Of a DNA stretch of 64,000 nucleotides, positions 1-64,000 are shown piece by piece. The stretch is from an uncultured Bacillota bacterium (GTDB lineage: Bacteria; Bacillota_I; Bacilli_A; RFN20; CAG-826). The notes beneath the pieces are model-generated. The model was not told where the DNA came from, ran no database searches, and was given only the letters and a program-made list of their open reading frames with translations. The stretch lies in the NCBI GenBank assembly GCA_949298195.1, contig CASFVT010000007.1, positions 116,477-180,476 of the forward strand, given 5' to 3'. Every line of letters starts with the position of its first letter. Positions within the stretch are counted from its first letter, which is position 1. A program made the position numbers and the translations under genes.

Positions 1-1511
1 TCTACCACGTGACCCCCGAGGTCAATGAGGCCGACGGCCTTTTCGTAGTCACGTTCGTCGTCCTTGAGGCCGAGTTGATCGAAGAGGGCCTCGCTCTTCT
101 CGATGAGGATCGGGCTAAGGAGCCGCCCGGCGAGGAAGAGGATACCGGAAAGGTGGGCCATGACCGAAGCCAATTCATCCGTCTTTTCCGGATCTTTGGC
201 AAGAGCCCACGGTGCTGATTCCTCGATGTATTTGTTGGCCTTCGAGACCAGCTCCATGACTGCTGCATAGGCTTCGGTCACCTTAAGGGAATCGACTAGG
301 GATTCGTAGGACGCGACCGTCGCCCGGGCTGCTTCGTAAAGAGCCTTGTCGCGTTCATTCAGGTCGCCTTTGAGATGGGGGATGATCCCGTCGAAATATT
401 TGTTGATCATCGATACGGTGCGATTGAGAAGGTTGCCAAGGTTATTGGCAAGATCGACATTTAGCCGCTCCACGAATTGCTCGGGGGTGAATTCCCCATC
501 CTGCCCGAAGATGATTTCCCGGACCAGATAGTAACGAACGGCATCGACCCCGAAATGTTCCACAAGAGGAGGAACGGGAATGACGTTTCCCTTCGATTTG
601 GACATCTTCCCGTCCTTCATCATCATGAGGCCGTGAACGAAGACCCTGCTCGGCTTTCGAAGCCCGAGAGCAGTCAGGAACATCGGCCAGTAGATGGTGT
701 GGAAACGGTTGATGTCGGCCCCGATGATATGAACGATTTCGGTTTCCGGGTCAGCCCAGAAACGTCTGAAGAGGCTGTCGTCGTCTTGGAGGTAGCCAAG
801 GGCCGAGATGTAGTTGGTAAGAGCATCGAGCCAGACATAGATGACGTGGCCCGGGGCCTCTTTCACCGGGATGCCCCAGTCGAATGTCGTCCTCGTGACA
901 CAGAGATCGGCCAAACCGGGTTTGATGAAGTTGTTGATCATCTCCGTTTTTCTTCCCTCGGGGATGACGAACAATGGATTATCATTATAAAAATTCAACA
1001 AATCCTTGATGTATTTGCTGCATTTGAAGAAATAGGCGGGTTCTTCCTTTTTCTCGACCGGGCGGCGGCATTCCGGACAGAGATGTTCGGGCCCGACTTG
1101 GGTTTCGGTCCAATAGCTCTCCTCGTGGACACAATACCAGCCCTCGTAACTTGAGAGATAGGCATCCCCATCCTCGACGAAGAAGGAGAAAATCTTCTTG
1201 ACCGTCTCCATGTGCCTAGGATCGGTCGTCCTGATGAACTGGTCGTAGGAAATCCCCATGGTCTTCCAGAGGCTGATGAACTTCTCTGCTACCCCGTCGA
1301 CGAACTCCTGGGGGCTTAACCCCTTGGCTTCGGCATTCTCCTGAATCTTCTCCCCATGCTCGTCGAGGCCGGTGAGGAAATACGTATCGAACCCCCGCAT
1401 TCTCTTCCCCCTGGCAATGACATCGGCCAGGGTCGTGCAATAAGCATGTCCGAGGTGGGGGGAGGCACTCGGATAATAAATCGGGGTCGTCACATAGAAT
1501 TTTTTCTTCAT
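1..1511 (-). CDS. metG: methionyl-tRNA synthetase, 3' end cut by the window edge
   Basis: Class I synthetase that charges tRNA-Met. I translated the minus strand from the ATG at 1511; the frame stays open to base 1, giving about 503 residues, so the C-terminal anticodon-binding end is outside the window. The N-terminus has the class I signature as PHLGH (about residues 18-22), followed by TGLDEHGEK. One zinc-type pair, CPEC, is visible in the connective domain, and KMSKSKGN marks the second class I motif. The start is supported by AGGAG a few bases upstream. A perfect 14-bp palindrome (1522-1535) lies just upstream of the ribosome site. The gene stands alone, separated from rpmE by a terminator. 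Confidence 0.95.
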   Translation of the reverse strand, partial: MKKKFYVTTPIYYPSASPHLGHAYCTTLADVIARGKRMRGFDTYFLTGLDEHGEKIQENAEAKGLSPQEFVDGVAEKFISLWKTMGISYDQFIRTTDPRHMETVKKIFSFFVEDGDAYLSSYEGWYCVHEESYWTETQVGPEHLCPECRRPVEKKEEPAYFFKCSKYIKDLLNFYNDNPLFVIPEGRKTEMINNFIKPGLADLCVTRTTFDWGIPVKEAPGHVIYVWLDALTNYISALGYLQDDDSLFRRFWADPETEIVHIIGADINRFHTIYWPMFLTALGLRKPSRVFVHGLMMMKDGKMSKSKGNVIPVPPLVEHFGVDAVRYYLVREIIFGQDGEFTPEQFVERLNVDLANNLGNLLNRTVSMINKYFDGIIPHLKGDLNERDKALYEAARATVASYESLVDSLKVTEAYAAVMELVSKANKYIEESAPWALAKDPEKTDELASVMAHLSGILFLAGRLLSPILIEKSEALFDQLGLKDDERDYEKAVGLIDLGGHVV

Positions 1512-1521
1512 GGGGTTCTCC

Positions 1522-1535
1522 TACGATTAATCGTA
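1522..1535. promoter_or_regulatory. 14-bp palindrome upstream of metG
   Basis: TACGATTAATCGTA is a perfect palindrome ending a few bases before the metG ribosome site. It could be an operator or chance; its role is not established from sequence. Confidence 0.3.
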
Positions 1536-1583
1536 ATGGCCTTTTGAAACAAAGGGAAGCGAAGGGGCTATGCCCCTTGGGAA

Positions 1584-1612
1584 GAAAAAGGCCGCCCGTG
1601 GGTGGGCAGCCT
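1584..1612 (-). terminator. rpmE terminator
   Basis: On the minus strand a GC-rich hairpin (GGCTGCCC paired with GGGCGGCC) is followed by a T-run, 17 bases after the rpmE stop. Confidence 0.85.
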
Positions 1613-1628
1613 CAGCTCTGACTTATCG

Positions 1629-1847
1629 TTACTTCCCGGCGTTCTGGGCCTTGGCAAGCTTCTTGTTGAACTTGTCGATCCGGCCGTCGGCTTGAACGTT
1701 GCGTTGCTTGCCCGTGTAGAAGGGGTGGCAATTGCTGCAAGTCTCGACCTTGATGTCCTTGAGGACGGAACCCGTCTTGAAGGTCGACCCGCAGCTGACG
1801 CAAGTCACCGTGCACTCGTGGTACTCGGGATGGATGCCTTTCTTCAT
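1629..1847 (-). CDS. rpmE: 50S ribosomal protein L31, zinc-binding form
   Basis: Ribosomal protein L31 of the large subunit, 72 residues. It begins MKKGIHPEY and carries four cysteines as CVSC and CSNC, which marks the zinc-binding (C+) form. The motif [12 protein letters not shown] is typical of the family. A longer frame extends upstream, but the ATG at 1847 is preceded by AGGAG at good spacing and matches the usual family start. The gene is monocistronic, with its own promoter (1903-1931), a hairpin leader and a terminator. L31 is often autoregulated through its leader in Firmicutes. Confidence 0.96.
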
Positions 1848-1865
1848 TTCTTTCACTCCTTTCAG

Positions 1866-1887
1866 CCTTGTGGTCCTTGCCACAAAG
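1866..1887 (-). promoter_or_regulatory. hairpin in the rpmE leader, possible L31 autoregulatory element
   Basis: The rpmE 5' UTR of about 49 nt contains an 8-bp stem (CTTTGTGG with CCACAAGG) and a 6-nt loop, just ahead of the AGGAG site. Known L31 leaders in Firmicutes are also small hairpins near the ribosome site. Assignment to that class is an inference. Confidence 0.45.
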
Positions 1888-1902
1888 AGAGTTGCGGTCA
1901 AG

Positions 1903-1931
1903 ATGATACAAGCAACGGGTAGCCATTGCAA
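1903..1931 (-). promoter_or_regulatory. rpmE promoter
   Basis: TTGCAA (1926-1931), a 17-nt spacer, then TATCAT (1903-1908) on the minus strand. Predicted start is near 1896. Confidence 0.7.
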
Positions 1932-1940
1932 ACGATTATG

Positions 1941-1965
1941 AAAAAGAGCCCCCTTTCAGGGGCTC
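1941..1965 (-). terminator. terminator of the 4708-to-1978 operon
   Basis: GAGCCCC and GGGGCTC form a stem with a TGAAAG loop, followed by five T on the minus strand, 12 bases after the stop of the zinc-ribbon gene. Confidence 0.9.
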
Positions 1966-1977
1966 GTCGGCATTTGC

Positions 1978-2892
1978 TTAGCGGGCGAGGACGCTCCTAG
2001 CGATCTGCTTCTTGACCCTCGCAAGGGAGCAGGCGGAGATAATGCTGAGGAGGACTCCAAGGAGAACGAGTGCGATGGCGATGACGGCGACCAGACCATA
2101 ACGCGTGTTGCCGGCTTGGTCGATCCCGAACTTGTAGTCGATCATCGGGTAACCGTGTTCGTCGCCCTGACGAAGGAGGATGAGAATCATCGAGATGAGG
2201 TTGTAACTGGCAGTTCCGATAGCGACGAGAACCGAAGCCGGAAGGACGTTGGCGGTGACCTTCTTCCCCTTGAGGTTGTGATTGGCTTCCCGGATGGCAA
2301 TCTTGCCAAGGGGGTTGCCCGGACGGGCGGCGTAGGCAATGAGGACAAAGAAACTGACAAGGGCAAAGATGCCACCGATTGCGGCGATGGCAATCGGGAC
2401 GATTTCGGTTACCAAGTGGACGATTGCATCTTCGCCGGTGCCAAGATCATTGAAGCGCTCGATGAGGTGGGTGATGGCCAATTTGGCATCCGCGGTGTGC
2501 GAGAAGGGGCGGTTGTTGATGAACCCACGGTCGATGACCGGGACAAGAACCGCGGACACGATGAGGCCTGCCAAGGTGACGAGGTTGGCAACGATTCCCC
2601 AGATGACGGAAGCGACATAGCTCCGGCGGATCTTGTCGCCAAGGGTCGGTGTTTCCTTCTCGACCGGTTCTAGGCCGGTTTCGCTCGGGGTCGCCGGCTT
2701 TTCCTCGACCGGCTCCTCTACTTCCGGAGCCTCCTCGGCCTTGTCGGACGTTTCCTCGTGGACGTGGTGGACGTAAACGTGAAGGGCCTTGTTCCCTTCA
2801 TCTTCCGCCGGGTAGACGAACGGTTGCCCGCAATTAGGGCAAAAACGGGCTTCGCCTTCGAACACCTGGCCGCATTTCGGGCACTTGTACAT
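1978..2892 (-). CDS. zinc-ribbon membrane protein of unknown function
   Basis: 304 residues. An N-terminal zinc ribbon has paired cysteines at 4/7 and 18/21 (CPKCGQ and CPNCGQ). A glutamate- and proline-rich linker follows (about 45-85). Four hydrophobic segments lie at about 93-120, 163-189, 213-240 and 265-290. The ribbon should face the cytoplasm. AGGAGG lies just before the ATG. It is the last gene of a four-gene minus-strand operon and starts 10 bases after the previous stop. Many Bacilli have zinc-ribbon plus membrane proteins of unknown role. I do not assign a function. Confidence 0.8.
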   Translation of the reverse strand: MYKCPKCGQVFEGEARFCPNCGQPFVYPAEDEGNKALHVYVHHVHEETSDKAEEAPEVEEPVEEKPATPSETGLEPVEKETPTLGDKIRRSYVASVIWGIVANLVTLAGLIVSAVLVPVIDRGFINNRPFSHTADAKLAITHLIERFNDLGTGEDAIVHLVTEIVPIAIAAIGGIFALVSFFVLIAYAARPGNPLGKIAIREANHNLKGKKVTANVLPASVLVAIGTASYNLISMILILLRQGDEHGYPMIDYKFGIDQAGNTRYGLVAVIAIALVLLGVLLSIISACSLARVKKQIARSVLAR

Positions 2893-2902
2893 GTGCTACC
2901 TC

Positions 2903-3484
2903 CTATTTGACTTCATCGGAACGGCAAAGGCCGTCCGCGTCCTTTCTTTTGTCATTGTAATCAACCTTTGGCCCCATTGCATTGTTTTCCGCGGTTTTGC
3001 CGTCGATTTGTGTGTCTTTGCCTCTCGTGCCTTCTTTGTGAGCGCTGATCAAGCCGGCTGTGGCGTAAGAAATCTCCCCGGCGGAAAGTAGTAACGGCGG
3101 AATCAAGGGAACCAGGAGAAACTGGAAATCCGGATGGCCTTCCTTGAGGGAAGTTCCACCGACAATGAGGACAACGAGCAACACGGCGAGGTGGAAGAGG
3201 CACACCGCCACGTTGGCCCAGGAGAAAATCTTCTTCTCGGTAGGCGACGATGGACGGGTTAAGAGGGTGAACTCAACGACGAGGGCCACCCCGAGACCGA
3301 CATAGGCGTAAAGCGAGGGGAGGATCAATCCGCCGAAAACACCATCCTCGCTCAACGGGAGGCTTCCGTCCTGGAAGAAATAAAGACCAGTCGAGACCGC
3401 GAAATAAAAGAATATGACCAAGGCGACAAAATAGGCCAAATAGGAGGCCAGCCGCTTCAATATCGAGAAGGCTTCGACTTTCAT
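2903..3484 (-). CDS. small integral membrane protein, unknown
   Basis: 193 residues with four hydrophobic segments (about 10-35, 48-73, 85-112 and 122-145), then a charged cytoplasmic tail of about 45 residues rich in lysine and aspartate. The start codon overlaps the stop of the upstream metallo-beta-lactamase-fold gene as ATGA, so translation is probably coupled. No family recognised. The position between a predicted hydrolase and a zinc-ribbon membrane protein suggests a shared but unknown membrane role. Confidence 0.75.
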   Translation of the reverse strand: MKVEAFSILKRLASYLAYFVALVIFFYFAVSTGLYFFQDGSLPLSEDGVFGGLILPSLYAYVGLGVALVVEFTLLTRPSSPTEKKIFSWANVAVCLFHLAVLLVVLIVGGTSLKEGHPDFQFLLVPLIPPLLLSAGEISYATAGLISAHKEGTRGKDTQIDGKTAENNAMGPKVDYNDKRKDADGLCRSDEVK

Positions 3485-4083
3485 CTACTTACCTCCAGGG
3501 TGATTTCGTCGTTGGGGCGCATGAGCATCGCAAGGGGCGAGCGGACTTTCATGGCCTGCTCCATCACGAAGTCGCGTCCCGGTTTCATGTGCATCGGGAT
3601 GAAGTGCCGGGGGGCGATGATCCGCGCTGCCTCATCGGCCTCTTCCGGGCTCATCGTGTAGAAGCCGTCGATCGGGAGAAAGGCATAATCGATGTGCTCC
3701 TTGGAAAGATCGGCCATCTCGGGGATGCGGTCGGTATCGCCGGCATGGTAGATTTTCACCCCGTCGACCTCGATCAGATAGCCAACCCCGGATCCTTTCG
3801 GGTGGTGGGAATTGTAGGCCGGCACGGCCTTGACCTTGTAACCTTTTTCCTCGAACTCGCGGTAGATTCCGCCATAGAGGGCATCTTGGCTCCGAATGGT
3901 GACGCACCCCGGCTTCATCTTGATCTTGTCGATTGCGTTGTGGTCGTAATGCTCATGGCTGATCAAGACGAGGTCGGCCTCCGTCCCATACCCGACCCCG
4001 GCGTAGGGGTCGATGAAGCAAACGCATCCCGCATCGCTGGTAATGCGCCAACTGCTGTGGCCTTGGTAGAAAAGCTTAGCCAT
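3481..4083 (-). CDS. metallo-beta-lactamase-fold hydrolase (UPF0173/YtkL-like)
   Basis: 200 residues. The metal motif HxHxDH is present as SHEHYDH near residue 45. Further likely ligands are the histidine in IYHAGDTD (about 110) and a late histidine in PRHFIPMH. The size and motif order fit the small YtkL-like metal-dependent hydrolases, whose substrates are not settled. The open frame extends upstream, but the ATG at 4083 has AAGGAG at good spacing and begins MAKLFYQGHS, the usual family start. The first 8 bases overlap the end of the upstream gene. Confidence 0.85.
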   Translation of the reverse strand: MAKLFYQGHSSWRITSDAGCVCFIDPYAGVGYGTEADLVLISHEHYDHNAIDKIKMKPGCVTIRSQDALYGGIYREFEEKGYKVKAVPAYNSHHPKGSGVGYLIEVDGVKIYHAGDTDRIPEMADLSKEHIDYAFLPIDGFYTMSPEEADEAARIIAPRHFIPMHMKPGRDFVMEQAMKVRSPLAMLMRPNDEITLEVSR

Positions 4084-4708
4084 GGTCTTCTCCTTTTTCC
4101 TTCCAGAAGGGATTGTGCCCCTCTTTATAAGCCTTGAGCTGCTCCTCTGGCCAGAAGCGCGCTGGCAAAAGGAGGATTTCGCGACTGATGGACCGGTTGA
4201 CGAGGAACGGCCAAAGGCCAAGGCGGAAGTCGCTACTTGGGCTATAAGGCCGTTCGATAATCGAGAGGTAAATCAACTTCCCGTCGGTGATTTCAGGAGG
4301 AACCTCAAGATAAGCGGCATCCGACAACGGCTTGCTCATGGCGTCGTGGAAACGTAGTTCCTTTCTGTTCTTTGGGGCTTTTTCCTGGGCATTGAGAAGG
4401 GCATCAGCCGTTTTGACCAGTATGGAAGGGTCGAGGCTCACCTCGGTCGATGGGGAGAAGAGAACCCAATCCCGAAAGCAGTTGCCGGTTTCCATCGGGT
4501 TGCCGCGCCACTCGCGGAAGACAAGTCCGAGGACGACATCGCCTTGCTCAACCAGCCTGTCCCTCCGGTAATAGGCAATCGTCAAAAACCCGCGCAACCG
4601 ATTCCGAAAGGTGTCCTTCCCGGCGATGAGACGTTTCTCTTCCCTATCGAGAGCGGGCTGGCGTTTCTTCCAGTGCTCCGCCAAGAGGCAATACGGATTA
4701 TCGGTCAT
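4076..4708 (-). CDS. conserved-looking hypothetical protein, unknown
   Basis: 210 residues, soluble, rich in arginine and glutamate, with aromatic clusters such as FLTIAYYRRD and LGLWPFLVN. No signal peptide or membrane segment. I do not recognise a family. It heads the operon with the hydrolase and two membrane proteins. No Shine-Dalgarno is visible. A TAAAAT box (4716-4721) lies 7 bases before the ATG, so the mRNA may be leaderless. The divergent tldD gene starts about 80 bases away. Confidence 0.7.
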   Translation of the reverse strand: MTDNPYCLLAEHWKKRQPALDREEKRLIAGKDTFRNRLRGFLTIAYYRRDRLVEQGDVVLGLVFREWRGNPMETGNCFRDWVLFSPSTEVSLDPSILVKTADALLNAQEKAPKNRKELRFHDAMSKPLSDAAYLEVPPEITDGKLIYLSIIERPYSPSSDFRLGLWPFLVNRSISREILLLPARFWPEEQLKAYKEGHNPFWKEKGEDHG

Positions 4709-4789
4709 TTGTTACATTTTATTCCAAGCAGGGTGTCTCGTAATACTTTCCTTTTAGGAAAAAGTTGCTAGCATCGGTAGCGGAGGAAT

Positions 4790-6205
4790 TTGACGAAGAT
4801 GATAAGCAAGTCCATTTGCCTCGCCGTCCTCAACGCGGCCTTGGCCACCGGCGGAGATTATGCCGAGATCTTCTACGAGGATAGCGATAACGAAACCCTC
4901 GTCGTCGATGGCGGGGCGGTCGAACCGCCTTCTTTTTCCAAGACGAGCGGCATAGGAATCAGGATTCTCAAGGATCTCGAAAGCGTTTACGGCTATACCT
5001 CAACCTTGACGAGGCAGTCGCTTCTTGGCCTCGCAAACGACCTGGCTGGGGCCTTCGATGGGAGGCGCCTCCTCGAAGTAAAAGGCATCAATAAAGTCCG
5101 CCACGACAATCACAATCAACCAACTGACGCGGCCATCGATGCCCCCATCGAAGAGAAGCTCGATTATCTACTCAAAGGGCACGACGCCATCAAGAATCAT
5201 GACCAAAGGATTGTCCGCGCCGTGGCCGCCCTTTCCTCGAGCAAGAGCCGAAGGGAGGTTGTTTTCGCAAGAGGCGAGACGGCCGAGTTCCACAAGACCG
5301 TCGAATGTCGGGTCAGGCTTTCGTTGTCCGCCATCGCAAGCGATGGGAAATCGACCGAAACCGGACGGGTCGGACCTGGGTCGTCAACCGGCTGGACGAA
5401 ATTCAAAAGCACCCACGATGTGGAGGAACTAGCCAAGAAGGCCGCCTCGAAGGCCATCATGATGCTATCGGCAAGGGAGTGCCCTTCCGGCCGCTATCCG
5501 GTCATCATCGCGAACGGCTGGGGTGGGGTCCTCTTCCACGAATCGTGCGGGCACCCCCTCGAGGCAAGCGCCACATCCAGGGGGCTATCGGTCTTCTCAA
5601 ACTCCATCGGCAGGCAAATCGCCTCCCCGATCGTCTCGGCCTATGACGATGGGACGATTCCCGGGGCATTTGGAACCTCGAACATCGATGACGAAGGAAA
5701 GGAAACCCACAAAAACCAACTCATCAAAGACGGGATTTGCGTGGGATATCTTGTTGACAGTTTCAATGGCAGGCGGCTTGGCCAAGAGGGTAATGGGGCT
5801 TCCAGGCGCGAGTCCTACCGCTACATGCCGACCAGCCGGATGTCGAACACCTACATCGACAACGGCAAAGACAACCCCGAGGACATCATCAAAGATACCA
5901 AGCTCGGAATTTACGTCGCCGATTTCGGCGGGGGTTCGGTTGACCCGAGTACCGGGGAGTTCAATTTCTCGGCTTGCGAGGCTTATATCGTTAGAGACGG
6001 AACAATCGCCGAGCCGGTCAAGGGCTGCACCTTGATTGGTCGCGGTGACGAGGTTCTCATGAACATTGACCGGGTCGGCAATGACCTCGCATTGGGCGAG
6101 GGCTACTGCGGGGCCGCGTCTGGTTCAATCCCGGTATGCGTCGGGCAGCCGACTCTGCGCTTGAAGGAAATCACCGTCGGAGGACGGGGAGGCAAACTCG
6201 AATGA
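4790..6205 (+). CDS. tldD: TldD, metalloprotease TldD/E subunit
   Basis: Catalytic subunit of the TldD/TldE zinc protease, which in other bacteria trims modified peptides and unfolded chains. 471 residues if started at the TTG at 4790, 468 from the ATG at 4799. GGAGG (4782-4786) is 3 bases from the TTG and 12 from the ATG, so the start is uncertain. The zinc motif HExxxH is present as FHESCGHPLEA near residue 250, and the C-terminus has the family's SGSIPVCVGQP stretch. The stop overlaps the tldE start as ATGA. Confidence 0.93.
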   Translation: MTKMISKSICLAVLNAALATGGDYAEIFYEDSDNETLVVDGGAVEPPSFSKTSGIGIRILKDLESVYGYTSTLTRQSLLGLANDLAGAFDGRRLLEVKGINKVRHDNHNQPTDAAIDAPIEEKLDYLLKGHDAIKNHDQRIVRAVAALSSSKSRREVVFARGETAEFHKTVECRVRLSLSAIASDGKSTETGRVGPGSSTGWTKFKSTHDVEELAKKAASKAIMMLSARECPSGRYPVIIANGWGGVLFHESCGHPLEASATSRGLSVFSNSIGRQIASPIVSAYDDGTIPGAFGTSNIDDEGKETHKNQLIKDGICVGYLVDSFNGRRLGQEGNGASRRESYRYMPTSRMSNTYIDNGKDNPEDIIKDTKLGIYVADFGGGSVDPSTGEFNFSACEAYIVRDGTIAEPVKGCTLIGRGDEVLMNIDRVGNDLALGEGYCGAASGSIPVCVGQPTLRLKEITVGGRGGKLE

Positions 6206-7521
6206 ACATCAAGGAATATTTCGCCTTGGCCAAAAACGCCGGGATCGAAGAAGCCCAATTGACCATCGTCAGGACCAAGGACACGAGCATCGAGACCTAC
6301 AACGGGAAACTCGAACAATACGCAGTCTCGGATAACCAGACGGCCGTTGCTTCCGGTATCTATGAAGGAAAATACGGAAGCGTCCGGACCGACCGTCTCG
6401 ACAAAGACGTCATACCATGGCTGGTCGAAGAGGTCATCAAGGCAGCCAAGGCCGCTTCCAAGCCGTCCGAAGTCGACTTCTTCGAAGGATCGAAAGCCTA
6501 CGTGAAAAAGAGGGTCTATTCGAAAGCCGTCTCAGAGCTCAGTCCAAAAACCCAGCTTAAAGTCCTTTACGGTATGGAAAACGAAGCCAGGGCAAAGGAC
6601 GCCCGGATTACCAACGTCTTCACTTCATTTGAAAAAGTGGAGACACGGAAGGAAATCCACAATTCCAAAGGCCTCGATCTCGTCAACAAGAAGAATTTCT
6701 TCTCGGCTGCCATTGCCCTGTACGGCAAGGATGGCGAGGAAGTCAGAAACTCCGATGCCTACATCATCGACCTCGATCCTGCCAAATTCGACTCATCCAA
6801 GTTGGTGGACGAGGCGGTCGATGAGCTCCAATGCCAGTTCGGGGCCAAAAGCTGCCGCAGCGGCCTTTATCCCACCGTCATCAAGAACTCCGTCTTCGGA
6901 AAGCTCGTCGATTACGTGGTCGCGGCCGCAAGTGGCGAGCAGATCCAAAAGAAATCCTCCTTCCTCCTCGATAAACTCGGGGAGAAGGTGTCATCCAGGA
7001 AAATCACCATCAGCGAGAAGCCCCTCTCCAAGAATGCCTTCTTCGACTATTTCGATGCCGAGGGGGTGGCGCGACAAGACAAGGACATCGTCTCCAAGGG
7101 CATTCTGAAGACCTATCTATACAACCGGGAAACGGCCAAGAAGGACGGCGTCGAATCAACCGGGAATGCCGAGTTCGGACGCGGTAAGATCGGAATCGGC
7201 TATACCCAGATCTATGTCAGGCCAGGCCGACTCTCCTTCGAGGAGATGATTGCCCCGATTGGGGAAGGCGTCTACATCACTTCCATCCAAGGACTCGGGA
7301 CCGGGATGAACGAAATCAACGGCGACTTCTCTTGCCAAGCCTCGGGCTTCAAGATCAGAAACGGCAAGCTTGCCGAGCCGCTTTCCCTCATCACCTTGAG
7401 CGGCAACCTCCTGAAAATGCTCCTCGATGTGAGGGCGGTCGATAACCGCGTCCGGATGGAAGGAAGCGGCATCTCCTCCCCGGACGTCTACGTCTGCAAG
7501 ATGGCCATCGGAGGCGAGTAA
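6202..7521 (+). CDS. pmbA: TldE/PmbA, partner subunit of the TldD/E protease
   Basis: 439 residues from the ATG that overlaps the tldD stop. It shares the fold of TldD but lacks the HExxxH zinc motif, as expected of TldE. The sequence EFGRGKIGIGYTQIYV and the late GTGMNEINGDFSCQASGF (about 370-390) are typical of the family. Pairing with tldD in one operon supports the heteromeric complex. The open frame extends further upstream inside tldD but has no better start. A bidirectional terminator follows within 25 bases. Confidence 0.93.
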   Translation: MNIKEYFALAKNAGIEEAQLTIVRTKDTSIETYNGKLEQYAVSDNQTAVASGIYEGKYGSVRTDRLDKDVIPWLVEEVIKAAKAASKPSEVDFFEGSKAYVKKRVYSKAVSELSPKTQLKVLYGMENEARAKDARITNVFTSFEKVETRKEIHNSKGLDLVNKKNFFSAAIALYGKDGEEVRNSDAYIIDLDPAKFDSSKLVDEAVDELQCQFGAKSCRSGLYPTVIKNSVFGKLVDYVVAAASGEQIQKKSSFLLDKLGEKVSSRKITISEKPLSKNAFFDYFDAEGVARQDKDIVSKGILKTYLYNRETAKKDGVESTGNAEFGRGKIGIGYTQIYVRPGRLSFEEMIAPIGEGVYITSIQGLGTGMNEINGDFSCQASGFKIRNGKLAEPLSLITLSGNLLKMLLDVRAVDNRVRMEGSGISSPDVYVCKMAIGGE

Positions 7522-7540
7522 ACTCGCTTTTTGGGCAAGC

Positions 7541-7569
7541 AAAAAGGGCCACGCGGCCCTTTTCTTTTG
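7541..7569. terminator. bidirectional terminator between tldE and the M50-like gene
   Basis: GGGCC-ACGC-GGCCC with A-tract on the left and T-tract on the right, so it can end transcription from both convergent genes. Confidence 0.85.
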
Positions 7570-7579
7570 TCTTCCGGGG

Positions 7580-8821
7580 TCATTCCCCTTTCTCTTCTTC
7601 GCTCTCCTTTTCCGGGGTCTTTGCTTCTTCCTTCTTCTCTGTGTCCGGGGCTTCCTCCTTCTTGTCTCCGAGGTTCAGGTTATAGGAAGAGAAGTCCCAG
7701 TCCTTTTGCTTTTCAAGAACCATCTTGATGGCCGTCTTGATGAGTTTGCTTTCGCTTTCGCGGGTCTTTTCCTCACCCTTCTTGATGACGGCATCGACCC
7801 GCCCGAGCGCGTTCTCGAGTTCGGATTTGGATTCGTCGATAAGACCACTGACGAGGATGTAGGCGCGGACGGCGGCCGGGGTGCCCATCGAGGCGATGTG
7901 TTTTTTCACCTCGAGGGAGGAGGCGATGTATTCCTTTTTCCCTTCCTCGAAGTTCCCGCTCAGGATCAGGAGGCTAACCCGTTGGGCCACCGCGTCTTCG
8001 TAGATATAACTCGAAACGTCGTTTTTCGAGGCAATCGTCTTGTCGACGATCGAGATGGCCTCTTCATAACGCCCTTCGTCGATGGCCTTGGCCGTCGCGA
8101 TGGCATTGATCCTCGAGGTGAAGTTGGTGACTTTGTCATACACCTTTGCCTCTTCGATTTTCTGGCCGGTCGCCAGTTTGTATTCGGCGAGGAGGAGGTC
8201 GTTATAGGCCTCGATGTTCGTCTTGTTGGTCAGAACGGTTAGGAGGTAGCCATCGTTTTTGCTATCCAGGGCCGCCGGGAAGATGTCGTAGATATAGACG
8301 ATGCCCCCGCAAGTGAGGACGATGATCCCGAGGAGCTTCCACCATAGCCAAGTCGGATGAGCCGGGGGTTCTCCGGGGCCTGCATTAGAATCGCTGATGA
8401 CAATCAAGACGACTCCGGCAACGACTTCCAGAAGGAAGAGGGCGAGCGGCATGTAAATATAGGCCTTCGGGTTGCTCTTCTCGCTCTTCGGGGTGATTTT
8501 CGTTTCCCCAAGGAAGCCATCGTAATTCTGGACGGCGAAACGGCGTTTCCCGTCCTTCTCGCGGAAACCGAGCCAAAGACAAGTCCACGAATAAACCTTG
8601 TAATGGCCGATTTTGGCCCCGATTAGATGCCCGATTTCGATGAGAAGGGCATTGAGGACGATCCCGAGGACAATCGCGATGACAAGGAACGCGATGTAGT
8701 TGATCGGGGCATGATCGGCAAATTCACCCATGATCGGCCGGACGACGAGCAATCCGACCACGATGGCAACCGCGAAAAGTATGGCGTAGACAAGATAGCC
8801 CATCAGTTCGCTTTTCTTCAT
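7580..8821 (-). CDS. M50-like (site-2 protease fold) membrane protein with altered zinc motif and repeat-helix tail
   Basis: 413 residues from the ATG at 8821, which has AGGAGG seven bases upstream; the longer frame to 8887 has no such support. Hydrophobic segments at about 8-28 and 41-60 lead into IEIGHLIGAKIGHYKVYSW, which aligns with the HExxH helix of M50 site-2 proteases, but the first histidine is isoleucine (residue 61, codon ATC). Two more membrane segments follow (about 122-142 and 157-178), then an alpha-helical, tetratricopeptide-like region (about 200-340) and an acidic lysine/glutamate tail. The loss of a zinc ligand suggests a pseudoprotease; a sequencing error cannot be excluded. 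Confidence 0.75.
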   Translation of the reverse strand: MKKSELMGYLVYAILFAVAIVVGLLVVRPIMGEFADHAPINYIAFLVIAIVLGIVLNALLIEIGHLIGAKIGHYKVYSWTCLWLGFREKDGKRRFAVQNYDGFLGETKITPKSEKSNPKAYIYMPLALFLLEVVAGVVLIVISDSNAGPGEPPAHPTWLWWKLLGIIVLTCGGIVYIYDIFPAALDSKNDGYLLTVLTNKTNIEAYNDLLLAEYKLATGQKIEEAKVYDKVTNFTSRINAIATAKAIDEGRYEEAISIVDKTIASKNDVSSYIYEDAVAQRVSLLILSGNFEEGKKEYIASSLEVKKHIASMGTPAAVRAYILVSGLIDESKSELENALGRVDAVIKKGEEKTRESESKLIKTAIKMVLEKQKDWDFSSYNLNLGDKKEEAPDTEKKEEAKTPEKESEEEKGE

Positions 8822-8865
8822 AAAACAACCTCCTAGGGAAGGAGCATCGAATGGCTCTCCCGTGA

Positions 8866-8917
8866 CTTCGGTGACTGGCTTGGCCAATCACACGTGTTCC
8901 GTTTCCAGTCTCCGAAG
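8866..8917 (-). promoter_or_regulatory. structured leader of the M50-like gene
   Basis: Arms at 8866-8878 and 8905-8917 are complementary over 12 of 13 positions (one A.A mismatch on the minus strand). A competing local hairpin (GTCT-TCGG-AGAC) uses part of the upstream arm, so two exclusive folds are possible. A TATAAT (8960-8965, minus strand) would give a leader of about 130 nt. I do not match it to a known riboswitch. Confidence 0.4.
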
Positions 8918-8997
8918 ACGGGGTGACGTTTCAATATGTGACCCTCTTTTGGGCACCACATTATAGAACATTGGCCGTTGGCTTCTATATCCAACGG

Positions 8998-9555
8998 CTA
9001 TTTCTTCCTTTCCTCGATGGTCATCTTGACGACGGCAGGGAAGAGCATCGACGAGGCAACCGCGAGGAAACGGGTCATCTGGCGGTCGAAACGGAGGGGG
9101 GTGACATCTTGGTTATGGAAAAGATGGCTATATTCGTCGGCGACCATCCGGGCGAAGCGTCGGCAAGCGACCCTCGTCCCCTCCTTGGAAAGCCCGAGCC
9201 CAAGCTTCTTCCCGTAGTAGGAGAAATAGGAAGTCATGACTTTGGAAAAGAAGAAATCGTCGGGTAGCTCGCTGGCCGCGGAAGTGTAGGCGGCCCTCAG
9301 GAAGGCGAAATTATCCTTCGCGTATCTCTCGATGGCCTTCAGGTTGGCTTCGGGTTCCCCTCCCTCACTGAATCCGGGCACTTTTTCGCTTAGGAAGATC
9401 GAATTCAAGAGGTCGTAGATATCTTGGTAGTGGTAATAGAAAGTCTGGCGATGTGAGCCGCAAAAAGAGCAAAGCGTCCGGACGGTGATGTCCTTGAGGG
9501 GGGACGACAGCATCATCTCCTTGAGGGCGTTCTGGAACTTTGCCTCGGTCTTCAT
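8998..9555 (-). CDS. TetR/AcrR-family transcriptional regulator
   Basis: 185 residues. The N-terminal helix-turn-helix reads ITVRTLCSFCGSHRQTFYYH, followed by DIYDLLNSIF, which resembles the DhaS-like branch of the TetR family. The C-terminal helical part is too divergent to name a ligand. It starts directly after the psuG stop (TAG then ATG), at the end of the overlapping chain from tadA. A possible target is this operon itself, but no operator was identified. Confidence 0.85.
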   Translation of the reverse strand: MKTEAKFQNALKEMMLSSPLKDITVRTLCSFCGSHRQTFYYHYQDIYDLLNSIFLSEKVPGFSEGGEPEANLKAIERYAKDNFAFLRAAYTSAASELPDDFFFSKVMTSYFSYYGKKLGLGLSKEGTRVACRRFARMVADEYSHLFHNQDVTPLRFDRQMTRFLAVASSMLFPAVVKMTIEERKK

Positions 9556-10515
9556 CTATTCGGGCCTCACCGCCTTAGCGTAGCAGACGGCAATTTTGGC
9601 GGCCAGCCGTGCGTTGTTCTCCACAAGGGCGATGTTGGTCTCCAGCGAGGAGCCGCCGGTCAGTTTCGTAATCTCCGAAAGAAGGTAAGGCGTGAGGGAT
9701 TTGCCATGGATTTTTCTCTGTTTGGCATCTGCAACGGCTGTTTGGATGGCTGTTTCGGCTTCCTTGGGATCCATGGCCATTTCAACGGGGCAGGGGTTTG
9801 AAACCAATACCCCGCCGGTAAGCCCAAGCTCGATCCTGGCCATCAATACCCGGGCAGCGATTTCCGGATCGTCAAACTCGAGATCAACCGGGAGACCCGA
9901 TGAACGGGAATAGAAGGAGGCAAAGGTCGGGCTGCGATAGGAGAGTACGCTCACCCCTTGGCTTTCGAGAACCTCCAACGTCTTGGGGAGGTCGAGGATT
10001 GCCTTAGCCCCGGCACAGACGACAAGGACGTTGTGGCTACCGAGTTCGTAGAGGTCGCGCGAGACGTCCCAGGTCTCCTCGGCCCCACGGTGGACTCCCC
10101 CAATCCCGCCGGTCGCGAACACACGGATACCGGCCATTGACATGGCGATTATCGTGCCGCTGACCGTCATCGCGCCCCACTCTTTCCTTGCCATGACGAT
10201 CGGAAGATCGCGCCTCGACACTTTCTTGATGTCCTTGCGGGTGGAGAAAGACTCGATTTCTTCACGGCTTAAACCTACGACGATTTGTCCGTCGATCATC
10301 CCAATGGTGGCAGGGACGGCGCCTTCGGAACGGACGATAGCCTCAAGAGCCAAGGCGGTATCCCTGTTCATTGGGTAAGGCATGCCATGCGAAATGATGG
10401 TGCTCTCAAGGGCGACGATCGGCTTGTCCTCGAGGCCCGCTTGCTCGACTTCCTTCGAGTAGCGGATCCAGGGGTAGAAAAGTACTTTCTCGACGTGACG
10501 CTTAGGCAATTTCAT
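9556..10515 (-). CDS. psuG: pseudouridine-5'-phosphate glycosidase
   Basis: Cleaves pseudouridine 5'-phosphate into uracil and ribose 5-phosphate. 319 residues. Family hallmarks are visible: ALESTIISHGMPYP near 36-49, ATGGIGGVHRGAE (about 134-146) and SLETNIALVENNA at the C-terminus. The start overlaps the end of the P-type ATPase gene by 14 bases; GGAA lies about 10 bases upstream. No psuK kinase is adjacent, so the substrate kinase must be elsewhere. The first about 25 residues are more variable than the core. Confidence 0.92.
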   Translation of the reverse strand: MKLPKRHVEKVLFYPWIRYSKEVEQAGLEDKPIVALESTIISHGMPYPMNRDTALALEAIVRSEGAVPATIGMIDGQIVVGLSREEIESFSTRKDIKKVSRRDLPIVMARKEWGAMTVSGTIIAMSMAGIRVFATGGIGGVHRGAEETWDVSRDLYELGSHNVLVVCAGAKAILDLPKTLEVLESQGVSVLSYRSPTFASFYSRSSGLPVDLEFDDPEIAARVLMARIELGLTGGVLVSNPCPVEMAMDPKEAETAIQTAVADAKQRKIHGKSLTPYLLSEITKLTGGSSLETNIALVENNARLAAKIAVCYAKAVRPE

Positions 10516-13018
10516 CGTTTGGGGTTCCTTTCTTTTCAGCAGCCTTCTTCACGATGAGACGGTCAGTCAAGACGACGACCCCAAGATAGAAGAGGAGGCA
10601 AATGGCGATGTTGACGGCCACCATGAGGAGCACCATGCTCCCGTAGGGGTTTCCGGCGATGGCCCCGAAGTCGAGCCCGAAAAGACCCGAACCGTTTGGA
10701 TAGACGAGGAAGCGATCGACGAGGACCGCGACCAATAGTCCCGCGACCATCAATACAAAAACGAAGGTGCGGTAACGATCGAAAGGCAGACACGTCCTGA
10801 ACAAGGTGAAGATGGAAATGAGGGTGAAGGAGAGGACGGCCATCGTCACCACGAGGTTTTCGGTTTCGTAGACACCTGGGTAGATTGCTGAGATTGCGTA
10901 TACGAGGGCAACGGCCAGCACCTCGGTCAGCCCGGCCGGGATGGCTTTGGAAAGGATGTTCCCGAGGACGGTGCCTTTGAGGCGTTCATTTGAAGGCTGA
11001 AGGGCCAACAGGAAGCCGGCGATGCCGATGGTGAAAATCTCCCATAATGTCATGTTACTGGTCGAGAATGGGTAGTTGGCCCCGATTGCCCAATCGGCAA
11101 CGAGGAAGGCCAGAGACATTAAAATGGCGAAAGTGGTCTTGGCGAGGAAGAGGGAAGCTGTCCGTTGGATGTTGTTGATGACCCGGCGGCCCTCCCGCAC
11201 GACATCCGGAAGCTTGCTGAAATCGTTGTCTAAGCTCACGATGTGGGCGGCGTTCCGGGCCGCGGATGAGCCAGAAGCCATCGCAATCGAACAATCGGCC
11301 TTCTTGAGGGCAATGATGTCGTTTACCCCATCGCCGGTCATCGCGACTTTGTGGCCTTGCTTTTGAAGAGCCTCGATGATTAGGGCTTTCTGTTCGGGAC
11401 TGACCCGGCCAAAGACGGCATACTCGTCAATTATGGCGGGGATGTCCTCGTCATCGACCTTATCCATGGATATGAACCGGGTCGCGTTTTCGACTCCGCA
11501 GGCGTTGGCGATTTGGGAAACGGTAATCGGGTTGTCGCCGGAAACGATCTTCACCTCGACTCCGGACGATTGGAACCATTCAATGTTGGCCCTTGCGTCG
11601 TCCTTGATGTTGTCGGTAAGCGAAATCACGGATAAAAGGCTGGCTTTGCTGGGGATTTCCCCATTGACTATTTCTTTGGGGCTATGGAAGAGACCGATGA
11701 CCCGGTAACCTGATTTCATCAGGCGATTCGCGTCCTTTAGGGCGATGTCTGGAATCTTCCCATCGATGAATTCGAGGGCTCCCATGATATAGGTTCCGCC
11801 CCCGTCAACCGTCGCCGCCGAGAATTTCCTGGCACTATCGAAAGGAATGCTCTTGCTGACGTTGAGGGGTTCGACATCTTCGGCATAGCGGCCGATGGCC
11901 TCAGCCGTCGCGTTGTCGTCCCCGGTTGAGACGACGATGCTTTTGAGGGCCTCATTGATGGCGGTCGCGCTCACATCCGAATATTGGAACACTTCCCTGA
12001 CCGCCAGGCGGCCGTCGGTCAGGGTACCCGTCTTGTCGAAGCAAACCACATCGACCCGGGCAAGCATCTCGATGCAATAAAGTTCCTGAACATTCATCCG
12101 GCGCCGGTAGAGGTTGTAGACACCGATGGCCAGGGTGGCCGAAGTCAGAACATAGAGCCCGGCCGGAATCATCGCGACGAGCGATCCGGACAGGGACTTG
12201 ATGAAATCGCCATAGGTTTCTAACGACTCAAACCATCCTTCCTGGAAAAGCTCCGTCGCCGTCATGGCAATGCCCATGACGATGGCCACGATGCCGGTTG
12301 TCCAGAAAATGGCCAGTGAGGTTCGTTTGATTTCGCTTTTCGGGCGGTTGAACTGCTTGGCTTGTCTTTGGAGGGTTTCGGCATAGTTCGCGAGGCCAAT
12401 CTTCGTAACCCGGACGTAGCCCTTCCCGCTCTTGCAGAAAGAACCGGAAAGGACGTTGCTCCCCTCTTTCTTACCGACCGCCTCGCTTTCGCCGGTCAGC
12501 AGGGATTCGTCGGCGTCGAAGAACCCGCTCAGGACGATGCCATCACAGGGAATTTGGTCGCCGGATTTGATGACTAGGATGTCGCTTAGGACGATTTCGT
12601 CGACGTTGATCTCTTGCTCCTTCCCGTCCCGCATGACGGTTGCCTTTTCCCCATTTACCACCTTAAGGCGGTCGACCAGGAGGCGCACCCGGATGTCGGC
12701 AATGACCCCGATGGCAATGTTGAGCCCGAGGGGGGCAAGGAAAAAGAACTGGGTGATGGGTAGCCCGGCCACGATCATGAGGGCCGCAATGACAAAGAAC
12801 ACGATGTTGAAGAAAGTGAAGACGTTGTCGCAAATGATCCGCCAATAGGATTTGGTGACTTTTTTCTTTGTCTTGTTGACGAGTCCGTCCTTCTTTCGCG
12901 ATTCCACTTGGGCTTCGGTAAGACCGAACATGAAGTCGGCCTCCATCGATTCGGCGGCCTGGATCTTCTTCTGCAGTTCTTCGCTTTTGTAATTGGATAA
13001 TCGTGCTTCGATCATCAT
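10502..13018 (-). CDS. P-type cation-transporting ATPase (CtpE/Exp7-like)
   Basis: 838 residues. Core P-type motifs are all present: TGES in the actuator domain (about 175), the phosphorylated aspartate in CFDKTGTLTDG (about 325-335), and TGDGVNDI in the hinge. About eight to ten membrane helices are seen, including pairs before TGES, a pair before DKTGT ending in MIPAGLYVLTS, and several at the C-terminus. The M4 motif and overall layout resemble the CtpE/Exp7 group, linked to calcium in other bacteria; the ion here is inferred only. It overlaps the ABC gene as ATGA. A second ATG three bases on (13015) has better spacing from AGGAG. Confidence 0.9.
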   Translation of the reverse strand: MMIEARLSNYKSEELQKKIQAAESMEADFMFGLTEAQVESRKKDGLVNKTKKKVTKSYWRIICDNVFTFFNIVFFVIAALMIVAGLPITQFFFLAPLGLNIAIGVIADIRVRLLVDRLKVVNGEKATVMRDGKEQEINVDEIVLSDILVIKSGDQIPCDGIVLSGFFDADESLLTGESEAVGKKEGSNVLSGSFCKSGKGYVRVTKIGLANYAETLQRQAKQFNRPKSEIKRTSLAIFWTTGIVAIVMGIAMTATELFQEGWFESLETYGDFIKSLSGSLVAMIPAGLYVLTSATLAIGVYNLYRRRMNVQELYCIEMLARVDVVCFDKTGTLTDGRLAVREVFQYSDVSATAINEALKSIVVSTGDDNATAEAIGRYAEDVEPLNVSKSIPFDSARKFSAATVDGGGTYIMGALEFIDGKIPDIALKDANRLMKSGYRVIGLFHSPKEIVNGEIPSKASLLSVISLTDNIKDDARANIEWFQSSGVEVKIVSGDNPITVSQIANACGVENATRFISMDKVDDEDIPAIIDEYAVFGRVSPEQKALIIEALQKQGHKVAMTGDGVNDIIALKKADCSIAMASGSSAARNAAHIVSLDNDFSKLPDVVREGRRVINNIQRTASLFLAKTTFAILMSLAFLVADWAIGANYPFSTSNMTLWEIFTIGIAGFLLALQPSNERLKGTVLGNILSKAIPAGLTEVLAVALVYAISAIYPGVYETENLVVTMAVLSFTLISIFTLFRTCLPFDRYRTFVFVLMVAGLLVAVLVDRFLVYPNGSGLFGLDFGAIAGNPYGSMVLLMVAVNIAICLLFYLGVVVLTDRLIVKKAAEKKGTPNDEIA

Positions 13019-15900
13019 TCACTCCTCAATGCGACGACAGGGTCTTTCTTGGCGGCTAGGCGGGCCGGGATGAGCCCGGCGACAAACGACAGAAGGATCG
13101 ACGCAGCAACGAGGGCGAGAGCCAGTAGGGGCGAGAGGCTGGCTAGGTTGGGCAAACTGATGACGCTCGCGAAAACTGATGAAACGATGGCGTTGAGCGG
13201 TATGGTCAAGATGTAGGCCGCCAGAATGCCGATAAGGCCGGCGACTCCACCGATGATGACGCACTCGGCCTCGAAGAGGCGGCCCACATCCTTCTTGCGG
13301 GCCCCACAGGCTCTAAGTATCCCGATTTCCTTCGTCCTTTCAAGGACGGAAACATAGGTGATGACAGCCATCATTATCGAACTGACGAGGAGAGAAACCG
13401 AGGCGAGGACGACAAGGACGACCGATATCATCGTCACCATTTGCCCTAGGCCGTCGGTGAAGTCGGCCATTGCGTCGATGTAATCAACTTGATGCGAGGG
13501 TTCTTTCCCCTCGTTGTAGGCATCGAGATAGGAGCGGAGTTCCGGTTTGGTCGTCATCGAGGCGGGAAAGACCAGGATCGAGGTTACCAGCGAATAGCCT
13601 TCCGCATAGGCAACGAAATCGGCAAAGTTGAGTCCGTCGGAATCCGAAGAGAAGAAACCGTCGTCCATCACGATCTTGATCAAATCGGCGAGAGGTACCG
13701 AGCCTCCGTTGACAAGGGGTTCGAGGATACTTCTAGCGTCTTCTTCATTGAAGGTTGCCCCGATTCTCCTCGAGTAAAGCAAGTAACCATATGTGGTCAA
13801 CCAGTCCGGGGGTTGATCAATTTCTAGGTAGGTTTCGTATGTAAAGAAACTCCGGTAGCATATGACCCCGGATAGGCTGTCAATGAAAGAAGTCATGGTA
13901 CTGGCGTTGATGGAACTCAAATCCAGGTTTGCCAAAGCCTCGTTCAAGGAAAGAAGGGCGTCTTTCCTTTCTTCCGAACTCCCGGCCGTGAATTCCGGGA
14001 GGTACCAACCGTCACGCTGCATCTCGGCCATTGCCTGGGCTTCCTCGCTCGTGTCGTTCCGGAAATACTCAGAGAGGGAAGGCAGGTAACCGATTGAGCA
14101 GGGCATCGTCGAGATGACGCTTTCCGCACTCGGACGGACAACTCCGACGATCTTGAGTTCGATCGGGTTGTTGCTTTCGTCAAAATAGAACTCCCGGTAT
14201 GAGTCGCTGTCGTTGCCAGGAGCCACATAGGGTTTCAGCTCGATTTCCCTTTTCCCGTCTGCGGTCGCCTTCAACGTCCTGTCAATGGGGTCAAAGCTGA
14301 TGGACAAACCGTCATAAGCGGTCGTTTTATAGGAGTATCCATCTGTTTTGCGGTAGAAATCCTGTGGCAAATAGGCTTTGTATGTTTTCTTCTCAAGGAG
14401 CTCGGAGAAATGGATGGCCGTTCCTCCGTAGCCGGACGAGGGAACTATCCCGAGCGCTTGGAGGGTTGAGGAAGAGATTTGGTTGTAACGGTCGACAATG
14501 AGGACGAGGTCGTTCATCGAGGTCGGGTAACGGCCGTAGATGAGGTCATATTGGGAAGACGGGTCTTCCTCCGTCCCAAGTCCGTAAAGAGGATGGAAGA
14601 CGCTTGATGGAAGGGAGGCCAAGGAAGTAACCATCGAGGTCATGGAATTCGAGGAAGCCCCTTGGTCTTGGTTGAGCAGGTAGAAGGTCGCTTCCGGGTC
14701 GTTTTCGTCAATGGTGGAGGATGTGATGATGTTGAAGCTTGCTCCTTCCTTTTGGATCAAGACGTCGCTAGCGAGATTCCGCTTAGCGAGTTCAGGGTCG
14801 TCAATGAGTGCTTGTACATAGTCAATGTATTCGTTGGAAATGTCGTTGGTTTTGCTGACATACGATTGGCCTGTCGTCTCGAGGACATATAGATTGTCGT
14901 CATTTGGGTATTCGTCGCCGTTTTCATTCCCGGCCGTAGTCGAAGAATAGACAACCGTTCGCTTGTTGATGGTGATGGGTACCGAGGCGGCCATCGAGGT
15001 CTCGACATCGGACACGTAGGAGGTAAATCCGGTTGCCAAAGCCAAGACCAAACCAACCCCGGCAATCCCGACACTCGAAGCCAAGGAGGTCAAGATTGCC
15101 CGGCCTTTCTTGGACATGACGTTCTTCGCTGAGCTTTTGATGGCCGCGAAAAAGCCCATCGCCGTCTTCCCCTCTCCCCCGGTGCCCAAGGAAGGCTCTA
15201 AGGCTACCAGGGGCTTGGTGTCGGATACGATTTTTCCATCCCCCATCTCCACCAAACGGTCACTGTAGCGTTCGGCCAGGCTGCGGTTGTGGCTAACCAA
15301 AATGACAAGACGGTCCTTGGAGGCTTCTTTGAGGAGGGAAATTACCTCTTCCGAAGATTTCGAATCGAGAGCTCCGGTCGGCTCATCGGCAAGGATGATG
15401 TCCGGGGAAGAGGCCAAGGCCCTGGCGATGGCCACCCGCTGGGCTTGACCACCGGAAAGCTGGTTCGGCTTTTTCTTCTCAAGTCCGGCGAGCCCAACCT
15501 TGAAGAGGGCTTCTTTGGCCATCGTTTCCCGCTCCCGGGGTTTGATGCCGGCCAAAAGGGGGACGGTCTCGACGTTGTCGATCACCGTCTCGTGGGGAAT
15601 GAGGTTGTAGGACTGAAAGACAAAGCCCAGACGTTTGTTCCGGTAGGCATCCCAATCGCGGTCTTTGAAAGAGGAGGTGTCCTTTCCGTCGATGAGTAGC
15701 CGTCCTCGGGTGGCCCGGTCGAGGCCCCCGATGATGTTGAGAAGGGTCGTCTTCCCGCATCCGGAAGGTCCGAGGATGGAGACGAAGCCGGTTTTGGGGA
15801 AGGCCAAGGAAATCCCGTCGAGGGCCGTGAACGGGTTCCCGTCGACGTAATATTCCTTCCCGATTCCCTCCAATAGGAGGAAGGCCCGTTCTTTAGCCAT
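13015..15900 (-). CDS. MacB-type ABC transporter, ATPase fused to FtsX-like permease
   Basis: 961 residues from the ATG at 15900. The N-terminal ATPase (about 1-235) has Walker A GPSGCGKTT, signature LSGGQAQRVAIARAL and Walker B with ILADEPTGALD. One membrane helix (about 270-290) is followed by a very large extracytoplasmic region (about 300-820) rich in serine and threonine, then three helices forming the FtsX domain, ending LIPARLAAKKDPVVALRS. This is the mechanotransmission type that moves peptides or lipoproteins rather than a classic importer. The start overlaps the tadA stop by 8 bases and the stop overlaps the ATPase start. The substrate is unknown. Confidence 0.9.
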   Translation of the reverse strand: MAKERAFLLLEGIGKEYYVDGNPFTALDGISLAFPKTGFVSILGPSGCGKTTLLNIIGGLDRATRGRLLIDGKDTSSFKDRDWDAYRNKRLGFVFQSYNLIPHETVIDNVETVPLLAGIKPRERETMAKEALFKVGLAGLEKKKPNQLSGGQAQRVAIARALASSPDIILADEPTGALDSKSSEEVISLLKEASKDRLVILVSHNRSLAERYSDRLVEMGDGKIVSDTKPLVALEPSLGTGGEGKTAMGFFAAIKSSAKNVMSKKGRAILTSLASSVGIAGVGLVLALATGFTSYVSDVETSMAASVPITINKRTVVYSSTTAGNENGDEYPNDDNLYVLETTGQSYVSKTNDISNEYIDYVQALIDDPELAKRNLASDVLIQKEGASFNIITSSTIDENDPEATFYLLNQDQGASSNSMTSMVTSLASLPSSVFHPLYGLGTEEDPSSQYDLIYGRYPTSMNDLVLIVDRYNQISSSTLQALGIVPSSGYGGTAIHFSELLEKKTYKAYLPQDFYRKTDGYSYKTTAYDGLSISFDPIDRTLKATADGKREIELKPYVAPGNDSDSYREFYFDESNNPIELKIVGVVRPSAESVISTMPCSIGYLPSLSEYFRNDTSEEAQAMAEMQRDGWYLPEFTAGSSEERKDALLSLNEALANLDLSSINASTMTSFIDSLSGVICYRSFFTYETYLEIDQPPDWLTTYGYLLYSRRIGATFNEEDARSILEPLVNGGSVPLADLIKIVMDDGFFSSDSDGLNFADFVAYAEGYSLVTSILVFPASMTTKPELRSYLDAYNEGKEPSHQVDYIDAMADFTDGLGQMVTMISVVLVVLASVSLLVSSIMMAVITYVSVLERTKEIGILRACGARKKDVGRLFEAECVIIGGVAGLIGILAAYILTIPLNAIVSSVFASVISLPNLASLSPLLALALVAASILLSFVAGLIPARLAAKKDPVVALRSE

Positions 15901-16354
15901 TGCCTTCCTTTCTCTTTGAAGCAAAGAAAGAAGCAAGAAGCGCCTCGGCTTCCTCTGCCATTATCCCGCTTGTCAAAAGGGGCACCCCATCGGAGGTTGG
16001 TTGATCGAACACATGGTAACGGCTCTTGATGGCCCCCATTGTTGGGTCATCCACCCCATAAACCACCCGAAAAAGGCGACTTTGGATGATTGCGCCGGCG
16101 CACATGAGGCATGGTTCGAGGGTTACGTAAAGGGTTGCCCCTTCAAGGCGCGGCCTCTTGAGAACGCGGGCCGCCCCATCAAGGGCGGCAATCTCGGCAT
16201 GGCCGCTGACCAGAAACCCCCCTTCCCGGCGGTTGTGCCCGGTGGCAATGACCCGACCGTCCTTCACCACCACGGCCCCTACCGGGACCTCGCCTTCCAA
16301 GTAGGCCTTCCTGGCTTCCTCGAGAGCCAAAGACATGTAATGAAAATCGTCCAC
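15893..16354 (-). CDS. tadA: tRNA-specific adenosine deaminase
   Basis: Converts the wobble adenosine of tRNA-Arg(ACG) to inosine. 153 residues from the GTG at 16354. The zinc and catalytic motif is SGHAEIAAL, with the second zinc motif LEPCLMCAGAI. The open frame runs to another GTG at 16381, but that start lies inside the SRP RNA; the GTG at 16354 yields VDDFHYMSLALEEA, the common family start. No strong ribosome site is visible, so the start is tentative. It heads an overlapping chain with the ABC transporter and sits beside the SRP RNA, as in many Firmicutes. Confidence 0.92.
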   Translation of the reverse strand: MDDFHYMSLALEEARKAYLEGEVPVGAVVVKDGRVIATGHNRREGGFLVSGHAEIAALDGAARVLKRPRLEGATLYVTLEPCLMCAGAIIQSRLFRVVYGVDDPTMGAIKSRYHVFDQPTSDGVPLLTSGIMAEEAEALLASFFASKRKEGNG

Positions 16355-16369
16355 CTTTTGATGATAGCA

Positions 16370-16457
16370 AAAAGAAACCACCGCGCATGGGTCGAAACCT
16401 TAAGGCTGCTCAGTTCCCCGCCTGACCTGGTTCGGAACCGACCCATCGCGATGGCTC
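16370..16457 (-). ncRNA. ffs: signal recognition particle RNA, small bacterial (4.5S) type
   Basis: About 88 nt. The conserved domain IV is recognisable as CCAGGTCAGG, a GGGGAA-containing tip, then AGCAGCC. It is flanked by GGTTCCGAA and a long closing helix: the segment GAGCCATCGCG-ATGGGTCG pairs with CGACCCATG-CGCGGTGGTTTC, with one bulge. A T-run follows the closing helix directly, so the helix itself may act as the terminator. The neighbour tadA matches the usual Firmicutes context. This RNA binds Ffh and targets membrane proteins. Confidence 0.9.
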
Positions 16458-16461
16458 GCCC

Positions 16462-16491
16462 ATTATAAGGGCTTTTCTACCCAAGCGTGAA
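16462..16491 (-). promoter_or_regulatory. SRP RNA promoter
   Basis: TATAAT (16462-16467) on the minus strand with a weak TTCACG -35 (16486-16491) at 18-nt spacing. Start falls near 16455. Confidence 0.75.
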
Positions 16492-16688
16492 AAAATCGCC
16501 ATCCAAATACATTCCTTCGCCCACAGGTCTCCGGTGTAGAAGGCCGGGGTACAAGCCGGGGCTTCTTGTCGTAAACAGAAGAGCGCAACGCTTCAAACAA
16601 CCATCCAGAAAGCGCAAACCCAATGTCGTCGAGGTATTTCAAATTAGTTACGGAAAACAGAAACTTCGCAAATTTATGCATTTTCTTG

Positions 16689-16717
16689 TTGACAAGGGTT
16701 GCTATGGACACGATAAT
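16689..16717 (+). promoter_or_regulatory. promoter of the large tandem-unit RNA
   Basis: TTGACA (16689-16694), exactly 17 nt, then GATAAT (16712-16717). One of the best promoters in the window. Between the SRP promoter and this site (16492-16688) I see no gene, only a short imperfect hairpin near 16545. Confidence 0.85.
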
Positions 16718-16762
16718 TCGCCTCACAACCCGGCGACGACCGCGACGAGTTGTGAGAATCGA

Positions 16763-16878
16763 CCCGAGAAATCGGGCACGGACCACCTGCTGGTGACTTG
16801 AAGAAAGGTGCCGCTCAAGGGCACGGGGATAAGCAGGGCCAACGCGATGGCAGAAGCGCGCTATGCGAGAGAACTCGC
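16763..16878 (+). repeat. tandem RNA unit 1
   Basis: Hairpin A CCGA-GAAA-TCGG; loop B CCUGC pairs with GCAGG downstream; hairpin C GTGC/GCAC; hairpin D CGCG/CGCG; hairpin E GCGAG-AGAA-CTCGC. Confidence 0.8.
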
Positions 16879-16949
16879 GACCTCCTGACGACGGTCGAAA
16901 TCGGGAAGGGGGCGAAGCGGATCGACATCTCAACCGTTTCGAAAGCGAT

Positions 16950-17064
16950 CTGCGGAAGCAGACACGGCCCAGCTTGCCGGGGACTTGAAGAAGGCATCGC
17001 CCAAGGATGCAGCGATAGGCAAGACGCCCATTCCGAAAAGAGTGGTAGGCCGGGAGAAACCCGG
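16950..17064 (+). repeat. tandem RNA unit 2
   Basis: Hairpin A CTGC-GGAA-GCAG; loop B CUUGCC pairs with GGCAAG, the most telling covariation because both sides differ from the other units; hairpin C GCATC/GATGC; hairpin D CCATTC/GAGTGG; hairpin E CCGGG-AGAAA-CCCGG. Confidence 0.8.
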
Positions 17065-17132
17065 AACCGAAGATGGCTAGGTCGAAGCCAAACGACGGTC
17101 GATGCGGGGCAACATCCGTATCGAGACAATCG

Positions 17133-17251
17133 GCCCGCGAACAACGGGCACGGCCCACCTGTGGGGAGTTGAAGAAGCTGCCGCTCAAGGGCAGGCACGG
17201 ATAAACAGGCCAGATCGCACTGGAGAAAGCGATAGGCAAGGAGAAGCCTTG
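17133..17251 (+). repeat. tandem RNA unit 3
   Basis: Hairpin A GCCCG/CGGGC with a 7-nt loop; loop B CCUGU pairs with ACAGG; hairpin C CTGCC/GGCAG; hairpin D TCGC/GCGA; hairpin E CAAGG-AGAAG-CCTTG. Confidence 0.8.
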
Positions 17252-17324
17252 TGAGTCCCGGTCCAAAGTTGCTGAGGGAAGCGGGAACCGATGGGAAAGC
17301 GGCCAAGGCACCATCGGACAAGCG

Positions 17325-17442
17325 GCTCGCATCGAGCGAGCACGGTCCCCTGCGGGAGACTCAAAGAAGGACACCGGCGTACCCCGGTGGACGTCTAAGC
17401 AGGCTGGCGCGGCAGTTCCGCGATAGGCAAGGAGAAACCTTG
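17325..17442 (+). repeat. tandem RNA unit 4
   Basis: Hairpin A GCTCG/CGAGC with a 7-nt loop; loop B CCUGC pairs with GCAGG; hairpin C ACCGG/CCGGT; hairpin D CGCGG/CCGCG; hairpin E CAAGG-AGAAA-CCTTG. The ACUUGAAGA string is altered to ACUCAAAGA. Confidence 0.8.
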
Positions 17443-17520
17443 TAGGCCCTTCGTCCGGAGGCCGCTCCGGAAAGGAAGCGCGAGAGGCGGCCCGCAATCT
17501 GAAGCCGCTTCCCAAATCGA

Positions 17521-17639
17521 CCGGTCGCAAGATCGGCACGGCCCACCTGTTGGGGACTTGAAGAGGCGTCGCCAATGGACGCAAAGGATAAACAGGCCAA
17601 CCGCGGGGGAAAGGCGCGGTAGGCGGGGAGAATCCCCGC
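17521..17639 (+). repeat. tandem RNA unit 5
   Basis: Hairpin A CCGGTC-GCAA-GATCGG; loop B CCUGU pairs with ACAGG; hairpin C CGTC/GACG; hairpin D CCGCG/CGCGG; hairpin E GCGGGG-AGAAT-CCCCGC (one T extends the loop). Followed by two 3' hairpins and the terminator. Confidence 0.8.
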
Positions 17640-17702
17640 AGCCCTCCTCCTGGGATTGCCAGGAAGGAGGGGAAACCGTCGTTTCTCCGGAAGCGACAGA
17701 GG

Positions 17703-17733
17703 AAAAGCCGCCTCGCAGGAGGCGGCTTTCTTC
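17703..17733. terminator. terminator shared by the large RNA and serS
   Basis: An 11-bp stem (AAAGCCGCCTC with GAGGCGGCTTT) and GCAG loop. On the plus strand TTTCTTC closes the large RNA; on the minus strand TTTT follows the serS operon. Confidence 0.9.
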
Positions 17734-17751
17734 GTATGTTCGCGTCCCTTC

Positions 17752-19032
17752 TTATTTAAGAGGCGTGATTAGTTCGAGCCCGCCCATGAATGGACGGAGG
17801 GCTTCCGGAATGACGACCGACCCGTCTGGTTGTTGGTTTTCCTCGAGGAGGGCCGGGAAGACCCTCGAAGTGGCTAAGCCCGACCCATTGAGGGTGTGGC
17901 AGAAATGGATCTTCCCGTTTTCGTCGCGGTAACGAATCATCCCGCGACGGGCTTGGTAGTCGCGGGCATTGGAGACCGACGACACTTCTTTGTAGATGCC
18001 CATTGAGGGGATGTAGACCTCGATGTCGTAGGTACGGGCCATCGAATGCGAGCAATCCCCAGCCGCCAACTTGTCGATTTGATAGGCGAGTCCGAGTCCC
18101 TCGATGAGGCGTTGGGCTTTTTTGACTAGTTCGTCGAAGGCCACGTCGCTTTTGTCGTCTTCGGTGTATTGGACCATCTCGACCTTGTTGAATTGATAGC
18201 CCCTGATCATCCCCCGTTCCTCGGTCCGGTAACTTCCGGCCTCCTTCCGGTAGCAGGGGGTATAGGCAAAGAACTTCTTGGGAAGGTCTTTATGAGAGAG
18301 GATTTCGTTCCGGTAGACATTGACGAGGGCCGTCTCGGCGGTCGGGAGGATGAATTTGCGTGGTTCGCTTCCTTCTAGCCAGAACACCTCGTCCTTGAAT
18401 TTGGGGAACTGGCCGGCCGTATAGCCGCTTTCGTAATTGAGGATGTGCGGGGGGAGGATCATCTCGTAGCCGTCGGCGAGATGGGAGGAAACGAAATAGT
18501 TGATGAGGGCCCACTCCAGACGGGCCCCAAGGCCAGTGTAGATCCAGGTTCCGCTACCCGAAATCTTGGCTGCCCGCTTGTAATCGATAAGCCCAAGCGA
18601 TTCAGCCAATTCAACGTGGTCTTTCATTTTAGAACGGTCGAAAACGCGGGGCGTTCCCCATTTGTAGAACGGTTCGTTGTCTTCCTTTCCGCCGGCAGCG
18701 AGGTCCTCGTCGGGAAGGTTCGGAAGGACTTCGACGAGCGACTTGATCTCGTTTTCGACGGCCCTGAGCCTTTCTTCCTTGGCTTTGTTGGCTGCGCCGA
18801 GCGACTTGACTTCCTCGAATATAGATTTCACGTCCTCGCCGGCCTTCTTCTTGATGGGTACCAAGGAAGACAAGCGGTTTTGCTCGGCCTTCGATGCCTC
18901 GACTTCCTGAAGGAGGGTCCGTCTCTCTTTCAATAGGGAAAGGATCGGTGTGGGGTCGAATTCCCAATTCTTCCTCTTGAGGCGGGCTTTCACTTCCTCG
19001 GGTTTTTCTTCAATGTAACGGAGGTCAATCAT
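17752..19032 (-). CDS. serS: seryl-tRNA synthetase
   Basis: Class II synthetase charging tRNA-Ser. 426 residues, the usual length. An N-terminal helical arm (about 1-105) binds the long variable arm of tRNA-Ser. Motif 2 reads CYRKEAGSYRTEERGMIRGY (about 260-280), and motif 3 has NGSGLATSR near 380. AAAGGA lies upstream of the ATG. The start overlaps the glycosyltransferase stop as ATGA, so serS is the last gene of the yaaA-recF-gyrBA operon. Confidence 0.97.
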   Translation of the reverse strand: MIDLRYIEEKPEEVKARLKRKNWEFDPTPILSLLKERRTLLQEVEASKAEQNRLSSLVPIKKKAGEDVKSIFEEVKSLGAANKAKEERLRAVENEIKSLVEVLPNLPDEDLAAGGKEDNEPFYKWGTPRVFDRSKMKDHVELAESLGLIDYKRAAKISGSGTWIYTGLGARLEWALINYFVSSHLADGYEMILPPHILNYESGYTAGQFPKFKDEVFWLEGSEPRKFILPTAETALVNVYRNEILSHKDLPKKFFAYTPCYRKEAGSYRTEERGMIRGYQFNKVEMVQYTEDDKSDVAFDELVKKAQRLIEGLGLAYQIDKLAAGDCSHSMARTYDIEVYIPSMGIYKEVSSVSNARDYQARRGMIRYRDENGKIHFCHTLNGSGLATSRVFPALLEENQQPDGSVVIPEALRPFMGGLELITPLK

Positions 19033-20054
19033 CGTGTTTCCTTTCTACCTGGGTAGAGTAGCCCTCGGTAAAGGGCCAGGAGGCCGGTTCCGAGTTCCTC
19101 GAGGGAACGGGCCTTGGCTTCCCGATACCCCTCGATTATAGTCTTGCTTCCCCTCCCGCGGGAGAGAGAGGAAATGGCCTTTTGGAGACCGTCGAGGTCT
19201 TTCAAGAGACGATGCCCCTTGCCTTCGAGAAGGGCGTTGCTCCAATTGGGCGTGCCGAGTGCGAGGACTGTGGTTTTGGCTGCCATCGCCTCGAGGGCCA
19301 TCATCTCGTCGGAGTCGTTCGAAGCGAAGGAAAGATAGGCAAGCGCCCCAAAGACACCAGAACGGTAGACGTCGTCTTCAACGATGTCGGAGATGACGAG
19401 ATTTCGCGGGGTTTTCTTGTTTTTTCTTTTGAGATACCTGTGATTTGCTGGTCCTTTTCGCGGAACACCAAGGTAATAAAAGTTTAGGGAAGGGAGGGCC
19501 GAGGCAAGTTCGGAAAGAATTGCGATTCGCTTTTCGTCCTCGAGAGAACCACTGGAAAGGCAATAGGGGATCTCTGGTTCCAATCTGAAGTATCGACGGA
19601 AAATCGATTTCTCGATGTCGCTATGGACATCGAAACGGGCGAGGTTGACCCCGGGGGTCAACACTTGAACGCTTGGGTTGTTGAGACCTGCTTCTCTTAG
19701 GATGGAAACGCATTTCTCGCTTGGCACGAGAACAAGATCGGCCCCTTCCAAAAGTCGTTCGGCCTTGCCTTTGAGAAGGGGAAAGCCGTCGTTCCCCCTG
19801 GAAAGGAAACGCGTGACCTGGTCGGCTTCCGAGTAGAGGGCACTGACGACCACCTTCGCCCCTTCTTGATGGGCTTCGTTGGCCTTTCCCTCGTCCTCGG
19901 GGGAAAGGTAATGGACGATATCGGGTTCGGCGAACATCGATTCCACCCAATTGGTGCCGCTTAGCTCAAGGGCTCCCTTGAGGTTTTTCCGAAGCCGCGT
20001 GCCGACGTAACGGTCAAGACGCGGCCCCGGGGCGAAATCGATGAGGACTTTCAT
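19029..20054 (-). CDS. GT-B-fold glycosyltransferase (family 4-like)
   Basis: 341 residues with two Rossmann-like halves: the first ends with LVLVPSEKCVSILREAG and VLTPGVNLARFD, and the second has a donor-binding helix region with DEMMALEAMAAKTTVLALG, where EAMA fits the ExxxxxE-type site. No membrane segment, so it acts at the inner face of the membrane on lipid or wall glycans, by inference. It starts 3 bases after gyrA and overlaps serS by 4 bases. The acceptor and sugar are unknown. Confidence 0.8.
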   Translation of the reverse strand: MKVLIDFAPGPRLDRYVGTRLRKNLKGALELSGTNWVESMFAEPDIVHYLSPEDEGKANEAHQEGAKVVVSALYSEADQVTRFLSRGNDGFPLLKGKAERLLEGADLVLVPSEKCVSILREAGLNNPSVQVLTPGVNLARFDVHSDIEKSIFRRYFRLEPEIPYCLSSGSLEDEKRIAILSELASALPSLNFYYLGVPRKGPANHRYLKRKNKKTPRNLVISDIVEDDVYRSGVFGALAYLSFASNDSDEMMALEAMAAKTTVLALGTPNWSNALLEGKGHRLLKDLDGLQKAISSLSRGRGSKTIIEGYREAKARSLEELGTGLLALYRGLLYPGRKETR

Positions 20055-20057
20055 TGC

Positions 20058-22688
20058 CTATTCGCCTTCAATCTCCTCTTTGGTCGGGATGTGGACGGTT
20101 TGCTTTTCGCCTTCGTCTACGCTTACGAGGGCAGGGTTGACCTCCTCCTCTTCGGAGGAAGGTTCCTCGGGCGATTCCTCGGCATGGGGAACGATGGCAA
20201 GGGAAGCCACCTTCTGTTTCGGGTCGAGGGCAACGATCTTGACACCCTGGGTGTTCCGTCCGGCCACCTTCACCTGCTCAAGGGGCATCCGGATGACGAT
20301 TCCGTGAGTCGAGATGACCATAAGGTCTTCGTCTCCGTTGACGGCCCGCATGGCAGTGAGCGACCCGGTCTTCGGAGTCGTCTTGAGGGAGAGGACTCCT
20401 TTGGCACCACGACTGGTGAGCCGGTAGCCGTCGTAGTGGCGGGTGCTCCCGTCTTCGAGGGTGAGGTCGGTGTCCCGGCAATAGCTCATCTTTCCGAATC
20501 CCTTGTCGGTGAGAACGAGGATCTTGTCGCCTTCCATCGATGAAGTGATGTCGACGAGGTGGCTCCCGTCGGAGAGATCCATGCCCTTGACCCCGGCGGC
20601 GCTCCGGCCCATGGCCCGGACGTCGCTTTCGTCGAAGGAACAGACTTTCCCGTTGCTCGATGCCAGGGAAATGATGGCCGAACCATCAGTCCGCTTCACA
20701 TCGAGGAGGCTATCGCCTTCCTTGAGGGACAAGGCCCGTTTACCGTTTGAGTGAATGGAAGCAAACTCACGGAGGGAAGTCCGTTTGACAACACCCCCGA
20801 CGGTCGCGAAGAAGAGGTAATCCCCTTCTGGGTAATCGTCACAGGGCACGATGGACACGACCTTCTCGTCCTGCTCGAGGTTGAGGAGGTTGATGGCCGG
20901 GATGCCACGTCCATCGCGACTCCCGTCGGGAATCATGTACCCACGGAGGCGGTATACCATCCCGTAGCTGGAGAAGAAGAGGATGTCGGTGTGCGTTTTG
21001 GCATGCAGCATGATGGAGACGCTGTCGCCGGCGGTCGTCGAAATGCCCTTGACCCCGCGCCCGCCGCGGTTCTGGGTCCGGAACGTCTGGTCGTTCATCC
21101 TCTTGAGGTAGCCGTTCTTGGTAAGGACGACGATTATGTCCTCCTGAGGGAGAAGGTCTTCGTTATCGATGTTCGCCGCTTCGTCGCTGATCTCGGTGAG
21201 GCGCTTGTCGCCGAACCGGGATTTGATCTCGGTGAGCTCGTCGATCATGAGTTCGAGGATGTTCGCCTCGTCGGACAGCAGGCGGTTGTACTCGGCAATG
21301 TTCTTCTCGAGTTCAAGGTGTTCCGCCCGGAGTTTATCCTGCTCGAGGCCTTGTAGACGGCGGAGGGTCATGGCGAGGATGGCCGCGGCCTGAGCTTCGC
21401 TGAAACCGAAACGCTCGTTGAGACGGGCAGTCGACTCTTGGTCGTTGGCGCTATCTCGGATTATGTGGATGACCTCGTCGATGTTGTCATGGGCGGTAAT
21501 GAGGCCGACGACGATGTGATCGCGGTCGCGGTCGCGGTTGAGGAGGAAGCGGGTCCGTCTGGTCAGCACCTCGATTTGGAAACGGATGTAATTGTTGAGG
21601 AGATCCTTCATCGAAAGGATCTTCGGCTCGCCGTCAACGAGGCAAAGGTTGATAACCCCGAAGTTCATTTGGAGTTGCGTGTGCTTGAGGAGGTTGTTGG
21701 CCACGACTTCCGGCATGAAGTCGCGCTTGACCTCGATGACGACCCGGATGCCTTCCTTGTTGGATTCGTCGCGGATGTCGCTGATGCCGTCTATTACCTT
21801 GTCGCGGACGAGGGCGGCCATGTTCTCGATCATGGCGGCCTTGTTGACTTGATAGGGGATTTCCGTGACGATTATGCGGCTTTTGCCAGCGCTTTCTTCT
21901 TCGATGTGGTATTTCGAACGGATGGTCACCGAGCCGGTGCCTTTGGTGAAATAATCAAGGATGCCCTGTCGGCCGAGAATGACTCCGCCGGTCGGGAAAT
22001 CGGGCCCGTGGATGTAGTTCTGCATGAGCTCAAGGGGCTCGAGGTCCGGGTTGTGAGCCAAGGCGACGATGGCATCGATGGCCTCGCCGAGGTTGTGGGG
22101 AGGCATGTTGGTAGCCATACCGACGGCAATGCCCTCGGAACCGTTGACCACAAGGTTGGGGAAGCGGGAAGGGAGGACGCTCGGCTCTTTTTCGGTTCCG
22201 TCGTAGTTGCCGACAAAGTCGACCGTGTCCTTATCGAGGTCGCGGACCATTTCCACCGAGAGGCGGTTCATCCTTGCCTCGGTATAACGCATGGCTGCCG
22301 GGGCATCGCCGTCGACCGAGCCGAAGTTCCCGTGCCCATCGACGAGGGTATAGCGCAACGAGAAAGGCTGGGCCAAGCGGACGAGAGTCATGTAGATGGC
22401 ACTATCGCCGTGTGGGTGGTACTTACCCATGACGTCACCGACGATGCGGGCTGACTTCTTATACGGTTTGCCCGGTTGCATCCCAGTCTCGTTCATGCCA
22501 TAGATGACGCGGCGCTGAACGGGCTTGAGGCCGTCACGAACATCGGGAATGGCCCGGGCTTCGATGACCGACATGGCGTAGGAAAGGAAGGCCGTCTCGA
22601 CCTCTTCGGTGATTTCCCGTTCGCTTAGGCCCGAGGCGATACCGGCTTGGATTCCCTCGGGGGCATCGAATTTCTCTTCGTTATCCAT
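20058..22688 (-). CDS. gyrA: DNA gyrase subunit A
   Basis: 876 residues. The catalytic tyrosine is Tyr135 in [10 protein letters not shown]. The C-terminal six-bladed pinwheel starts after the GyrA box [10 protein letters not shown]. An acidic tail of about 30 residues ends the protein. The quinolone-determining region reads [14 protein letters not shown]: serine 96 (E. coli 83) is kept but E. coli position 87, usually Asp or Glu, is Met100. AAGGAG precedes the ATG. It follows gyrB by 21 bases in the same operon. Confidence 0.98.
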
Positions 22689-22709
22689 CTTGTCTTTCGC
22701 TCCTTGTCA

Positions 22710-24758
22710 TTAGATGTCGAGGTTCTGGACGAACTTGGCGTTTCTCGAGATGAAGTCCTTCCGGGGCTCCACTTCGTCGCCCATGAGGTCGGAAAAGGCC
22801 TTCTCGGCCCTCGCCGCGTCGTCGATGGTGATGCGGATCATCTTCCGGACCGCCGGATCCATGGTCGTTTCCCAAAGCTGCTGGGCATCCATTTCGCCTA
22901 AGCCCTTGTAGCGTTGGAACGGATAGCCCGGCTTCAGGTCGAGCGCTTTCTTGATTTCCTCGAGTTGATCGTCGTTGTAGGCGTAATAGGCGTTGCCCTT
23001 GACCTCGACTTTATATAGCGGCGGCTGGGCGATGTAGACATAGCCGCCTTCGAGTAGGGGTTTCATGAAACGGTAGAAGAAAGTGAGCAGGAGGATCCTG
23101 ATGTGATCACCGTCGACATCGGCATCGGTCATGATGACAATCTTGTGGTAACGGATCTTGCTGACGTCGAAATTGTCGCGGATGCCGGCCCCGATGGCCG
23201 TGATCATGTTGCCTATCTCGGCGTTTTTGAAGATGCGGTCCTCACGGGCCTTCTCGACATTGAGGATCTTGCCACGAAGAGGGAGGATGGCTTGGGTCTT
23301 GCGGTCGCGTCCGGTCTTGGCCGAGCCGCCGGCCGAATCGCCCTCGACGATGTAGAGCTCGCACTCCTCGGGAATCTTCGAGGAGCAATCGGCGAGTTTG
23401 CCGGGTAGGGTCGTGACGCCGAGAGACGACTTCCTGATCGTCTCCCTGGCCGCTTGGGCGGCCATCCGGCCTTTGGCGGCCGTCTTGACCTTCTCGACGA
23501 TGGCCTTGGCTTGGTCGGGATGCTCGAGGAGGTATTGTTTGAGTTGCTGGCCGACGATGGTGGAAACGATCTTCCGGACCTCGCTATTCCCGAGCTTGGT
23601 CTTGGTTTGGCCTTCGTACTGGGGATTGGGGTGCTTTACCGAGATGACGCAGGTAAGGCCCTCACGACAATCGTCGGTCGTGAAATTGGGGGCCTTCTCG
23701 TCGAGAAGCTTGAAACTCCGGGCGTAGTCGTTGATCGTCCGGTTGATGGCCAGGTTAAAGCCCTCGACATGGGTCCCGCCTTCCTTGGTCGAGATGTTGT
23801 TGCAGAAGCTATAGACGCCGTCGCTGTTGTAGTGGCCGGTCCACTGCATGGCGATTTCGGCGTAGATCCGCTCGTCGGTTCCGTCGAGGAGAGTGACCTC
23901 CTCGGCTCCGGAACAGTAAATGACGTCTGCGTTTATTGGGGTTTTGCCTGTATTGATGAAGGAAACGTATTCGCGAATGCCGCCGTTGAAGAGGAATGTC
24001 TCGCTCTTCTTTTCCTCCTCCCGCCCGTCGGTGATGGTGATCTTGACACCGCCGTTCAGGAAAGCCATCTGGCGGAGGTGGTTCTTGATGGTCTCGTAAT
24101 TGAAAACCGTGGTCTCGGTGAAGATGGCCGGGTCGGGGAGGAAGGTTACCTTCGTCCCGGAATCGGTCGAGTCACCGATGCGTTTGAGCGGCTCGACGAT
24201 CTTGCCGCCATCCTCAAAGCGAACGTGATAGACCCCACCGTCTTTGTGGACGGTGACCTCACACCAAGAGCTAAGGGCGTTGACGACCGAAGCGCCGACG
24301 CCGTGGAGCCCGCCTGACACCTTGTAACCGCCCCCTTCGCCGAACTTGCCGCCGGCATGGAGCATCGTATAGGCTGTTTCGACCCCGGATAGACCGCTTT
24401 TGGCCACCTTGTCGACCGGGATGCCCCGCCCGTCGTCCTGGACGGTCACGGAGTTCCCTGGATTGATGGTGACTTCGATGTGCCGGCAATATCCAGCCAA
24501 AGCCTCGTCGATGGCGTTGTCGACGATTTCCCAAACGAGGTGATGGAGGCCTGCCGCGGCGGTCGTGCCGATGTACATGCCCGGACGTTTCCTGACGGCC
24601 TCGAGGCCTTCCAAAACCTGGATGTTCTCGGCCGTGTATTTCTCGTCGGCCTTCTCAATCGCCGATTCGCTACCGGCGTCTTCGACCATCTTGTAAACGA
24701 AGCGGTCCTCTTCGGGCATCGTTTGATCGACGGCTTCTTTCTTTTCTTCTTCTGCCAT
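22710..24758 (-). CDS. gyrB: DNA gyrase subunit B
   Basis: ATPase subunit of gyrase. 682 residues, including an N-terminal extension of about 40 acidic residues before the core. GHKL motifs include [15 protein letters not shown] and DDGRGIPVD, then [15 protein letters not shown]. The Toprim region has [15 protein letters not shown] and [11 protein letters not shown]. The C-terminus has [16 protein letters not shown] precedes the ATG, which overlaps the recF stop (TGATG). Confidence 0.98.
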
Positions 24759-25822
24759 CAGTTGTCCTCCTTGGCCGCCAAGCGGCTGATATCGAAGCGG
24801 CGTGCCCCTTCATAATTGAAGGAGGTTGCCGTAACGAAGCATTGACCCAACTCTTTGAGTAGGTGTTTGAGATTTTCTCCCCTCTCCTCGTCGAGCTCGC
24901 TCCAAGCATCGTCGAGGATGACAATCGGCTTTTCCCCTTCCGCGGCAAGGAAGGCCGGGGCGAGGCGGATGGCCAATGAGGCAAGGCGGTTCTCGCCCTG
25001 TGAACCGAATTCACCCACCGAGAGGCCGTTCACGAGGAGGGAGAAGTCCTCGCGTTGGATCCCGACGGTGGTCGAACGTCGTTCAAGGTCGGTGTCTGTG
25101 GCTTTTTCGAAGGCCTTCAGGGCTTCCTCCCGGCTTTCGCCGGGCTTAAGGAACGGCCGGTAAGCGATGCCGACTTCTGCTTCCGCCCCCCTCAGGCGAA
25201 TCAAGAGGGCGGAGGCCTTCTTTTCGAGCCTTCCAAGGAAGGCGGCCCGCTTCTCGTCGATTGGGACGGAAGCAGCGGCCAAACGCTCGTTAAGCACGTC
25301 GAGGGCGAGTTCGTCGACCTTTTCGGCCTTCAGGAGGGCGTTTCGTTCCTCAAGCAGGCGGCCGTAGGCCTTGATGAGGGAGAAGTAGGCGCGGTCGACC
25401 TTCGAGATGGAGTAGTCCAGGAAGGCACGGCGGGCGCTCGGCGGCCCCTTGAGGAAGTAGGCGTCTTCGGGAGCATAGGAGACAACTTGGACCAAGGAAG
25501 CGAGCTCCGAGAGCCGATGGATGTGGTGGGAGTCGATTTCGATGCGCCTCCCCTTCCGGGAGAAACGCATCTCGATATCGTGGGCCGTTCCGCTTGCCTC
25601 GACCCGAGCCGACACGATTGCCTCGCGGCTGCCGCGCCTAATGAGGGGGCCGATGTCGGAACTCCGCCACCCCCGCCCAAGGGAGAGGGCATACACGGCT
25701 TCGGCCAGATTCGTCTTGCCGGAGCCGTTCGGCCCTACAAAGACGTTGACTCCGGGGTCGGGCTCGATTTGGAGGGCCCCATATCCCCGGAAGTCGAGAA
25801 GGGCCAACCTAAGGACTTTCAT
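24758..25822 (-). CDS. recF: DNA replication and repair protein RecF
   Basis: SMC-like ATPase that loads RecA at gaps. 354 residues from the ATG at 25822, which begins [15 protein letters not shown]; the longer frame to 25909 adds a non-family leader. Walker A is GPNGSGKTN, the ABC signature region is [10 protein letters not shown] and Walker B is [13 protein letters not shown]. The first 14 bases overlap the upstream S4-domain gene, as in Bacillus yaaA-recF. Confidence 0.95.
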
Positions 25823-26045
25823 TCCCGACGATGGCGTAGACCCTTCCGTTGGCTTCGAAGCGGTCACCAGGCCGGAGTTTCCGTCCCCGGCGGGTTTCGG
25901 TGACGCCATTCACCGTGGCTCCTCCGCTAGAAACCATGGCCTTGGCTTCGCTGCCCGTCTCGACGGCCCCGGAGAGCTTTAGGGCTTGTCCGAGTGTGAT
26001 ATAGTCGCCAATGATTTCCAGGCGTTCTGGGGAAAGGGCTGCCAT
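25809..26045 (-). CDS. yaaA: S4-domain RNA-binding protein YaaA (RlbA-like)
   Basis: 78 residues. The S4 fold is evident in ITLGQALKLSGAVETGSEAK and the conserved VNGVTETRRGRKLRPGD. It sits between dnaN and recF, as in Bacillus. No Shine-Dalgarno is visible; TAAACT ends 6 bases before the ATG, which fits a leaderless mRNA. A 19-nt palindrome (26054-26072) overlaps that box. In other Bacilli this protein is linked to ribosome assembly; here that is inferred from family. Confidence 0.9.
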   Translation of the reverse strand: MAALSPERLEIIGDYITLGQALKLSGAVETGSEAKAMVSSGGATVNGVTETRRGRKLRPGDRFEANGRVYAIVGNESP

Positions 26046-26053
26046 GCGGTAAG

Positions 26054-26072
26054 TTTACTACATAGTAGTAAA
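26054..26072. promoter_or_regulatory. palindrome covering the yaaA -10 region
   Basis: TTTACTAC-ATA-GTAGTAAA is a perfect 8+3+8 inverted repeat. The rightward arm, read on the minus strand, supplies most of TAAACT, the proposed -10 box, so a protein bound here could control the yaaA-recF-gyrBA-serS operon. Confidence 0.5.
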
Positions 26073-26098
26073 AAAGAAAACGCCCCACGAGGGCGTTT
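26070..26098 (-). terminator. dnaN terminator
   Basis: AAACGCCC-TCGT-GGGGCGTTT hairpin followed by TCTTTTTT on the minus strand. It separates dnaN from the yaaA operon. Confidence 0.85.
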
Positions 26099-26118
26099 AC
26101 GGTGTTTCGGAGGGCTTT

Positions 26119-27240
26119 TCAGCGGGTACGCATCGGTGTGATGAGCTCAACGATCGAGTCGTCGTTCGGGTTGCGGATGACAAAGGGTTTCATTTCTGCC
26201 GTGAAGGAGAGCGAAACGTCTTCCGACCCGAGGGCCTTCACCGCTTGGGTAACGAAGAGGGCATTGAAGGCGATGTCGAGGCGGTTCCCGGAATATTGGA
26301 CGGAATTCAGGCGTTCGACACCCGATCCGGTCTGATCGCCGTAGGAACTGACCTCAACCCGATCCTCGTCCATCGAAAGCTTGACGACGGTCCCGTGGTC
26401 CCGGGAAAGGATCGATACCCGGTCGATGGCATTGAGGAACTGCTGGGCGTTGACCGAGAGGAAGTAGTTAAAATCGGTCGGGACGATGGAGCCGTTCACC
26501 GGGTAGTCGTCATCGAAGATCCGGCTTGAGACGAGGGTAGTGCCGAAAGAGAAGAGGATTTTCTTCGAGGAAACGGTCAATTCAACCTCTTCGGCGCCTT
26601 CGAAGAGACGCGTCACCTCGACAAGGGTCTTGCTCGGCACGTTGGCGGTGAAGCGGACAGAGGGGTCGATGGCAATCTTTTTCCGGGAAAGGCGAGCCGA
26701 GTTGGTGGCTATGGCCGTGAGCGATCCACCTTGGGCATCGAGATTGATGGCTGTGAGAATCGGACGTGTGTCCTTGTCGAAAGCGGCAAAGGCCGTCTGC
26801 TCACAGAGCTTGGCCAAATCGGCGCAGCGGAGGATGAGCGATACCCCGTTCTTCTCAGAATCGAGATCCGGGTACTCGTCCGCCGAAATGCAGTTGAGTT
26901 TGAAGGAGGCGTTCCCGTCCTCGATTTTGGCAATCCGGTCGTCGACGATCTCGAGGCTGATTTCCTTTCCGTCCATCTTCCGGATGACCTCAGTGAGAAC
27001 ATGGGCGGAAAGGAGGGTCGCCCCGGGTTGGGCAGAGCGGATGACTTGGGACCCGTTAAAGGCGTTCGGGACAAGGGTCCAGATGGACATTTCCCCGTTA
27101 CTGGCCAATATGTTCAATCCGGCTTCCGTCAGTTCGAGCTTGAAGCATATGAGCTCCGGGTTGGAGGCCTTGGCCCCAATGGCGTGCCCGGCGATGAGCA
27201 ATCCCCGGAGGAATTCGTCCTTGTCGATTGTGAAGCGCAT
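26119..27240 (-). CDS. dnaN: DNA polymerase III beta sliding clamp
   Basis: 373 residues, three-domain clamp of the usual length. It begins MRFTIDKDEFLRGLL and ends with the conserved region VELITPMRTR, the standard clamp C-terminus. AAGGAG lies 9 bases before the ATG. The 146-nt gap to dnaA contains a DnaA box (27294-27302). dnaN has its own terminator, so it is not obligately co-transcribed with yaaA and recF. Confidence 0.98.
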   Translation of the reverse strand: MRFTIDKDEFLRGLLIAGHAIGAKASNPELICFKLELTEAGLNILASNGEMSIWTLVPNAFNGSQVIRSAQPGATLLSAHVLTEVIRKMDGKEISLEIVDDRIAKIEDGNASFKLNCISADEYPDLDSEKNGVSLILRCADLAKLCEQTAFAAFDKDTRPILTAINLDAQGGSLTAIATNSARLSRKKIAIDPSVRFTANVPSKTLVEVTRLFEGAEEVELTVSSKKILFSFGTTLVSSRIFDDDYPVNGSIVPTDFNYFLSVNAQQFLNAIDRVSILSRDHGTVVKLSMDEDRVEVSSYGDQTGSGVERLNSVQYSGNRLDIAFNALFVTQAVKALGSEDVSLSFTAEMKPFVIRNPNDDSIVELITPMRTR

Positions 27241-27293
27241 CTACAGATACTCCTTTCGAAAACGAATTTAATAATTATTAGGGCTGTGGAAAT

Positions 27294-27302
27294 TGTGGAT
27301 AA
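27294..27302. promoter_or_regulatory. DnaA box between dnaA and dnaN
   Basis: A perfect TGTGGATAA lies in the 146-base gap; TGTGGAAAT directly precedes it. Bacilli often carry a second box cluster here, needed for origin looping or dnaA control. Confidence 0.75.
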
Positions 27303-27386
27303 CTGGTTGCCGAGGTGCGTTTTCCATCTCCGCGATTTTACCATATCACGGGCGCGCACGTGAAGGAATTTTTCGATTGAACCTAG

Positions 27387-28745
27387 CTATTTCAAACGCT
27401 TGTTCAGGTCGGAAATGGCCTTTTGAAGACCCCGATCCGTCTTCAGGGAGTTTTCCACCTTATTTACACCGTTTATCACCGTCGCGTGATCTTTCCCCCC
27501 GAAGATGGCCCCGATTCGAGCGAAAGGAGCATCGAGTTTGATTCTAATCAAATACATGGCGATGTGACGGGCGAGTGCGATTTGGGACGTCCTGATCTTT
27601 CCGGTCAGTTGGTAAGCCGGGAGGTTATAGTATTCGGCAACCGTATCGATGATGCGTTCGGCCGAAAGGGAACCGGTGGCTTCTTTGACGTCGAGGAGGG
27701 GTAGGACGGCGGCCTTGGCCGTTTCAAGGTCGATGTGGGCCGCGTGTCCGAGCTGTACGGTATAGAAGAGAAGACGGTCGAAAGCCCCCTCGAGTTCCCG
27801 GACGTTCTTGCGGAAAGCGCTGGCGAAAAAGGAAATAACTTCGGGGTCGAAATCGTTGATGTCGAGCCCGTTGGAGGAAATGCGCATTCTGAGGATTCGC
27901 TCGCAGGTGTCTCGCTCCGGCTGGCCGATATAAAGGGGGAGGCCCTGTACGAAGCGCGACTTGAGCCGCTCGTCGAGTCCGTTGAGTTTGCTGGGGTGCT
28001 GGTCGCAGGTGAGAACGACCTGCTTAGAGTGGGCGTAGAAATTGTTGTAGATGGTGAAGAATGTCTCCTCGGTTTTTTCCTTCTTGGCGAGAAATTGAAC
28101 GTCGTCGATCAGGAGGACATCGACGTTATCGCGGAACCAATCAACGATTGACACTCCGTTGGTGTCGCCGGTGACGAATTTCACATATTCATTGAGGAAC
28201 TCCTGGGCACTGATGTAGAGGACCTTGAGGCTGGGGAATTTCGACTTGATCTTGTTCCCGGTGGCGTGGAGGAGATGGGTCTTGCCAAGACCAGAGTCCC
28301 CATAAATCAGAATGGGGTTATAAAGGCGGCCCGGGTTTTGCGAGACCATGAGGGCCGCCTGATAGGCCTCGCGGTTGCTTGGGCCTACGACAAAATTGTC
28401 GAAATTATAATTTGGATTTATGTATGAATCAGAAAAATAGGCGGGTTTTGCGGACTTAATTTGATTTTCGCTATCCAATTGATCCCTGCTGACGAAGCGG
28501 ATTCCGTAATCGCTTTCCGTGCATTCCGTCAGGGCATCAAGCACTTTCTCGGTGTAAGTCATCGTCATGATTTGGGCGGCTGTCTTGTTGCTGACCACCA
28601 CGATGATTGTTTTTCCATCCAAGGTGTGGATGTAGGAATCCGAGAAGAAGGTTCCGAAGACGGCGGGATCTTCTTTTAATTCGTCCTTGAGACGGGCGAG
28701 GACGCGGTTCCAGATCGAAGTCAGTTCGCTGATTGAGTTTTCCAT
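27387..28745 (-). CDS. dnaA: chromosomal replication initiator DnaA
   Basis: 452 residues. Domain I (about 1-90) is followed by a short linker. The AAA+ domain has Walker A GDSGLGKTH and Walker B VLLIDDVQFL. Domain IV binds DnaA boxes and carries FGGKDHATVINGVNK, close to the signature GGRDHTTV. AAAGG precedes the ATG. It is divergent from rpmH across oriC and upstream of dnaN. Confidence 0.98.
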   Translation of the reverse strand: MENSISELTSIWNRVLARLKDELKEDPAVFGTFFSDSYIHTLDGKTIIVVVSNKTAAQIMTMTYTEKVLDALTECTESDYGIRFVSRDQLDSENQIKSAKPAYFSDSYINPNYNFDNFVVGPSNREAYQAALMVSQNPGRLYNPILIYGDSGLGKTHLLHATGNKIKSKFPSLKVLYISAQEFLNEYVKFVTGDTNGVSIVDWFRDNVDVLLIDDVQFLAKKEKTEETFFTIYNNFYAHSKQVVLTCDQHPSKLNGLDERLKSRFVQGLPLYIGQPERDTCERILRMRISSNGLDINDFDPEVISFFASAFRKNVRELEGAFDRLLFYTVQLGHAAHIDLETAKAAVLPLLDVKEATGSLSAERIIDTVAEYYNLPAYQLTGKIRTSQIALARHIAMYLIRIKLDAPFARIGAIFGGKDHATVINGVNKVENSLKTDRGLQKAISDLNKRLK

Positions 28746-29243
28746 AACCTTTGACCGCCCTAAAGTTTATCGAAATGTGGATAATGTGGAAGAAATTCCG
28801 CCGAAAAAACCAAGTTATCCACAGTGCGAAACAGAAAAACGCCACCGCCAGCCGCATTTTGCGTCTTTCCACAACTTTTCCACGGTGGATAAATTGTGGA
28901 AAACTTTTGTGGAAAACTACCGCTGTGGAAAAGTCTGAATTTCAATGAGTTATCCACAGTCTGTAATTTTTAAAAACAAGCTTTCCATCGAAGGAATATT
29001 GATTAATTCACTAATTTGTGGAAAACGAATTCACAGTCATGTGGAAAAGAAAAACTGGACTTTTCCGGGCAATTGGGCTTGTTCTGTCTGCGAATCCGTT
29101 TGTGGATTTTTGTCCACCATCACCAATAACCTATTCCACCGTCGGTTTTTGTTGAACGACTACACACGTGCGCGCGCTTTTTGTTGTTTGGGCAAACCAT
29201 CCTCGCTATAATCTCGCCGCACGTATTTTCGGAGGTAATCATC
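28746..29243. other. chromosomal replication origin oriC
   Basis: The 498-base gap between dnaA and rpmH. Perfect DnaA boxes lie at 28776-28784, 28815-28823 and 28950-28958, with a one-mismatch box GGTGGATAA at 28884-28892 and many TGTGGAAAA-like half boxes in between. An AT-rich stretch (about 28961-29016) is the best candidate for the unwinding element. The rpmH promoter occupies the right end. Gene strands diverge from this point. Confidence 0.93.
29184..29212 (+). promoter_or_regulatory. rpmH promoter
   Basis: TTGTTT, 17 nt, TATAAT (29207-29212). Start near 29219, giving a leader of about 25 nt with GGAGG. Confidence 0.8.
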
Positions 29244-29378
29244 ATGAAGAAACCCTACCAGCCTTCCAAGGTTAAGCATCGGAACGTAGCCGGCTTCCGG
29301 GCCCGTATGTCCACTCACAATGGCCGCAAGATCCTGGCCCGTCGGCGCGCCAAGGGCCGCGCCCGTATTGCCGCCTAA
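29244..29378 (+). CDS. rpmH: 50S ribosomal protein L34
   Basis: 44 residues, the normal length: [14 protein letters not shown] at the start, then [19 protein letters not shown]. The open frame extends upstream, but GGAGG (29231-29235) fixes the ATG at 29244. First gene of rpmH-rnpA-yidC-jag. Confidence 0.98.
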
Positions 29379-29387
29379 GCTTTCTTG

Positions 29388-29720
29388 ATGAAGAAGAGGA
29401 ACCGAGTCCTCTCACATGAGGAATTCGTGGAGATCGAGAAGAAGGGTCGTTCGACCAAGACACCGAACTTCGCCGTCTTCATTCGTGGGGGCAGGCAGAA
29501 CCTTGCCCGCATTGGGATCTCGGTTTCCAAAAAGAACGGGAACGCGGTGCGACGCAACCGCATTAAGCGCCAACTACGCTCGATGATCGACAAACTCATC
29601 GATCTTACCCACCCCATCGACATCATCGTTATCGCACGGAAAAGCTACGACCCCGGAGCTTATTGGGAAAATGCCCGTGAGCTCGGCGAGGCGCTCGCGA
29701 AACTGGGAGAAAAATCTTGA
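29388..29720 (+). CDS. rnpA: ribonuclease P protein component
   Basis: 110 residues. The protein partner of RNase P, which matures tRNA 5' ends. The RNA-binding motif is RRNRIKRQLR near residues 56-65, and ARIGISVSKKNGNAV is typical. It starts at ATG 29388, 9 bases after the rpmH stop; a TTG sits directly before it. No clear ribosome site, so translation may be coupled. The stop overlaps the yidC start (TTGA). Confidence 0.96.
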   Translation: MKKRNRVLSHEEFVEIEKKGRSTKTPNFAVFIRGGRQNLARIGISVSKKNGNAVRRNRIKRQLRSMIDKLIDLTHPIDIIVIARKSYDPGAYWENARELGEALAKLGEKS

Positions 29721-31315
29721 ATAAATCCGCCAAAATCAAATTGCTCGGTGTTCTTGCCCTCGTCGGAGGGGCCCTTGTTCTTTCAAGCTGCACGGCTTCC
29801 TTCTGCTCCAATCTCGACTTCGCCAATATCGCTTACGCCTATGAACAAGGCGTCACGGTCTATTGCAACAAAGAAGATCTTCCCGCGGCCTACCAAGGAG
29901 AAGGACTTTCCTGGCCGGTCTTTGAGGAAGAGGGAAACGACACCCTGTATGCCTACGTCCCGGTGAACGCCGACGGAACGTATGCCGCCAAGAAAGCCCA
30001 ATATCTGAACGAGAACATCATTGCCGGCGCAAACAGCAGCCACTTGATTAACCCGACCCTCGACTTCTTTGTCGCGCTCGATCAAAAAGTTCTCGAAGAG
30101 GCCATCGATGAGGCCAACGCTAATGGCTATGACATTGATCTCGCCAGCGTTACGGCCGCCGAGATCAACCCATTCAGCGCCCCGGATGCCACTGGGCTCG
30201 AGGATGGGGTCGAGGTGAACAAGGATTCGGTTCTCCGCCGCTTCGGCTACGTGAAATTCTACGGCGGGAACGATACCGTCTGGGGCAACTTCGACAACTG
30301 GGTCAACGAAATCGACCAGGAACTCGGAATCGGTGCCTCGATCAGCAACGACTTCCTGACCTACTACAAGAACACGATCCAGACGACGGTCAACGCCAAC
30401 CGGAGCTGCATCGCGACCGTCCCGAACCCGACCGTCGACAACTCTTACGGCCATTACGGACCAAACGAGAACTGGTCCGTCTCGATGACGACCAAGGATT
30501 GGGGCTACGCCTGGGGCAAAGGCTTCCTTGAGGGTCTCATCGTCTACCCGGTAGCCTGGTTGGTCGACACCTTTGCCGTCGGACTCGATGCCTCCTTGAC
30601 CGGATGGAGCCAACTCGTCTCCATCGTCTTCGTCACCTTCATCGTCCGAGCAGTCGTTCAATTGATTACCCTCAAATCGACTCTCGACCAGCAAAAGACC
30701 CAAGCCATTCAGCCGCAGCTAGCGAAGATCCAAGCAAAATACCCGAACTCCAACACCAATAAAGCCGAGCAGCAACGCCTGTCGCAGGAAACGATGATCC
30801 TCTACAAGAGAAACCACATCAACCCCCTGTCAATGCTCCTCGTCCTCGTCTTCCAATTCCCGATCTTCATCGCTGTGTGGGGCGCCCTCCAAGGTAGCGC
30901 CGTCTTGGCTTCCGGTGAGGTCTTGAACCTCCAACTCTCCAGTCCGATATCCAGCATCGTCTTCGATTTCACCGGGGAATGGTACGTGAACTCCAACGGC
31001 TGGTGGACGGCCCTCGTCCTCTTCATCGTCATGGGAACCCTCCAGGTCCTGGCCATGCTTTTGCCGCAATGGATCACAAAGCACCGGAACAAGAAGCTTC
31101 AGAAGATGAGCGCCAACCCGGCGGCCGACAAGAGCGCCAAGACGATGAAATGGGTCAACATCATCATGGTCGGCATCACCATCGTCATGGGCTTTAGCCT
31201 CCCTGCTGCCATGGGCGTCTACTGGGCAATCGGGGCCCTCATCTCGATGCTTCAAACGGGAATCACCCAATATTTCATGGGTCGAAAACTTAAAAGAAAG
31301 GATGGTCTGAAATGA
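29717..31315 (+). CDS. yidC: membrane protein insertase YidC/OxaA with lipoprotein signal and long extracytoplasmic domain
   Basis: 532 residues, about twice the length of typical Bacillus YidC. The N-terminus has a lipoprotein signal ending LSSC with Cys25. An extracytoplasmic region of about 240 residues follows (30-270), not resembling the Proteobacterial P1 domain by eye. The Oxa1 core starts near 270 and has the conserved groove arginine in FIVRAVVQ (Arg311), later helices and a basic tail GRKLKRKDGLK. The start is a TTG that overlaps the rnpA stop. It overlaps jag as ATGA. Confidence 0.94.
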   Translation: MNKSAKIKLLGVLALVGGALVLSSCTASFCSNLDFANIAYAYEQGVTVYCNKEDLPAAYQGEGLSWPVFEEEGNDTLYAYVPVNADGTYAAKKAQYLNENIIAGANSSHLINPTLDFFVALDQKVLEEAIDEANANGYDIDLASVTAAEINPFSAPDATGLEDGVEVNKDSVLRRFGYVKFYGGNDTVWGNFDNWVNEIDQELGIGASISNDFLTYYKNTIQTTVNANRSCIATVPNPTVDNSYGHYGPNENWSVSMTTKDWGYAWGKGFLEGLIVYPVAWLVDTFAVGLDASLTGWSQLVSIVFVTFIVRAVVQLITLKSTLDQQKTQAIQPQLAKIQAKYPNSNTNKAEQQRLSQETMILYKRNHINPLSMLLVLVFQFPIFIAVWGALQGSAVLASGEVLNLQLSSPISSIVFDFTGEWYVNSNGWWTALVLFIVMGTLQVLAMLLPQWITKHRNKKLQKMSANPAADKSAKTMKWVNIIMVGITIVMGFSLPAAMGVYWAIGALISMLQTGITQYFMGRKLKRKDGLK

Positions 31316-31911
31316 AGCAATTCACCAACAAAACGGTCGAGGCGGCCCTTGAGGACGCTGCCATCGACCTCGGAGTCGACATCAAGTCCCTCGCCTATAA
31401 GGTAGTCGAGGAGAAAAGCGGTCTCTTCTCGAAGAAAGCCACCATCGAGGTTTATGGAATGGATGACGCTGTCGATTACGCCGAAGACTATCTCCAGAAG
31501 ACCATCGCCGCCCTCGGCATCGAGATCAGTACCTCTGCCACCGTCGAGGACGACATCATCCGCCTCTCGATCGATAGCGAAAGGAATCCCGTCCTCATCG
31601 GCAAGGGCGGAAGAACCCTCCAAGCCCTCAACGAATTGGTTCGTCTCGCCGTTTCGAACAAGTTCCACCACCGGTTCCGGATCCTCCTCGATGTCGGCGG
31701 TTACAAGGAAGACAAATACGATCGAATCGAGCGCATCGCCCGCCGCGTTGCCCGGGATGTGGTCCGCGACCGGATGGACAGCAAGCTCGAGGCCATGACC
31801 CCCGATGAGCGGAGGATCGTCCACAACTGCCTCAACGGCATGGAGCACATCGCCACCGAAAGCGAAGGCGAAGGCAACGAAAGGGCCGTCGTCATCAAAT
31901 ACGTCGATTGA
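31312..31911 (+). CDS. jag: RNA-binding protein Jag/KhpB
   Basis: 199 residues. An N-terminal Jag-N domain (about 1-52) contains a lysine- and serine-rich knob (EKSGLFSKKATIEV). A KH domain has IGKGGRTLQAL, and a C-terminal R3H domain has the pattern ARRVARDV and MTPDERRIVHNCL. In Firmicutes KhpB acts with KhpA on small RNAs and cell-division control. It ends the rpmH operon. Confidence 0.95.
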   Translation: MKQFTNKTVEAALEDAAIDLGVDIKSLAYKVVEEKSGLFSKKATIEVYGMDDAVDYAEDYLQKTIAALGIEISTSATVEDDIIRLSIDSERNPVLIGKGGRTLQALNELVRLAVSNKFHHRFRILLDVGGYKEDKYDRIERIARRVARDVVRDRMDSKLEAMTPDERRIVHNCLNGMEHIATESEGEGNERAVVIKYVD

Positions 31912-31912
31912 C

Positions 31913-31940
31913 AAAGCGGCCCAAGGGCCGTTTTCCTTTC
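31913..31940 (+). terminator. terminator of the rpmH-jag operon
   Basis: CGGCCC-AA-GGGCCG stem then TTTTCCTTTC, just after the jag stop. Confidence 0.8.
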
Positions 31941-31952
31941 ATTAACGTTGTT

Positions 31953-31981
31953 TTGCGCGGAAAATGCGCGAAGAATATAAA
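31953..31981 (+). promoter_or_regulatory. promoter of the DUF2188-like membrane gene
   Basis: TTGCGC (31953-31958), 17 nt, TATAAA (31976-31981). Start near 31988, leaving a short leader with GGAGG. Confidence 0.6.
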
Positions 31982-32007
31982 AAAGGAGAAAGCGGAGGTA
32001 GCGAGCC

Positions 32008-33360
32008 ATGAAAAAAACCCTAACGATTGTCTCTTTGATCATCAACGTCCTGATTTTCCTTCTTCTGGGCTTCGTCGCCGTTAATGTCGTCGTCTCCCTG
32101 GTTGGAGTTGCCGATTGGCCGGTCGAGACGCCGTGGTTGCTTGAGGAGTTCACTTCCGGTGGAGAAAACCCGGTCGGGCTGGTCTACTCTTTCGCCTATG
32201 TCGGAGGGGCCTTTCTCCTGCTGGCTGCGATTGGCCAGATCGTCCTCGATATCGTAAGGCTTGCTAAACCAGAAACCAATGGCAAATTCTGGGTTTACTG
32301 CAAGAATTCAGCAACCGTTGTCGCTTTGTCTTCCGCGGTTTTTACCCTCCTTCTTTGGGTGCTGCGTGACGTTACCGGGGAGAACGCCCTTTCCCACATT
32401 GGCTTCAATCTAGGTGACGGCTCCATTGTCCTCCTGATTGTCGCCCCGGTCCTTGCCCTTGTCAGTGGGCTCTTCACCGAATACCTTCCGAAGACTCCGT
32501 TTTGGCACACGGTCTTGCTTCCACTTGGAACATATCTCTATGTGATTGCCAACGTCGTTCTCTCGGTTGGGGTAACCGGCTTTGGCGGCTATCCCATCTT
32601 CGCTGTCACCGATAACAATCCTGTTTGGATGGTTGCTCTTGTCGCTGCAATAATCGCCGTGGCCTCTTACATCCTCGGAGCCATCTACTGGTTGCTCCAA
32701 GCCGCGATGAGGAAGGCAACGAGCCCCGAACCTTCGCTTGTCGTCGAAGAGGTCAAGGAAGAGGAAGAAGCACCGGCGGAAACCGTTGAAGAGACCGTCC
32801 CCACGGCCGTTGAAGAAGAACCCACCGAGGAACCGGTTCCCGAAACGACGGAGGAACCCACCCCGGAAACCGCGGAAGAAAGCAAACAAGAAGAAAAGTC
32901 GGCGGAAGAAGAGCCCACCCCCGAACCAACCCCGGTCGTCGATGTCGCTCCGGCCAAGAAGAAGATCATCATCGTCCGAAAACCCAACAAGGAACTGGCC
33001 GACGCCTATCGCGAGGAACCGCTCATTCGTGAGCGGAGGGTTTCCACACGGAAAGAAGAGCCTGTCATTCAGGCGGAAGAGTCGGTCTCGGAATCCGAAA
33101 CCGCCTCCGAAATCACCTCAGGCGAGGAACCGAAAATCAAAAAGAGCAATGTAGCCACCTATAACGATCGCCCACGGGTCTATCACGTTTCCAAGCAGAG
33201 TGACAGCGGCCGTTGGCAGGTCAAACTGGCCACCGGCGTCAAGGCAATCCGCCTCTTCGATACCCAAGAAGAAGCCATCATGTATGCCAAGGGGCTCGTG
33301 AAGACGATGGGCGGCTCAATCCGCGTTCACTCCGTCAAGGGGAAGATGCGCAAGCATTGA
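32008..33360 (+). CDS. membrane protein with acidic linker and C-terminal DUF2188-like domain
   Basis: 450 residues. About six hydrophobic segments occupy the first 230 residues. A long glutamate/proline/threonine-rich linker (about 243-315) is followed by a basic patch AKKKIIIVRKPNKE, then a second low-complexity stretch. The last about 55 residues fit DUF2188: YHVSKQSDSGRWQVKLA, then DTQEEAIMYAKGLVK and SIRVHSVKGK. That domain is common in Mollicutes-like genomes and its role is unknown. GGAGG lies 8 bases before the ATG. The gene stands alone between jag and mnmE. Confidence 0.8.
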   Translation: MKKTLTIVSLIINVLIFLLLGFVAVNVVVSLVGVADWPVETPWLLEEFTSGGENPVGLVYSFAYVGGAFLLLAAIGQIVLDIVRLAKPETNGKFWVYCKNSATVVALSSAVFTLLLWVLRDVTGENALSHIGFNLGDGSIVLLIVAPVLALVSGLFTEYLPKTPFWHTVLLPLGTYLYVIANVVLSVGVTGFGGYPIFAVTDNNPVWMVALVAAIIAVASYILGAIYWLLQAAMRKATSPEPSLVVEEVKEEEEAPAETVEETVPTAVEEEPTEEPVPETTEEPTPETAEESKQEEKSAEEEPTPEPTPVVDVAPAKKKIIIVRKPNKELADAYREEPLIRERRVSTRKEEPVIQAEESVSESETASEITSGEEPKIKKSNVATYNDRPRVYHVSKQSDSGRWQVKLATGVKAIRLFDTQEEAIMYAKGLVKTMGGSIRVHSVKGKMRKH

Positions 33361-33371
33361 CCTAACCCAAT

Positions 33372-34709
33372 ATGGGCGAACCGATCGTTGCCCTTGCCAC
33401 ACCGCCGCTTAAAAGTGCCCTCGCCGTCGTGAGGGCATCCGGCGATGACCTCGTTTCCATTGCCTCGCGCCTATTTTCGCGGAACTTGGGAAAGATAGAC
33501 CGACGTTCTTCCTTCGTCGGCTATTTCCTTACCCCGGATGGGGAAAAAATCGATCAAGTCGTCCTTTTGGCTTACCCGCCGTCTTCTTCGATGAATGGTG
33601 AGGAAACGGTGGAGATAATTTGTCACGGCAACCCGTTGATCAGCGAAAAAATCATCGATTCCCTCTTGCATTCCGGATGTCGTTACGCCAAAAACGGGGA
33701 ATTCACGGCGCGAGCCTATTTCAACGGGAAACTCGATTTGGTCGAGGCCGAAGCCGTCCGCTCCCTCATCGAAGCCAGCAGCAACGAAGCACGCCGGTTG
33801 GCCCTCATGTCCCTCGAGGGAAGGGCCAGTGCCCTCCTCTCCCCCGTCAAGGAACGACTGGCTGCCCTTCTTTCCTCGTTTGAGGTCGGATTCGACTTTC
33901 CTGAGTACGAAGAAGAGGCGGCCCTGGACATCGAGAAAGCCAAAAGGGAAATCGAGTCCGTTCAAGGTGCTCTCTCTGGGCTTATCGACGAGGGAACGGA
34001 AGGGTCCTTCATCTCCTCGGGTCTCAAGGTGGCGATTGTCGGGGAACCCAATGTGGGGAAAAGCACCATCCTCAATGCCCTTTTAAACGAAGACAAGGCC
34101 ATTGTGAGTGATATCCCCGGGACGACGAGGGACGTCGTCGAGGGAAGTGTCAACTACAAAGGCCTTTCCTTTGTGTTCTTGGACACGGCCGGCTTGAGAG
34201 ACAACCCGGAGGCCATCGAGAAAATCGGAATCGAGAAATCGCTTTTGAGCATCGAGTCGTCTGACGCGGTCGTCTTGGTCTTGGAGGACGACCGTCCATT
34301 GAGCGAGAAAGAACAAGAAGTAGAGGAAAAAGCCAAGGGTAAGATTTTTGTCGTAGTAGTGAACAAGACCGATTTGAGGTCCGAATCGAAACCCCAAGAC
34401 GGAAGACGCGTCTATATTTCGGCCCGGAACAAAGAGAGGGAACCGCTTCTAAAAGCCCTTTGGGAACGGGCGAAGATCTCATCTGGCGCCTTCACCCGTC
34501 CATCCTTGTCCTCGCCGCGGGAACTCGCCCTCCTCAAAGAGGCGAGACAAGCGCTCTTCGATGCCAAGAAGGCCCTTGATGAAGGGAACATCGACTTGTG
34601 TTCAAGCGCGGTTTTCTCATCCTACAACGAAATCAAACAAGTGCTTGGCGAAGAAACGAGTTTGGATCTGAGCGAAGAGATCTTTTCGCGCTTCTGTGTG
34701 GGAAAATAA
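33372..34709 (+). CDS. mnmE: tRNA modification GTPase MnmE
   Basis: 445 residues. With MnmG it modifies wobble uridine 34. The N-terminal folate-binding domain and helical domain flank a G domain with GEPNVGKST, DIPGTTRD, DTAGLRD and NKTD. The C-terminus ends FCVGK, the usual FC(I/V)GK with the functional cysteine. mnmG is not next to it, unlike many Bacilli. A distinct ribosome site is not obvious. The stop is 5 bases before the tatD start. Confidence 0.97.
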   Translation: MGEPIVALATPPLKSALAVVRASGDDLVSIASRLFSRNLGKIDRRSSFVGYFLTPDGEKIDQVVLLAYPPSSSMNGEETVEIICHGNPLISEKIIDSLLHSGCRYAKNGEFTARAYFNGKLDLVEAEAVRSLIEASSNEARRLALMSLEGRASALLSPVKERLAALLSSFEVGFDFPEYEEEAALDIEKAKREIESVQGALSGLIDEGTEGSFISSGLKVAIVGEPNVGKSTILNALLNEDKAIVSDIPGTTRDVVEGSVNYKGLSFVFLDTAGLRDNPEAIEKIGIEKSLLSIESSDAVVLVLEDDRPLSEKEQEVEEKAKGKIFVVVVNKTDLRSESKPQDGRRVYISARNKEREPLLKALWERAKISSGAFTRPSLSSPRELALLKEARQALFDAKKALDEGNIDLCSSAVFSSYNEIKQVLGEETSLDLSEEIFSRFCVGK

Positions 34710-34714
34710 GCCGC

Positions 34715-35488
34715 ATGTTGACTGATAGCCACGTCCACCTTAACGACGAAAGCTTCGATGAAGACCTTTCTGACGTTTTTGAAAGAGCCCGGGACATCGG
34801 GGTAAGTCGCTTCCTTGTTCCCGGGTGGGACGTGGATAGTTCACGGAAGGCCATGGGGCTCTGCCGTTTTTATCCAGGAATGTATTTCGCGGCTGGGATC
34901 CATCCCGAAAACATCGCAGAAGCCAAGGAAGGGGATCTCGTTGAGATCGAGAAACTGGCCCTTGAGCCGCGTTGCGTTGCCGTCGGAGAATGCGGACTCG
35001 ATTACCATTATGAAAATGATGAGTCGACGAAATCCCTGCAAAAAGCCTTTTTCGTTGCCCAAATCGATTTGGCCAACAAACTGGGCTTGCCAATGAGCAT
35101 CCATTCCAGGGACGCAGTGGAAGATACCTATGCCCTACTTAGTGAACATCCAGTAAAAGCCGGGGCCGTCCTCCATTGCTACGGTAGTTCGCCGGAAATG
35201 CTCTTACGGTTCGCTGAACTCGGTTGCTATTTCGGCTTCGATGGCCCGATTACCTTCAAAAACGCCGTACAGCCAGTGAAAAGCCTTCTGCAATGTCCGC
35301 TTGACCGACTTCTCCTCGAAACCGATTCCCCGTATATGGCTCCGACCCCGATGCGCGGCAGGCGTAACGAACCCTCCTACCTTACCCACATCGCCCAAAA
35401 AGCCGCGGAAATCAAGACAATCGGCGTTGAGGAAATCAGTGAAATAACTGAGGCGAATTTCAATCGTCTATTTCACGTGAAACAATGA
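34715..35488 (+). CDS. tatD: TatD-family metal-dependent hydrolase/DNase
   Basis: 257 residues from the ATG at 34715. Metal-site motifs are present: DSHVHLND at the start, GECGLDY near 90, and LLETDSPYMAP near 205. The longer open frame into mnmE is spurious. Its last codons (FHVKQ) lie in the first parS site. It overlaps rnmV as ATGA, giving the tatD-rnmV-ksgA order of Bacillus. Confidence 0.94.
   Translation: MLTDSHVHLNDESFDEDLSDVFERARDIGVSRFLVPGWDVDSSRKAMGLCRFYPGMYFAAGIHPENIAEAKEGDLVEIEKLALEPRCVAVGECGLDYHYENDESTKSLQKAFFVAQIDLANKLGLPMSIHSRDAVEDTYALLSEHPVKAGAVLHCYGSSPEMLLRFAELGCYFGFDGPITFKNAVQPVKSLLQCPLDRLLLETDSPYMAPTPMRGRRNEPSYLTHIAQKAAEIKTIGVEEISEITEANFNRLFHVKQ
35469..35484. other. parS-like centromere site 1
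   Basis: TATTTCACGTGAAACA matches the ParB site TGTTTCACGTGAAACA at 15 of 16 positions. It ends one base before the rnmV ATG. Confidence 0.8.
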
Positions 35489-36030
35489 AACGGCTTGTGC
35501 TTCCGGGGATACTCGTCGTCGAGGGAAAGACGGACTCCGACTTCATCGGTAGATTTGTGGATTGCGAGATTGTCACGACAAATGGAAGCGCTGTTTCACG
35601 TGAAACATTAGACTACCTTAAAGAAGCCTCCAAGAAGAAGAGCGTCATCGTCCTTACCGATCCCGATTATCCCGGTTCGAGGATCAGGAACGTCGTTTCG
35701 GAAGCCATTCCAACCGCACTCCACGCCTTCATACCGAGAGAAAAGGCGGTGAAAGGAAAAAAGCTCGGTGTGGCCGAATCAGACGAAGAAACGATTCTCA
35801 CCGCTCTTTCGAACTTGATTCCCGTTTCCTCTTCGAAACCCGGGACGATTAGCAATAGCGACCTGTTTGAATTGGGTCTTCTTGGTAATGGCGGAGCTTC
35901 CGCCCGGCGAGAAGTCGTTTCGCGGGAATTACATCTCGGACACGTCAATGGCAAGGGTATCCTCAAGCGTCTTAACGCTCTCGGAATCACCAAGAAGGAG
36001 ATCGAAGATGTCCTCAAAAGGGTATTTTGA
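35485..36030 (+). CDS. rnmV: ribonuclease M5
   Basis: 181 residues. A Toprim nuclease that matures 5S rRNA. The Toprim signature GILVVEGKTDSDF is at the N-terminus, and the second acidic motif LTDPDYPGSRIR is near residue 55. Family-typical ending: GILKRLNALGITKKEIE. It overlaps tatD by 4 bases and ksgA by 23 bases. It contains the second parS site. Confidence 0.95.
   Translation: MKRLVLPGILVVEGKTDSDFIGRFVDCEIVTTNGSAVSRETLDYLKEASKKKSVIVLTDPDYPGSRIRNVVSEAIPTALHAFIPREKAVKGKKLGVAESDEETILTALSNLIPVSSSKPGTISNSDLFELGLLGNGGASARREVVSRELHLGHVNGKGILKRLNALGITKKEIEDVLKRVF
35592..35607. other. parS centromere site 2, perfect palindrome
   Basis: TGTTTCACGTGAAACA, identical to the bacterial parS consensus, inside rnmV (encoding residues near VSRET) and 123 bases from site 1. 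Confidence 0.88.
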
Positions 36031-36808
36031 TTGCATCAGGGAATTCGGACGCTTGGCCCGAAAAGAGCTTGGCCAGAATTTCCTCATCGACGATGGTTTG
36101 GCTTCGAAGATGGTCGATGCCCTGTCTGTGAAGCGAGGCGAACAGGTAGTGGAAATCGGCCCCGGTGCCGGTTCTCTCAGTTATTTCCTCGCCCTTACGG
36201 AAGGCAAGATCGAGCTCCTCGAAATCGATAAGCGGCTTTATCAAAAGCTTGTCGATGACTTTGGAAATCTATCAAACATGCACGTCAGGTTGGAGGATGC
36301 CTCGACCCATGACTACAAAGGAGTCGACAAGGTCATCGGGAACCTCCCCTATTACCTGACCTCGGAACTCCTCGAGCGGTTCCTTTTGAGTGCGGATGTT
36401 TGCCAAAAAGCCGTCTTCATGGCGCAAAAGGAAGCCCAGGAAAGGCTTTTTTCCAGAAGCGGCAAGGATTACGCTCCCTTGAATGTTCTTCTTTCGTATC
36501 TATATGAAGGAAAGAAGCTGATGAATGTCTCCCCTACCTCCTTTCTACCGCCTCCTCACGTTTCATCGACGGTGTTCGTCCTGAACAGAAAGGAGAATGT
36601 CGATTTCCAGGAAGGCCAACGTTTATACCATTTAGCCAGGGGCCTATTTGCCTACCGCCGGAAAACGCTCCAAAACAACCTTACGAGCTACCTTGGGAAC
36701 GCCGAGGTGGCATCGCGTGTTCTTGCCAAAACCGGAATCGACGGAATCAGGCGGGCGGAATCCTTGTCCTTAAGAGAAATCGAAACCATCCTCTCGACGT
36801 TGCAATAG
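36008..36808 (+). CDS. ksgA: 16S rRNA dimethyladenosine transferase
   Basis: 266 residues from the ATG at 36008, with AAGGAG 7 bases upstream inside rnmV. The protein dimethylates two adjacent adenosines near the 16S 3' end. Motifs: LGQNFL near residue 22, SAM site EIGPGAGSL, and IV motif NLPYYLT. The longer frame to 35867 lies within rnmV in another frame. Confidence 0.95.
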   Translation: MSSKGYFDCIREFGRLARKELGQNFLIDDGLASKMVDALSVKRGEQVVEIGPGAGSLSYFLALTEGKIELLEIDKRLYQKLVDDFGNLSNMHVRLEDASTHDYKGVDKVIGNLPYYLTSELLERFLLSADVCQKAVFMAQKEAQERLFSRSGKDYAPLNVLLSYLYEGKKLMNVSPTSFLPPPHVSSTVFVLNRKENVDFQEGQRLYHLARGLFAYRRKTLQNNLTSYLGNAEVASRVLAKTGIDGIRRAESLSLREIETILSTLQ

Positions 36809-36839
36809 GGTTTTTCTATTCTAATATTGGTGGGTCAAA

Positions 36840-37715
36840 ATGCTCTTTCACCGGAATAGCCTGACGATTCGCTCGGCCGCGAAAATCAATGTTTCCCTCC
36901 ACATAAAGGGTATCCTGCCCAACGGATTCCATGACCTGGAGATGGTCAACCTCCCTCTCGACCTCCACGACATCATCGAAATCGATAGAACCCCATATTC
37001 CCAGGACACTTTCGTCACCTGCGACGACGTCAGCCTTTCCTTCACCCGTCATAACCTGTGCACGAAGGCCGTCGAAAAAATGCGTGCTTTCTTTGGCTTC
37101 AAGGACAATTTCACGATTAACATCCATAAGGAAATACCATTTGCCGCTGGATTGGGTGGGGGTTCCTCAAATGCCGCAGCCGTCATCCGCGGACTCGTAG
37201 ATTTGCTGGAGATTAAGACGACCCCGGAGATTCTTAGTGAAATCGGGCTCCAGATCGGAGCCGACGTCCCTTTCTTCCTCTCGATGAAACCGTCGATTGT
37301 GACAGGGATTGGTGAGAAGCTTGAAAAGATACAGGTCAAAAAATCATATTTCTGCCTACTGGTGAAGCCGAACGAGGGGCTTTCGACCCAAAAGGTTTTT
37401 GCGAAATTCGACGAGATGAAACCGGAGAACGCCCCAATTGACACCGAGAAAGTCGTCGCGGCTTTGACGAGCGGAGACGATGGATTGTTGGCCCAATCGA
37501 TTGGGAACGACCTCGAAGCTGCCAGCGTGTCGCTTCTACCTAAAATCGCGGAAATCGAGAAAAGCCTCCGTTTCGATGGCTTCCGGATCGTCTCGATGAC
37601 AGGAAGTGGATCAACCGTCTTCGCCTTGACCACAAACCAGAAATTGGCCCGGGAGTGCTTCCGGAAATACGATGAACAGGGTTACGTTACGCGTCTATGC
37701 AAGACGCTTGTATAA
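36840..37715 (+). CDS. ispE: 4-diphosphocytidyl-2-C-methyl-D-erythritol kinase
   Basis: 291 residues. GHMP kinase of the MEP isoprenoid pathway. Motifs: SAAKINVSLHI near the N-terminus, GLGGGSSNAAAVIRGL for the ATP loop (about 104-120), and MTGSGSTVFAL near 260. It shows the organism makes isoprenoids by the non-mevalonate route. GGTGGG lies before the ATG. The stop codon overlaps the TATAAT box of glmU. Confidence 0.95.
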   Translation: MLFHRNSLTIRSAAKINVSLHIKGILPNGFHDLEMVNLPLDLHDIIEIDRTPYSQDTFVTCDDVSLSFTRHNLCTKAVEKMRAFFGFKDNFTINIHKEIPFAAGLGGGSSNAAAVIRGLVDLLEIKTTPEILSEIGLQIGADVPFFLSMKPSIVTGIGEKLEKIQVKKSYFCLLVKPNEGLSTQKVFAKFDEMKPENAPIDTEKVVAALTSGDDGLLAQSIGNDLEAASVSLLPKIAEIEKSLRFDGFRIVSMTGSGSTVFALTTNQKLARECFRKYDEQGYVTRLCKTLV

Positions 37716-37716
37716 T
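37711..37716 (+). promoter_or_regulatory. -10 box directly before glmU
   Basis: TATAAT, then six bases, then the glmU ATG; the first base of the ATG sits at the expected +1. No strong -35 is visible. Confidence 0.5.
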
Positions 37717-37722
37717 CCCAAC

Positions 37723-39123
37723 ATGGAAAAAAACAGATATGCCGTGATTCTCGCTGCGGGCAAGGGCTCGCGGATGAAATCGAAAAGAGACGATGTCTCA
37801 AAGGTCTCCTACCCCATCCTTGGGGTCCCACTCCTTAGGTATGTGATGGATGCCCTTTCTGCCTGTGGGGTGAATCGGCTCGTCACCATCCTTGGCTTCG
37901 GCGGGGAGACGTCCAAGAAGATTGCCGAAGGCCGTTCTGAAATTGTCTGGCAGAAGGAACAAAAAGGTTCCGGCCACGCCGTGATGATGGCAGCTCCTTT
38001 GCTGGAAGGCAAAGAAGGGGAAACCATCGTTTGCTGTGGAGATACGCCGCTTTTGCGGGGAGAAACACTTAGAAACCTCTTCGAATTTCACGAAAAAAAC
38101 CACAATTCGCTCACCATCCTTACCTTTGAGGCCCAAAACCCAAAAGGATATGGCCGGATTGTGAGGGAAAACGGTTTGGTTCAAGCCATTGTAGAACAGA
38201 AAGACCTTGTGGGAGAGCAGCACGACATCACCGAGGTGAACGCTGGAGTCTATGTTTTTTCCAATAAAGAACTCTTCGAGGCTCTCAAACACATAACTAC
38301 CGACAATGCGGCTGGTGAATATTACCTGACCGATGTCATCTCCATCTTCGTGAAGAGCGGATTGAAGGTCGATGGATACAAAGCATACGACCCCATCGAA
38401 ATGTCAGGCATCAACGACCGTGTCCAACTTGCCTCCGCGGCAAAGGCCATGCAACGGAGGATCAACGAAAATCTAATGCTCTCTGGCGTTACAATCGAGG
38501 ATCCAGACACGGCATACATAGGTCCGTGTGTTGAAATCGGGCCCGATACCGTCATCAAGGCGAATACCCATCTCCTTGGCGAGACGAAAATCGGTGAGGA
38601 ATGCATAATCGGCCCGAATTCTTATGTCGAGGATTCGACCATCGGCGACTATGCCATTGTTTCTTTCTCGCATATCGTTGAATCGAAACTCCAACGAGGC
38701 TCGCAAATTGGACCCTTCGCCCGAATCCGCCGGGGCTCGATCGTCCGCGAAAAGGCCCATATCGGGAATTTCGTGGAACTCAAAAACACCGATTTCGGCA
38801 ACGGTAGCAAAGCCATGCACCTCTCTTATCTTGGGGACATTGCTGTAGGTTCTAGCGTGAACATCGGCTGTGGGACCATCGTCGCAAATTACGATGGGGT
38901 TAACAAATTTCATTCTGAGATTGGCGATGGCTCCTTCATTGGAAGCGGCTCGACCATCATTTCCCCCATCAAAATCGGAAGTGAGGCCTTTGTCGCTGCC
39001 GGCAGCACCATCACGGACGACGTTCAAGCCAATGATTTGGCGATCGCAAGGGGCAGACAGGTAAATAAGCCAGGATACGCGAAGGCCCTGCGCGAGAGAG
39101 CAATGGCTAAGAAGGACAAATGA
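37723..39123 (+). CDS. glmU: bifunctional UDP-N-acetylglucosamine pyrophosphorylase / glucosamine-1-phosphate acetyltransferase
   Basis: 466 residues from the ATG at 37723. The N-terminal pyrophosphorylase has LAAGKGSRMKSK near residue 10. The C-terminal left-handed beta helix carries hexapeptide repeats and the acetyltransferase stretch VELKNTDFGNGSKAMHLSYL. The product feeds peptidoglycan and teichoic acids. No ribosome site is present and a TATAAT ends 6 bases before the ATG, so it may be leaderless. The stop overlaps the next small gene. Confidence 0.96.
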   Translation: MEKNRYAVILAAGKGSRMKSKRDDVSKVSYPILGVPLLRYVMDALSACGVNRLVTILGFGGETSKKIAEGRSEIVWQKEQKGSGHAVMMAAPLLEGKEGETIVCCGDTPLLRGETLRNLFEFHEKNHNSLTILTFEAQNPKGYGRIVRENGLVQAIVEQKDLVGEQHDITEVNAGVYVFSNKELFEALKHITTDNAAGEYYLTDVISIFVKSGLKVDGYKAYDPIEMSGINDRVQLASAAKAMQRRINENLMLSGVTIEDPDTAYIGPCVEIGPDTVIKANTHLLGETKIGEECIIGPNSYVEDSTIGDYAIVSFSHIVESKLQRGSQIGPFARIRRGSIVREKAHIGNFVELKNTDFGNGSKAMHLSYLGDIAVGSSVNIGCGTIVANYDGVNKFHSEIGDGSFIGSGSTIISPIKIGSEAFVAAGSTITDDVQANDLAIARGRQVNKPGYAKALRERAMAKKDK

Positions 39124-39380
39124 TGGATTGGACTTGTGTGTTTGGGCGTAACGCCTACTTGAATGGCCAACTCATCGGTTACGTTGGGACAGATTCTGAT
39201 GGGAACGGCATTTTATTCGTGGGAGGCAAAGAGTTTTGCGTCATAGACGAAGAAGGGCGCTTCCTCCTGGACGGTCTGGAAATCGGTTATATCGACGACG
39301 GAGGAGATGTCTACCTGAATGGACAACTGATGGGCGAAATCGACTCACACGACGATTTAAGGTTGTCGGGAAAATTCTGA
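39120..39380 (+). CDS. small repeat protein, unknown
   Basis: 86 residues, acidic, no membrane segment. Three related motifs of about 11 residues are seen: YLNGQLIGYVG (about 13-23), FLLDGLEIGYID (about 48-59) and YLNGQLMGEID (about 65-75). They alternate with GKEFCVIDEEG-type strands, suggesting a small all-beta repeat fold. It starts at an ATG overlapping the glmU stop (ATGATG), so it is translationally coupled. No family recognised. Confidence 0.6.
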   Translation: MMDWTCVFGRNAYLNGQLIGYVGTDSDGNGILFVGGKEFCVIDEEGRFLLDGLEIGYIDDGGDVYLNGQLMGEIDSHDDLRLSGKF

Positions 39381-39392
39381 TCTGATACTTGG

Positions 39393-39416
39393 AAAGAAGT
39401 GCCGCACCTCTTTTTA
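39393..39416 (+). terminator. weak terminator after the small repeat gene
   Basis: A short imperfect stem (AGAAGT with ACCTCT, 5-nt loop) followed by five T. Low confidence. Confidence 0.4.
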
Positions 39417-39427
39417 TAGTATAAAAG

Positions 39428-39466
39428 TATGTTGAATGTATATACAAAGAATGGATAATCAACATA
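39428..39466. promoter_or_regulatory. promoter and inverted-repeat operator of the RelB/DinJ-like gene
   Basis: TTGAAT (39432-39437), 16 nt, GATAAT (39454-39459). The promoter is framed by an 8-bp inverted repeat, TATGTTGA (39428-39435) and TCAACATA (39459-39466), with the palindrome TGTATATACA (39437-39446) inside. Such nested repeats are typical of autoregulated antitoxin promoters. Confidence 0.6.
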
Positions 39467-39476
39467 TATTGTATGT

Positions 39477-39782
39477 ATGAAAAACACAATTATTAATCTT
39501 CGTGTCGACGACGACCTGAAAAACGAGGCGGAGAAGGTTTTTGAAAGTATTGGGCTTACCACATCCGCGGCCATTCTCTTGTATCTAAAGGCCGTAATCC
39601 GCGAGAAGCGCATCCCCTTTTCGCTTGTTGCCAATGATGAGGATTTAGCGAAGAAGGAGCGACATGCCGCTTCGACCTCCACAACAAAGAAGCCGGAACC
39701 TGATCTCGCCCCGGTCACCCCTACGAAAAAGACCAAAATTCACGGGAAAACCTCTTTAAGGCAGGCCATCGAGAAACTTTGA
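39477..39782 (+). CDS. RelB/DinJ-family ribbon-helix-helix protein, apparently orphan antitoxin
   Basis: 101 residues. The first about 50 match the DinJ/RelB fold: INLRVDDDLKNEAEKVFESI, then GLTTSAAILLYLKAVIRE and IPF. The C-terminal half is low-complexity, rich in Lys, Thr and Pro, and lacks a clear toxin-binding helix. No RelE/YafQ toxin is beside it; the next gene is a macrodomain protein. Operator repeats upstream suggest autoregulation. It could be an orphan antitoxin, a solitary repressor, or partner of the macrodomain gene. Confidence 0.75.
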   Translation: MKNTIINLRVDDDLKNEAEKVFESIGLTTSAAILLYLKAVIREKRIPFSLVANDEDLAKKERHAASTSTTKKPEPDLAPVTPTKKTKIHGKTSLRQAIEKL

Positions 39783-39858
39783 CGAGGTTACTCCAAACAC
39801 CAAATCTTCTAAAAACGGAAGCCAAGTTGGGCACCCAGCAATCCGACAATTACCGACA

Positions 39859-40632
39859 ATGACTGAAAATGAACTTCTGGAACTTTACTTTGATTCGGAA
39901 TTTTCTAGTTTCCGCCGGTTCCTGAGGGTAAGGAAAGGCGAGAGAGGCTACTCCCGGGAAGTTCTCCGTGCCCTCATTGCGTTTTCCGACGGAACAGTTC
40001 CTTCCGAAATCCATCATTTTGCAGATTTGATTCTCAAGGAAGAGGATCAATGTCGGCCACGGGTCAATCCACTCCGGTTGGCCGTCTCTTCTCTTCCTGG
40101 GGTGGCGCTCTACCAAGGATCATTGTTGGATCTCCAAGTCGACGGAATCGTCGCCCCCACCTCACCTTCGCTTGAGGGTATCCGCCTTCTATACGGAGGC
40201 GGAATCGAGAGCGAAATTGAGCAAGCCACTGGCTTTTCCTACAAACTTGGTCTCCAGAAACCACGTTTTGCCCTACATGGCGCTCTGGCCAAGCCCGGCA
40301 CGGTCATATTGAGCGAAGCCAGGAACATCAAAGCCAAGCTATTGGCCCACGTCATTGCCCCGCGAGTAGAAGTGAGACCGTCGTATCAAGACGAAAAGGC
40401 CTTGAGGGCCTGTTATGGCAAATCGCTCACGATGCTAGGAGAAAACGGGTGTCGAACAGTGGGGATTCCCCTTTTGGGCCTCGACCCGGAACGTTACCCT
40501 TTCAACGAGGCCATCAAGCTTGCCGTTTACGAGTTGGAGAAATGGAGGAACCTCAATCCAAAAGGCCCGCTCGTGGTTTTGGTAGTGCGTAACGGAAGGG
40601 AACGGTCGATAATCGAAACGGAGATGGAATGA
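39859..40632 (+). CDS. macrodomain protein, degenerate Zn-macro type
   Basis: 257 residues. The N-terminal part (about 30-65) resembles the helical extension of zinc macrodomain ADP-ribosyl hydrolases, and residues about 82-250 form a macro fold: YQGSLLDLQVDGIVAPTSPS, then GGGIESEIEQATG and PGTVILSEARN. The usual NAAN is replaced by APTS (99-102), and the CH.C zinc motif of the Zn-macro group is missing. It probably binds an ADP-ribose-like ligand, but activity is doubtful. It follows the RelB-like gene by 76 bases; GACAAT lies 8 bases before the ATG and no ribosome site is seen. Confidence 0.75.
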   Translation: MTENELLELYFDSEFSSFRRFLRVRKGERGYSREVLRALIAFSDGTVPSEIHHFADLILKEEDQCRPRVNPLRLAVSSLPGVALYQGSLLDLQVDGIVAPTSPSLEGIRLLYGGGIESEIEQATGFSYKLGLQKPRFALHGALAKPGTVILSEARNIKAKLLAHVIAPRVEVRPSYQDEKALRACYGKSLTMLGENGCRTVGIPLLGLDPERYPFNEAIKLAVYELEKWRNLNPKGPLVVLVVRNGRERSIIETEME

Positions 40633-40820
40633 TGTTCGGTAAAAAGAAGGAAACAAGGATCAACCGGATGGAAAAGGTTCTTTCGGAAGTGGAAAAGCTC
40701 CGTCTTGCCAAAGCAAAAAGCCAGGCCATGGCCATTTTAGAGACGGCCTATCGGAACAAGGAGATATCCGCTTTCGACTACGAGAGGGAACGTACCGTCC
40801 TTCTCCGTGAATTCGATTAA
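40629..40820 (+). CDS. small basic coiled-coil protein, unknown
   Basis: 63 residues, nearly all alpha-helical, charged, with heptad-like spacing across MEKVLSEVEKLRLAKAKSQA. The ATG overlaps the macrodomain stop (ATGA), so the two are translated together. The stop overlaps the stop of the convergent acetyltransferase gene by a few bases. Its tight coupling suggests it is a partner of the macrodomain protein; this is inference only. Confidence 0.55.
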   Translation: MMFGKKKETRINRMEKVLSEVEKLRLAKAKSQAMAILETAYRNKEISAFDYERERTVLLREFD

Positions 40821-41431
40821 CCGCGTGGATAGATGTTGAGGCGGTCTGCCTCGGTCAGGGGCCGGATCGCCCGGCAGGGAACCCCGCCGGCCAAGACGCC
40901 GGGAGGTATGTCCTTGGTGACGACTGCCCCGGCGGCAATTACCGAGTCGTCGCCTATACGGACCCCGCCGCAAATAGTGACGTCGGAAGCGACCCATACC
41001 CGGTTCCCGATGTAAACGGGCTTGGAATATTCGAGATCGTAGTAAGAGCCGTCGGCTTTTTGCCGTTGGATCCTCTCTTCGGCGAGTAAGGGGTGAACCG
41101 GGGTCACGACATGAACATCCACCCCAAACATGGCATCGTCACCGATTTCAACGGGCGAGACATCCAGAATCACCGCCCCGTAGTTGGCATAGAAGTTCTT
41201 TCCTGTTTTCAAATGGATCCCGTAGTCTACTTGGACATTCGGGGCCATGTAGGAATTGGGGCCTAGACCAGGGAAGAGATCGTAGAGTCGTTTTAGGTAA
41301 AGCTCGACTGCCGCAGGGTCGGTTGTGTTGAGAAGGTAGGCTCGATGCTTGGCTGCCCTAGAGAGTTTGGCGATTTCAGGGTCGGTCGGATCATAGATTT
41401 GGCCGGCAAGCATTTTTTGATATTCGGTCAT
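40817..41431 (-). CDS. maltose/galactoside O-acetyltransferase family protein
   Basis: 204 residues. Hexapeptide-repeat acetyltransferase of the Maa/LacA/NodL type, using acetyl-CoA on a sugar hydroxyl. An N-terminal helical part MTEYQKMLAGQIYDPTDPE is typical of the family, followed by left-handed beta helix with the catalytic histidine in VVTPVHPL and later IGNRVWVASDVTICGGVRIG. TAGAAT ends 6 bases before the ATG and no ribosome site is seen, fitting a leaderless mRNA. The true sugar is not predictable. Confidence 0.9.
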   Translation of the reverse strand: MTEYQKMLAGQIYDPTDPEIAKLSRAAKHRAYLLNTTDPAAVELYLKRLYDLFPGLGPNSYMAPNVQVDYGIHLKTGKNFYANYGAVILDVSPVEIGDDAMFGVDVHVVTPVHPLLAEERIQRQKADGSYYDLEYSKPVYIGNRVWVASDVTICGGVRIGDDSVIAAGAVVTKDIPPGVLAGGVPCRAIRPLTEADRLNIYPRG

Positions 41432-41496
41432 GAGACAATTCTACAGAAAGCTCCTGTAAAAGTTAGATTAATTTCCGAAATTCGCTAAATCGATAC

Positions 41497-41525
41497 GAAA
41501 ACGGCCCCACCCGGAGGCGGAGCCG
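41497..41525 (-). terminator. ppdK terminator
   Basis: CGGCTCC with GGGGCCG around a 10-nt loop, then TTTTCG on the minus strand, 16 bases after the ppdK stop. Confidence 0.75.
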
Positions 41526-41540
41526 CTTTCAAGTGACAAT

Positions 41541-44198
41541 TTACTTCTTGCTGGCCCGATGATGGAGGATGTTGGCCTGGGCCGCCGCAAGGCGGGCAAG
41601 GGGCACCCGGAACGGGGAGCAGGAGACGTAATCGAGGCCGACGTTATCGTAGAACTCGATCGAGGCGGGGTCGCCGCCGGTCTCGCCGCAAACGCCTACC
41701 ACGAGGTCTTTCCTCGTCTCGCGCCCGCGGTCGAAGGCCATCTTGACGAGTTCGCCGACGCCTTCCTTGTCCACAGTCTGGAACGGATCGAATTCATAGA
41801 TCTTCCGATCGTAGTAGAAGGGGAGGAATTGTCCGGCATCGTCACGGCTGAAGCCCATGGTGAGCTGAGTGAGGTCGTTGGTGCCGAAGGAGAAGAATTC
41901 GGCTTCCTTGGCGATGTCCCCGGCGCGGATGCAAGCGCGCGGGATTTCGATCATGGTGCCGATCTTATACGAGAGCTTGTGCCCGGCCTTTTCCATTTCG
42001 GATTCGACGGCCTCGGTGACGACCTTCTTGGCCCACTTGAACTCCTTGAGCTCGCCGGCGAGCGGGATCATGATCTCCGGCTCGATGTCGTGCCCGAGCT
42101 CCTTGCTGGCCTTGAGGGCAGCTTGGATGATGGCGGTGGCCTGCATCCGGTAGATTTCCGGATAGGCAACGCAGAGACGGCAGCCACGGAAGCCCATCAT
42201 CGGGTTGGCCTGATGGAGCTGGCCGATGCGGTCCTTGACCTTCTGGACGGAGACACCGAGGGCTTTGGCAATGCCCTCGATCTTCTCTTCTTCGTGGATT
42301 TCCGGGAGGAACTCGTGGAGAGGCGGATCGAGGAGACGGATGCAGACGTGGCTATCCGGATTGGCCATGTACATGGCGTAGAAGTCGCTGACCTGATAGG
42401 GACGGAGCCGCTCGAGGGCCGCTTCCCGCTGTTCGGCAGTATCCGAGAGGATCATCGAACGCATGTTGAGGATGCGGTCATCGGCGAAGAACATCCGCTC
42501 AGTCCGGCAGAGGCCGATGCCTTCGGCTCCGAACTTCCGGGCATTCTCGGCGTCGAGCGGGGTATTGCAGTTGGCGCGGATCTTGAGGCGGCGGTACTTG
42601 TCGGCCCAACCCATGAGACGGCCGAAGTCGCCCGAGAGGCTGGCTTCGATCATCGCGATGGTGCCGTCATAGACGTAGCCGGTGGAGCCGTCGACGGAGA
42701 CGACGTCGCCGTCTTTGTAGACCTTGCCCTTGATGGTCATGGTCTTGGCTTCCTCGTCGATGATGGCGTCGGTACAACCGGCAACGCAGCACTTGCCCAT
42801 CGAGCGGGCAACGACCGCGGCGTGTGAGGTCATGCCGCCGCGAGCCGTGATGATGGCTTCGGCGTTGACCATGCCGATGATGTCCTCAGGAGAGGTCTCG
42901 GCCCGGGCAAGGACGACCTTGACGCCGGCATCATGACGCTCCTTGGCTTCTTCGGCGGTGAAGACGAGGGCACCGGTTCCGGCGCCCGGGGAAGCCGGGA
43001 GTCCGGTGAGGATCGGCGAGTGCTTCTTGAGGTCATCAGGGTCGAAGGTCGGGTGGAGAAGGTCGTTGAGGGCCTTCGGCTCGACGCGGAGGGTTGCCTC
43101 TTCTTCGTTGATCAAGCCTTCGTCGACGAGGTCGCAGGCGATTTTCACGGCCGCGCGGGCAGTCCGCTTTCCGTTCCGGGTCTGGAGGAAGTAGAGTTTG
43201 CCCTTTTCGATGGTGTACTCCATGTCCTGCATGTCCTTGAAGTACTTTTCCATCCGGGTGATGGTCTCGATGAATTGCTTATAAACATCGGGCATCCGCT
43301 TGGCGAGCTCATCGATGTGGAGCGGGGTGCGGATTCCGGCGACGACGTCTTCGCCTTGGGCGTTGGGAAGGAATTCGGCATAGATCTTCTTCTCGCCGGT
43401 GGAGGGGTTGCGCGAGAAGGCGACGCCGGTGCCGCTATCCTCGCCCATGTTCCCGAAGACCATCGTCTGGACATTGACGGCGGTACCCCATTCATAGGGG
43501 ATGCCGTTCATCTGACGGTAGACGTTGGCACGCGGGTTGTCCCAACTGCGGAAGACGGCGGCCACCGCCTCGCGGAGCTGGAGATAGGGGTCGGTCGGGA
43601 AGTCCTCGCCGAAGGTCTTCTTGTAGTAGGCCTTGTAAGCCTTGACGAGTTCCTTGAGTTGGTCGACGTTGACTTCGGTGTCGAGCTTGTAGCCGTTCTT
43701 TTCCTTGAGTTCGTCGAGCATCCTGTCCATGTCGGTGCGGGGGTGCCCCTTGGCGATGTTGGTGAACATCAAGATGAAGCGGCGGTAGCAGTCATAGGCG
43801 AAGCGCTCATTGCCGCTCGCCTTGGCGAGTTCCTCGACGGTCTTGTCGTTGAGACCGAGGTTGAGGATGGTATCCATCATGCCCGGCATCGACTGCCTGG
43901 CACCCGAACGGACGGAGACGAGGAGCGGAACCCCGGTGCCTCCCCCGAAGGCCTTGTTATCGACTTTTTCGACTTCGTGGATGTGGGCCACGATGTCATC
44001 CCAGACGAAATCGGGAATCGTCTTCCCGCTTTCGTAGTAGAGGGTGCAAGCTTCGGTCGAGATGGTGAAACCGGCCGGGATGTTGATCCCAGCCGCGGTC
44101 ATCTCGGCGAGGCCTGCGCCTTTTCCACCAAGGATGTCCTTGCCGAGGTGCTTCTCGGTGGCTTCCTTGAAGGAGAAGACGTACTTCTTTTCTGCCAT
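41541..44198 (-). CDS. ppdK: pyruvate, phosphate dikinase
   Basis: 885 residues. Interconverts PEP, AMP and PPi with pyruvate, ATP and Pi. An N-terminal ATP-grasp domain is followed by the swivelling phosphohistidine domain with GGMTSHAAVVARSMG and a C-terminal TIM barrel with VGVCGETGGDP, which supplies the catalytic cysteine. The reading GKGAGLAEMTAAG near residue 25 is typical. Many anaerobic Bacilli use it for PPi-linked glycolysis. The gene is monocistronic. A hairpin GGGCGC-TTTCTT-GCGCCC (44218-44235) precedes the AGGAGG, and TATCAT (44246-44251) is a likely -10. Confidence 0.97.
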   Translation of the reverse strand: MAEKKYVFSFKEATEKHLGKDILGGKGAGLAEMTAAGINIPAGFTISTEACTLYYESGKTIPDFVWDDIVAHIHEVEKVDNKAFGGGTGVPLLVSVRSGARQSMPGMMDTILNLGLNDKTVEELAKASGNERFAYDCYRRFILMFTNIAKGHPRTDMDRMLDELKEKNGYKLDTEVNVDQLKELVKAYKAYYKKTFGEDFPTDPYLQLREAVAAVFRSWDNPRANVYRQMNGIPYEWGTAVNVQTMVFGNMGEDSGTGVAFSRNPSTGEKKIYAEFLPNAQGEDVVAGIRTPLHIDELAKRMPDVYKQFIETITRMEKYFKDMQDMEYTIEKGKLYFLQTRNGKRTARAAVKIACDLVDEGLINEEEATLRVEPKALNDLLHPTFDPDDLKKHSPILTGLPASPGAGTGALVFTAEEAKERHDAGVKVVLARAETSPEDIIGMVNAEAIITARGGMTSHAAVVARSMGKCCVAGCTDAIIDEEAKTMTIKGKVYKDGDVVSVDGSTGYVYDGTIAMIEASLSGDFGRLMGWADKYRRLKIRANCNTPLDAENARKFGAEGIGLCRTERMFFADDRILNMRSMILSDTAEQREAALERLRPYQVSDFYAMYMANPDSHVCIRLLDPPLHEFLPEIHEEEKIEGIAKALGVSVQKVKDRIGQLHQANPMMGFRGCRLCVAYPEIYRMQATAIIQAALKASKELGHDIEPEIMIPLAGELKEFKWAKKVVTEAVESEMEKAGHKLSYKIGTMIEIPRACIRAGDIAKEAEFFSFGTNDLTQLTMGFSRDDAGQFLPFYYDRKIYEFDPFQTVDKEGVGELVKMAFDRGRETRKDLVVGVCGETGGDPASIEFYDNVGLDYVSCSPFRVPLARLAAAQANILHHRASKK

Positions 44199-44217
44199 GT
44201 TTTCCTCCTAGTATCGG

Positions 44218-44251
44218 GGCGCAAGAAAGCGCCCTGGCAACGGAAATGATA
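44218..44251 (-). promoter_or_regulatory. ppdK -10 box and leader hairpin
   Basis: TATCAT (44246-44251) then a short leader whose only feature is a 6-bp GC stem (44218-44235) just before the ribosome site. It could affect mRNA stability or translation. The gap also holds a 9-bp A/G-C/T hairpin at 44262-44285. Confidence 0.45.
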
Positions 44252-44317
44252 GCACCGGCCACTTCTTCTTAGAAGAAAGAAGAAGCCACCCCGACCCAAT
44301 TGCCTTAAACTAAGCCC

Positions 44318-45031
44318 ATGTTCACCTACAAAGAGGATTTGGATCCGCGCTTCTTCGCGGGCATCGCCCATCGGGGGTTCCATGACGGGAACAGAACTGA
44401 AAACGGCCTCGAGGCCTTTTCCGCTGCCATTGAGAAAGGGTTCGCCTTCGAATACGACATCCACTTGAGCAAGGACGGAAGGCTCATCGTCGTCCACGAT
44501 AGCGACCTGAAACGGGTTACCGGCAGGGAAGGGAAGGTCGAGGAGCTGACCTTAAAGGCGATCAAAGACGATTACCGTCTCCTCGACGGGGAAGAGCTTC
44601 CCGCTTTCGAGGAAGTAGTCGACCTCAACGACGGCCGGGTACCGATGGTCATCGAATTGAAGGCCCCAGGCGGTGGGAAGGCAGCAAGGGCCATCGGGGA
44701 AGCGGCTAGGAAAGCCATCGTCGGTCGTCTCGATCCCAAGAAGACCGTCATCATCTCCTTCGACCCTCGGGCCCTGCTCTCCTTCGGCCGCGGGAGTGGT
44801 TATCATCTCAGCCTCCTTGTCTGCCTTGAGAAGAAGTGGACACTCTACCTGCGCAGTTTGTTCGATTCAATCGACATCGACCGCCGGCTCGTCGAGGATC
44901 CCCGGATCGCCGATTACCGAGCCAAGGGCCGACTGGTCAACGTCTGGACGATACGGAGCCAAGAAGAGGCCGACTTTCTAAAGGGGAAGGTCGACATGCT
45001 GACTTTCGAGGGTTTCGACTACCGCCCCTAA
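44318..45031 (+). CDS. glycerophosphodiester phosphodiesterase
   Basis: 237 residues. The GDPD active site is clear: AHRGFHDGNRTENGLEAF (metal and acid/base residues) and the second histidine in IVVHDSDLKRVTG, then VIELK. Hydrolyses glycerophosphodiesters to glycerol 3-phosphate and an alcohol, likely in the cytoplasm because no signal peptide is seen. TAAACT ends 6 bases before the ATG and no ribosome site is present. The next gene is a FGGY kinase, and the pair may process glycerol-containing compounds. Confidence 0.93.
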   Translation: MFTYKEDLDPRFFAGIAHRGFHDGNRTENGLEAFSAAIEKGFAFEYDIHLSKDGRLIVVHDSDLKRVTGREGKVEELTLKAIKDDYRLLDGEELPAFEEVVDLNDGRVPMVIELKAPGGGKAARAIGEAARKAIVGRLDPKKTVIISFDPRALLSFGRGSGYHLSLLVCLEKKWTLYLRSLFDSIDIDRRLVEDPRIADYRAKGRLVNVWTIRSQEEADFLKGKVDMLTFEGFDYRP

Positions 45032-45082
45032 CCAAAAGACAAAGGGGAGAAAGGGCCCCTTGCGTGATACAATGCAGCCGCA

Positions 45083-46651
45083 ATGAACGAGAACAGCCCC
45101 TTGGCCCTGACCATCGACTTCGGCACCCAGAGCGTCAAAGTCGCCCTTTTCGACAAGAAAGGGGAGGTCGTGGCTTTTGAAAAAGAAGACTACGACCCGC
45201 CTTATGCAAGCCCCCTCCCCAACTTCGCTGAGCAACGTCCCGAATATTTCTATGAATGCTTCTGCCGAGCGGCCAAGCGGCTGGCGGCCAACCATCCAGA
45301 TCTTTTAAGCCGGGTCGAGGCCGGGACGATCGACTGCTTCCGCGATTCCGCCGTCCTCCTTGATGAGAACATGAAGCCGGTTCGGCCGATGATCATCTGG
45401 CTCGACCAGAGGATGGCCAAGGCCGAAAAGAAGCTGCCTCTCCTCCATCGAATCGCCTTTCGCCTGGTTGGCATGAAGGAAACGGTCATCCTCAACCGTC
45501 AGCGCTCCTACGCCAATTGGGTGCAGGAAGAAGAGCCGGAGGTTTGGGCCAAGACGAAGAAATACGTCAATGCATCCGGCTACTTTACCTATCTCTTGAC
45601 CGGGAACCTCGCTGAGTCCTCCTCCTCGACGGTGGGGCACTATCCCATAGACTTCAAGCGCCACCGTTGGTACAAGAACCCGGAACGCCATTTGAAGGGG
45701 CAGATCTTCGGTGTCCGGGAATCAATGCTTGCCACCATCGTGGGGGAAGGAGAGGAACTGGGACGCATTTCCAAGAAATGCTCCTTGGAAAGTGGTCTTC
45801 CAGAAGGGTTGAAGATTATTGCTTCCGGAAGTGACAAGTCATGCGAGACCCTCGGGCTCGGGGTCATCGATTCGTCGATGGCCGCCCTCTCATTCGGAAC
45901 GGCTTGTTCGGTGGAGACGACTATCACCAAATACATGGAATCCGAGCGGTTTTTGCCGGGATATCCGAGTTGCATCCCCGGATACTACAACCTCGACGTC
46001 CAAATCTACCGGGGGTTCTGGATGATTTCCTGGTTCCGGAAGGAATTCGCCTACAACGCCTCTCCCGAGGACCTCGATTTGATGCTTGAAAGCGTCCCGC
46101 CCGGTGCTGACGGCCTCATCCTCCAACCATACTGGGGTCCCGGTCTTGCCCGCCCCCTCGCGAAGGGCACTGTCATCGGTTGGAGCGACTCTTCGACGAG
46201 CGCCCACCTATACCGAGCAATAATCGAGGGAATCGATTATGCCCTCCGAGAAAGCTTCGAATCGTTTGAAAAGAAAGTCGGGCATAAGATCAAGACGATC
46301 CGTCTCTCTGGGGGCGGGGCCAAAAGCGATGCCGTCTGCCAAATTGCCGCAAATATTTTCAATCGTAAAGTTGAACGGGTCCAGACTACCGAGACCTCCT
46401 CGCTTGGGGCGGCCATGGCCGTCTTCCTGGCCACCAAGGAATTCCAAACCCCCGCGGAAGCCGTCGCGGCGATGGTGCACCCCTCCGATGGTTTCGAACC
46501 GGAACCTGATATTGCCAAGAAGTATGACTTCCTCTACAAAAACGTTTACCTCAAATTGTTCCCGGCCCTCAAGGAGCCATACAAGGCCATCAAAGCCTTC
46601 AACCGGGCCGAGGCCGCTGAGCGGCTTGCCAAGATGAAGAAAAAAGGCTAG
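45083..46651 (+). CDS. FGGY-family carbohydrate kinase
   Basis: 522 residues, two-domain ASKHA kinase. The N-terminal phosphate loop reads LTIDFGTQSVKVALFD; the C-terminal adenosine site reads IRLSGGGAKSDAVCQI. The family includes glycerol, xylulose, gluconate and ribulose kinases; this one lacks a clear glycerol-kinase signature, so the sugar is not assigned. TGATACAAT (an extended -10) ends 9 bases before the ATG. The 3' end lies in the terminator of the convergent tetR gene. Confidence 0.92.
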   Translation: MNENSPLALTIDFGTQSVKVALFDKKGEVVAFEKEDYDPPYASPLPNFAEQRPEYFYECFCRAAKRLAANHPDLLSRVEAGTIDCFRDSAVLLDENMKPVRPMIIWLDQRMAKAEKKLPLLHRIAFRLVGMKETVILNRQRSYANWVQEEEPEVWAKTKKYVNASGYFTYLLTGNLAESSSSTVGHYPIDFKRHRWYKNPERHLKGQIFGVRESMLATIVGEGEELGRISKKCSLESGLPEGLKIIASGSDKSCETLGLGVIDSSMAALSFGTACSVETTITKYMESERFLPGYPSCIPGYYNLDVQIYRGFWMISWFRKEFAYNASPEDLDLMLESVPPGADGLILQPYWGPGLARPLAKGTVIGWSDSSTSAHLYRAIIEGIDYALRESFESFEKKVGHKIKTIRLSGGGAKSDAVCQIAANIFNRKVERVQTTETSSLGAAMAVFLATKEFQTPAEAVAAMVHPSDGFEPEPDIAKKYDFLYKNVYLKLFPALKEPYKAIKAFNRAEAAERLAKMKKKG

Positions 46652-46663
46652 ACGGTGCTAGCC
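46637..46663 (-). terminator. terminator of the tetR-like gene
   Basis: GGCTAG-CACCGT-CTAGCC hairpin followed by TTTTTTCTTC on the minus strand. It overlaps the TetR stop and the end of the FGGY gene. Confidence 0.8.
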
Positions 46664-47275
46664 GCGTCTTTGGCTGTTTTTGAGGAGGCGGAACATCCTC
46701 ATGATGTCCGGGGTCTCGAATTTTTCGCCTTTGAAGCGGATTCTGCGGTAGGAAATGCCGGTGAACCAATCAAGGAAAAAGCGCACGGCCCCTTCGGGAT
46801 CGATGTTTTGGAGTATCCCTTCGGCCTGGCATTCCCGGAACACCCTGGTGAGCAGGGGAAGCGTATCGATGCCGGTAAGAGAGGCCCTGGTTTTCTCGTC
46901 GATTGTCGATGCTGAGCGGCGGACTTCCTCGAGACGACAATACATGAGGGGCTCTCCGCCGACGGAAAGAACCAATTCGGTGGCTTTTATGATCCGTTCG
47001 GCGGCTTGAAGGCCGTGCAGTTTTTCTATTTCGCCGATCTCATCTGAAACCTTGTAGCATTTCCGCCCATAGGTCTCCATGACGGCATTGAAGAGTTCTT
47101 CCTTGCTCTTGAAATAGTAATAGAAAAGACCGTGGGAACAGTGGCAGGCTTCGGCAATGCCGTCGATCGTCAGCGAATCGTAACCGTCATAGGCAAAGAG
47201 GCGGAGTGACTTGCGGATGATCGCCTCGCGGCGACGATCGCGCATTTGCTTATTCAACTCCTTTGATCTTGGCAT
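46658..47275 (-). CDS. TetR/AcrR-family transcriptional regulator
   Basis: 205 residues. The N-terminal helix-turn-helix is clear: IIRKSLRLFAYDGYDSLTID, IAEACHCSHGLFYYYFKSKE, the canonical TetR recognition helix and Tyr-Tyr motif. The ligand-binding half is not diagnostic. AAAGGTGA lies before the ATG. It diverges from the flavodoxin gene across 98 bases and is convergent with the FGGY kinase, so either may be its target. Confidence 0.93.
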   Translation of the reverse strand: MPRSKELNKQMRDRRREAIIRKSLRLFAYDGYDSLTIDGIAEACHCSHGLFYYYFKSKEELFNAVMETYGRKCYKVSDEIGEIEKLHGLQAAERIIKATELVLSVGGEPLMYCRLEEVRRSASTIDEKTRASLTGIDTLPLLTRVFRECQAEGILQNIDPEGAVRFFLDWFTGISYRRIRFKGEKFETPDIMRMFRLLKNSQRRG

Positions 47276-47373
47276 GTGTTCACCTTTGCAAAGATTGTTT
47301 TTTATATTTCGCCTTTTGTCAACCTATCCACCCTTGCTCGCGTGGGCGCGCAACGTGCTACAATTCAACGGCT

Positions 47374-47928
47374 ATGAAGACCATCGTTTTGTATACGTCT
47401 AAAACCGGGAACACCGCCCGTTATGCCGAGGAACTCGCCGAGAAGGTCGGCGGAGAGGCCCGGCCCCTCAAGAAATTCCGCTGGAAGAAGGAAGCCGCCC
47501 TCTATGATTGCTTCGTTTACGGTGGTTGGGTCATGGGAGGCAAGATCCAGGGGATAGACGATTTCCTCTCTCATTACGATGAACTCCATGAAGCCGGAAA
47601 GGACATCATCATCTTCTCGGTAGGCATGTCGGTTGGAACCCCCGAGGGGAGGAAGGAGATGATTTCCCTCAACCTCCTCGACCTTTACCGGGTCCGCTTT
47701 TATCAGGTACGGGGGAGTTTCGATATGCAGAAACTCAAGTTCCCCTGGTCGATGGTGATGAAGGCCACCTTGAACAAAATGGCGACCGACCCCAACCTTA
47801 CCCCGGATAAACAAGCCCTCATTGAGTTGAAGGATCACCCCCTTGATTTTCATGATGGAGAGAAGATCGAGAAAATTGCCCGCATGATCGAGTCTCTTTC
47901 CGAGGAAAGGGCCAAAAAGGACGCGTGA
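47374..47928 (+). CDS. flavodoxin-domain protein (HemG-like)
   Basis: 184 residues from the ATG at 47374. The FMN phosphate loop is LYTSKTGNTARYAEEL; the WVMGGKIQG region fits the flavodoxin/HemG-like branch rather than small electron-transfer flavodoxins. The role could be protoporphyrinogen oxidation or general electron transfer; no other haem gene is nearby, so only the fold is claimed. TACAAT lies 9 bases before the ATG. The stop overlaps the pth start. Confidence 0.88.
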   Translation: MKTIVLYTSKTGNTARYAEELAEKVGGEARPLKKFRWKKEAALYDCFVYGGWVMGGKIQGIDDFLSHYDELHEAGKDIIIFSVGMSVGTPEGRKEMISLNLLDLYRVRFYQVRGSFDMQKLKFPWSMVMKATLNKMATDPNLTPDKQALIELKDHPLDFHDGEKIEKIARMIESLSEERAKKDA

Positions 47929-48506
47929 AGCTCATCGTCGGGCTTGGTAACCCCGGGCCTCAATACGAGAAGACGAGGCACAACATGGGTTTTCGTTGCC
48001 TCGATTGTTTTTGCGAACGCGTCGGGGTGGATTTTGACCGGGAACGCTTCAAGGGTTCCTGCCACGTCGAGAAAGAAGCCTCCCACGGGGGATCCTACAT
48101 CCTCTTCAAGCCACTGACCTTCATGAACCTTTCCGGGACGGCAGTCCGGGAAATCGTCTCGTATTTCAAAATCGATCTGGATGACATCCTCGTCATTTAC
48201 GATGACATGGATCTACTTCCGGGTGACTTCCGTCTCCGAGCAAAAGGCTCCTCTGGCGGGCACAAGGGGATGCAGTCAATCATCGATTGTCTTGGCAGCA
48301 GCAACATCAAGCGAATCAAGATCGGCATCGGCAAACCCGAGTTCGCCAGCGTGGTCGATTACGTCCTCGGCCGGCCCTCCAAGGAAGAGGAGCCGTCTAT
48401 CGAAGAGGCAACCCACGGAGCGGCCGAGGCCATCGTCCATTTCTTGTCGCACCCCTTCGACGAGACGATGAGCCGTTTTAATAGGCCCCGCGAAAGGACT
48501 CGATGA
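47925..48506 (+). CDS. pth: peptidyl-tRNA hydrolase
   Basis: 193 residues starting at a GTG that overlaps the previous stop (GTGA). Recycles peptidyl-tRNA dropped by ribosomes. Catalytic residues are visible: GLGNPGPQYEKTRHNMGF with the catalytic histidine, then FMNLSG, and DDMDLLPG, GSSGGHKG. Length is normal. The order pth-mfd-rqcP-tilS-ftsH is the Bacillus one. It overlaps mfd as ATGA. Confidence 0.97.
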   Translation: MKLIVGLGNPGPQYEKTRHNMGFRCLDCFCERVGVDFDRERFKGSCHVEKEASHGGSYILFKPLTFMNLSGTAVREIVSYFKIDLDDILVIYDDMDLLPGDFRLRAKGSSGGHKGMQSIIDCLGSSNIKRIKIGIGKPEFASVVDYVLGRPSKEEEPSIEEATHGAAEAIVHFLSHPFDETMSRFNRPRERTR

Positions 48507-51500
48507 AAGACGACATCTTCTCGGCGATAAAAGACCTCGACGTTCTGGATGCCTTCCTTGGGAAGGGCCATTTCGTCACCGACGACATCGTCGGTCCCTC
48601 CCTCCTATTGGCGGCTTCCCTCAAGGAGAGAGGCGGGCGCTACGCCCTCATCGAGACCAATCTCTACAGTGCCCAAACCGCCTATGAATTCCTTTTGAAT
48701 TTCCTGCCCGAGGAAAAGGTCATCTTCTTCCCTGGCGAGGAACTCCTCCGGGCGGAAGCGGTGGCTTCTTCTAGGGAACTCATGGCCCAGCGCCTTTACG
48801 CGATGGGGGAGTTGATGCGTCCTGGGGACAAGATCCTGGTCTCCCATGTCTCGGCCCTCCTTCGTTTCCTGCCATCCCCGGAGGACTTCAAGAAAAGCCT
48901 CATTCATTTTGAGAAAGGCGACCGCCATTCAGTCGAGGAACTCAAGAAACGCCTCCTCGAACTCGGTTACCATCGGGTCGGCAAAATCGACCAATCACTG
49001 GAATTCGCCGTCCGTGGGGATATCGTGGACGTCTTCTCCGTCTCAAGCCTCTATCCGGTTCGAATCGAGTTCTTCGATGACGAGATTGAATCGATCCGCT
49101 CGTTCGACATCGCCAGTCAAACTTCAATCAAGGAACTCGACGAACTGACCATCCTCCCGGCCCACGAGTCGTTCTATTTCGGTGACAAGAAGGAAACGGC
49201 CATTGAGCGAATCAGGGCCCGCTTGACCTCAGATTTAGGAAAATTGAGCCAAAACAACGCGCAAATCCTAAGTCAAAACGTCAATATCGCCCTAGAAGAC
49301 ATCAAAGACGGCTCCAGCAAGTCAACCCTTTATCGTTACTACGGGTTCGGGCTTGCTGAGAGCAATTCGATTGTTTCCTACCTTGAGCCAGACCTCCTCT
49401 ATATTCCCGATAAAGAGGAATTCAATGAGTCCGTTTCCTTCCTCGACGAGGAAGCGGCTTCCTTCTTTTCCGAGCTCCGGGAAAACTTGAACATCGTGTC
49501 AGGCCTCGGCCAGTACATGCGGGTCGAAATGGCCCTAGCCAAGGCCAAGCGGGTGTCTTTCGGCAGCCATTTCGCCAAAGATCCCTCCGACATTCCCTTT
49601 TCCGGGCGGGAAATCGTTTTTCCCTCGACGGGACTATCGATGGTCGCGCCCAATCTGGCCGGGTATCTCTCCCGCGATAATCGGGTTATCGTCTTCGCTC
49701 CCGACCCCCATCAACGGGAGACCCTGCGAAACGCCCTCGACGAAGCCGGGATAAGCCACGAGAACACTTGTGGCTTCGAACTTCCTTCGAACGGCCTAGT
49801 CATTTCCGATGCCTCGATCCAAGGGGGTTTTGAAATATCGCCCCTCCGCCTTGCCCTCATTTCCAGCCGTGACCTTTTCGGCGACCGGGGACGAGCCAAC
49901 CGTTTTTCCTCCCGTTTCAAGAACGCGACGATTCTACGTTCCAGCGATGATCTTCGCCCGGGCGACTACGTCGTCCACGAATATTCGGGCATCGGCCAGT
50001 TCCTTGAAGTGACTACCCTCGAGGTAGAGGGCCAACACCGCGATTACCTAAAGATCGCCTATGCCGGCGGGGCCATTCTCTATGTTCCCCTTGAGCAGTT
50101 CCGCCTCGTCCGCAAATATGCCGGGCGAGAAGGCTTCAAACCACGGCTCTCCACCCTCGGCAAAAACGAATGGAAGAAGAAAAAGGAGCAAATCAGGAAC
50201 CGGGTCAACGACCTAGCCGATCGCCTGATGGCCCTTTACTCGACCCGTTCCCGCGAAAGTGGGCATTGTTTTCCCAAAGACGACGAACTCCAGACGGCTT
50301 TCGAGAACCAATTCCCGTATTTGCTGACTGTCGATCAGGAAAAGGCCCTATCCGAAATCAAGTCTGACATGGAAAGCGACGTCATCATGGATCGTCTCCT
50401 CTGCGGGGACGTCGGCTTCGGGAAGACGGAGCTGGCCTTCCGGGCCTGCTTCAAATGCATCGAAGGCGGGTATCAAGCGGCCATCCTCTGCCCGACGACC
50501 ATCCTTGCCCGGCAGCATTACGAAGTTGCCCTCGAACGCTTCGCCTCCTTCGGCATCCGGATCGCCCATCTTTCACGCTTGGTCGACGAAAAGGAGCAAA
50601 GGAGGATCATCAGGGACCTCAAGGAAGGGAAAATCGATCTAGTCATCGGAACCCATCGCCTCTTCGGGAAAGACGTCGGTTTCGCCCGCCTCGGGCTCCT
50701 CGTCGTCGACGAGGAACAGCGGTTCGGGGTCGAACAAAAGGAAAAGATCAAGGAGATGAAGAAGACAGTCGATGTCTTGACCCTCTCGGCCACCCCGATT
50801 CCAAGGACCCTCCAGATGTCCCTCGTCGGGATCAGACCCCTTTCGGAAATCAACACGCCACCGAGTTCCAGAATGCCGATCCAAACCTATGTCATCCCCT
50901 ATAACGAGACTACCGTGAGGGAACTCGTTTCCCGGGAATTATCCCGGCATGGACAGGTTTTCTATGTTCATAACCGGGTTGAGACGATATATGGGAAAGC
51001 CGCTTCCCTCCAGGAGGCCCTTCCGGGGGCCCGGATTGGGGTCGTCCACGGGCAGATGGAGAAGGAGGAAATCGAAGACACGGTCGGGAAGTTCTATTCC
51101 GGGGAACTCGACATGCTGGTCTGCACCTCCATCGTCGAAAACGGAATCGACATCCCCAACGCGAACATGATCATCGTCGAAAACGCGGATCGTTTCGGGC
51201 TCAGCCAGCTTTACCAAATCAAGGGACGGGTCGGGCGCGGCGAAAGGATTGCCTATGCCTATTTGACCTACCAAGAAGGGAAGAGGATGAACGAAGACGC
51301 CCACAAGCGCCTGAAGGCCATTCAGGAATTCACCGAACTTGGGAGCGGCTATCGCATTGCCCAGCGCGACCTCATGATCCGGGGGGCGGGCGACCTCCTC
51401 GGCCCTGAGCAGGCCGGCTTCATCGACTCGATTGGGCTTGATCTCTACCTATCGATGCTCAACGAAGCCATCGAAGAGAGAAAGACGGGGGTCAAGAAAG

Positions 51501-51967
51501 AAGAGGCCAAGCCAAGCCCCGTCCTCGACCTCGATGCCTACATCCCCCCGTCTTACGCCTCCGAAAGCGACAAGGTTGAGCTTTACCAAACACTCGAAGG
51601 GGCGAAGAACATGAAGGAAGTCAATGCCTGGGTCAAGAAAACCCGGGATGTCTATGGCCCCCTGCCAAAAGAGACCCTCCTACTGGTCGACAAGAAGAAA
51701 ATCGACCTTTATTTGAATCTCCCGATCTTCGAGGGACTCGAGGAACTAAGCGACCGCATCTATCTCACCATGAGCCCCCTTTTCTCAAAGGTCAACGGAA
51801 TCGGGGTGGCCCTGTTCGAGTCCCTCAGCCCCTATCTTTCCTCAATCCGGGCCAATTTCGTCGAGAAGAAACTCCGTTTGAGTTACCAAAAGAAGGGGAA
51901 TTACCTGAAGACTCTTTTGGATACCCTCCCCCTCATCGAGCTTGTATATCGGCAGCGCGCGGGCTAG
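48503..51967 (+). CDS. mfd: transcription-repair coupling factor Mfd
   Basis: 1154 residues, the usual length. Displaces stalled RNA polymerase and recruits the UvrABC machinery. Visible parts are the UvrB-like N-terminus, the RNA polymerase interaction region (about 490-560, with GDYVVHEYSGIG), and the translocase with Walker A GDVGFGKTELAFR, DEEQ box VVDEEQRFGV, motif III TLSATPIPRT and the RecG-like motif ENADRFGLSQLYQIKGRVGR. The ATG overlaps the pth stop. Confidence 0.98.
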   Translation: MKDDIFSAIKDLDVLDAFLGKGHFVTDDIVGPSLLLAASLKERGGRYALIETNLYSAQTAYEFLLNFLPEEKVIFFPGEELLRAEAVASSRELMAQRLYAMGELMRPGDKILVSHVSALLRFLPSPEDFKKSLIHFEKGDRHSVEELKKRLLELGYHRVGKIDQSLEFAVRGDIVDVFSVSSLYPVRIEFFDDEIESIRSFDIASQTSIKELDELTILPAHESFYFGDKKETAIERIRARLTSDLGKLSQNNAQILSQNVNIALEDIKDGSSKSTLYRYYGFGLAESNSIVSYLEPDLLYIPDKEEFNESVSFLDEEAASFFSELRENLNIVSGLGQYMRVEMALAKAKRVSFGSHFAKDPSDIPFSGREIVFPSTGLSMVAPNLAGYLSRDNRVIVFAPDPHQRETLRNALDEAGISHENTCGFELPSNGLVISDASIQGGFEISPLRLALISSRDLFGDRGRANRFSSRFKNATILRSSDDLRPGDYVVHEYSGIGQFLEVTTLEVEGQHRDYLKIAYAGGAILYVPLEQFRLVRKYAGREGFKPRLSTLGKNEWKKKKEQIRNRVNDLADRLMALYSTRSRESGHCFPKDDELQTAFENQFPYLLTVDQEKALSEIKSDMESDVIMDRLLCGDVGFGKTELAFRACFKCIEGGYQAAILCPTTILARQHYEVALERFASFGIRIAHLSRLVDEKEQRRIIRDLKEGKIDLVIGTHRLFGKDVGFARLGLLVVDEEQRFGVEQKEKIKEMKKTVDVLTLSATPIPRTLQMSLVGIRPLSEINTPPSSRMPIQTYVIPYNETTVRELVSRELSRHGQVFYVHNRVETIYGKAASLQEALPGARIGVVHGQMEKEEIEDTVGKFYSGELDMLVCTSIVENGIDIPNANMIIVENADRFGLSQLYQIKGRVGRGERIAYAYLTYQEGKRMNEDAHKRLKAIQEFTELGSGYRIAQRDLMIRGAGDLLGPEQAGFIDSIGLDLYLSMLNEAIEERKTGVKKEEAKPSPVLDLDAYIPPSYASESDKVELYQTLEGAKNMKEVNAWVKKTRDVYGPLPKETLLLVDKKKIDLYLNLPIFEGLEELSDRIYLTMSPLFSKVNGIGVALFESLSPYLSSIRANFVEKKLRLSYQKKGNYLKTLLDTLPLIELVYRQRAG

Positions 51968-51988
51968 CGCGCATGTTAAACTTAATCC

Positions 51989-52252
51989 ATGCGCATCGAC
52001 AAGTTCCTCAAGGTCAGCCGCCTCATCAAGCGACGGGAAACGGCCAAACGCCTGGCCGAGGAAGGCGGGGTCCTCGTCAACGGGAAGAAGGCCAAGCCGA
52101 GTGCGGAAGTCCGGGCCGGCGACGAACTAATCCTGTCCCTTGGGCGGCACCGCCTCGTCTGCGAAGTCCTCGCGGAACGACCCTACGCGAACAAGGAACA
52201 GGCCGAATCGATGTATCGGCTGATCGAAGATACCCTGTCGGAGGAGGAATAG
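51989..52252 (+). CDS. rqcP: S4-domain RNA-binding protein RqcP (YabO-like)
   Basis: 87 residues, beginning MRIDKFLKVSRLIKRRETAK, the S4 signature of the YabO/Hsp15 group, with LVNGKKAKPSAEVRAGD. In Bacillus, RqcP is part of ribosome quality control with RqcH. The location between mfd and tilS is the Bacillus one. TAAACT (51977-51982) is 6 bases before the ATG and no ribosome site is visible. The next gene starts 2 bases after the stop. Confidence 0.92.
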   Translation: MRIDKFLKVSRLIKRRETAKRLAEEGGVLVNGKKAKPSAEVRAGDELILSLGRHRLVCEVLAERPYANKEQAESMYRLIEDTLSEEE

Positions 52253-52253
52253 C

Positions 52254-53504
52254 ATGCTCGATTACAAGTTCGGACCCGGGAACAACTACATCTTGGCTTG
52301 CAACTACGGACCCGAATCGATGGCCCTCCTCCACATGATGGAGGCTTCGGGGGTCAAGCCGATCGTCGTTTTCATCGACTACCACCTCGGGCTGCCGATG
52401 GAAGAGGCCGGGAAGTCGCTCGAGGCCTATTCAAGGGAGCACGGGCTCGTCTACGAATCCCTCGACGTGGAGGAAGAGGCCCCGGGCCAGGAAGAATTCG
52501 TCGAGTGGTCGAGGAAGATCCGTTATGGCTTCTTCAAGGAAGTCTATGCCCGGCACGAGGCGGCCGCCTTGTTCATTGCCCATGACCAAGACGACATGAT
52601 CGAGGGCTACCTCTATATGAAGGAGAAGGGGATCAAAAACCTTCGTTATGAGAACTTCGGGAAGTTCCAAGCCAAGGAAGGGATGATCGTCGTCAGACCC
52701 CTCTTGGAGTTCAGCCGGGAAGACTTGGTCGAATATTGTCGGCAAAACTTGGTTCCTTTTTCCGAAGAAGCCAGCGATCTCATCGCCGCTCACCTCGAAA
52801 GCAACATCCGGCGGGAAATCGTCAACCACCTCAACGAGGTCGAGCGCGACCAGATAATCGAAGAGATGAAGCGGGCCAACGACGAGAAACTCTCCTTCGT
52901 TAGGAGCCTCGAGGACCGGGTCAAGGTTTCCGACGAACTCTACATCCGGGAATTGCTCGCCCTCTCGCCATCGGAATTCGCCGAAACAATCCTCACCTTC
53001 GTCAATGCCCATGCGCCGAGCCACTGCACCATCACGCCGAAAATCCTCGAGGAGGTGCGGGCGATGTGCCTCGACAAGCGGGAAATCATGTCGTATCGCC
53101 TCCGCGGAACCTATTTTCTCGTCAAGGAATACGACGTCATCAGTTTCGATGAAGACGGGGAGAACATGCCGTATAGCTATGTGATGGAAAAGCCGGGCAA
53201 GCTCTCATGCGATACCTTCGACCTCGACTTCAGCATGGGGGCCGAGGACCGGAACATCCACGCGGACGACTATCCGATCACCATCCGAAGCGCCCTTCCG
53301 CAGGACGTCTACAGCTACCACGGCTACATGGTGCCGGTCCGCCGGATGCTCGTCGCGAGCGGCATGAGTGCCCGCCTCCTCGGGGTCTGGCCGGTCTTTC
53401 TTTCCAAGGAGGGGAAGATCATCTACGTGCCGCGTTACGTCCGTGGTTTCAGCGAATACCATAGCTCAGTGCTCAAAATCCACGTGAAAGACGAGGAAAA
53501 ATAG
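52254..53504 (+). CDS. tilS: TilS-like tRNA-Ile lysidine synthetase with altered PP-loop
   Basis: 416 residues. Position after mfd-rqcP and before ftsH, length, and the motifs FIDYHLG, FIAHDQDDMIEGYL and RPLLEFSREDLVEYC point to TilS. The PP-loop SGGxDS, which holds ATP, reads NYGPES (residues 17-22): serine, first glycine and aspartate are all changed. GGAGGAATAGC precedes the ATG. The C-terminal half is about 200 residues and includes the last TilS domain. AUA codons are used in neighbours such as ftsH and tldD, so lysidine modification or a UAU-anticodon tRNA is expected somewhere. Confidence 0.85.
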   Translation: MLDYKFGPGNNYILACNYGPESMALLHMMEASGVKPIVVFIDYHLGLPMEEAGKSLEAYSREHGLVYESLDVEEEAPGQEEFVEWSRKIRYGFFKEVYARHEAAALFIAHDQDDMIEGYLYMKEKGIKNLRYENFGKFQAKEGMIVVRPLLEFSREDLVEYCRQNLVPFSEEASDLIAAHLESNIRREIVNHLNEVERDQIIEEMKRANDEKLSFVRSLEDRVKVSDELYIRELLALSPSEFAETILTFVNAHAPSHCTITPKILEEVRAMCLDKREIMSYRLRGTYFLVKEYDVISFDEDGENMPYSYVMEKPGKLSCDTFDLDFSMGAEDRNIHADDYPITIRSALPQDVYSYHGYMVPVRRMLVASGMSARLLGVWPVFLSKEGKIIYVPRYVRGFSEYHSSVLKIHVKDEEK

Positions 53505-53581
53505 GGATAATCAACAAGTCGGGGAACATGGATGCCAATAAACCACCCATTCTTTGCCTTGATATTTAAGGGAGAAGCAAC

Positions 53582-55717
53582 ATGAACGAACAAAAACCGC
53601 GCCGCAGCATATTCGCGACGATCCTGCCGTATCTCCTCACTGCCGTCATCGTCGGCTTCATCATCTGGTGGGCCGTTTCCCTCCTCAGCAACAACACGAG
53701 GACCATCAAGGCCAGTGAGCTCGACGACTTCCTCGGCTACGATTACGAAACCAACTCCTTCGTCCAGCGGAAGGAAGACAACGGCCAAGAAGGAAGCGTC
53801 TACATTTACGAATACACCGTCTCGACTTCCTATGAGACGACGACCGTCAGCGGAGCCTACACCCTCCTCGGTTCCTTTGATGAGGAAACCGGCGTTTACC
53901 CGCCGGTCAAGACCGCGAATTCCTTCACGGTCACCATTTCCAATAGCCGCTGGGAAAGCGATTGGATTCCGGCCGGGGAAGAGAACCTGCACCCTTCCTA
54001 TGAGAGTATCTTCGATTACAAGATCCGGGAATGGAATGCGGTGGCCCCCGAGTACAACCTTCCGGTTGGCTCGGCCCAATACACCAACGCCTTCGAGGTC
54101 AGTTGGTGGGATGCCTGGGGCCCGACCATCATCTCGATCTTGATCGTCGTCATCGTCGGGGCCATCTTCATCTCGCGCATCAACGCCTCGATGGGGGCCG
54201 GCGGCCGGCAGGTCATGGACTTCAACAAGTCATCGGCCCGCCGGGAAGCCAGCCGTGTCCGTTTCAGCGATGTCGCCGGCTGCGATGAGGAGAAGGCCGA
54301 GATGGTCGAGATGGTCGACTACCTCAAGGAGCCGAAGAAGTACAGCAAGTTCGGGGCCCGCTTACCCAAGGGCGTCCTTTTGATCGGCCCCCCGGGAACC
54401 GGCAAAACCCTCCTAGCCAAGGCCGTGGCCGGGGAGGCTGGCGTGCCCTTCTACTCGATTTCGGGTTCCGATTTCGTCGAGATGTTCGTCGGTGTCGGGG
54501 CGGGGCGGGTCCGCGACCTCTTCAAGAAAGCCAAGCAGACCGCACCTTGCATCGTCTTCATCGACGAAATAGATGCCGTCGGCCGTCAGCGCGGAGCCGG
54601 CCTGGGTGGCGGCAACGACGAGCGCGAACAGACCCTCAACCAACTCCTCGTCGAGATGGACGGTTTCGAGTACAACTCGGGCATCCTCGTGATGGCCGCG
54701 ACCAACCGGGACGACGTCCTCGACCCGGCCCTCACCCGCCCGGGACGGTTCGACCGGATCATCACCGTTTCCCTTCCCGACCGGGTCGGTCGGGAAGCCA
54801 TCTTCAAGGTCCATGCCAGGAACAAGAAGATCCTCCCGGATGTCAATTTCGCGGAACTCGCCAAGTCGACGGTCGGTTTCTCCGGCGCGGACATCGAAAA
54901 CATCCTCAACGAAGCCGCCATATTGGCCGTCCGCTTCAACAAGGACGGCATTGGGATGAGCGAGATCGACGAAGCCATCGATCGTCGAATCGCCGGCCCG
55001 GCCAAGAACGGCAAGGGGATGTCGGAAGCCGAACGGAAGATCGATGCCTACCATGAGGCCGGGCATGCCGTCATCGGCCTCGTCCTTCCCCACAGCGAGA
55101 AGGTTCAGAAGATCACCATCATTCCCCGGGGCAATACCGGTGGCCACGTCCTCATGACCCCGGAAGACGATCGCTTCCTCCTTACCAAGAAGGAACTCCT
55201 GGCCCAGATTACCGGTCTTCTGGGCGGTCGCTCGGCCGAGGAAATCTTCTTCGACGACATCTCGACCGGCGCGGAAAACGACATCCAGCAAGCCACCCGT
55301 CTGGCTCGCCTAATGGTTACCAACTTCGGCATGTCCGATCTCGGCCCCATCCAGTATGAGAGAAGCACCTCTTCCGTCTTCCTTGGACGGGATTACACCG
55401 ACAGCCAGAAGAATTTCTCGACCCAAGTGGCCTATGAAATCGACAAGGCCGTCCGGGAAATCATCGAGACGGCCCACCGGCAAGCCCAGGAACTGCTGAA
55501 GACCCACCGGAAGGACGTCGAACTCATTGCGACCACCCTTCTGGAAAAGGAGACCATCACGGCCGAGGAGATCGAGTCCCTCGTGAAGACGGGGGCCCTC
55601 CCGAAGAAGGAAGCCGTTTCCATCGCCTCCGAAGCCAAGGAAGAACCCCCGTCCGGGGATAAGGCAGCCGATGTCGCGTCTACGGAACCAACGGCCGAAA
55701 AAGGAGACAAGGAATAG
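53582..55717 (+). CDS. ftsH: ATP-dependent zinc metalloprotease FtsH
   Basis: 711 residues. Two membrane helices at about 13-36 and 178-200 frame an extracytoplasmic domain, larger than in some relatives. The AAA+ module has Walker A GPPGTGKT (about 269-276), Walker [14 protein letters not shown] and the SRH region. The zinc motif is HEAGH near 491. The C-terminus is an acidic lysine/glutamate tail. GGGAGAAG lies before the ATG. It is followed by a terminator-like hairpin. Confidence 0.98.
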
Positions 55718-55738
55718 GAAGCCATTTGGCTTCCTTTT
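55717..55738 (+). terminator. hairpin terminator after ftsH
   Basis: GGAAGCC-ATTT-GGCTTCC then TTTT. It ends 6 bases before the proposed dus ATG, so it may also limit dus expression. Confidence 0.7.
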
Positions 55739-55743
55739 CGACT

Positions 55744-56721
55744 ATGGGAAACCTCTCTTTCCTCGATGGGCAAGGCCGGGTCTTCCTCGGCCCGATGGCC
55801 GGCATTACCTCGTTGGCCTACCGGGAATTCATGAAGGGCTTCGGGGTGGCCCTCTCCTTCTCGGAGATGATTTCCGATTGCGCCCTCGTTTATGGGAACA
55901 AGCGGACCGAGGAGTATTTCCGAACCAGTGAGTTCGACCGCCCGGTGGCCCTCCAGCTCTTTGGGGCCGAGCTGTCCAATTCCGTCAAGGCAGTGGAACG
56001 TCTCGAAAAGGAAGCCTCCTATGAACTCCTTGACCTCAATTTCGGGTGCCCCGTTCACAAAGTGACGAAGACAGGGGCCGGTTCGAGCTTCCTCAAAGAT
56101 TCCCGGCGGCTTTACGAATATGCCCGGGGAATAGTTGGCGTTTCCCATAAACCCGTCTCGGCCAAGATCCGCCTCGGTTACGACGAAGAACACATCAATT
56201 TCCGGGAAACCTGTTCGGCCTTGGTCGAAGCGGGGGTTTCCCTCATCAGCGTCCACGCCCGGACGACTTCCCAACTCTATAGCGGGAAGTCGCGGCCCGA
56301 GCTTCTATCGGGACTAGGGGGGCAGCTCCCCGTCCCCCTTTGCATCTCCGGGGACATCTACACGCCGGAGGACGCCATCCGGGCCATGGACTTGAGCGGG
56401 GCGCGTTTCGTCATGGTCGCCCGCGGGGGAGTTGGCAACCCAACCCTCGTCACGAACATCAACCGCGTTTTGGCGGGCGAGGAGCCCCTCCCTCCTCCGA
56501 CCATTGAGGAAGAGGTGGCTTTTGCAAGGGATTTCGCGGGACGCTTGATCGAAGAAAAGGGGGAAAGGACGGCCGTGATGGAGCTTCGGGGCATTCTCCC
56601 GCACTTCTTCAAGGGCTTCCGCGGTTACAAGAAAGTCCGCAACGACATCGCGACCTTGGCCAAAGACAAGGAAGACCTCGATCGCATCTTCGATCGGATC
56701 CTGGAAACCGGCCGCCTTTAG
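55744..56721 (+). CDS. dus: tRNA-dihydrouridine synthase (DusB-like)
   Basis: 325 residues from the ATG at 55744. FMN enzyme that reduces uridine in tRNA D-loops. Motifs: FLGPMAGITSLAYREF near residue 14, catalytic cysteine in LNFGCPVHKV, and VHARTTSQ near 180. A TTG at 55726 gives six more residues with a better-placed AGGAA but lies in the hairpin; the start is unsettled. In Bacillus dusB also lies near lysS. A terminator follows. Confidence 0.95.
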   Translation: MGNLSFLDGQGRVFLGPMAGITSLAYREFMKGFGVALSFSEMISDCALVYGNKRTEEYFRTSEFDRPVALQLFGAELSNSVKAVERLEKEASYELLDLNFGCPVHKVTKTGAGSSFLKDSRRLYEYARGIVGVSHKPVSAKIRLGYDEEHINFRETCSALVEAGVSLISVHARTTSQLYSGKSRPELLSGLGGQLPVPLCISGDIYTPEDAIRAMDLSGARFVMVARGGVGNPTLVTNINRVLAGEEPLPPPTIEEEVAFARDFAGRLIEEKGERTAVMELRGILPHFFKGFRGYKKVRNDIATLAKDKEDLDRIFDRILETGRL

Positions 56722-56736
56722 CTTTGCCACCACGGG

Positions 56737-56767
56737 AAGCGGCCAGTAAAAGGGCTTTTATTTTTTT
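56737..56767 (+). terminator. dus terminator
   Basis: AAGC..CC pairs with GG.GCTT around AGTAAAA, followed by TTATTTTTTT. Stem has a two-base bulge. Confidence 0.65.
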
Positions 56768-56773
56768 GTCCCC

Positions 56774-56801
56774 TTGATGGCGGGCGGGCGATGAATACAA
56801 T
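56774..56801 (+). promoter_or_regulatory. promoter of the MarR-ABC exporter operon
   Basis: TTGATG (56774-56779), 16 nt, TACAAT (56796-56801). Start near 56808, leader about 20 nt. Confidence 0.6.
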
Positions 56802-56827
56802 ACGCTTTGTTTGGTAGTGAACTAATT

Positions 56828-57271
56828 ATGGAAACGAAACCGCTCGGCATTGAAATCCGCCACTTGCACCACGCCGTCAAGCGCTTCATCGACATCGAGA
56901 TGCAGCCGATCATCCCTACTCTTTCGGGAACGGAAGGGATGATGCTCAGGGCCATCTCCCGCGAAGAAGGCGGCACGACGACCGCCGGCCACATCATGGA
57001 AATCAGCCGGGTAAACAAGTCCTCGACCTCCCAGATGCTCTCCCAACTCAAGCGAAAGGGGTTCATCGACGTCAAAGCCGATGTCTCCGATCACCGGAAG
57101 AAAATCGTGAGCCTGACCGACTCCGGCTGGAAGGCGGTCGAGGCCATGCGGGCCGTCCTTGTCTCCTGCGAGGCGAAGATGGCCACCGGATTAAGCGAGG
57201 AAGAACTCCTCGCCTTCCGAAGCACCTTGAACAAAATCAGGGAAAACTGTCACAAGGAGGAAAATCAATGA
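56828..57271 (+). CDS. MarR-family transcriptional regulator
   Basis: 147 residues from the ATG at 56828 (a TTG at 56807 would add seven). Winged helix core: TTAGHIMEISRVNKSSTSQM for the recognition helix, LKRKGFIDVKADVSDHRKK for the wing. No clear ribosome site. It overlaps the first ABC gene as ATGA. The layout of a local MarR gene followed by a heterodimeric exporter is typical of drug- or compound-inducible efflux operons. It likely represses its own promoter. Confidence 0.92.
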   Translation: METKPLGIEIRHLHHAVKRFIDIEMQPIIPTLSGTEGMMLRAISREEGGTTTAGHIMEISRVNKSSTSQMLSQLKRKGFIDVKADVSDHRKKIVSLTDSGWKAVEAMRAVLVSCEAKMATGLSEEELLAFRSTLNKIRENCHKEENQ

Positions 57272-59094
57272 GCGCGGTGGAAAGCATCGAACTGCCCGAG
57301 CCGGAGAAAGTACGGGGGGCCAGCAAACGGAAGACAATCCGTCATCTCCTTTCCTTCGTCCATGGTTATTGGCGCGAGACGATCCTCACCTGGGCGATGG
57401 TCCTCGTCGAGACGGCTTGCGAGATCCTCGTGGCCTTCTTCACCCAATACGTCGTCAACTCGGTCAAGACGGCCGCGACCGGGGATCAGACCGCCGGCCT
57501 CAACGATCTCTACATGTATTCCGGAATCATCGCCGGGTTGGCCATCCTTGCCGCGGTGACTGGAATCGCGGCCGGTTATTGGGCAGCCGCGGCCGCCGCC
57601 GGTTTCGCCAAGAACATGCGGGAGGGGATGTTCGTCAAGATCCAGGAATATTCCTTTAGGAACATCGACCACTTCTCGGCCTCCTCAATCGTCACCCGGA
57701 CGACGACCGACGTCACCAACGTCCAAAACGCCTTCATGCAAATCATCCGGGCCGTCATGAGAGCCCCGTTCATGATGATTTTTGCCATCGTCATGTGCTT
57801 CGTGACCGCTTGGCAGTTGGCTTGGATTTTCCTTGTCATCGTCCCGGTTGTCCTCTTCCTTCTCCTTTTCATCGCCCGCTTCGTCCATCCGACTTTCGAG
57901 AAGATTTTCACCACCTACGATTTCCTCAACCAGGAAGTCCAGGAAAACGTCGACGGCATCCGGGTCGTCAAGAGTTTCAACCGCGAGGCCTATCAAGAGG
58001 CGAAGTTCGGCAAGGTAAGCGAATTCATCTACAAATCCTTCATCTATACCGAGAAAATCCTCTCCTTCAACAGCCCGATCATGCAGGGGACGGTCTTCGC
58101 GGCCATCCTCCTCATTGCCTATTTCTGTTCGACGATCATCGTCGAAAGCGGCGGTACGACCCTCGACGTCGGAACCCTTTCGACCCTCATTTCCTACACG
58201 ATGATGATCATGATGAGCCTCATGCTCATCTCGATGGTCTACGTCTCGATCATCGTCGCCCGGAATTCGGCCGAGCGGATCGTCGAGATCGTCGAGGAAA
58301 AACCCGACATCGTCTCCCGAGCGAATGCAATCACCGAGGTGAAGGACGGACGGGTCGACTTCAACCACGTTAGCTTCGCCTATAACGAAGGCAAGCCGGT
58401 CCTCCACGACATCGACCTCCATTTCGCCCCCGGTTCGACCATTGGGATCATTGGCCCGACCGGCTCTTCCAAATCGACCCTTGTTTCCCTTCTGGCCCGC
58501 CTTTACGACGTCAATGAGGGCTCGGTCGAGGTCGGCGGGGTCGATGTCCGGGATTACGACATCAAGTCGCTCCGCGACAAAGTGGCCGTCGTCCTCCAAA
58601 AGAACACCCTCTTCTCGGGAACGATTCGGAGCAACTTGCTCTGGGGCAATGAATCGGCGAGCGACGAAGAACTCTGGCGTGCCCTCGACATCGCCCAGGC
58701 CACCTCGTTCGTGAAGGCCTTCCCCGAAGGACTCGACCACCCGATTGCCGAAGGGGGAACCAACGTCTCGGGTGGTCAGAAGCAGCGGCTTTGCATCGCC
58801 CGTGCCCTTCTCAAGAACCCGAAGATCCTCATCCTCGACGACTCGACCTCGGCTTGCGACACCCATACCGACTCGTTGATTCGCGATGGCCTTTCCGCGA
58901 ACCGGAAGGACGTCACCAAGTTCATCATCGCCCAACGGGTCCTCTCGGTCCGCGAATGCGACGTCATCCTCGTCATGGACGAAGGCAAGATCATCGCGAG
59001 TGGGGACAATGAGACGTTGATGGCAAATTGCGACGTCTACCGTGAGCTATACGAATCCCAGCTGAAAGGAGGCGATTTCGATGCCGCGGAATAA
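57268..59094 (+). CDS. ABC exporter half-transporter, degenerate-site subunit
   Basis: 608 residues: six-helix membrane domain (about 30-340), then ATPase domain. Walker A reads GPTGSSKST (second glycine changed to serine), the catalytic glutamate after Walker B is aspartate (ILDDSTSACD), and the switch histidine is glutamine (IIAQRVLSV). The signature NVSGGQKQR is close to consensus. This is the usual asymmetric half of heterodimers such as BmrC/LmrC. The next gene is the partner. Substrate not predictable. Confidence 0.93.
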   Translation: MSAVESIELPEPEKVRGASKRKTIRHLLSFVHGYWRETILTWAMVLVETACEILVAFFTQYVVNSVKTAATGDQTAGLNDLYMYSGIIAGLAILAAVTGIAAGYWAAAAAAGFAKNMREGMFVKIQEYSFRNIDHFSASSIVTRTTTDVTNVQNAFMQIIRAVMRAPFMMIFAIVMCFVTAWQLAWIFLVIVPVVLFLLLFIARFVHPTFEKIFTTYDFLNQEVQENVDGIRVVKSFNREAYQEAKFGKVSEFIYKSFIYTEKILSFNSPIMQGTVFAAILLIAYFCSTIIVESGGTTLDVGTLSTLISYTMMIMMSLMLISMVYVSIIVARNSAERIVEIVEEKPDIVSRANAITEVKDGRVDFNHVSFAYNEGKPVLHDIDLHFAPGSTIGIIGPTGSSKSTLVSLLARLYDVNEGSVEVGGVDVRDYDIKSLRDKVAVVLQKNTLFSGTIRSNLLWGNESASDEELWRALDIAQATSFVKAFPEGLDHPIAEGGTNVSGGQKQRLCIARALLKNPKILILDDSTSACDTHTDSLIRDGLSANRKDVTKFIIAQRVLSVRECDVILVMDEGKIIASGDNETLMANCDVYRELYESQLKGGDFDAAE

Positions 59095-61072
59095 TCTCAG
59101 GAACACGATGAAGGACGGCGCCCTCAACGTCTCGAAGAAAGACCGCCGCGGAGCCATCTCCCGCCTCGTGAAGATGGTCATCAAAGACTACCCGTGGCAT
59201 TTTGCCATCGTCATCGTCTGCATCATCCTCAACAGCGGGGCAGGGGCCATCGGGAGTTACCTGGTCGGGACCGTCCTGGTCAACAACTACGTGATGCCCG
59301 CCCTCCCGGCCATAAACGAGGCCGGAACCATCATTCAACCGGGGCTTCCCTTCGACTACACCGGCTTCATCACCATCATCCTCCTCATGGCCGGGGTGTA
59401 TGCCCTTGGTCTCTTCGGCGGCTATTTCTACAACTATTTGATGGCCAAAATCGCCCAAGGGGTCATGAAGAAGATCAGGGACGACCTCTTCAACCACATG
59501 CTTTCCCTCCCGATTTCCTACTTCGATCAGAGGACCCACGGGGACATCATGTCGATTTACACCAACGACGTCGATGCCCTCCGCGAATTCCTTTCCCGGG
59601 CCCTCCCGATGATGGCCTCGGCCGTTACGACTATGCTCATTTGCCTAGTCATGATGCTCATCACCGACTTCATCCTGACGGCCATCGTCCTCGTCTTCGC
59701 CGTTCTCATGTTCTTCCTCACCCGCCTCATCGCGAAACGCTCATCGAGGTACTTCATCTCCCAGCAAGTCGAACTCGGCAAGACGAACGGTTACATCGAG
59801 GAGATGGTGACCGGTCAAAAAGTCGTCAAGGTCTTCAACTACGAGGAACGGAACGTTTCCAACTTCAAGGAACACAACGACGACCTCTATGCCTATTCGG
59901 TCAAGGCGAACCGTTATGCCTCGATTCTCATGCCGGCCGTCAACCAGCTCGGGAACCTCCAATACGCGATCATCGCCCTGCTCGGCGGCCTGGCCATCGT
60001 CCTTGGGGCCAACTACGGCTTCCAGAGCCTCTCCCTTACCGGGTTCCACTTCATCGAAGTCGGGAACATCATCTCCTTCCTCATGTTCTCGAAGTCGTTT
60101 GTCCAGCCGATCGGGCAGGTTTCCCAGCAGCTCAACATCGCCGCGCTCGCCCTTGCCGGGGCGACCCGGATCTTCGCGATGGGCGACGAGCCGAGCGAGC
60201 CCGACGACGGCTATGTGGCACTCTGCTATGCCAAGCCGGACGAGAACGGCAATCCGGTCGAGACCAGCGAACGGACCGGCCGCTGGGCATGGAAACACCC
60301 CCATAAGGACGGTTCCCCGACTTCCTATGTCTGGTTGGAGGGAAAAATCGACATGTACGACGTCGATTTCGCCTACACCAAGGGGAAGACGATCCTCCAC
60401 AACATTAGCCTTTACGCCAAACCCGGCCAGAAGATCGCCTTCGTCGGGCCGACCGGGGCCGGGAAGACGACCATCACCAACCTCCTGACCCGTTTCTACG
60501 ACATCGAGGACGGAAAGGTCCGTTATGACGACATCAACATCAACAAGATCAAGAAGCCGGAACTAAGGCGCTCCCTCGGAATGGTCCTCCAAGACACCAA
60601 GCTCTTCACCGGAACCGTCCGGGAGAACATCCGTTTTGGTCGACTCGACGCGACCGACGAGGAAGTCGAGCAGGCGGCCAAGCTTGCCAACGCGGACAGC
60701 TTCATCAGGAACCTGCCGCAGGGTTATGACACCGTTCTCATCAACGGCGGGGCTTCCCTCTCCCAGGGACAGAGGCAGTTGCTCTCGATTGCCCGTTGTG
60801 CGGTCAGCGACCCCCCGGTCATGATCCTCGACGAGGCGACTTCCTCGATCGACAGCCGGACCGAGGCCCTCGTCCAGGATGGGATGGACGCCATCATGAA
60901 GGGCCGGACGGTCTTCGTCATCGCCCACCGTCTCTCGACCATTCAGAACAGCGACGTCATCATGGTCCTCGACCAAGGCCGGATCATCGAGCGGGGAACC
61001 CACGATGACCTCATTGCCAAGAAGGGCAAGTACTACCAACTCTACACCGGCCACCGGGCCGCGAATGCCTAA
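59081..61072 (+). CDS. ABC exporter half-transporter, canonical-site subunit
   Basis: 663 residues: six-helix domain with an extended first extracytoplasmic loop, a linker insert of about 50 residues (about 375-425), and an ATPase with intact Walker A GPTGAGKTT, catalytic glutamate in MILDEATSSID and histidine in IAHRLSTI. The signature is LSQGQ, as in BmrD/LmrD. It overlaps the previous gene by 14 bases. The two halves form one composite and one intact ATP site. Confidence 0.93.
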   Translation: MPRNNLRNTMKDGALNVSKKDRRGAISRLVKMVIKDYPWHFAIVIVCIILNSGAGAIGSYLVGTVLVNNYVMPALPAINEAGTIIQPGLPFDYTGFITIILLMAGVYALGLFGGYFYNYLMAKIAQGVMKKIRDDLFNHMLSLPISYFDQRTHGDIMSIYTNDVDALREFLSRALPMMASAVTTMLICLVMMLITDFILTAIVLVFAVLMFFLTRLIAKRSSRYFISQQVELGKTNGYIEEMVTGQKVVKVFNYEERNVSNFKEHNDDLYAYSVKANRYASILMPAVNQLGNLQYAIIALLGGLAIVLGANYGFQSLSLTGFHFIEVGNIISFLMFSKSFVQPIGQVSQQLNIAALALAGATRIFAMGDEPSEPDDGYVALCYAKPDENGNPVETSERTGRWAWKHPHKDGSPTSYVWLEGKIDMYDVDFAYTKGKTILHNISLYAKPGQKIAFVGPTGAGKTTITNLLTRFYDIEDGKVRYDDININKIKKPELRRSLGMVLQDTKLFTGTVRENIRFGRLDATDEEVEQAAKLANADSFIRNLPQGYDTVLINGGASLSQGQRQLLSIARCAVSDPPVMILDEATSSIDSRTEALVQDGMDAIMKGRTVFVIAHRLSTIQNSDVIMVLDQGRIIERGTHDDLIAKKGKYYQLYTGHRAANA

Positions 61073-61088
61073 GCGGCAAAGCCTTCAT

Positions 61089-61113
61089 GGCCCAGGGCGA
61101 CCTGGGCCTTTCT
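61089..61113 (+). terminator. terminator of the MarR-ABC operon
   Basis: GGCCCAGG-GCGA-CCTGGGCC then TTTCT. Confidence 0.85.
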
Positions 61114-61185
61114 CGACCCTATGCCAAAGTTGATGAAACGGAGCGGGGGAAAAGGTAAAATCCAATCGCTTTTCGAGGTGCACCC

Positions 61186-62670
61186 ATGGAAGAAAACAAG
61201 CTCTCCGATCAAGAAGAAGCCCGTCGGGCGAAACTCCTCAGATACGCTGAACTAGGGGTCGACCCATTCGGGAGCCGTTATGAGTGGAAGGACCGTCTTT
61301 TCGACATCCGAGCCGCTTTTGCGGAGAAATCGGCCGAAGAACTGGAAGCAAACCCCGTCCACGTCAACGTGGCGGGGCGTCTCATGGCCATCAGGCGCAT
61401 GGGCAAGGCGAGTTTTGCCAAGCTCGTCGATACCGATGGGCACATTCAACTTTGGATTGGCCTCAACGTCGTTGGGGAGAAAGCCTACGAAGTCTTCAAG
61501 TTGGCCGACCTCGGGGACATCGTCGGGATCGAGGGGACCCTCATGAAGACCAGGACCGGGGAGCTCACCATCAAGGTCGAGGCCTATACCCACCTGGTCA
61601 AATGCCTCAAGCCCCTCCCGGAAAAATTCCACGGCCTCGTCGATACCGAGGATCGCTATAGGAAACGCTATCTCGACCTCTTGGTCAATGAAGATTCCCG
61701 GAAGATCGCCCTTACCCGGCCGAAGATCGTCCGCGGCATCCGCGATTATTGCAATCGTCAGGGCTTCGTCGAGGTGGAAACCAGCATCCTTTCCCCAATC
61801 CTCGGTGGGGCGGCGGCCAGGCCTTTCATCACCCACCACAACGCCCTTGACCGGGATTTCTACCTCCGGATCGCCACCGAACTCAATTTGAAGAAATGCA
61901 TGGTCGGGGGCATCGACCGGGTCTATGAAATCGGGCGGATCTTCCGCAACGAGGGAATCGATGCCAAGCACAACCCGGAGTTCACGACCATCGAGCTTTA
62001 CCAAGCCTATGGCGACCTTCGCGACATGGCCACTTGGGTGGAGGGCCTTCTCCACGAATTGGCCGCGAAGGTCATCGGGAAGGAAACCTTCTCTTGGCGT
62101 GGGAACGATATCGATCTATCTAAACCATTCAGGAGCGCTTCCCAAGCCGAGCTCATCAAGGAGAAGACCGGGATTGACTTCACGGAGGACATCTCCTTCG
62201 AAAAGGCAGTCGAACTGGCCAAGGAGCACCATATCCCCCTCGAGAAGTCGTGGAACTCGACCGGTTACGTCATGCAGGCCTTCTTCGACGAATTCGTCGA
62301 GTCCGACCTCATCCAGCCGACCTTCGTCCATACCTACCCGATTGAGGTCTCACCCCTTACCAAGCGGACGGCCGACCCCCGTTTCGTCGACCGGTTCGAG
62401 CTTTTCATCGGGGGTACCGAGTTCTGCAACGCCTATAGCGAACTCAACAACCCCTTCGACCAGAAGGAACGTTTCGAGGCCCAGTTGGCCGCCCGGGAAC
62501 GGGGCGACGAAGAGGCCGCGGACATCGATTTCTCCTTCATCGACGCCCTTGAGTACGGGATGCCGCCGGCCGGCGGGATCGGGGTGGGCATCGACCGCCT
62601 CGTCATGCTCCTCACCGAACAGGAGAGCATCCGCGAGGTGCTTCTTTTCCCGACCCTCAAGGACAAATAG
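61186..62670 (+). CDS. lysS: lysyl-tRNA synthetase, class II
   Basis: 494 residues. N-terminal OB-fold anticodon domain (about 50-145), then class II catalytic core with motif 2 GRIFRNEGIDAKHNPEFT and motif 3 GIGVGIDRLVML. The protein charges tRNA-Lys. GAGGTG lies 6 bases before the ATG. A possible TAAAAT box lies at 61156-61161 without a good -35. In Bacillus lysS likewise follows ftsH and dus. Confidence 0.98.
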   Translation: MEENKLSDQEEARRAKLLRYAELGVDPFGSRYEWKDRLFDIRAAFAEKSAEELEANPVHVNVAGRLMAIRRMGKASFAKLVDTDGHIQLWIGLNVVGEKAYEVFKLADLGDIVGIEGTLMKTRTGELTIKVEAYTHLVKCLKPLPEKFHGLVDTEDRYRKRYLDLLVNEDSRKIALTRPKIVRGIRDYCNRQGFVEVETSILSPILGGAAARPFITHHNALDRDFYLRIATELNLKKCMVGGIDRVYEIGRIFRNEGIDAKHNPEFTTIELYQAYGDLRDMATWVEGLLHELAAKVIGKETFSWRGNDIDLSKPFRSASQAELIKEKTGIDFTEDISFEKAVELAKEHHIPLEKSWNSTGYVMQAFFDEFVESDLIQPTFVHTYPIEVSPLTKRTADPRFVDRFELFIGGTEFCNAYSELNNPFDQKERFEAQLAARERGDEEAADIDFSFIDALEYGMPPAGGIGVGIDRLVMLLTEQESIREVLLFPTLKDK

Positions 62671-62747
62671 GGCCAAAAGCGCGTTTCCCGTTCTATATAG
62701 GGTTGAAGGGGCCTTCGCGCAGCCCCTGGCCGATGGCAAAAGGACCA

Positions 62748-62776
62748 TTGTCAGCCCCGGACTTGGATAATATAAT
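62748..62776 (+). promoter_or_regulatory. rpsF operon promoter
   Basis: TTGTCA (62748-62753), 17 nt, TATAAT (62771-62776). Start near 62783. Confidence 0.85.
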
Positions 62777-62782
62777 TATCCG

Positions 62783-62861
62783 GCCCTGGGAAGGACGGGG
62801 CGACACACTCTTATGGCCATGCATCGATATGGCCCAAAGACCGAAACTAGGAGGTGCGACA
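62783..62861 (+). promoter_or_regulatory. rpsF leader, candidate S6:S18 binding site
   Basis: About 80 nt. A 6-bp stem (GGCCAT with ATGGCC, 62815-62834) with an 8-nt loop is followed by GACCGAAAC and the ribosome site GGAGGTG. Known S6:S18 leaders have a hairpin with a CCG-type unpaired motif near rpsF; the match here is partial. Confidence 0.4.
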
Positions 62862-63158
62862 ATGGATAAGTACAGAAAGTACGAGATCATGTACATCCTC
62901 TCTTCCACGCTCGACGAGGAAGCAAGGAAAGCCACGATCTCCAAGCTCCATGGCATCCTCGAGGCCGGTGGCGGCAAAGTCACCGACCTCAAGGAAATGG
63001 GCGAACGCGAGTTCGCTTATCCGATCAAGAAGAACACCAAGGGATACTACGTGGTCATCAAGACCTCGACCGACACCGCTTCCCTTGAGGAGTTCAAGCG
63101 GATTGCCAAGCTCGATCAAAACGTCATCCGCAATCTTGTCATTACCGACAAGGACTAA
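62862..63158 (+). CDS. rpsF: 30S ribosomal protein S6
   Basis: 98 residues from the ATG at 62862: MDKYRKYEIMYILSSTLDEE at the start and REFAYPIKKNTKGYYVVIK in the centre. The open frame extends upstream into the leader; GGAGGTG fixes the start. It partners S18. First gene of rpsF-ssb-rpsR. Confidence 0.97.
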   Translation: MDKYRKYEIMYILSSTLDEEARKATISKLHGILEAGGGKVTDLKEMGEREFAYPIKKNTKGYYVVIKTSTDTASLEEFKRIAKLDQNVIRNLVITDKD

Positions 63159-63184
63159 GCGAGAAAGCAAAGGTAAGAATCGAA

Positions 63185-63628
63185 ATGTTGAATCGCGTCG
63201 TTCTAATTGGCCGCATGACGAGGGATCCGGAACTCCGGAAGACCGCCTCTGGCATGTCAGTGCTCTCCTTCAGCATTGCCGTGGACGATTCCCGCAAGGG
63301 CCCCAATGGCGAAAGGCAAACCCTCTTCATGAACTGTTCCCTCTTCGGGAACCGGGCCGAGACCGTCGCCCGCTTCACCCACAAGGGCAGCCTCGTGGCG
63401 GTGGAAGGCCGTCTCCAGCAACGGAAGTTCACCGATCGGAACGGCGTCGAACGGACCGTCGTCGAGACGGTGGCCGACAATGTGGAATTCCTCGACCCGA
63501 AAGGCTCGAACCCCACTTATGACAACGGCTACCAGAGCGACGTCCGGGCCGAAGCGCCCTCTCCGGCCGCCCAAGCCCCGCGTGCCGACGACACGATGGT
63601 CGACCTCGATGACGACCTGCCTTTCTAG
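63185..63628 (+). CDS. ssb: single-stranded DNA-binding protein
   Basis: 147 residues. OB-fold beginning MLNRVVLIGRMTRDPELRKT, then FTDRNGVERTVVE. The C-terminal tail is disordered and ends with the acidic tip DLDDDLPF, the site for partner proteins. Location between rpsF and rpsR is conserved in Firmicutes. Confidence 0.97.
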   Translation: MLNRVVLIGRMTRDPELRKTASGMSVLSFSIAVDDSRKGPNGERQTLFMNCSLFGNRAETVARFTHKGSLVAVEGRLQQRKFTDRNGVERTVVETVADNVEFLDPKGSNPTYDNGYQSDVRAEAPSPAAQAPRADDTMVDLDDDLPF

Positions 63629-63646
63629 AAAGGAACACCAATAGCC

Positions 63647-63877
63647 ATGGCTTACAAGAAAATGCGGCCCCGCAAGAAGGTCTGCTACTTCACCAAGAAC
63701 CACATCAAGCACATCGACTACAAGGACGTCGAGTTGCTCCAGCGGTTCATCAACCCGGACGGGAAGATCGCCTCGCGGTCCTCGACCGGCACCAGCGCGA
63801 AGTACCAACGCCAACTTGCCGTCGCCATCAAGAACGCCCGTTACATGGCGCTTCTCCCTTATCCGGGACAGCGTTAG
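63647..63877 (+). CDS. rpsR: 30S ribosomal protein S18
   Basis: 76 residues. Typical motifs: [18 protein letters not shown], then [20 protein letters not shown] and the ending [15 protein letters not shown] lies upstream of the ATG. Final gene of the operon. Confidence 0.97.
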
Positions 63878-63941
63878 GCGAACGTGTTGTAGTTTCCCGG
63901 GCTCGATTGCCCCGGAAATCACAACAAGAACCGTTCTCCAT

Positions 63942-63966
63942 GGGCCTCCTCGGCGAGGCCCTTTTT
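63942..63966 (+). terminator. terminator of the rpsF-ssb-rpsR operon
   Basis: GGGCCTC-CTCGGC-GAGGCCC followed by TTTTT. The last 34 bases of the window hold nothing recognisable. Confidence 0.88.
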
Positions 63967-64000
63967 GATGCCTCTGCAATTTGCTTGTCTAGGTCAGGAA

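What the first reader, a model, noticed from the sequence alone, without database searches (positions are those of the whole stretch)
16722..17733. About 1-kb RNA made of five tandem structured units, no known family recognised
A near-perfect promoter (TTGACA-N17-GATAAT) and a strong terminator bracket about 1010 nt with no credible protein. Five units with anchors 186, 186, 192 and 196 nt apart share five hairpins and short invariant strings (CACGG, ACUUGAAGA, GAUAARCAGG, AGAA loop). Stem sequences differ but stay paired, which is strong evidence of selected RNA structure. Size and multi-domain form recall the large ornate RNAs (OLE, GOLLD, ROOL), but I do not recognise this one. It sits between SRP RNA and serS, near oriC.
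Basis: partly seen in the sequence, partly recalled or inferred. Interest (0 to 1): 0.95.

Follow-up and report, generated by a model that had tools for sequence, protein, structure and literature searches.

The report
Five-module knotted RNA without relatives
A bacterium related to uncultured Bacilli carries, between two housekeeping genes, about 1,000 bases built from five diverged copies of one module that matches no RNA family in the library searched; the copies are predicted to fold into knotted RNA units of one untranslated RNA, which would likely act as a platform that holds five copies of the same partner.

Summary
Window 16722-17733 has five diverged repeats (CACGG anchors 186, 186, 192 and 196 nt apart), a near-consensus promoter match upstream and an 11-bp hairpin with a short T run at the end. 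On a sequence-only alignment of the five cores, 13 pairs change on both sides and stay paired (shuffles 6.0; 0 of 500 as high; slid controls 2-3). I add a predicted pseudoknot: the hairpin-2 loop pairs with a downstream GCAGG-type string in all five units. Each unit has seven predicted hairpins plus this pseudoknot. No Rfam family matches. The long antisense ORF found no relative but itself. A covariance model finds the units only in this genome, not in 36 others of the genus or 223 others of the family. In the two closest serS loci, the serS-SRP gap is short and empty. Best reading, inferred: an untranslated RNA used as a five-site docking platform or sponge. CsrA and Hfq were not found. Transcription is untested. 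It belongs to no family searched; function open.

The parts
16689..16717 (+). sigma-70-type promoter match TTGACA-N17-GATAAT
   Evidence: 11 of 12 consensus matches; consensus only
16722..17733 (+). predicted untranslated RNA of five tandem units
   Evidence: transcription inferred
16722..16912 (+). unit 1: linker hairpin h7 (16722-16756), core with h1-h5 and pseudoknot (16757-16879), h6 (16881-16912)
   Evidence: (core 111.1 bits)
16913..17099 (+). unit 2; core 16943-17066; its last base overlaps the first base of unit 3 h7 as drawn
   Evidence: (115.8 bits)
17099..17286 (+). unit 3; core 17128-17253
   Evidence: (118.8 bits)
17288..17475 (+). unit 4, the most diverged; core 17320-17444
   Evidence: (88.2 bits)
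17474..17671 (+). unit 5; core 17515-17640; as drawn its h7 overlaps unit 4 h6 by two bases
   Evidence: (128.5 bits)
16786..16837 (+). predicted pseudoknot of unit 1: CCUGC 16786-16790 with GCAGG 16833-16837
16973..17023 (+). predicted pseudoknot of unit 2: CUUGC 16973-16977 with GCAAG 17019-17023
17158..17209 (+). predicted pseudoknot of unit 3: CCUGU 17158-17162 with ACAGG 17205-17209
17349..17403 (+). predicted pseudoknot of unit 4: CCUGC 17349-17353 with GCAGG 17399-17403
17546..17596 (+). predicted pseudoknot of unit 5: CCUGU 17546-17550 with ACAGG 17592-17596
17678..17697 (+). sixth h7-like hairpin that closes the array after unit 5
   Evidence: read from the sequence printed; also in the minimum-energy fold
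17704..17729 (+). terminator-like 11-bp hairpin followed by TTTCTTCG; it ends 22 bases before the end of serS, so it could serve both convergent genes
   Evidence: not listed by the terminator scans
16368..16460 (-). neighbour: small SRP RNA, divergent
   Evidence: 54.4 bits
17752..19032 (-). neighbour: serS, convergent

Best explanation
It is a stretch of five diverged repeats of one module whose base pairs covary, predicted to be transcribed from its own promoter as one untranslated, pseudoknotted RNA of about 1 kb, and it likely works as a five-site docking platform that gathers or sequesters five copies of the same partner. Shown: the five repeats, stems that change on both sides and stay paired, pseudoknot pairing kept in all five units with double changes at 2 of its 5 positions, no Rfam match, absence from the relatives searched. 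Inferred: transcription; that the partner (most likely a protein, possibly a small RNA) reads the shared joining strings (AAUCGR, CACGG, GACUUGAAGAAG, GGAUAA, AGGC, AGAA) while the stems only hold the shape; and that h7 hairpins space the modules like beads on a string. The locus appears to be a lineage-specific gain at the serS-SRP gap, where some other genomes carry other insertions.
For: Stems diverge but stay paired within each unit (13 pairs with changes on both sides, 0 of 500 shuffles as high; arm-swap test), as selection on one shared shape would give. Nested-stem columns are 56.7% identical between units, unpaired columns 63.9%, pseudoknot arms 72.0%, so stems change most; the difference is modest. 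All five units keep the same order of parts, so five equivalent modules are kept. serS is convergent and the array ends in a terminator-like hairpin, so a cis-acting leader is unlikely. No protein support on either strand.
Against: No transcript evidence. No partner is known, and no candidate partner gene lies beside it. CsrA and Hfq, two well-known partners of bacterial RNAs, were not found in this genome (MAG 96% complete, 7% contamination). Repetition of a module also suits RNA-RNA assembly or processing into five small RNAs. With no homolog outside this lineage, conservation of function over time cannot be shown. The pseudoknot's own arm-swap test is 4 of 120, and single units fold only 0.9-2.0 sd below shuffles.
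Confidence: 0.42

Rival explanations
1. The five modules pack against each other, or against other copies, into an RNA-only particle, as OLE, ROOL and GOLLD do by homo-oligomerisation, here with the repeated subunits joined in one strand.
For: Size class and ornateness; five equivalent domains in one chain; full-length fold 6.0 sd below shuffles. OLE, ROOL and GOLLD form 2-, 8- and 14-mers without protein (PMC12286853; abstract and section 8 read).
Against: Inter-unit covariation was not tested, and the loops are not obviously complementary between units (by eye only). raiA, also a large structured RNA, is a monomer.
Confidence: 0.22
2. The transcript is a precursor that is cut into five small RNAs of about 190 nt, or an RNA antitoxin array like ToxI, where each pseudoknotted repeat binds one toxin.
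For: Tandem pseudoknotted repeats behind one promoter are the form of ToxIN antitoxins, with 3 to 5.6 repeats in E. coli clusters (PMC8860590, passages seen). Linker hairpins lie between units.
Against: The ToxI repeat is about 35 nt and the toxin ORF follows it behind a terminator; here units are about 190 nt and the next gene, serS, is convergent. No ToxN match in this genome, but that search rang in no control genome, so it is weak. No Hfq found. Eight window proteins gave no PADLOC defence match.
Confidence: 0.14
3. It is a passenger or decayed structured element of a mobile element inserted at the serS-SRP gap, without a function for this host.
For: In 45 of the 80 serS loci measured, the SRP core starts 48-222 nt after serS in 30, 954-3760 nt in 6 and was not found in 9; five of the 6 long gaps were looked at and hold ORFs. 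No homologs in the genus genomes searched.
Against: Paired stems in all five units argue against decay. No mobile-element gene was recognised in the window's gap. No match in phage records; plasmid matches are 26-42 nt with E 0.3-1; no confirmed relative in viral contigs, though the 120 loci were not scanned with the model.
Confidence: 0.12
4. The minus strand encodes a real 358-373 aa protein and the repeats are protein repeats.
For: The frame 16463-17584 is open, and a 358-aa version of it stands in the protein database (P0001).
Against: Only itself among the 7995 candidates scored, at E up to 10; no Pfam match; the last unit spacing, 196, is not a multiple of 3; changes are compensatory by base pair; the + strand is poor in T (12.2%), which thins out minus-strand stops.
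Confidence: 0.02

Closest known systems
Large ornate bacterial RNAs (OLE, ROOL, GOLLD)
   Same: Large, intricately folded RNA with covarying stems (PMC12286853).
   Different: No Rfam match; built from five copies of one module in one strand, which the parts of that paper I read do not describe for them; found in one lineage only.
Type III antitoxin RNA arrays (ToxI)
   Same: Tandem repeats, each with a pseudoknot, behind one promoter.
   Different: Units about five times longer with seven predicted hairpins each, strongly diverged; no toxin gene downstream.
CsrB/CsrC-type sponges (recalled)
   Same: One untranslated RNA with many equivalent binding sites, if the platform reading is right.
   Different: No CsrA found in this genome (control rang in E. 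coli and B. subtilis); modules are complex, not simple GGA hairpins.
raiA motif RNA
   Same: Structured noncoding RNA of Bacillota (abstract of PMC11706538 in the listing).
   Different: No Rfam match here; raiA is a monomer in cryo-EM and, as recalled, a single domain.

Membership tests
Any Rfam 15 family (4227 models) | Score at or above the family's gathering cut-off | tested here: not met
   only SRP RNA (16368-16460, minus strand) in the window; others (E up to 5; E up to 10) give nothing above a cut-off on the RNA, highest 21.2 bits against 55
OLE / ROOL / GOLLD ornate RNAs | Match to their Rfam models (that the library holds them is recalled) | tested here: not met
OLE / ROOL / GOLLD ornate RNAs | Homo-oligomeric RNA-only assembly | not testable with these tools
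   needs mass photometry or cryo-EM
Type III toxin-antitoxin RNA | Tandem array of short pseudoknotted repeats | tested here: not met
   tandem with predicted pseudoknots, but units are about 190 nt; the ToxI repeat is about 35 nt
Type III toxin-antitoxin RNA | Toxin ORF downstream on the same strand, behind a terminator | tested here: not met
   next gene is serS on the opposite strand
Type III toxin-antitoxin RNA | ToxN-like toxin in the genome | tested here: inconclusive
   none, but no control genome rang
Csr sponge RNA | CsrA in the same genome | tested here: not met
   0 matches; control rang in 3 of 14 genomes; MAG is 96% complete
Hfq-dependent sRNA | Hfq in the same genome | tested here: not met
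   0 matches; control rang in 5 of 14 genomes
Tandem riboswitch | Lies upstream of a gene on the same strand | tested here: not met
   RNA ends in a terminator-like hairpin and serS is convergent

The most novel reading that the evidence does not exclude
The founding member of a new class: a modular RNA machine in which five copies of a roughly 125-nt pseudoknotted subunit, strung on hairpin linkers, fold into one five-part pseudo-symmetric particle or five-site scaffold, an RNA counterpart of a tandem-repeat protein, present so far in a single bacterial lineage.
Probability: 0.3. Interest if true: 0.92.

Novelty: new variant of a known kind. Interest (0 to 1): 0.74.

Why it matters
Here one strand repeats one complex module five times while most stem positions are rewritten and kept paired. 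That gives covariation inside a single genome, so a structure can be supported without homologs, and it poses a clear question: why five? OLE, ROOL and GOLLD reach high symmetry by assembling separate identical strands; this RNA, if expressed, may do it in one strand. A single module is small enough for structural work and for partner pull-downs. It also shows that such RNAs can be confined to one rare lineage, so curated RNA libraries may miss many.

Tried and rejected
Homologs by DNA: blastn of the 1012 nt over 61 genomes (own plus 60 relatives; only own), phage records (none), plasmids (18 records, stretches of 26-42 nt with E 0.3-1, rejected as chance). Homologs by covariance model R1: 97 relatives, 395 drawn from the class, 392 drawn from the phylum, 224 of the family, 279 of the order, 39 relatives with laxer filters. 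These sets overlap, each includes G000, and all but one search used stricter filters that can lose weak matches. Only G000 has tandem units.

Weak single matches, all told: 7 other genomes at E up to 1; the G016 match (18.4 bits) lies in a 535-aa frame that looks like rny (recalled); all 8 loci were rescanned and only L208 showed a second match, 7.7 bits. G398 at 25.2 bits, E 3.6e-4 (about 0.14 expected over 395 genomes), overlaps a 99-aa ORF and has no second unit within about 1.5 kb; it is the strongest result against 'no homologs' and I judge it chance. G249 at 20.1 bits was rescanned (no second unit), its coding context not examined; 13 other genomes at E up to 0.3, no more than such E-values predict for 279; five of them were among the loci, three more were rescanned without a second unit, five were not looked at; 10 other genomes at E up to 1, of which G005 (18.3 bits) and others were not inspected, and a sixth match in G000 itself (C12, 13.9 bits, E 0.34), not inspected.

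Syntenic site: R1 over all 80 serS loci gave nothing above 13.2 bits. nhmmer of the units over them gave one match at E 4.1.

Viral contigs: four pattern scans. The 9 loci gave at most 11.0 bits; the 17 gave nothing at E up to 1; one search found none.

Other: the first alignment misplaced hairpin 3; in A2 unit 4 is still misaligned there and at the pseudoknot, which lowers the counts. In one search all 194 of 194 cells are paired, but I chose and trimmed the arms by eye for pairing, so that number is by construction; 30 of 40 positions there have changes on both sides. In one search unit 4 was located wrongly; one search replaces it. One search places the 3' arm of unit 4 h1 at 17333-17337, one search uses the arm next to CACGG; both pair. 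A partner for the AAUCGR string and kissing loops between units were looked for by eye only, without result. Papers: searches were seen as listings, one search found no paper; only PMC12286853 (abstract, outline, section 8) and PMC8860590 (12 passages) were opened. None of the listings showed an RNA of this build; that is no proof that none is in print.

Full report
What is there. The region 16722-17733 was read directly. A promoter match TTGACA-N17-GATAAT lies at 16689-16717. Five CACGG anchors lie at 16777, 16963, 17149, 17341 and 17537 (CACGG also occurs at 16822 and 17196, outside the anchor position). A hairpin of 11 perfect pairs lies at 17704-17729, followed by TTTCTTCG. The array stands between the divergent SRP RNA (16368-16460, minus strand) and the convergent serS (17752-19032).

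Anatomy of a unit. From 5' to 3': linker hairpin h7; AAUCGR-like string; h1; CACGG; h2; GACUUGAAGAAG-like string; h3; GGAUAA-like string; h4; AGGC; h5 with an AGAA loop; h6. The loop of h2 pairs with the string just before h4: CCUGC/GCAGG in units 1 and 4, CUUGC/GCAAG in unit 2, CCUGU/ACAGG in units 3 and 5. This predicted pseudoknot was not in the finding. After unit 5 a sixth linker-like hairpin (17678-17697) precedes the terminator-like hairpin, so five cores are flanked by six linker hairpins.

Is it more than chance? The test least open to my choices is: a structure of 28 pairs laid on the MAFFT alignment A2, which knows nothing of structure. 84.7% of cells pair (shuffles 72.8%, sd 1.8), 13 pairs have changes on both sides (6.0, sd 1.5), covariation score 0.450 (0.217), each with 0 of 500 shuffles as high; one measure, further pair types, is not exceptional (108 of 500). 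Slid controls give 32-44% paired and 2-3 such pairs. The structure was drawn from these same sequences, which favours it over slid versions. The second test swaps 3' arms between units: the own arrangement is the only one of 120 to reach its score for h7, h1 and h3; 2 of 120 reach it for h5, 4 for the pseudoknot, 6 to 8 for h4, 2 to 9 for h6; h2 is uninformative (8, 60 and 96 of 120 at flanks 0, 2, 3). Combined Fisher p is 1.4e-7, 2.2e-6 and 3.9e-6. The whole 1012 nt folds to -443.7 kcal/mol against -397.8 (sd 7.7) for 40 shuffles. Single units are less clear: z -0.9 to -2.0 on the + strand, +0.5 to -2.4 on the opposite strand, with 39 control pieces of the window at -0.6 (sd 1.2).

Not a protein. 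The antisense frame 16463-17584 (373 aa) found only itself at E up to 10 among the 7995 candidates scored. It and six other frames (168 aa minus; four plus and one minus) have no Pfam match. The + strand has 12.2% T, which thins out stops on the minus strand.

Not a known RNA. Rfam gave no match on the RNA at gathering thresholds or at E up to 5 with flanks. At E up to 10 on the stretch alone there were 10 matches, all below their cut-offs: 8 overlap the terminator-like hairpin and two lie in unit 5, one of them running 5 nt past it.

Distribution. There is one locus in the own genome by DNA. A covariance model of the core finds tandem units in no second genome: 97, 395, 392, 224, 279 and 39 genomes, overlapping sets that each include G000; they hold 36 others of the genus and 223 others of the family. 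The strongest outside match is one unit at 25.2 bits in G398, overlapping an ORF and without a second unit. I measured the syntenic gap in 45 of the 80 serS loci: the SRP core begins 48-222 nt after serS in 30, 954-3760 nt in 6, and was not found in 9, some of which have little sequence downstream. Of the 6 long gaps, five were looked at (L023, L025, L027, L034, L040; not L029) and hold ORFs whose longest is 153 to 539 aa. So the gap accepts insertions. The two closest serS loci (87% identity, L002 and L003) lack the RNA.

Probably not an assembly artefact. The antisense ORF (P0001) and TadA (P0002) each form a cluster with one sequence on two contigs, the longest 675,871 bases; the window's own contig has 180,476. 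The next TadA is 67% identical (8000 candidates scored). So in that database this lineage stands on two contigs, and the equal numbers suggest that both carry the RNA; whether the two assemblies come from independent samples is not known.

How it likely works. Shown: five equivalent modules under pairing constraint, and no gene downstream on the same strand that it could control in cis. Inferred: expression, and a multivalent platform or sponge for one repeated partner. CsrA and Hfq were not found, so the partner would be something else. RNA-only assembly as in OLE, ROOL and GOLLD (PMC12286853; abstract, outline and section 8 read) and antitoxin arrays as in ToxIN (PMC8860590; passages) are the nearest working models; the second fails on unit size and on the missing toxin gene.

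Verdict. A strongly structured five-unit locus that is predicted to make an RNA and belongs to no family searched. I file it as a new variant of the known kind 'large structured bacterial RNA', the new point being construction from five copies of one module.

Noticed in passing
L040 5415-5451 and 6102-6139 (+): Two copies of a short element in the serS-SRP gap of a relative: promoter-like TTGACG and TTTAATAT, hairpin GACCGG-CATAATTGTGG-...-CGCAGTGACGGTC, then ATTTTT. No Rfam match at E up to 1 there; by that pattern not in the other 79 serS loci, and its two halves not in the window. Could be a tiny duplicated RNA.
   Followed up: partly
serS-SRP gap of L023, L025, L027, L034, L040: The gap between serS and SRP RNA is an insertion site: different genomes carry different ORFs there (peptidase-like and helix-turn-helix-like by eye, no family search), the window carries the RNA.
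   Followed up: partly
window 16463-17584 (-): A probably spurious 358-373 aa protein is predicted antisense to the RNA and stands in a protein database (P0001).
   Followed up: yes
window 16368-16381: The longest tadA frame (GTG start at 16381) overlaps the 3' end of the SRP RNA; the true start is probably further in.
   Followed up: no
window 16481-16688: About 200 nt of sequence between the SRP and RNA promoters, single copy in the genome, with a GAAGGCCGGGGTACAAGCCGGGGCTTC hairpin; nothing assigned.
   Followed up: no
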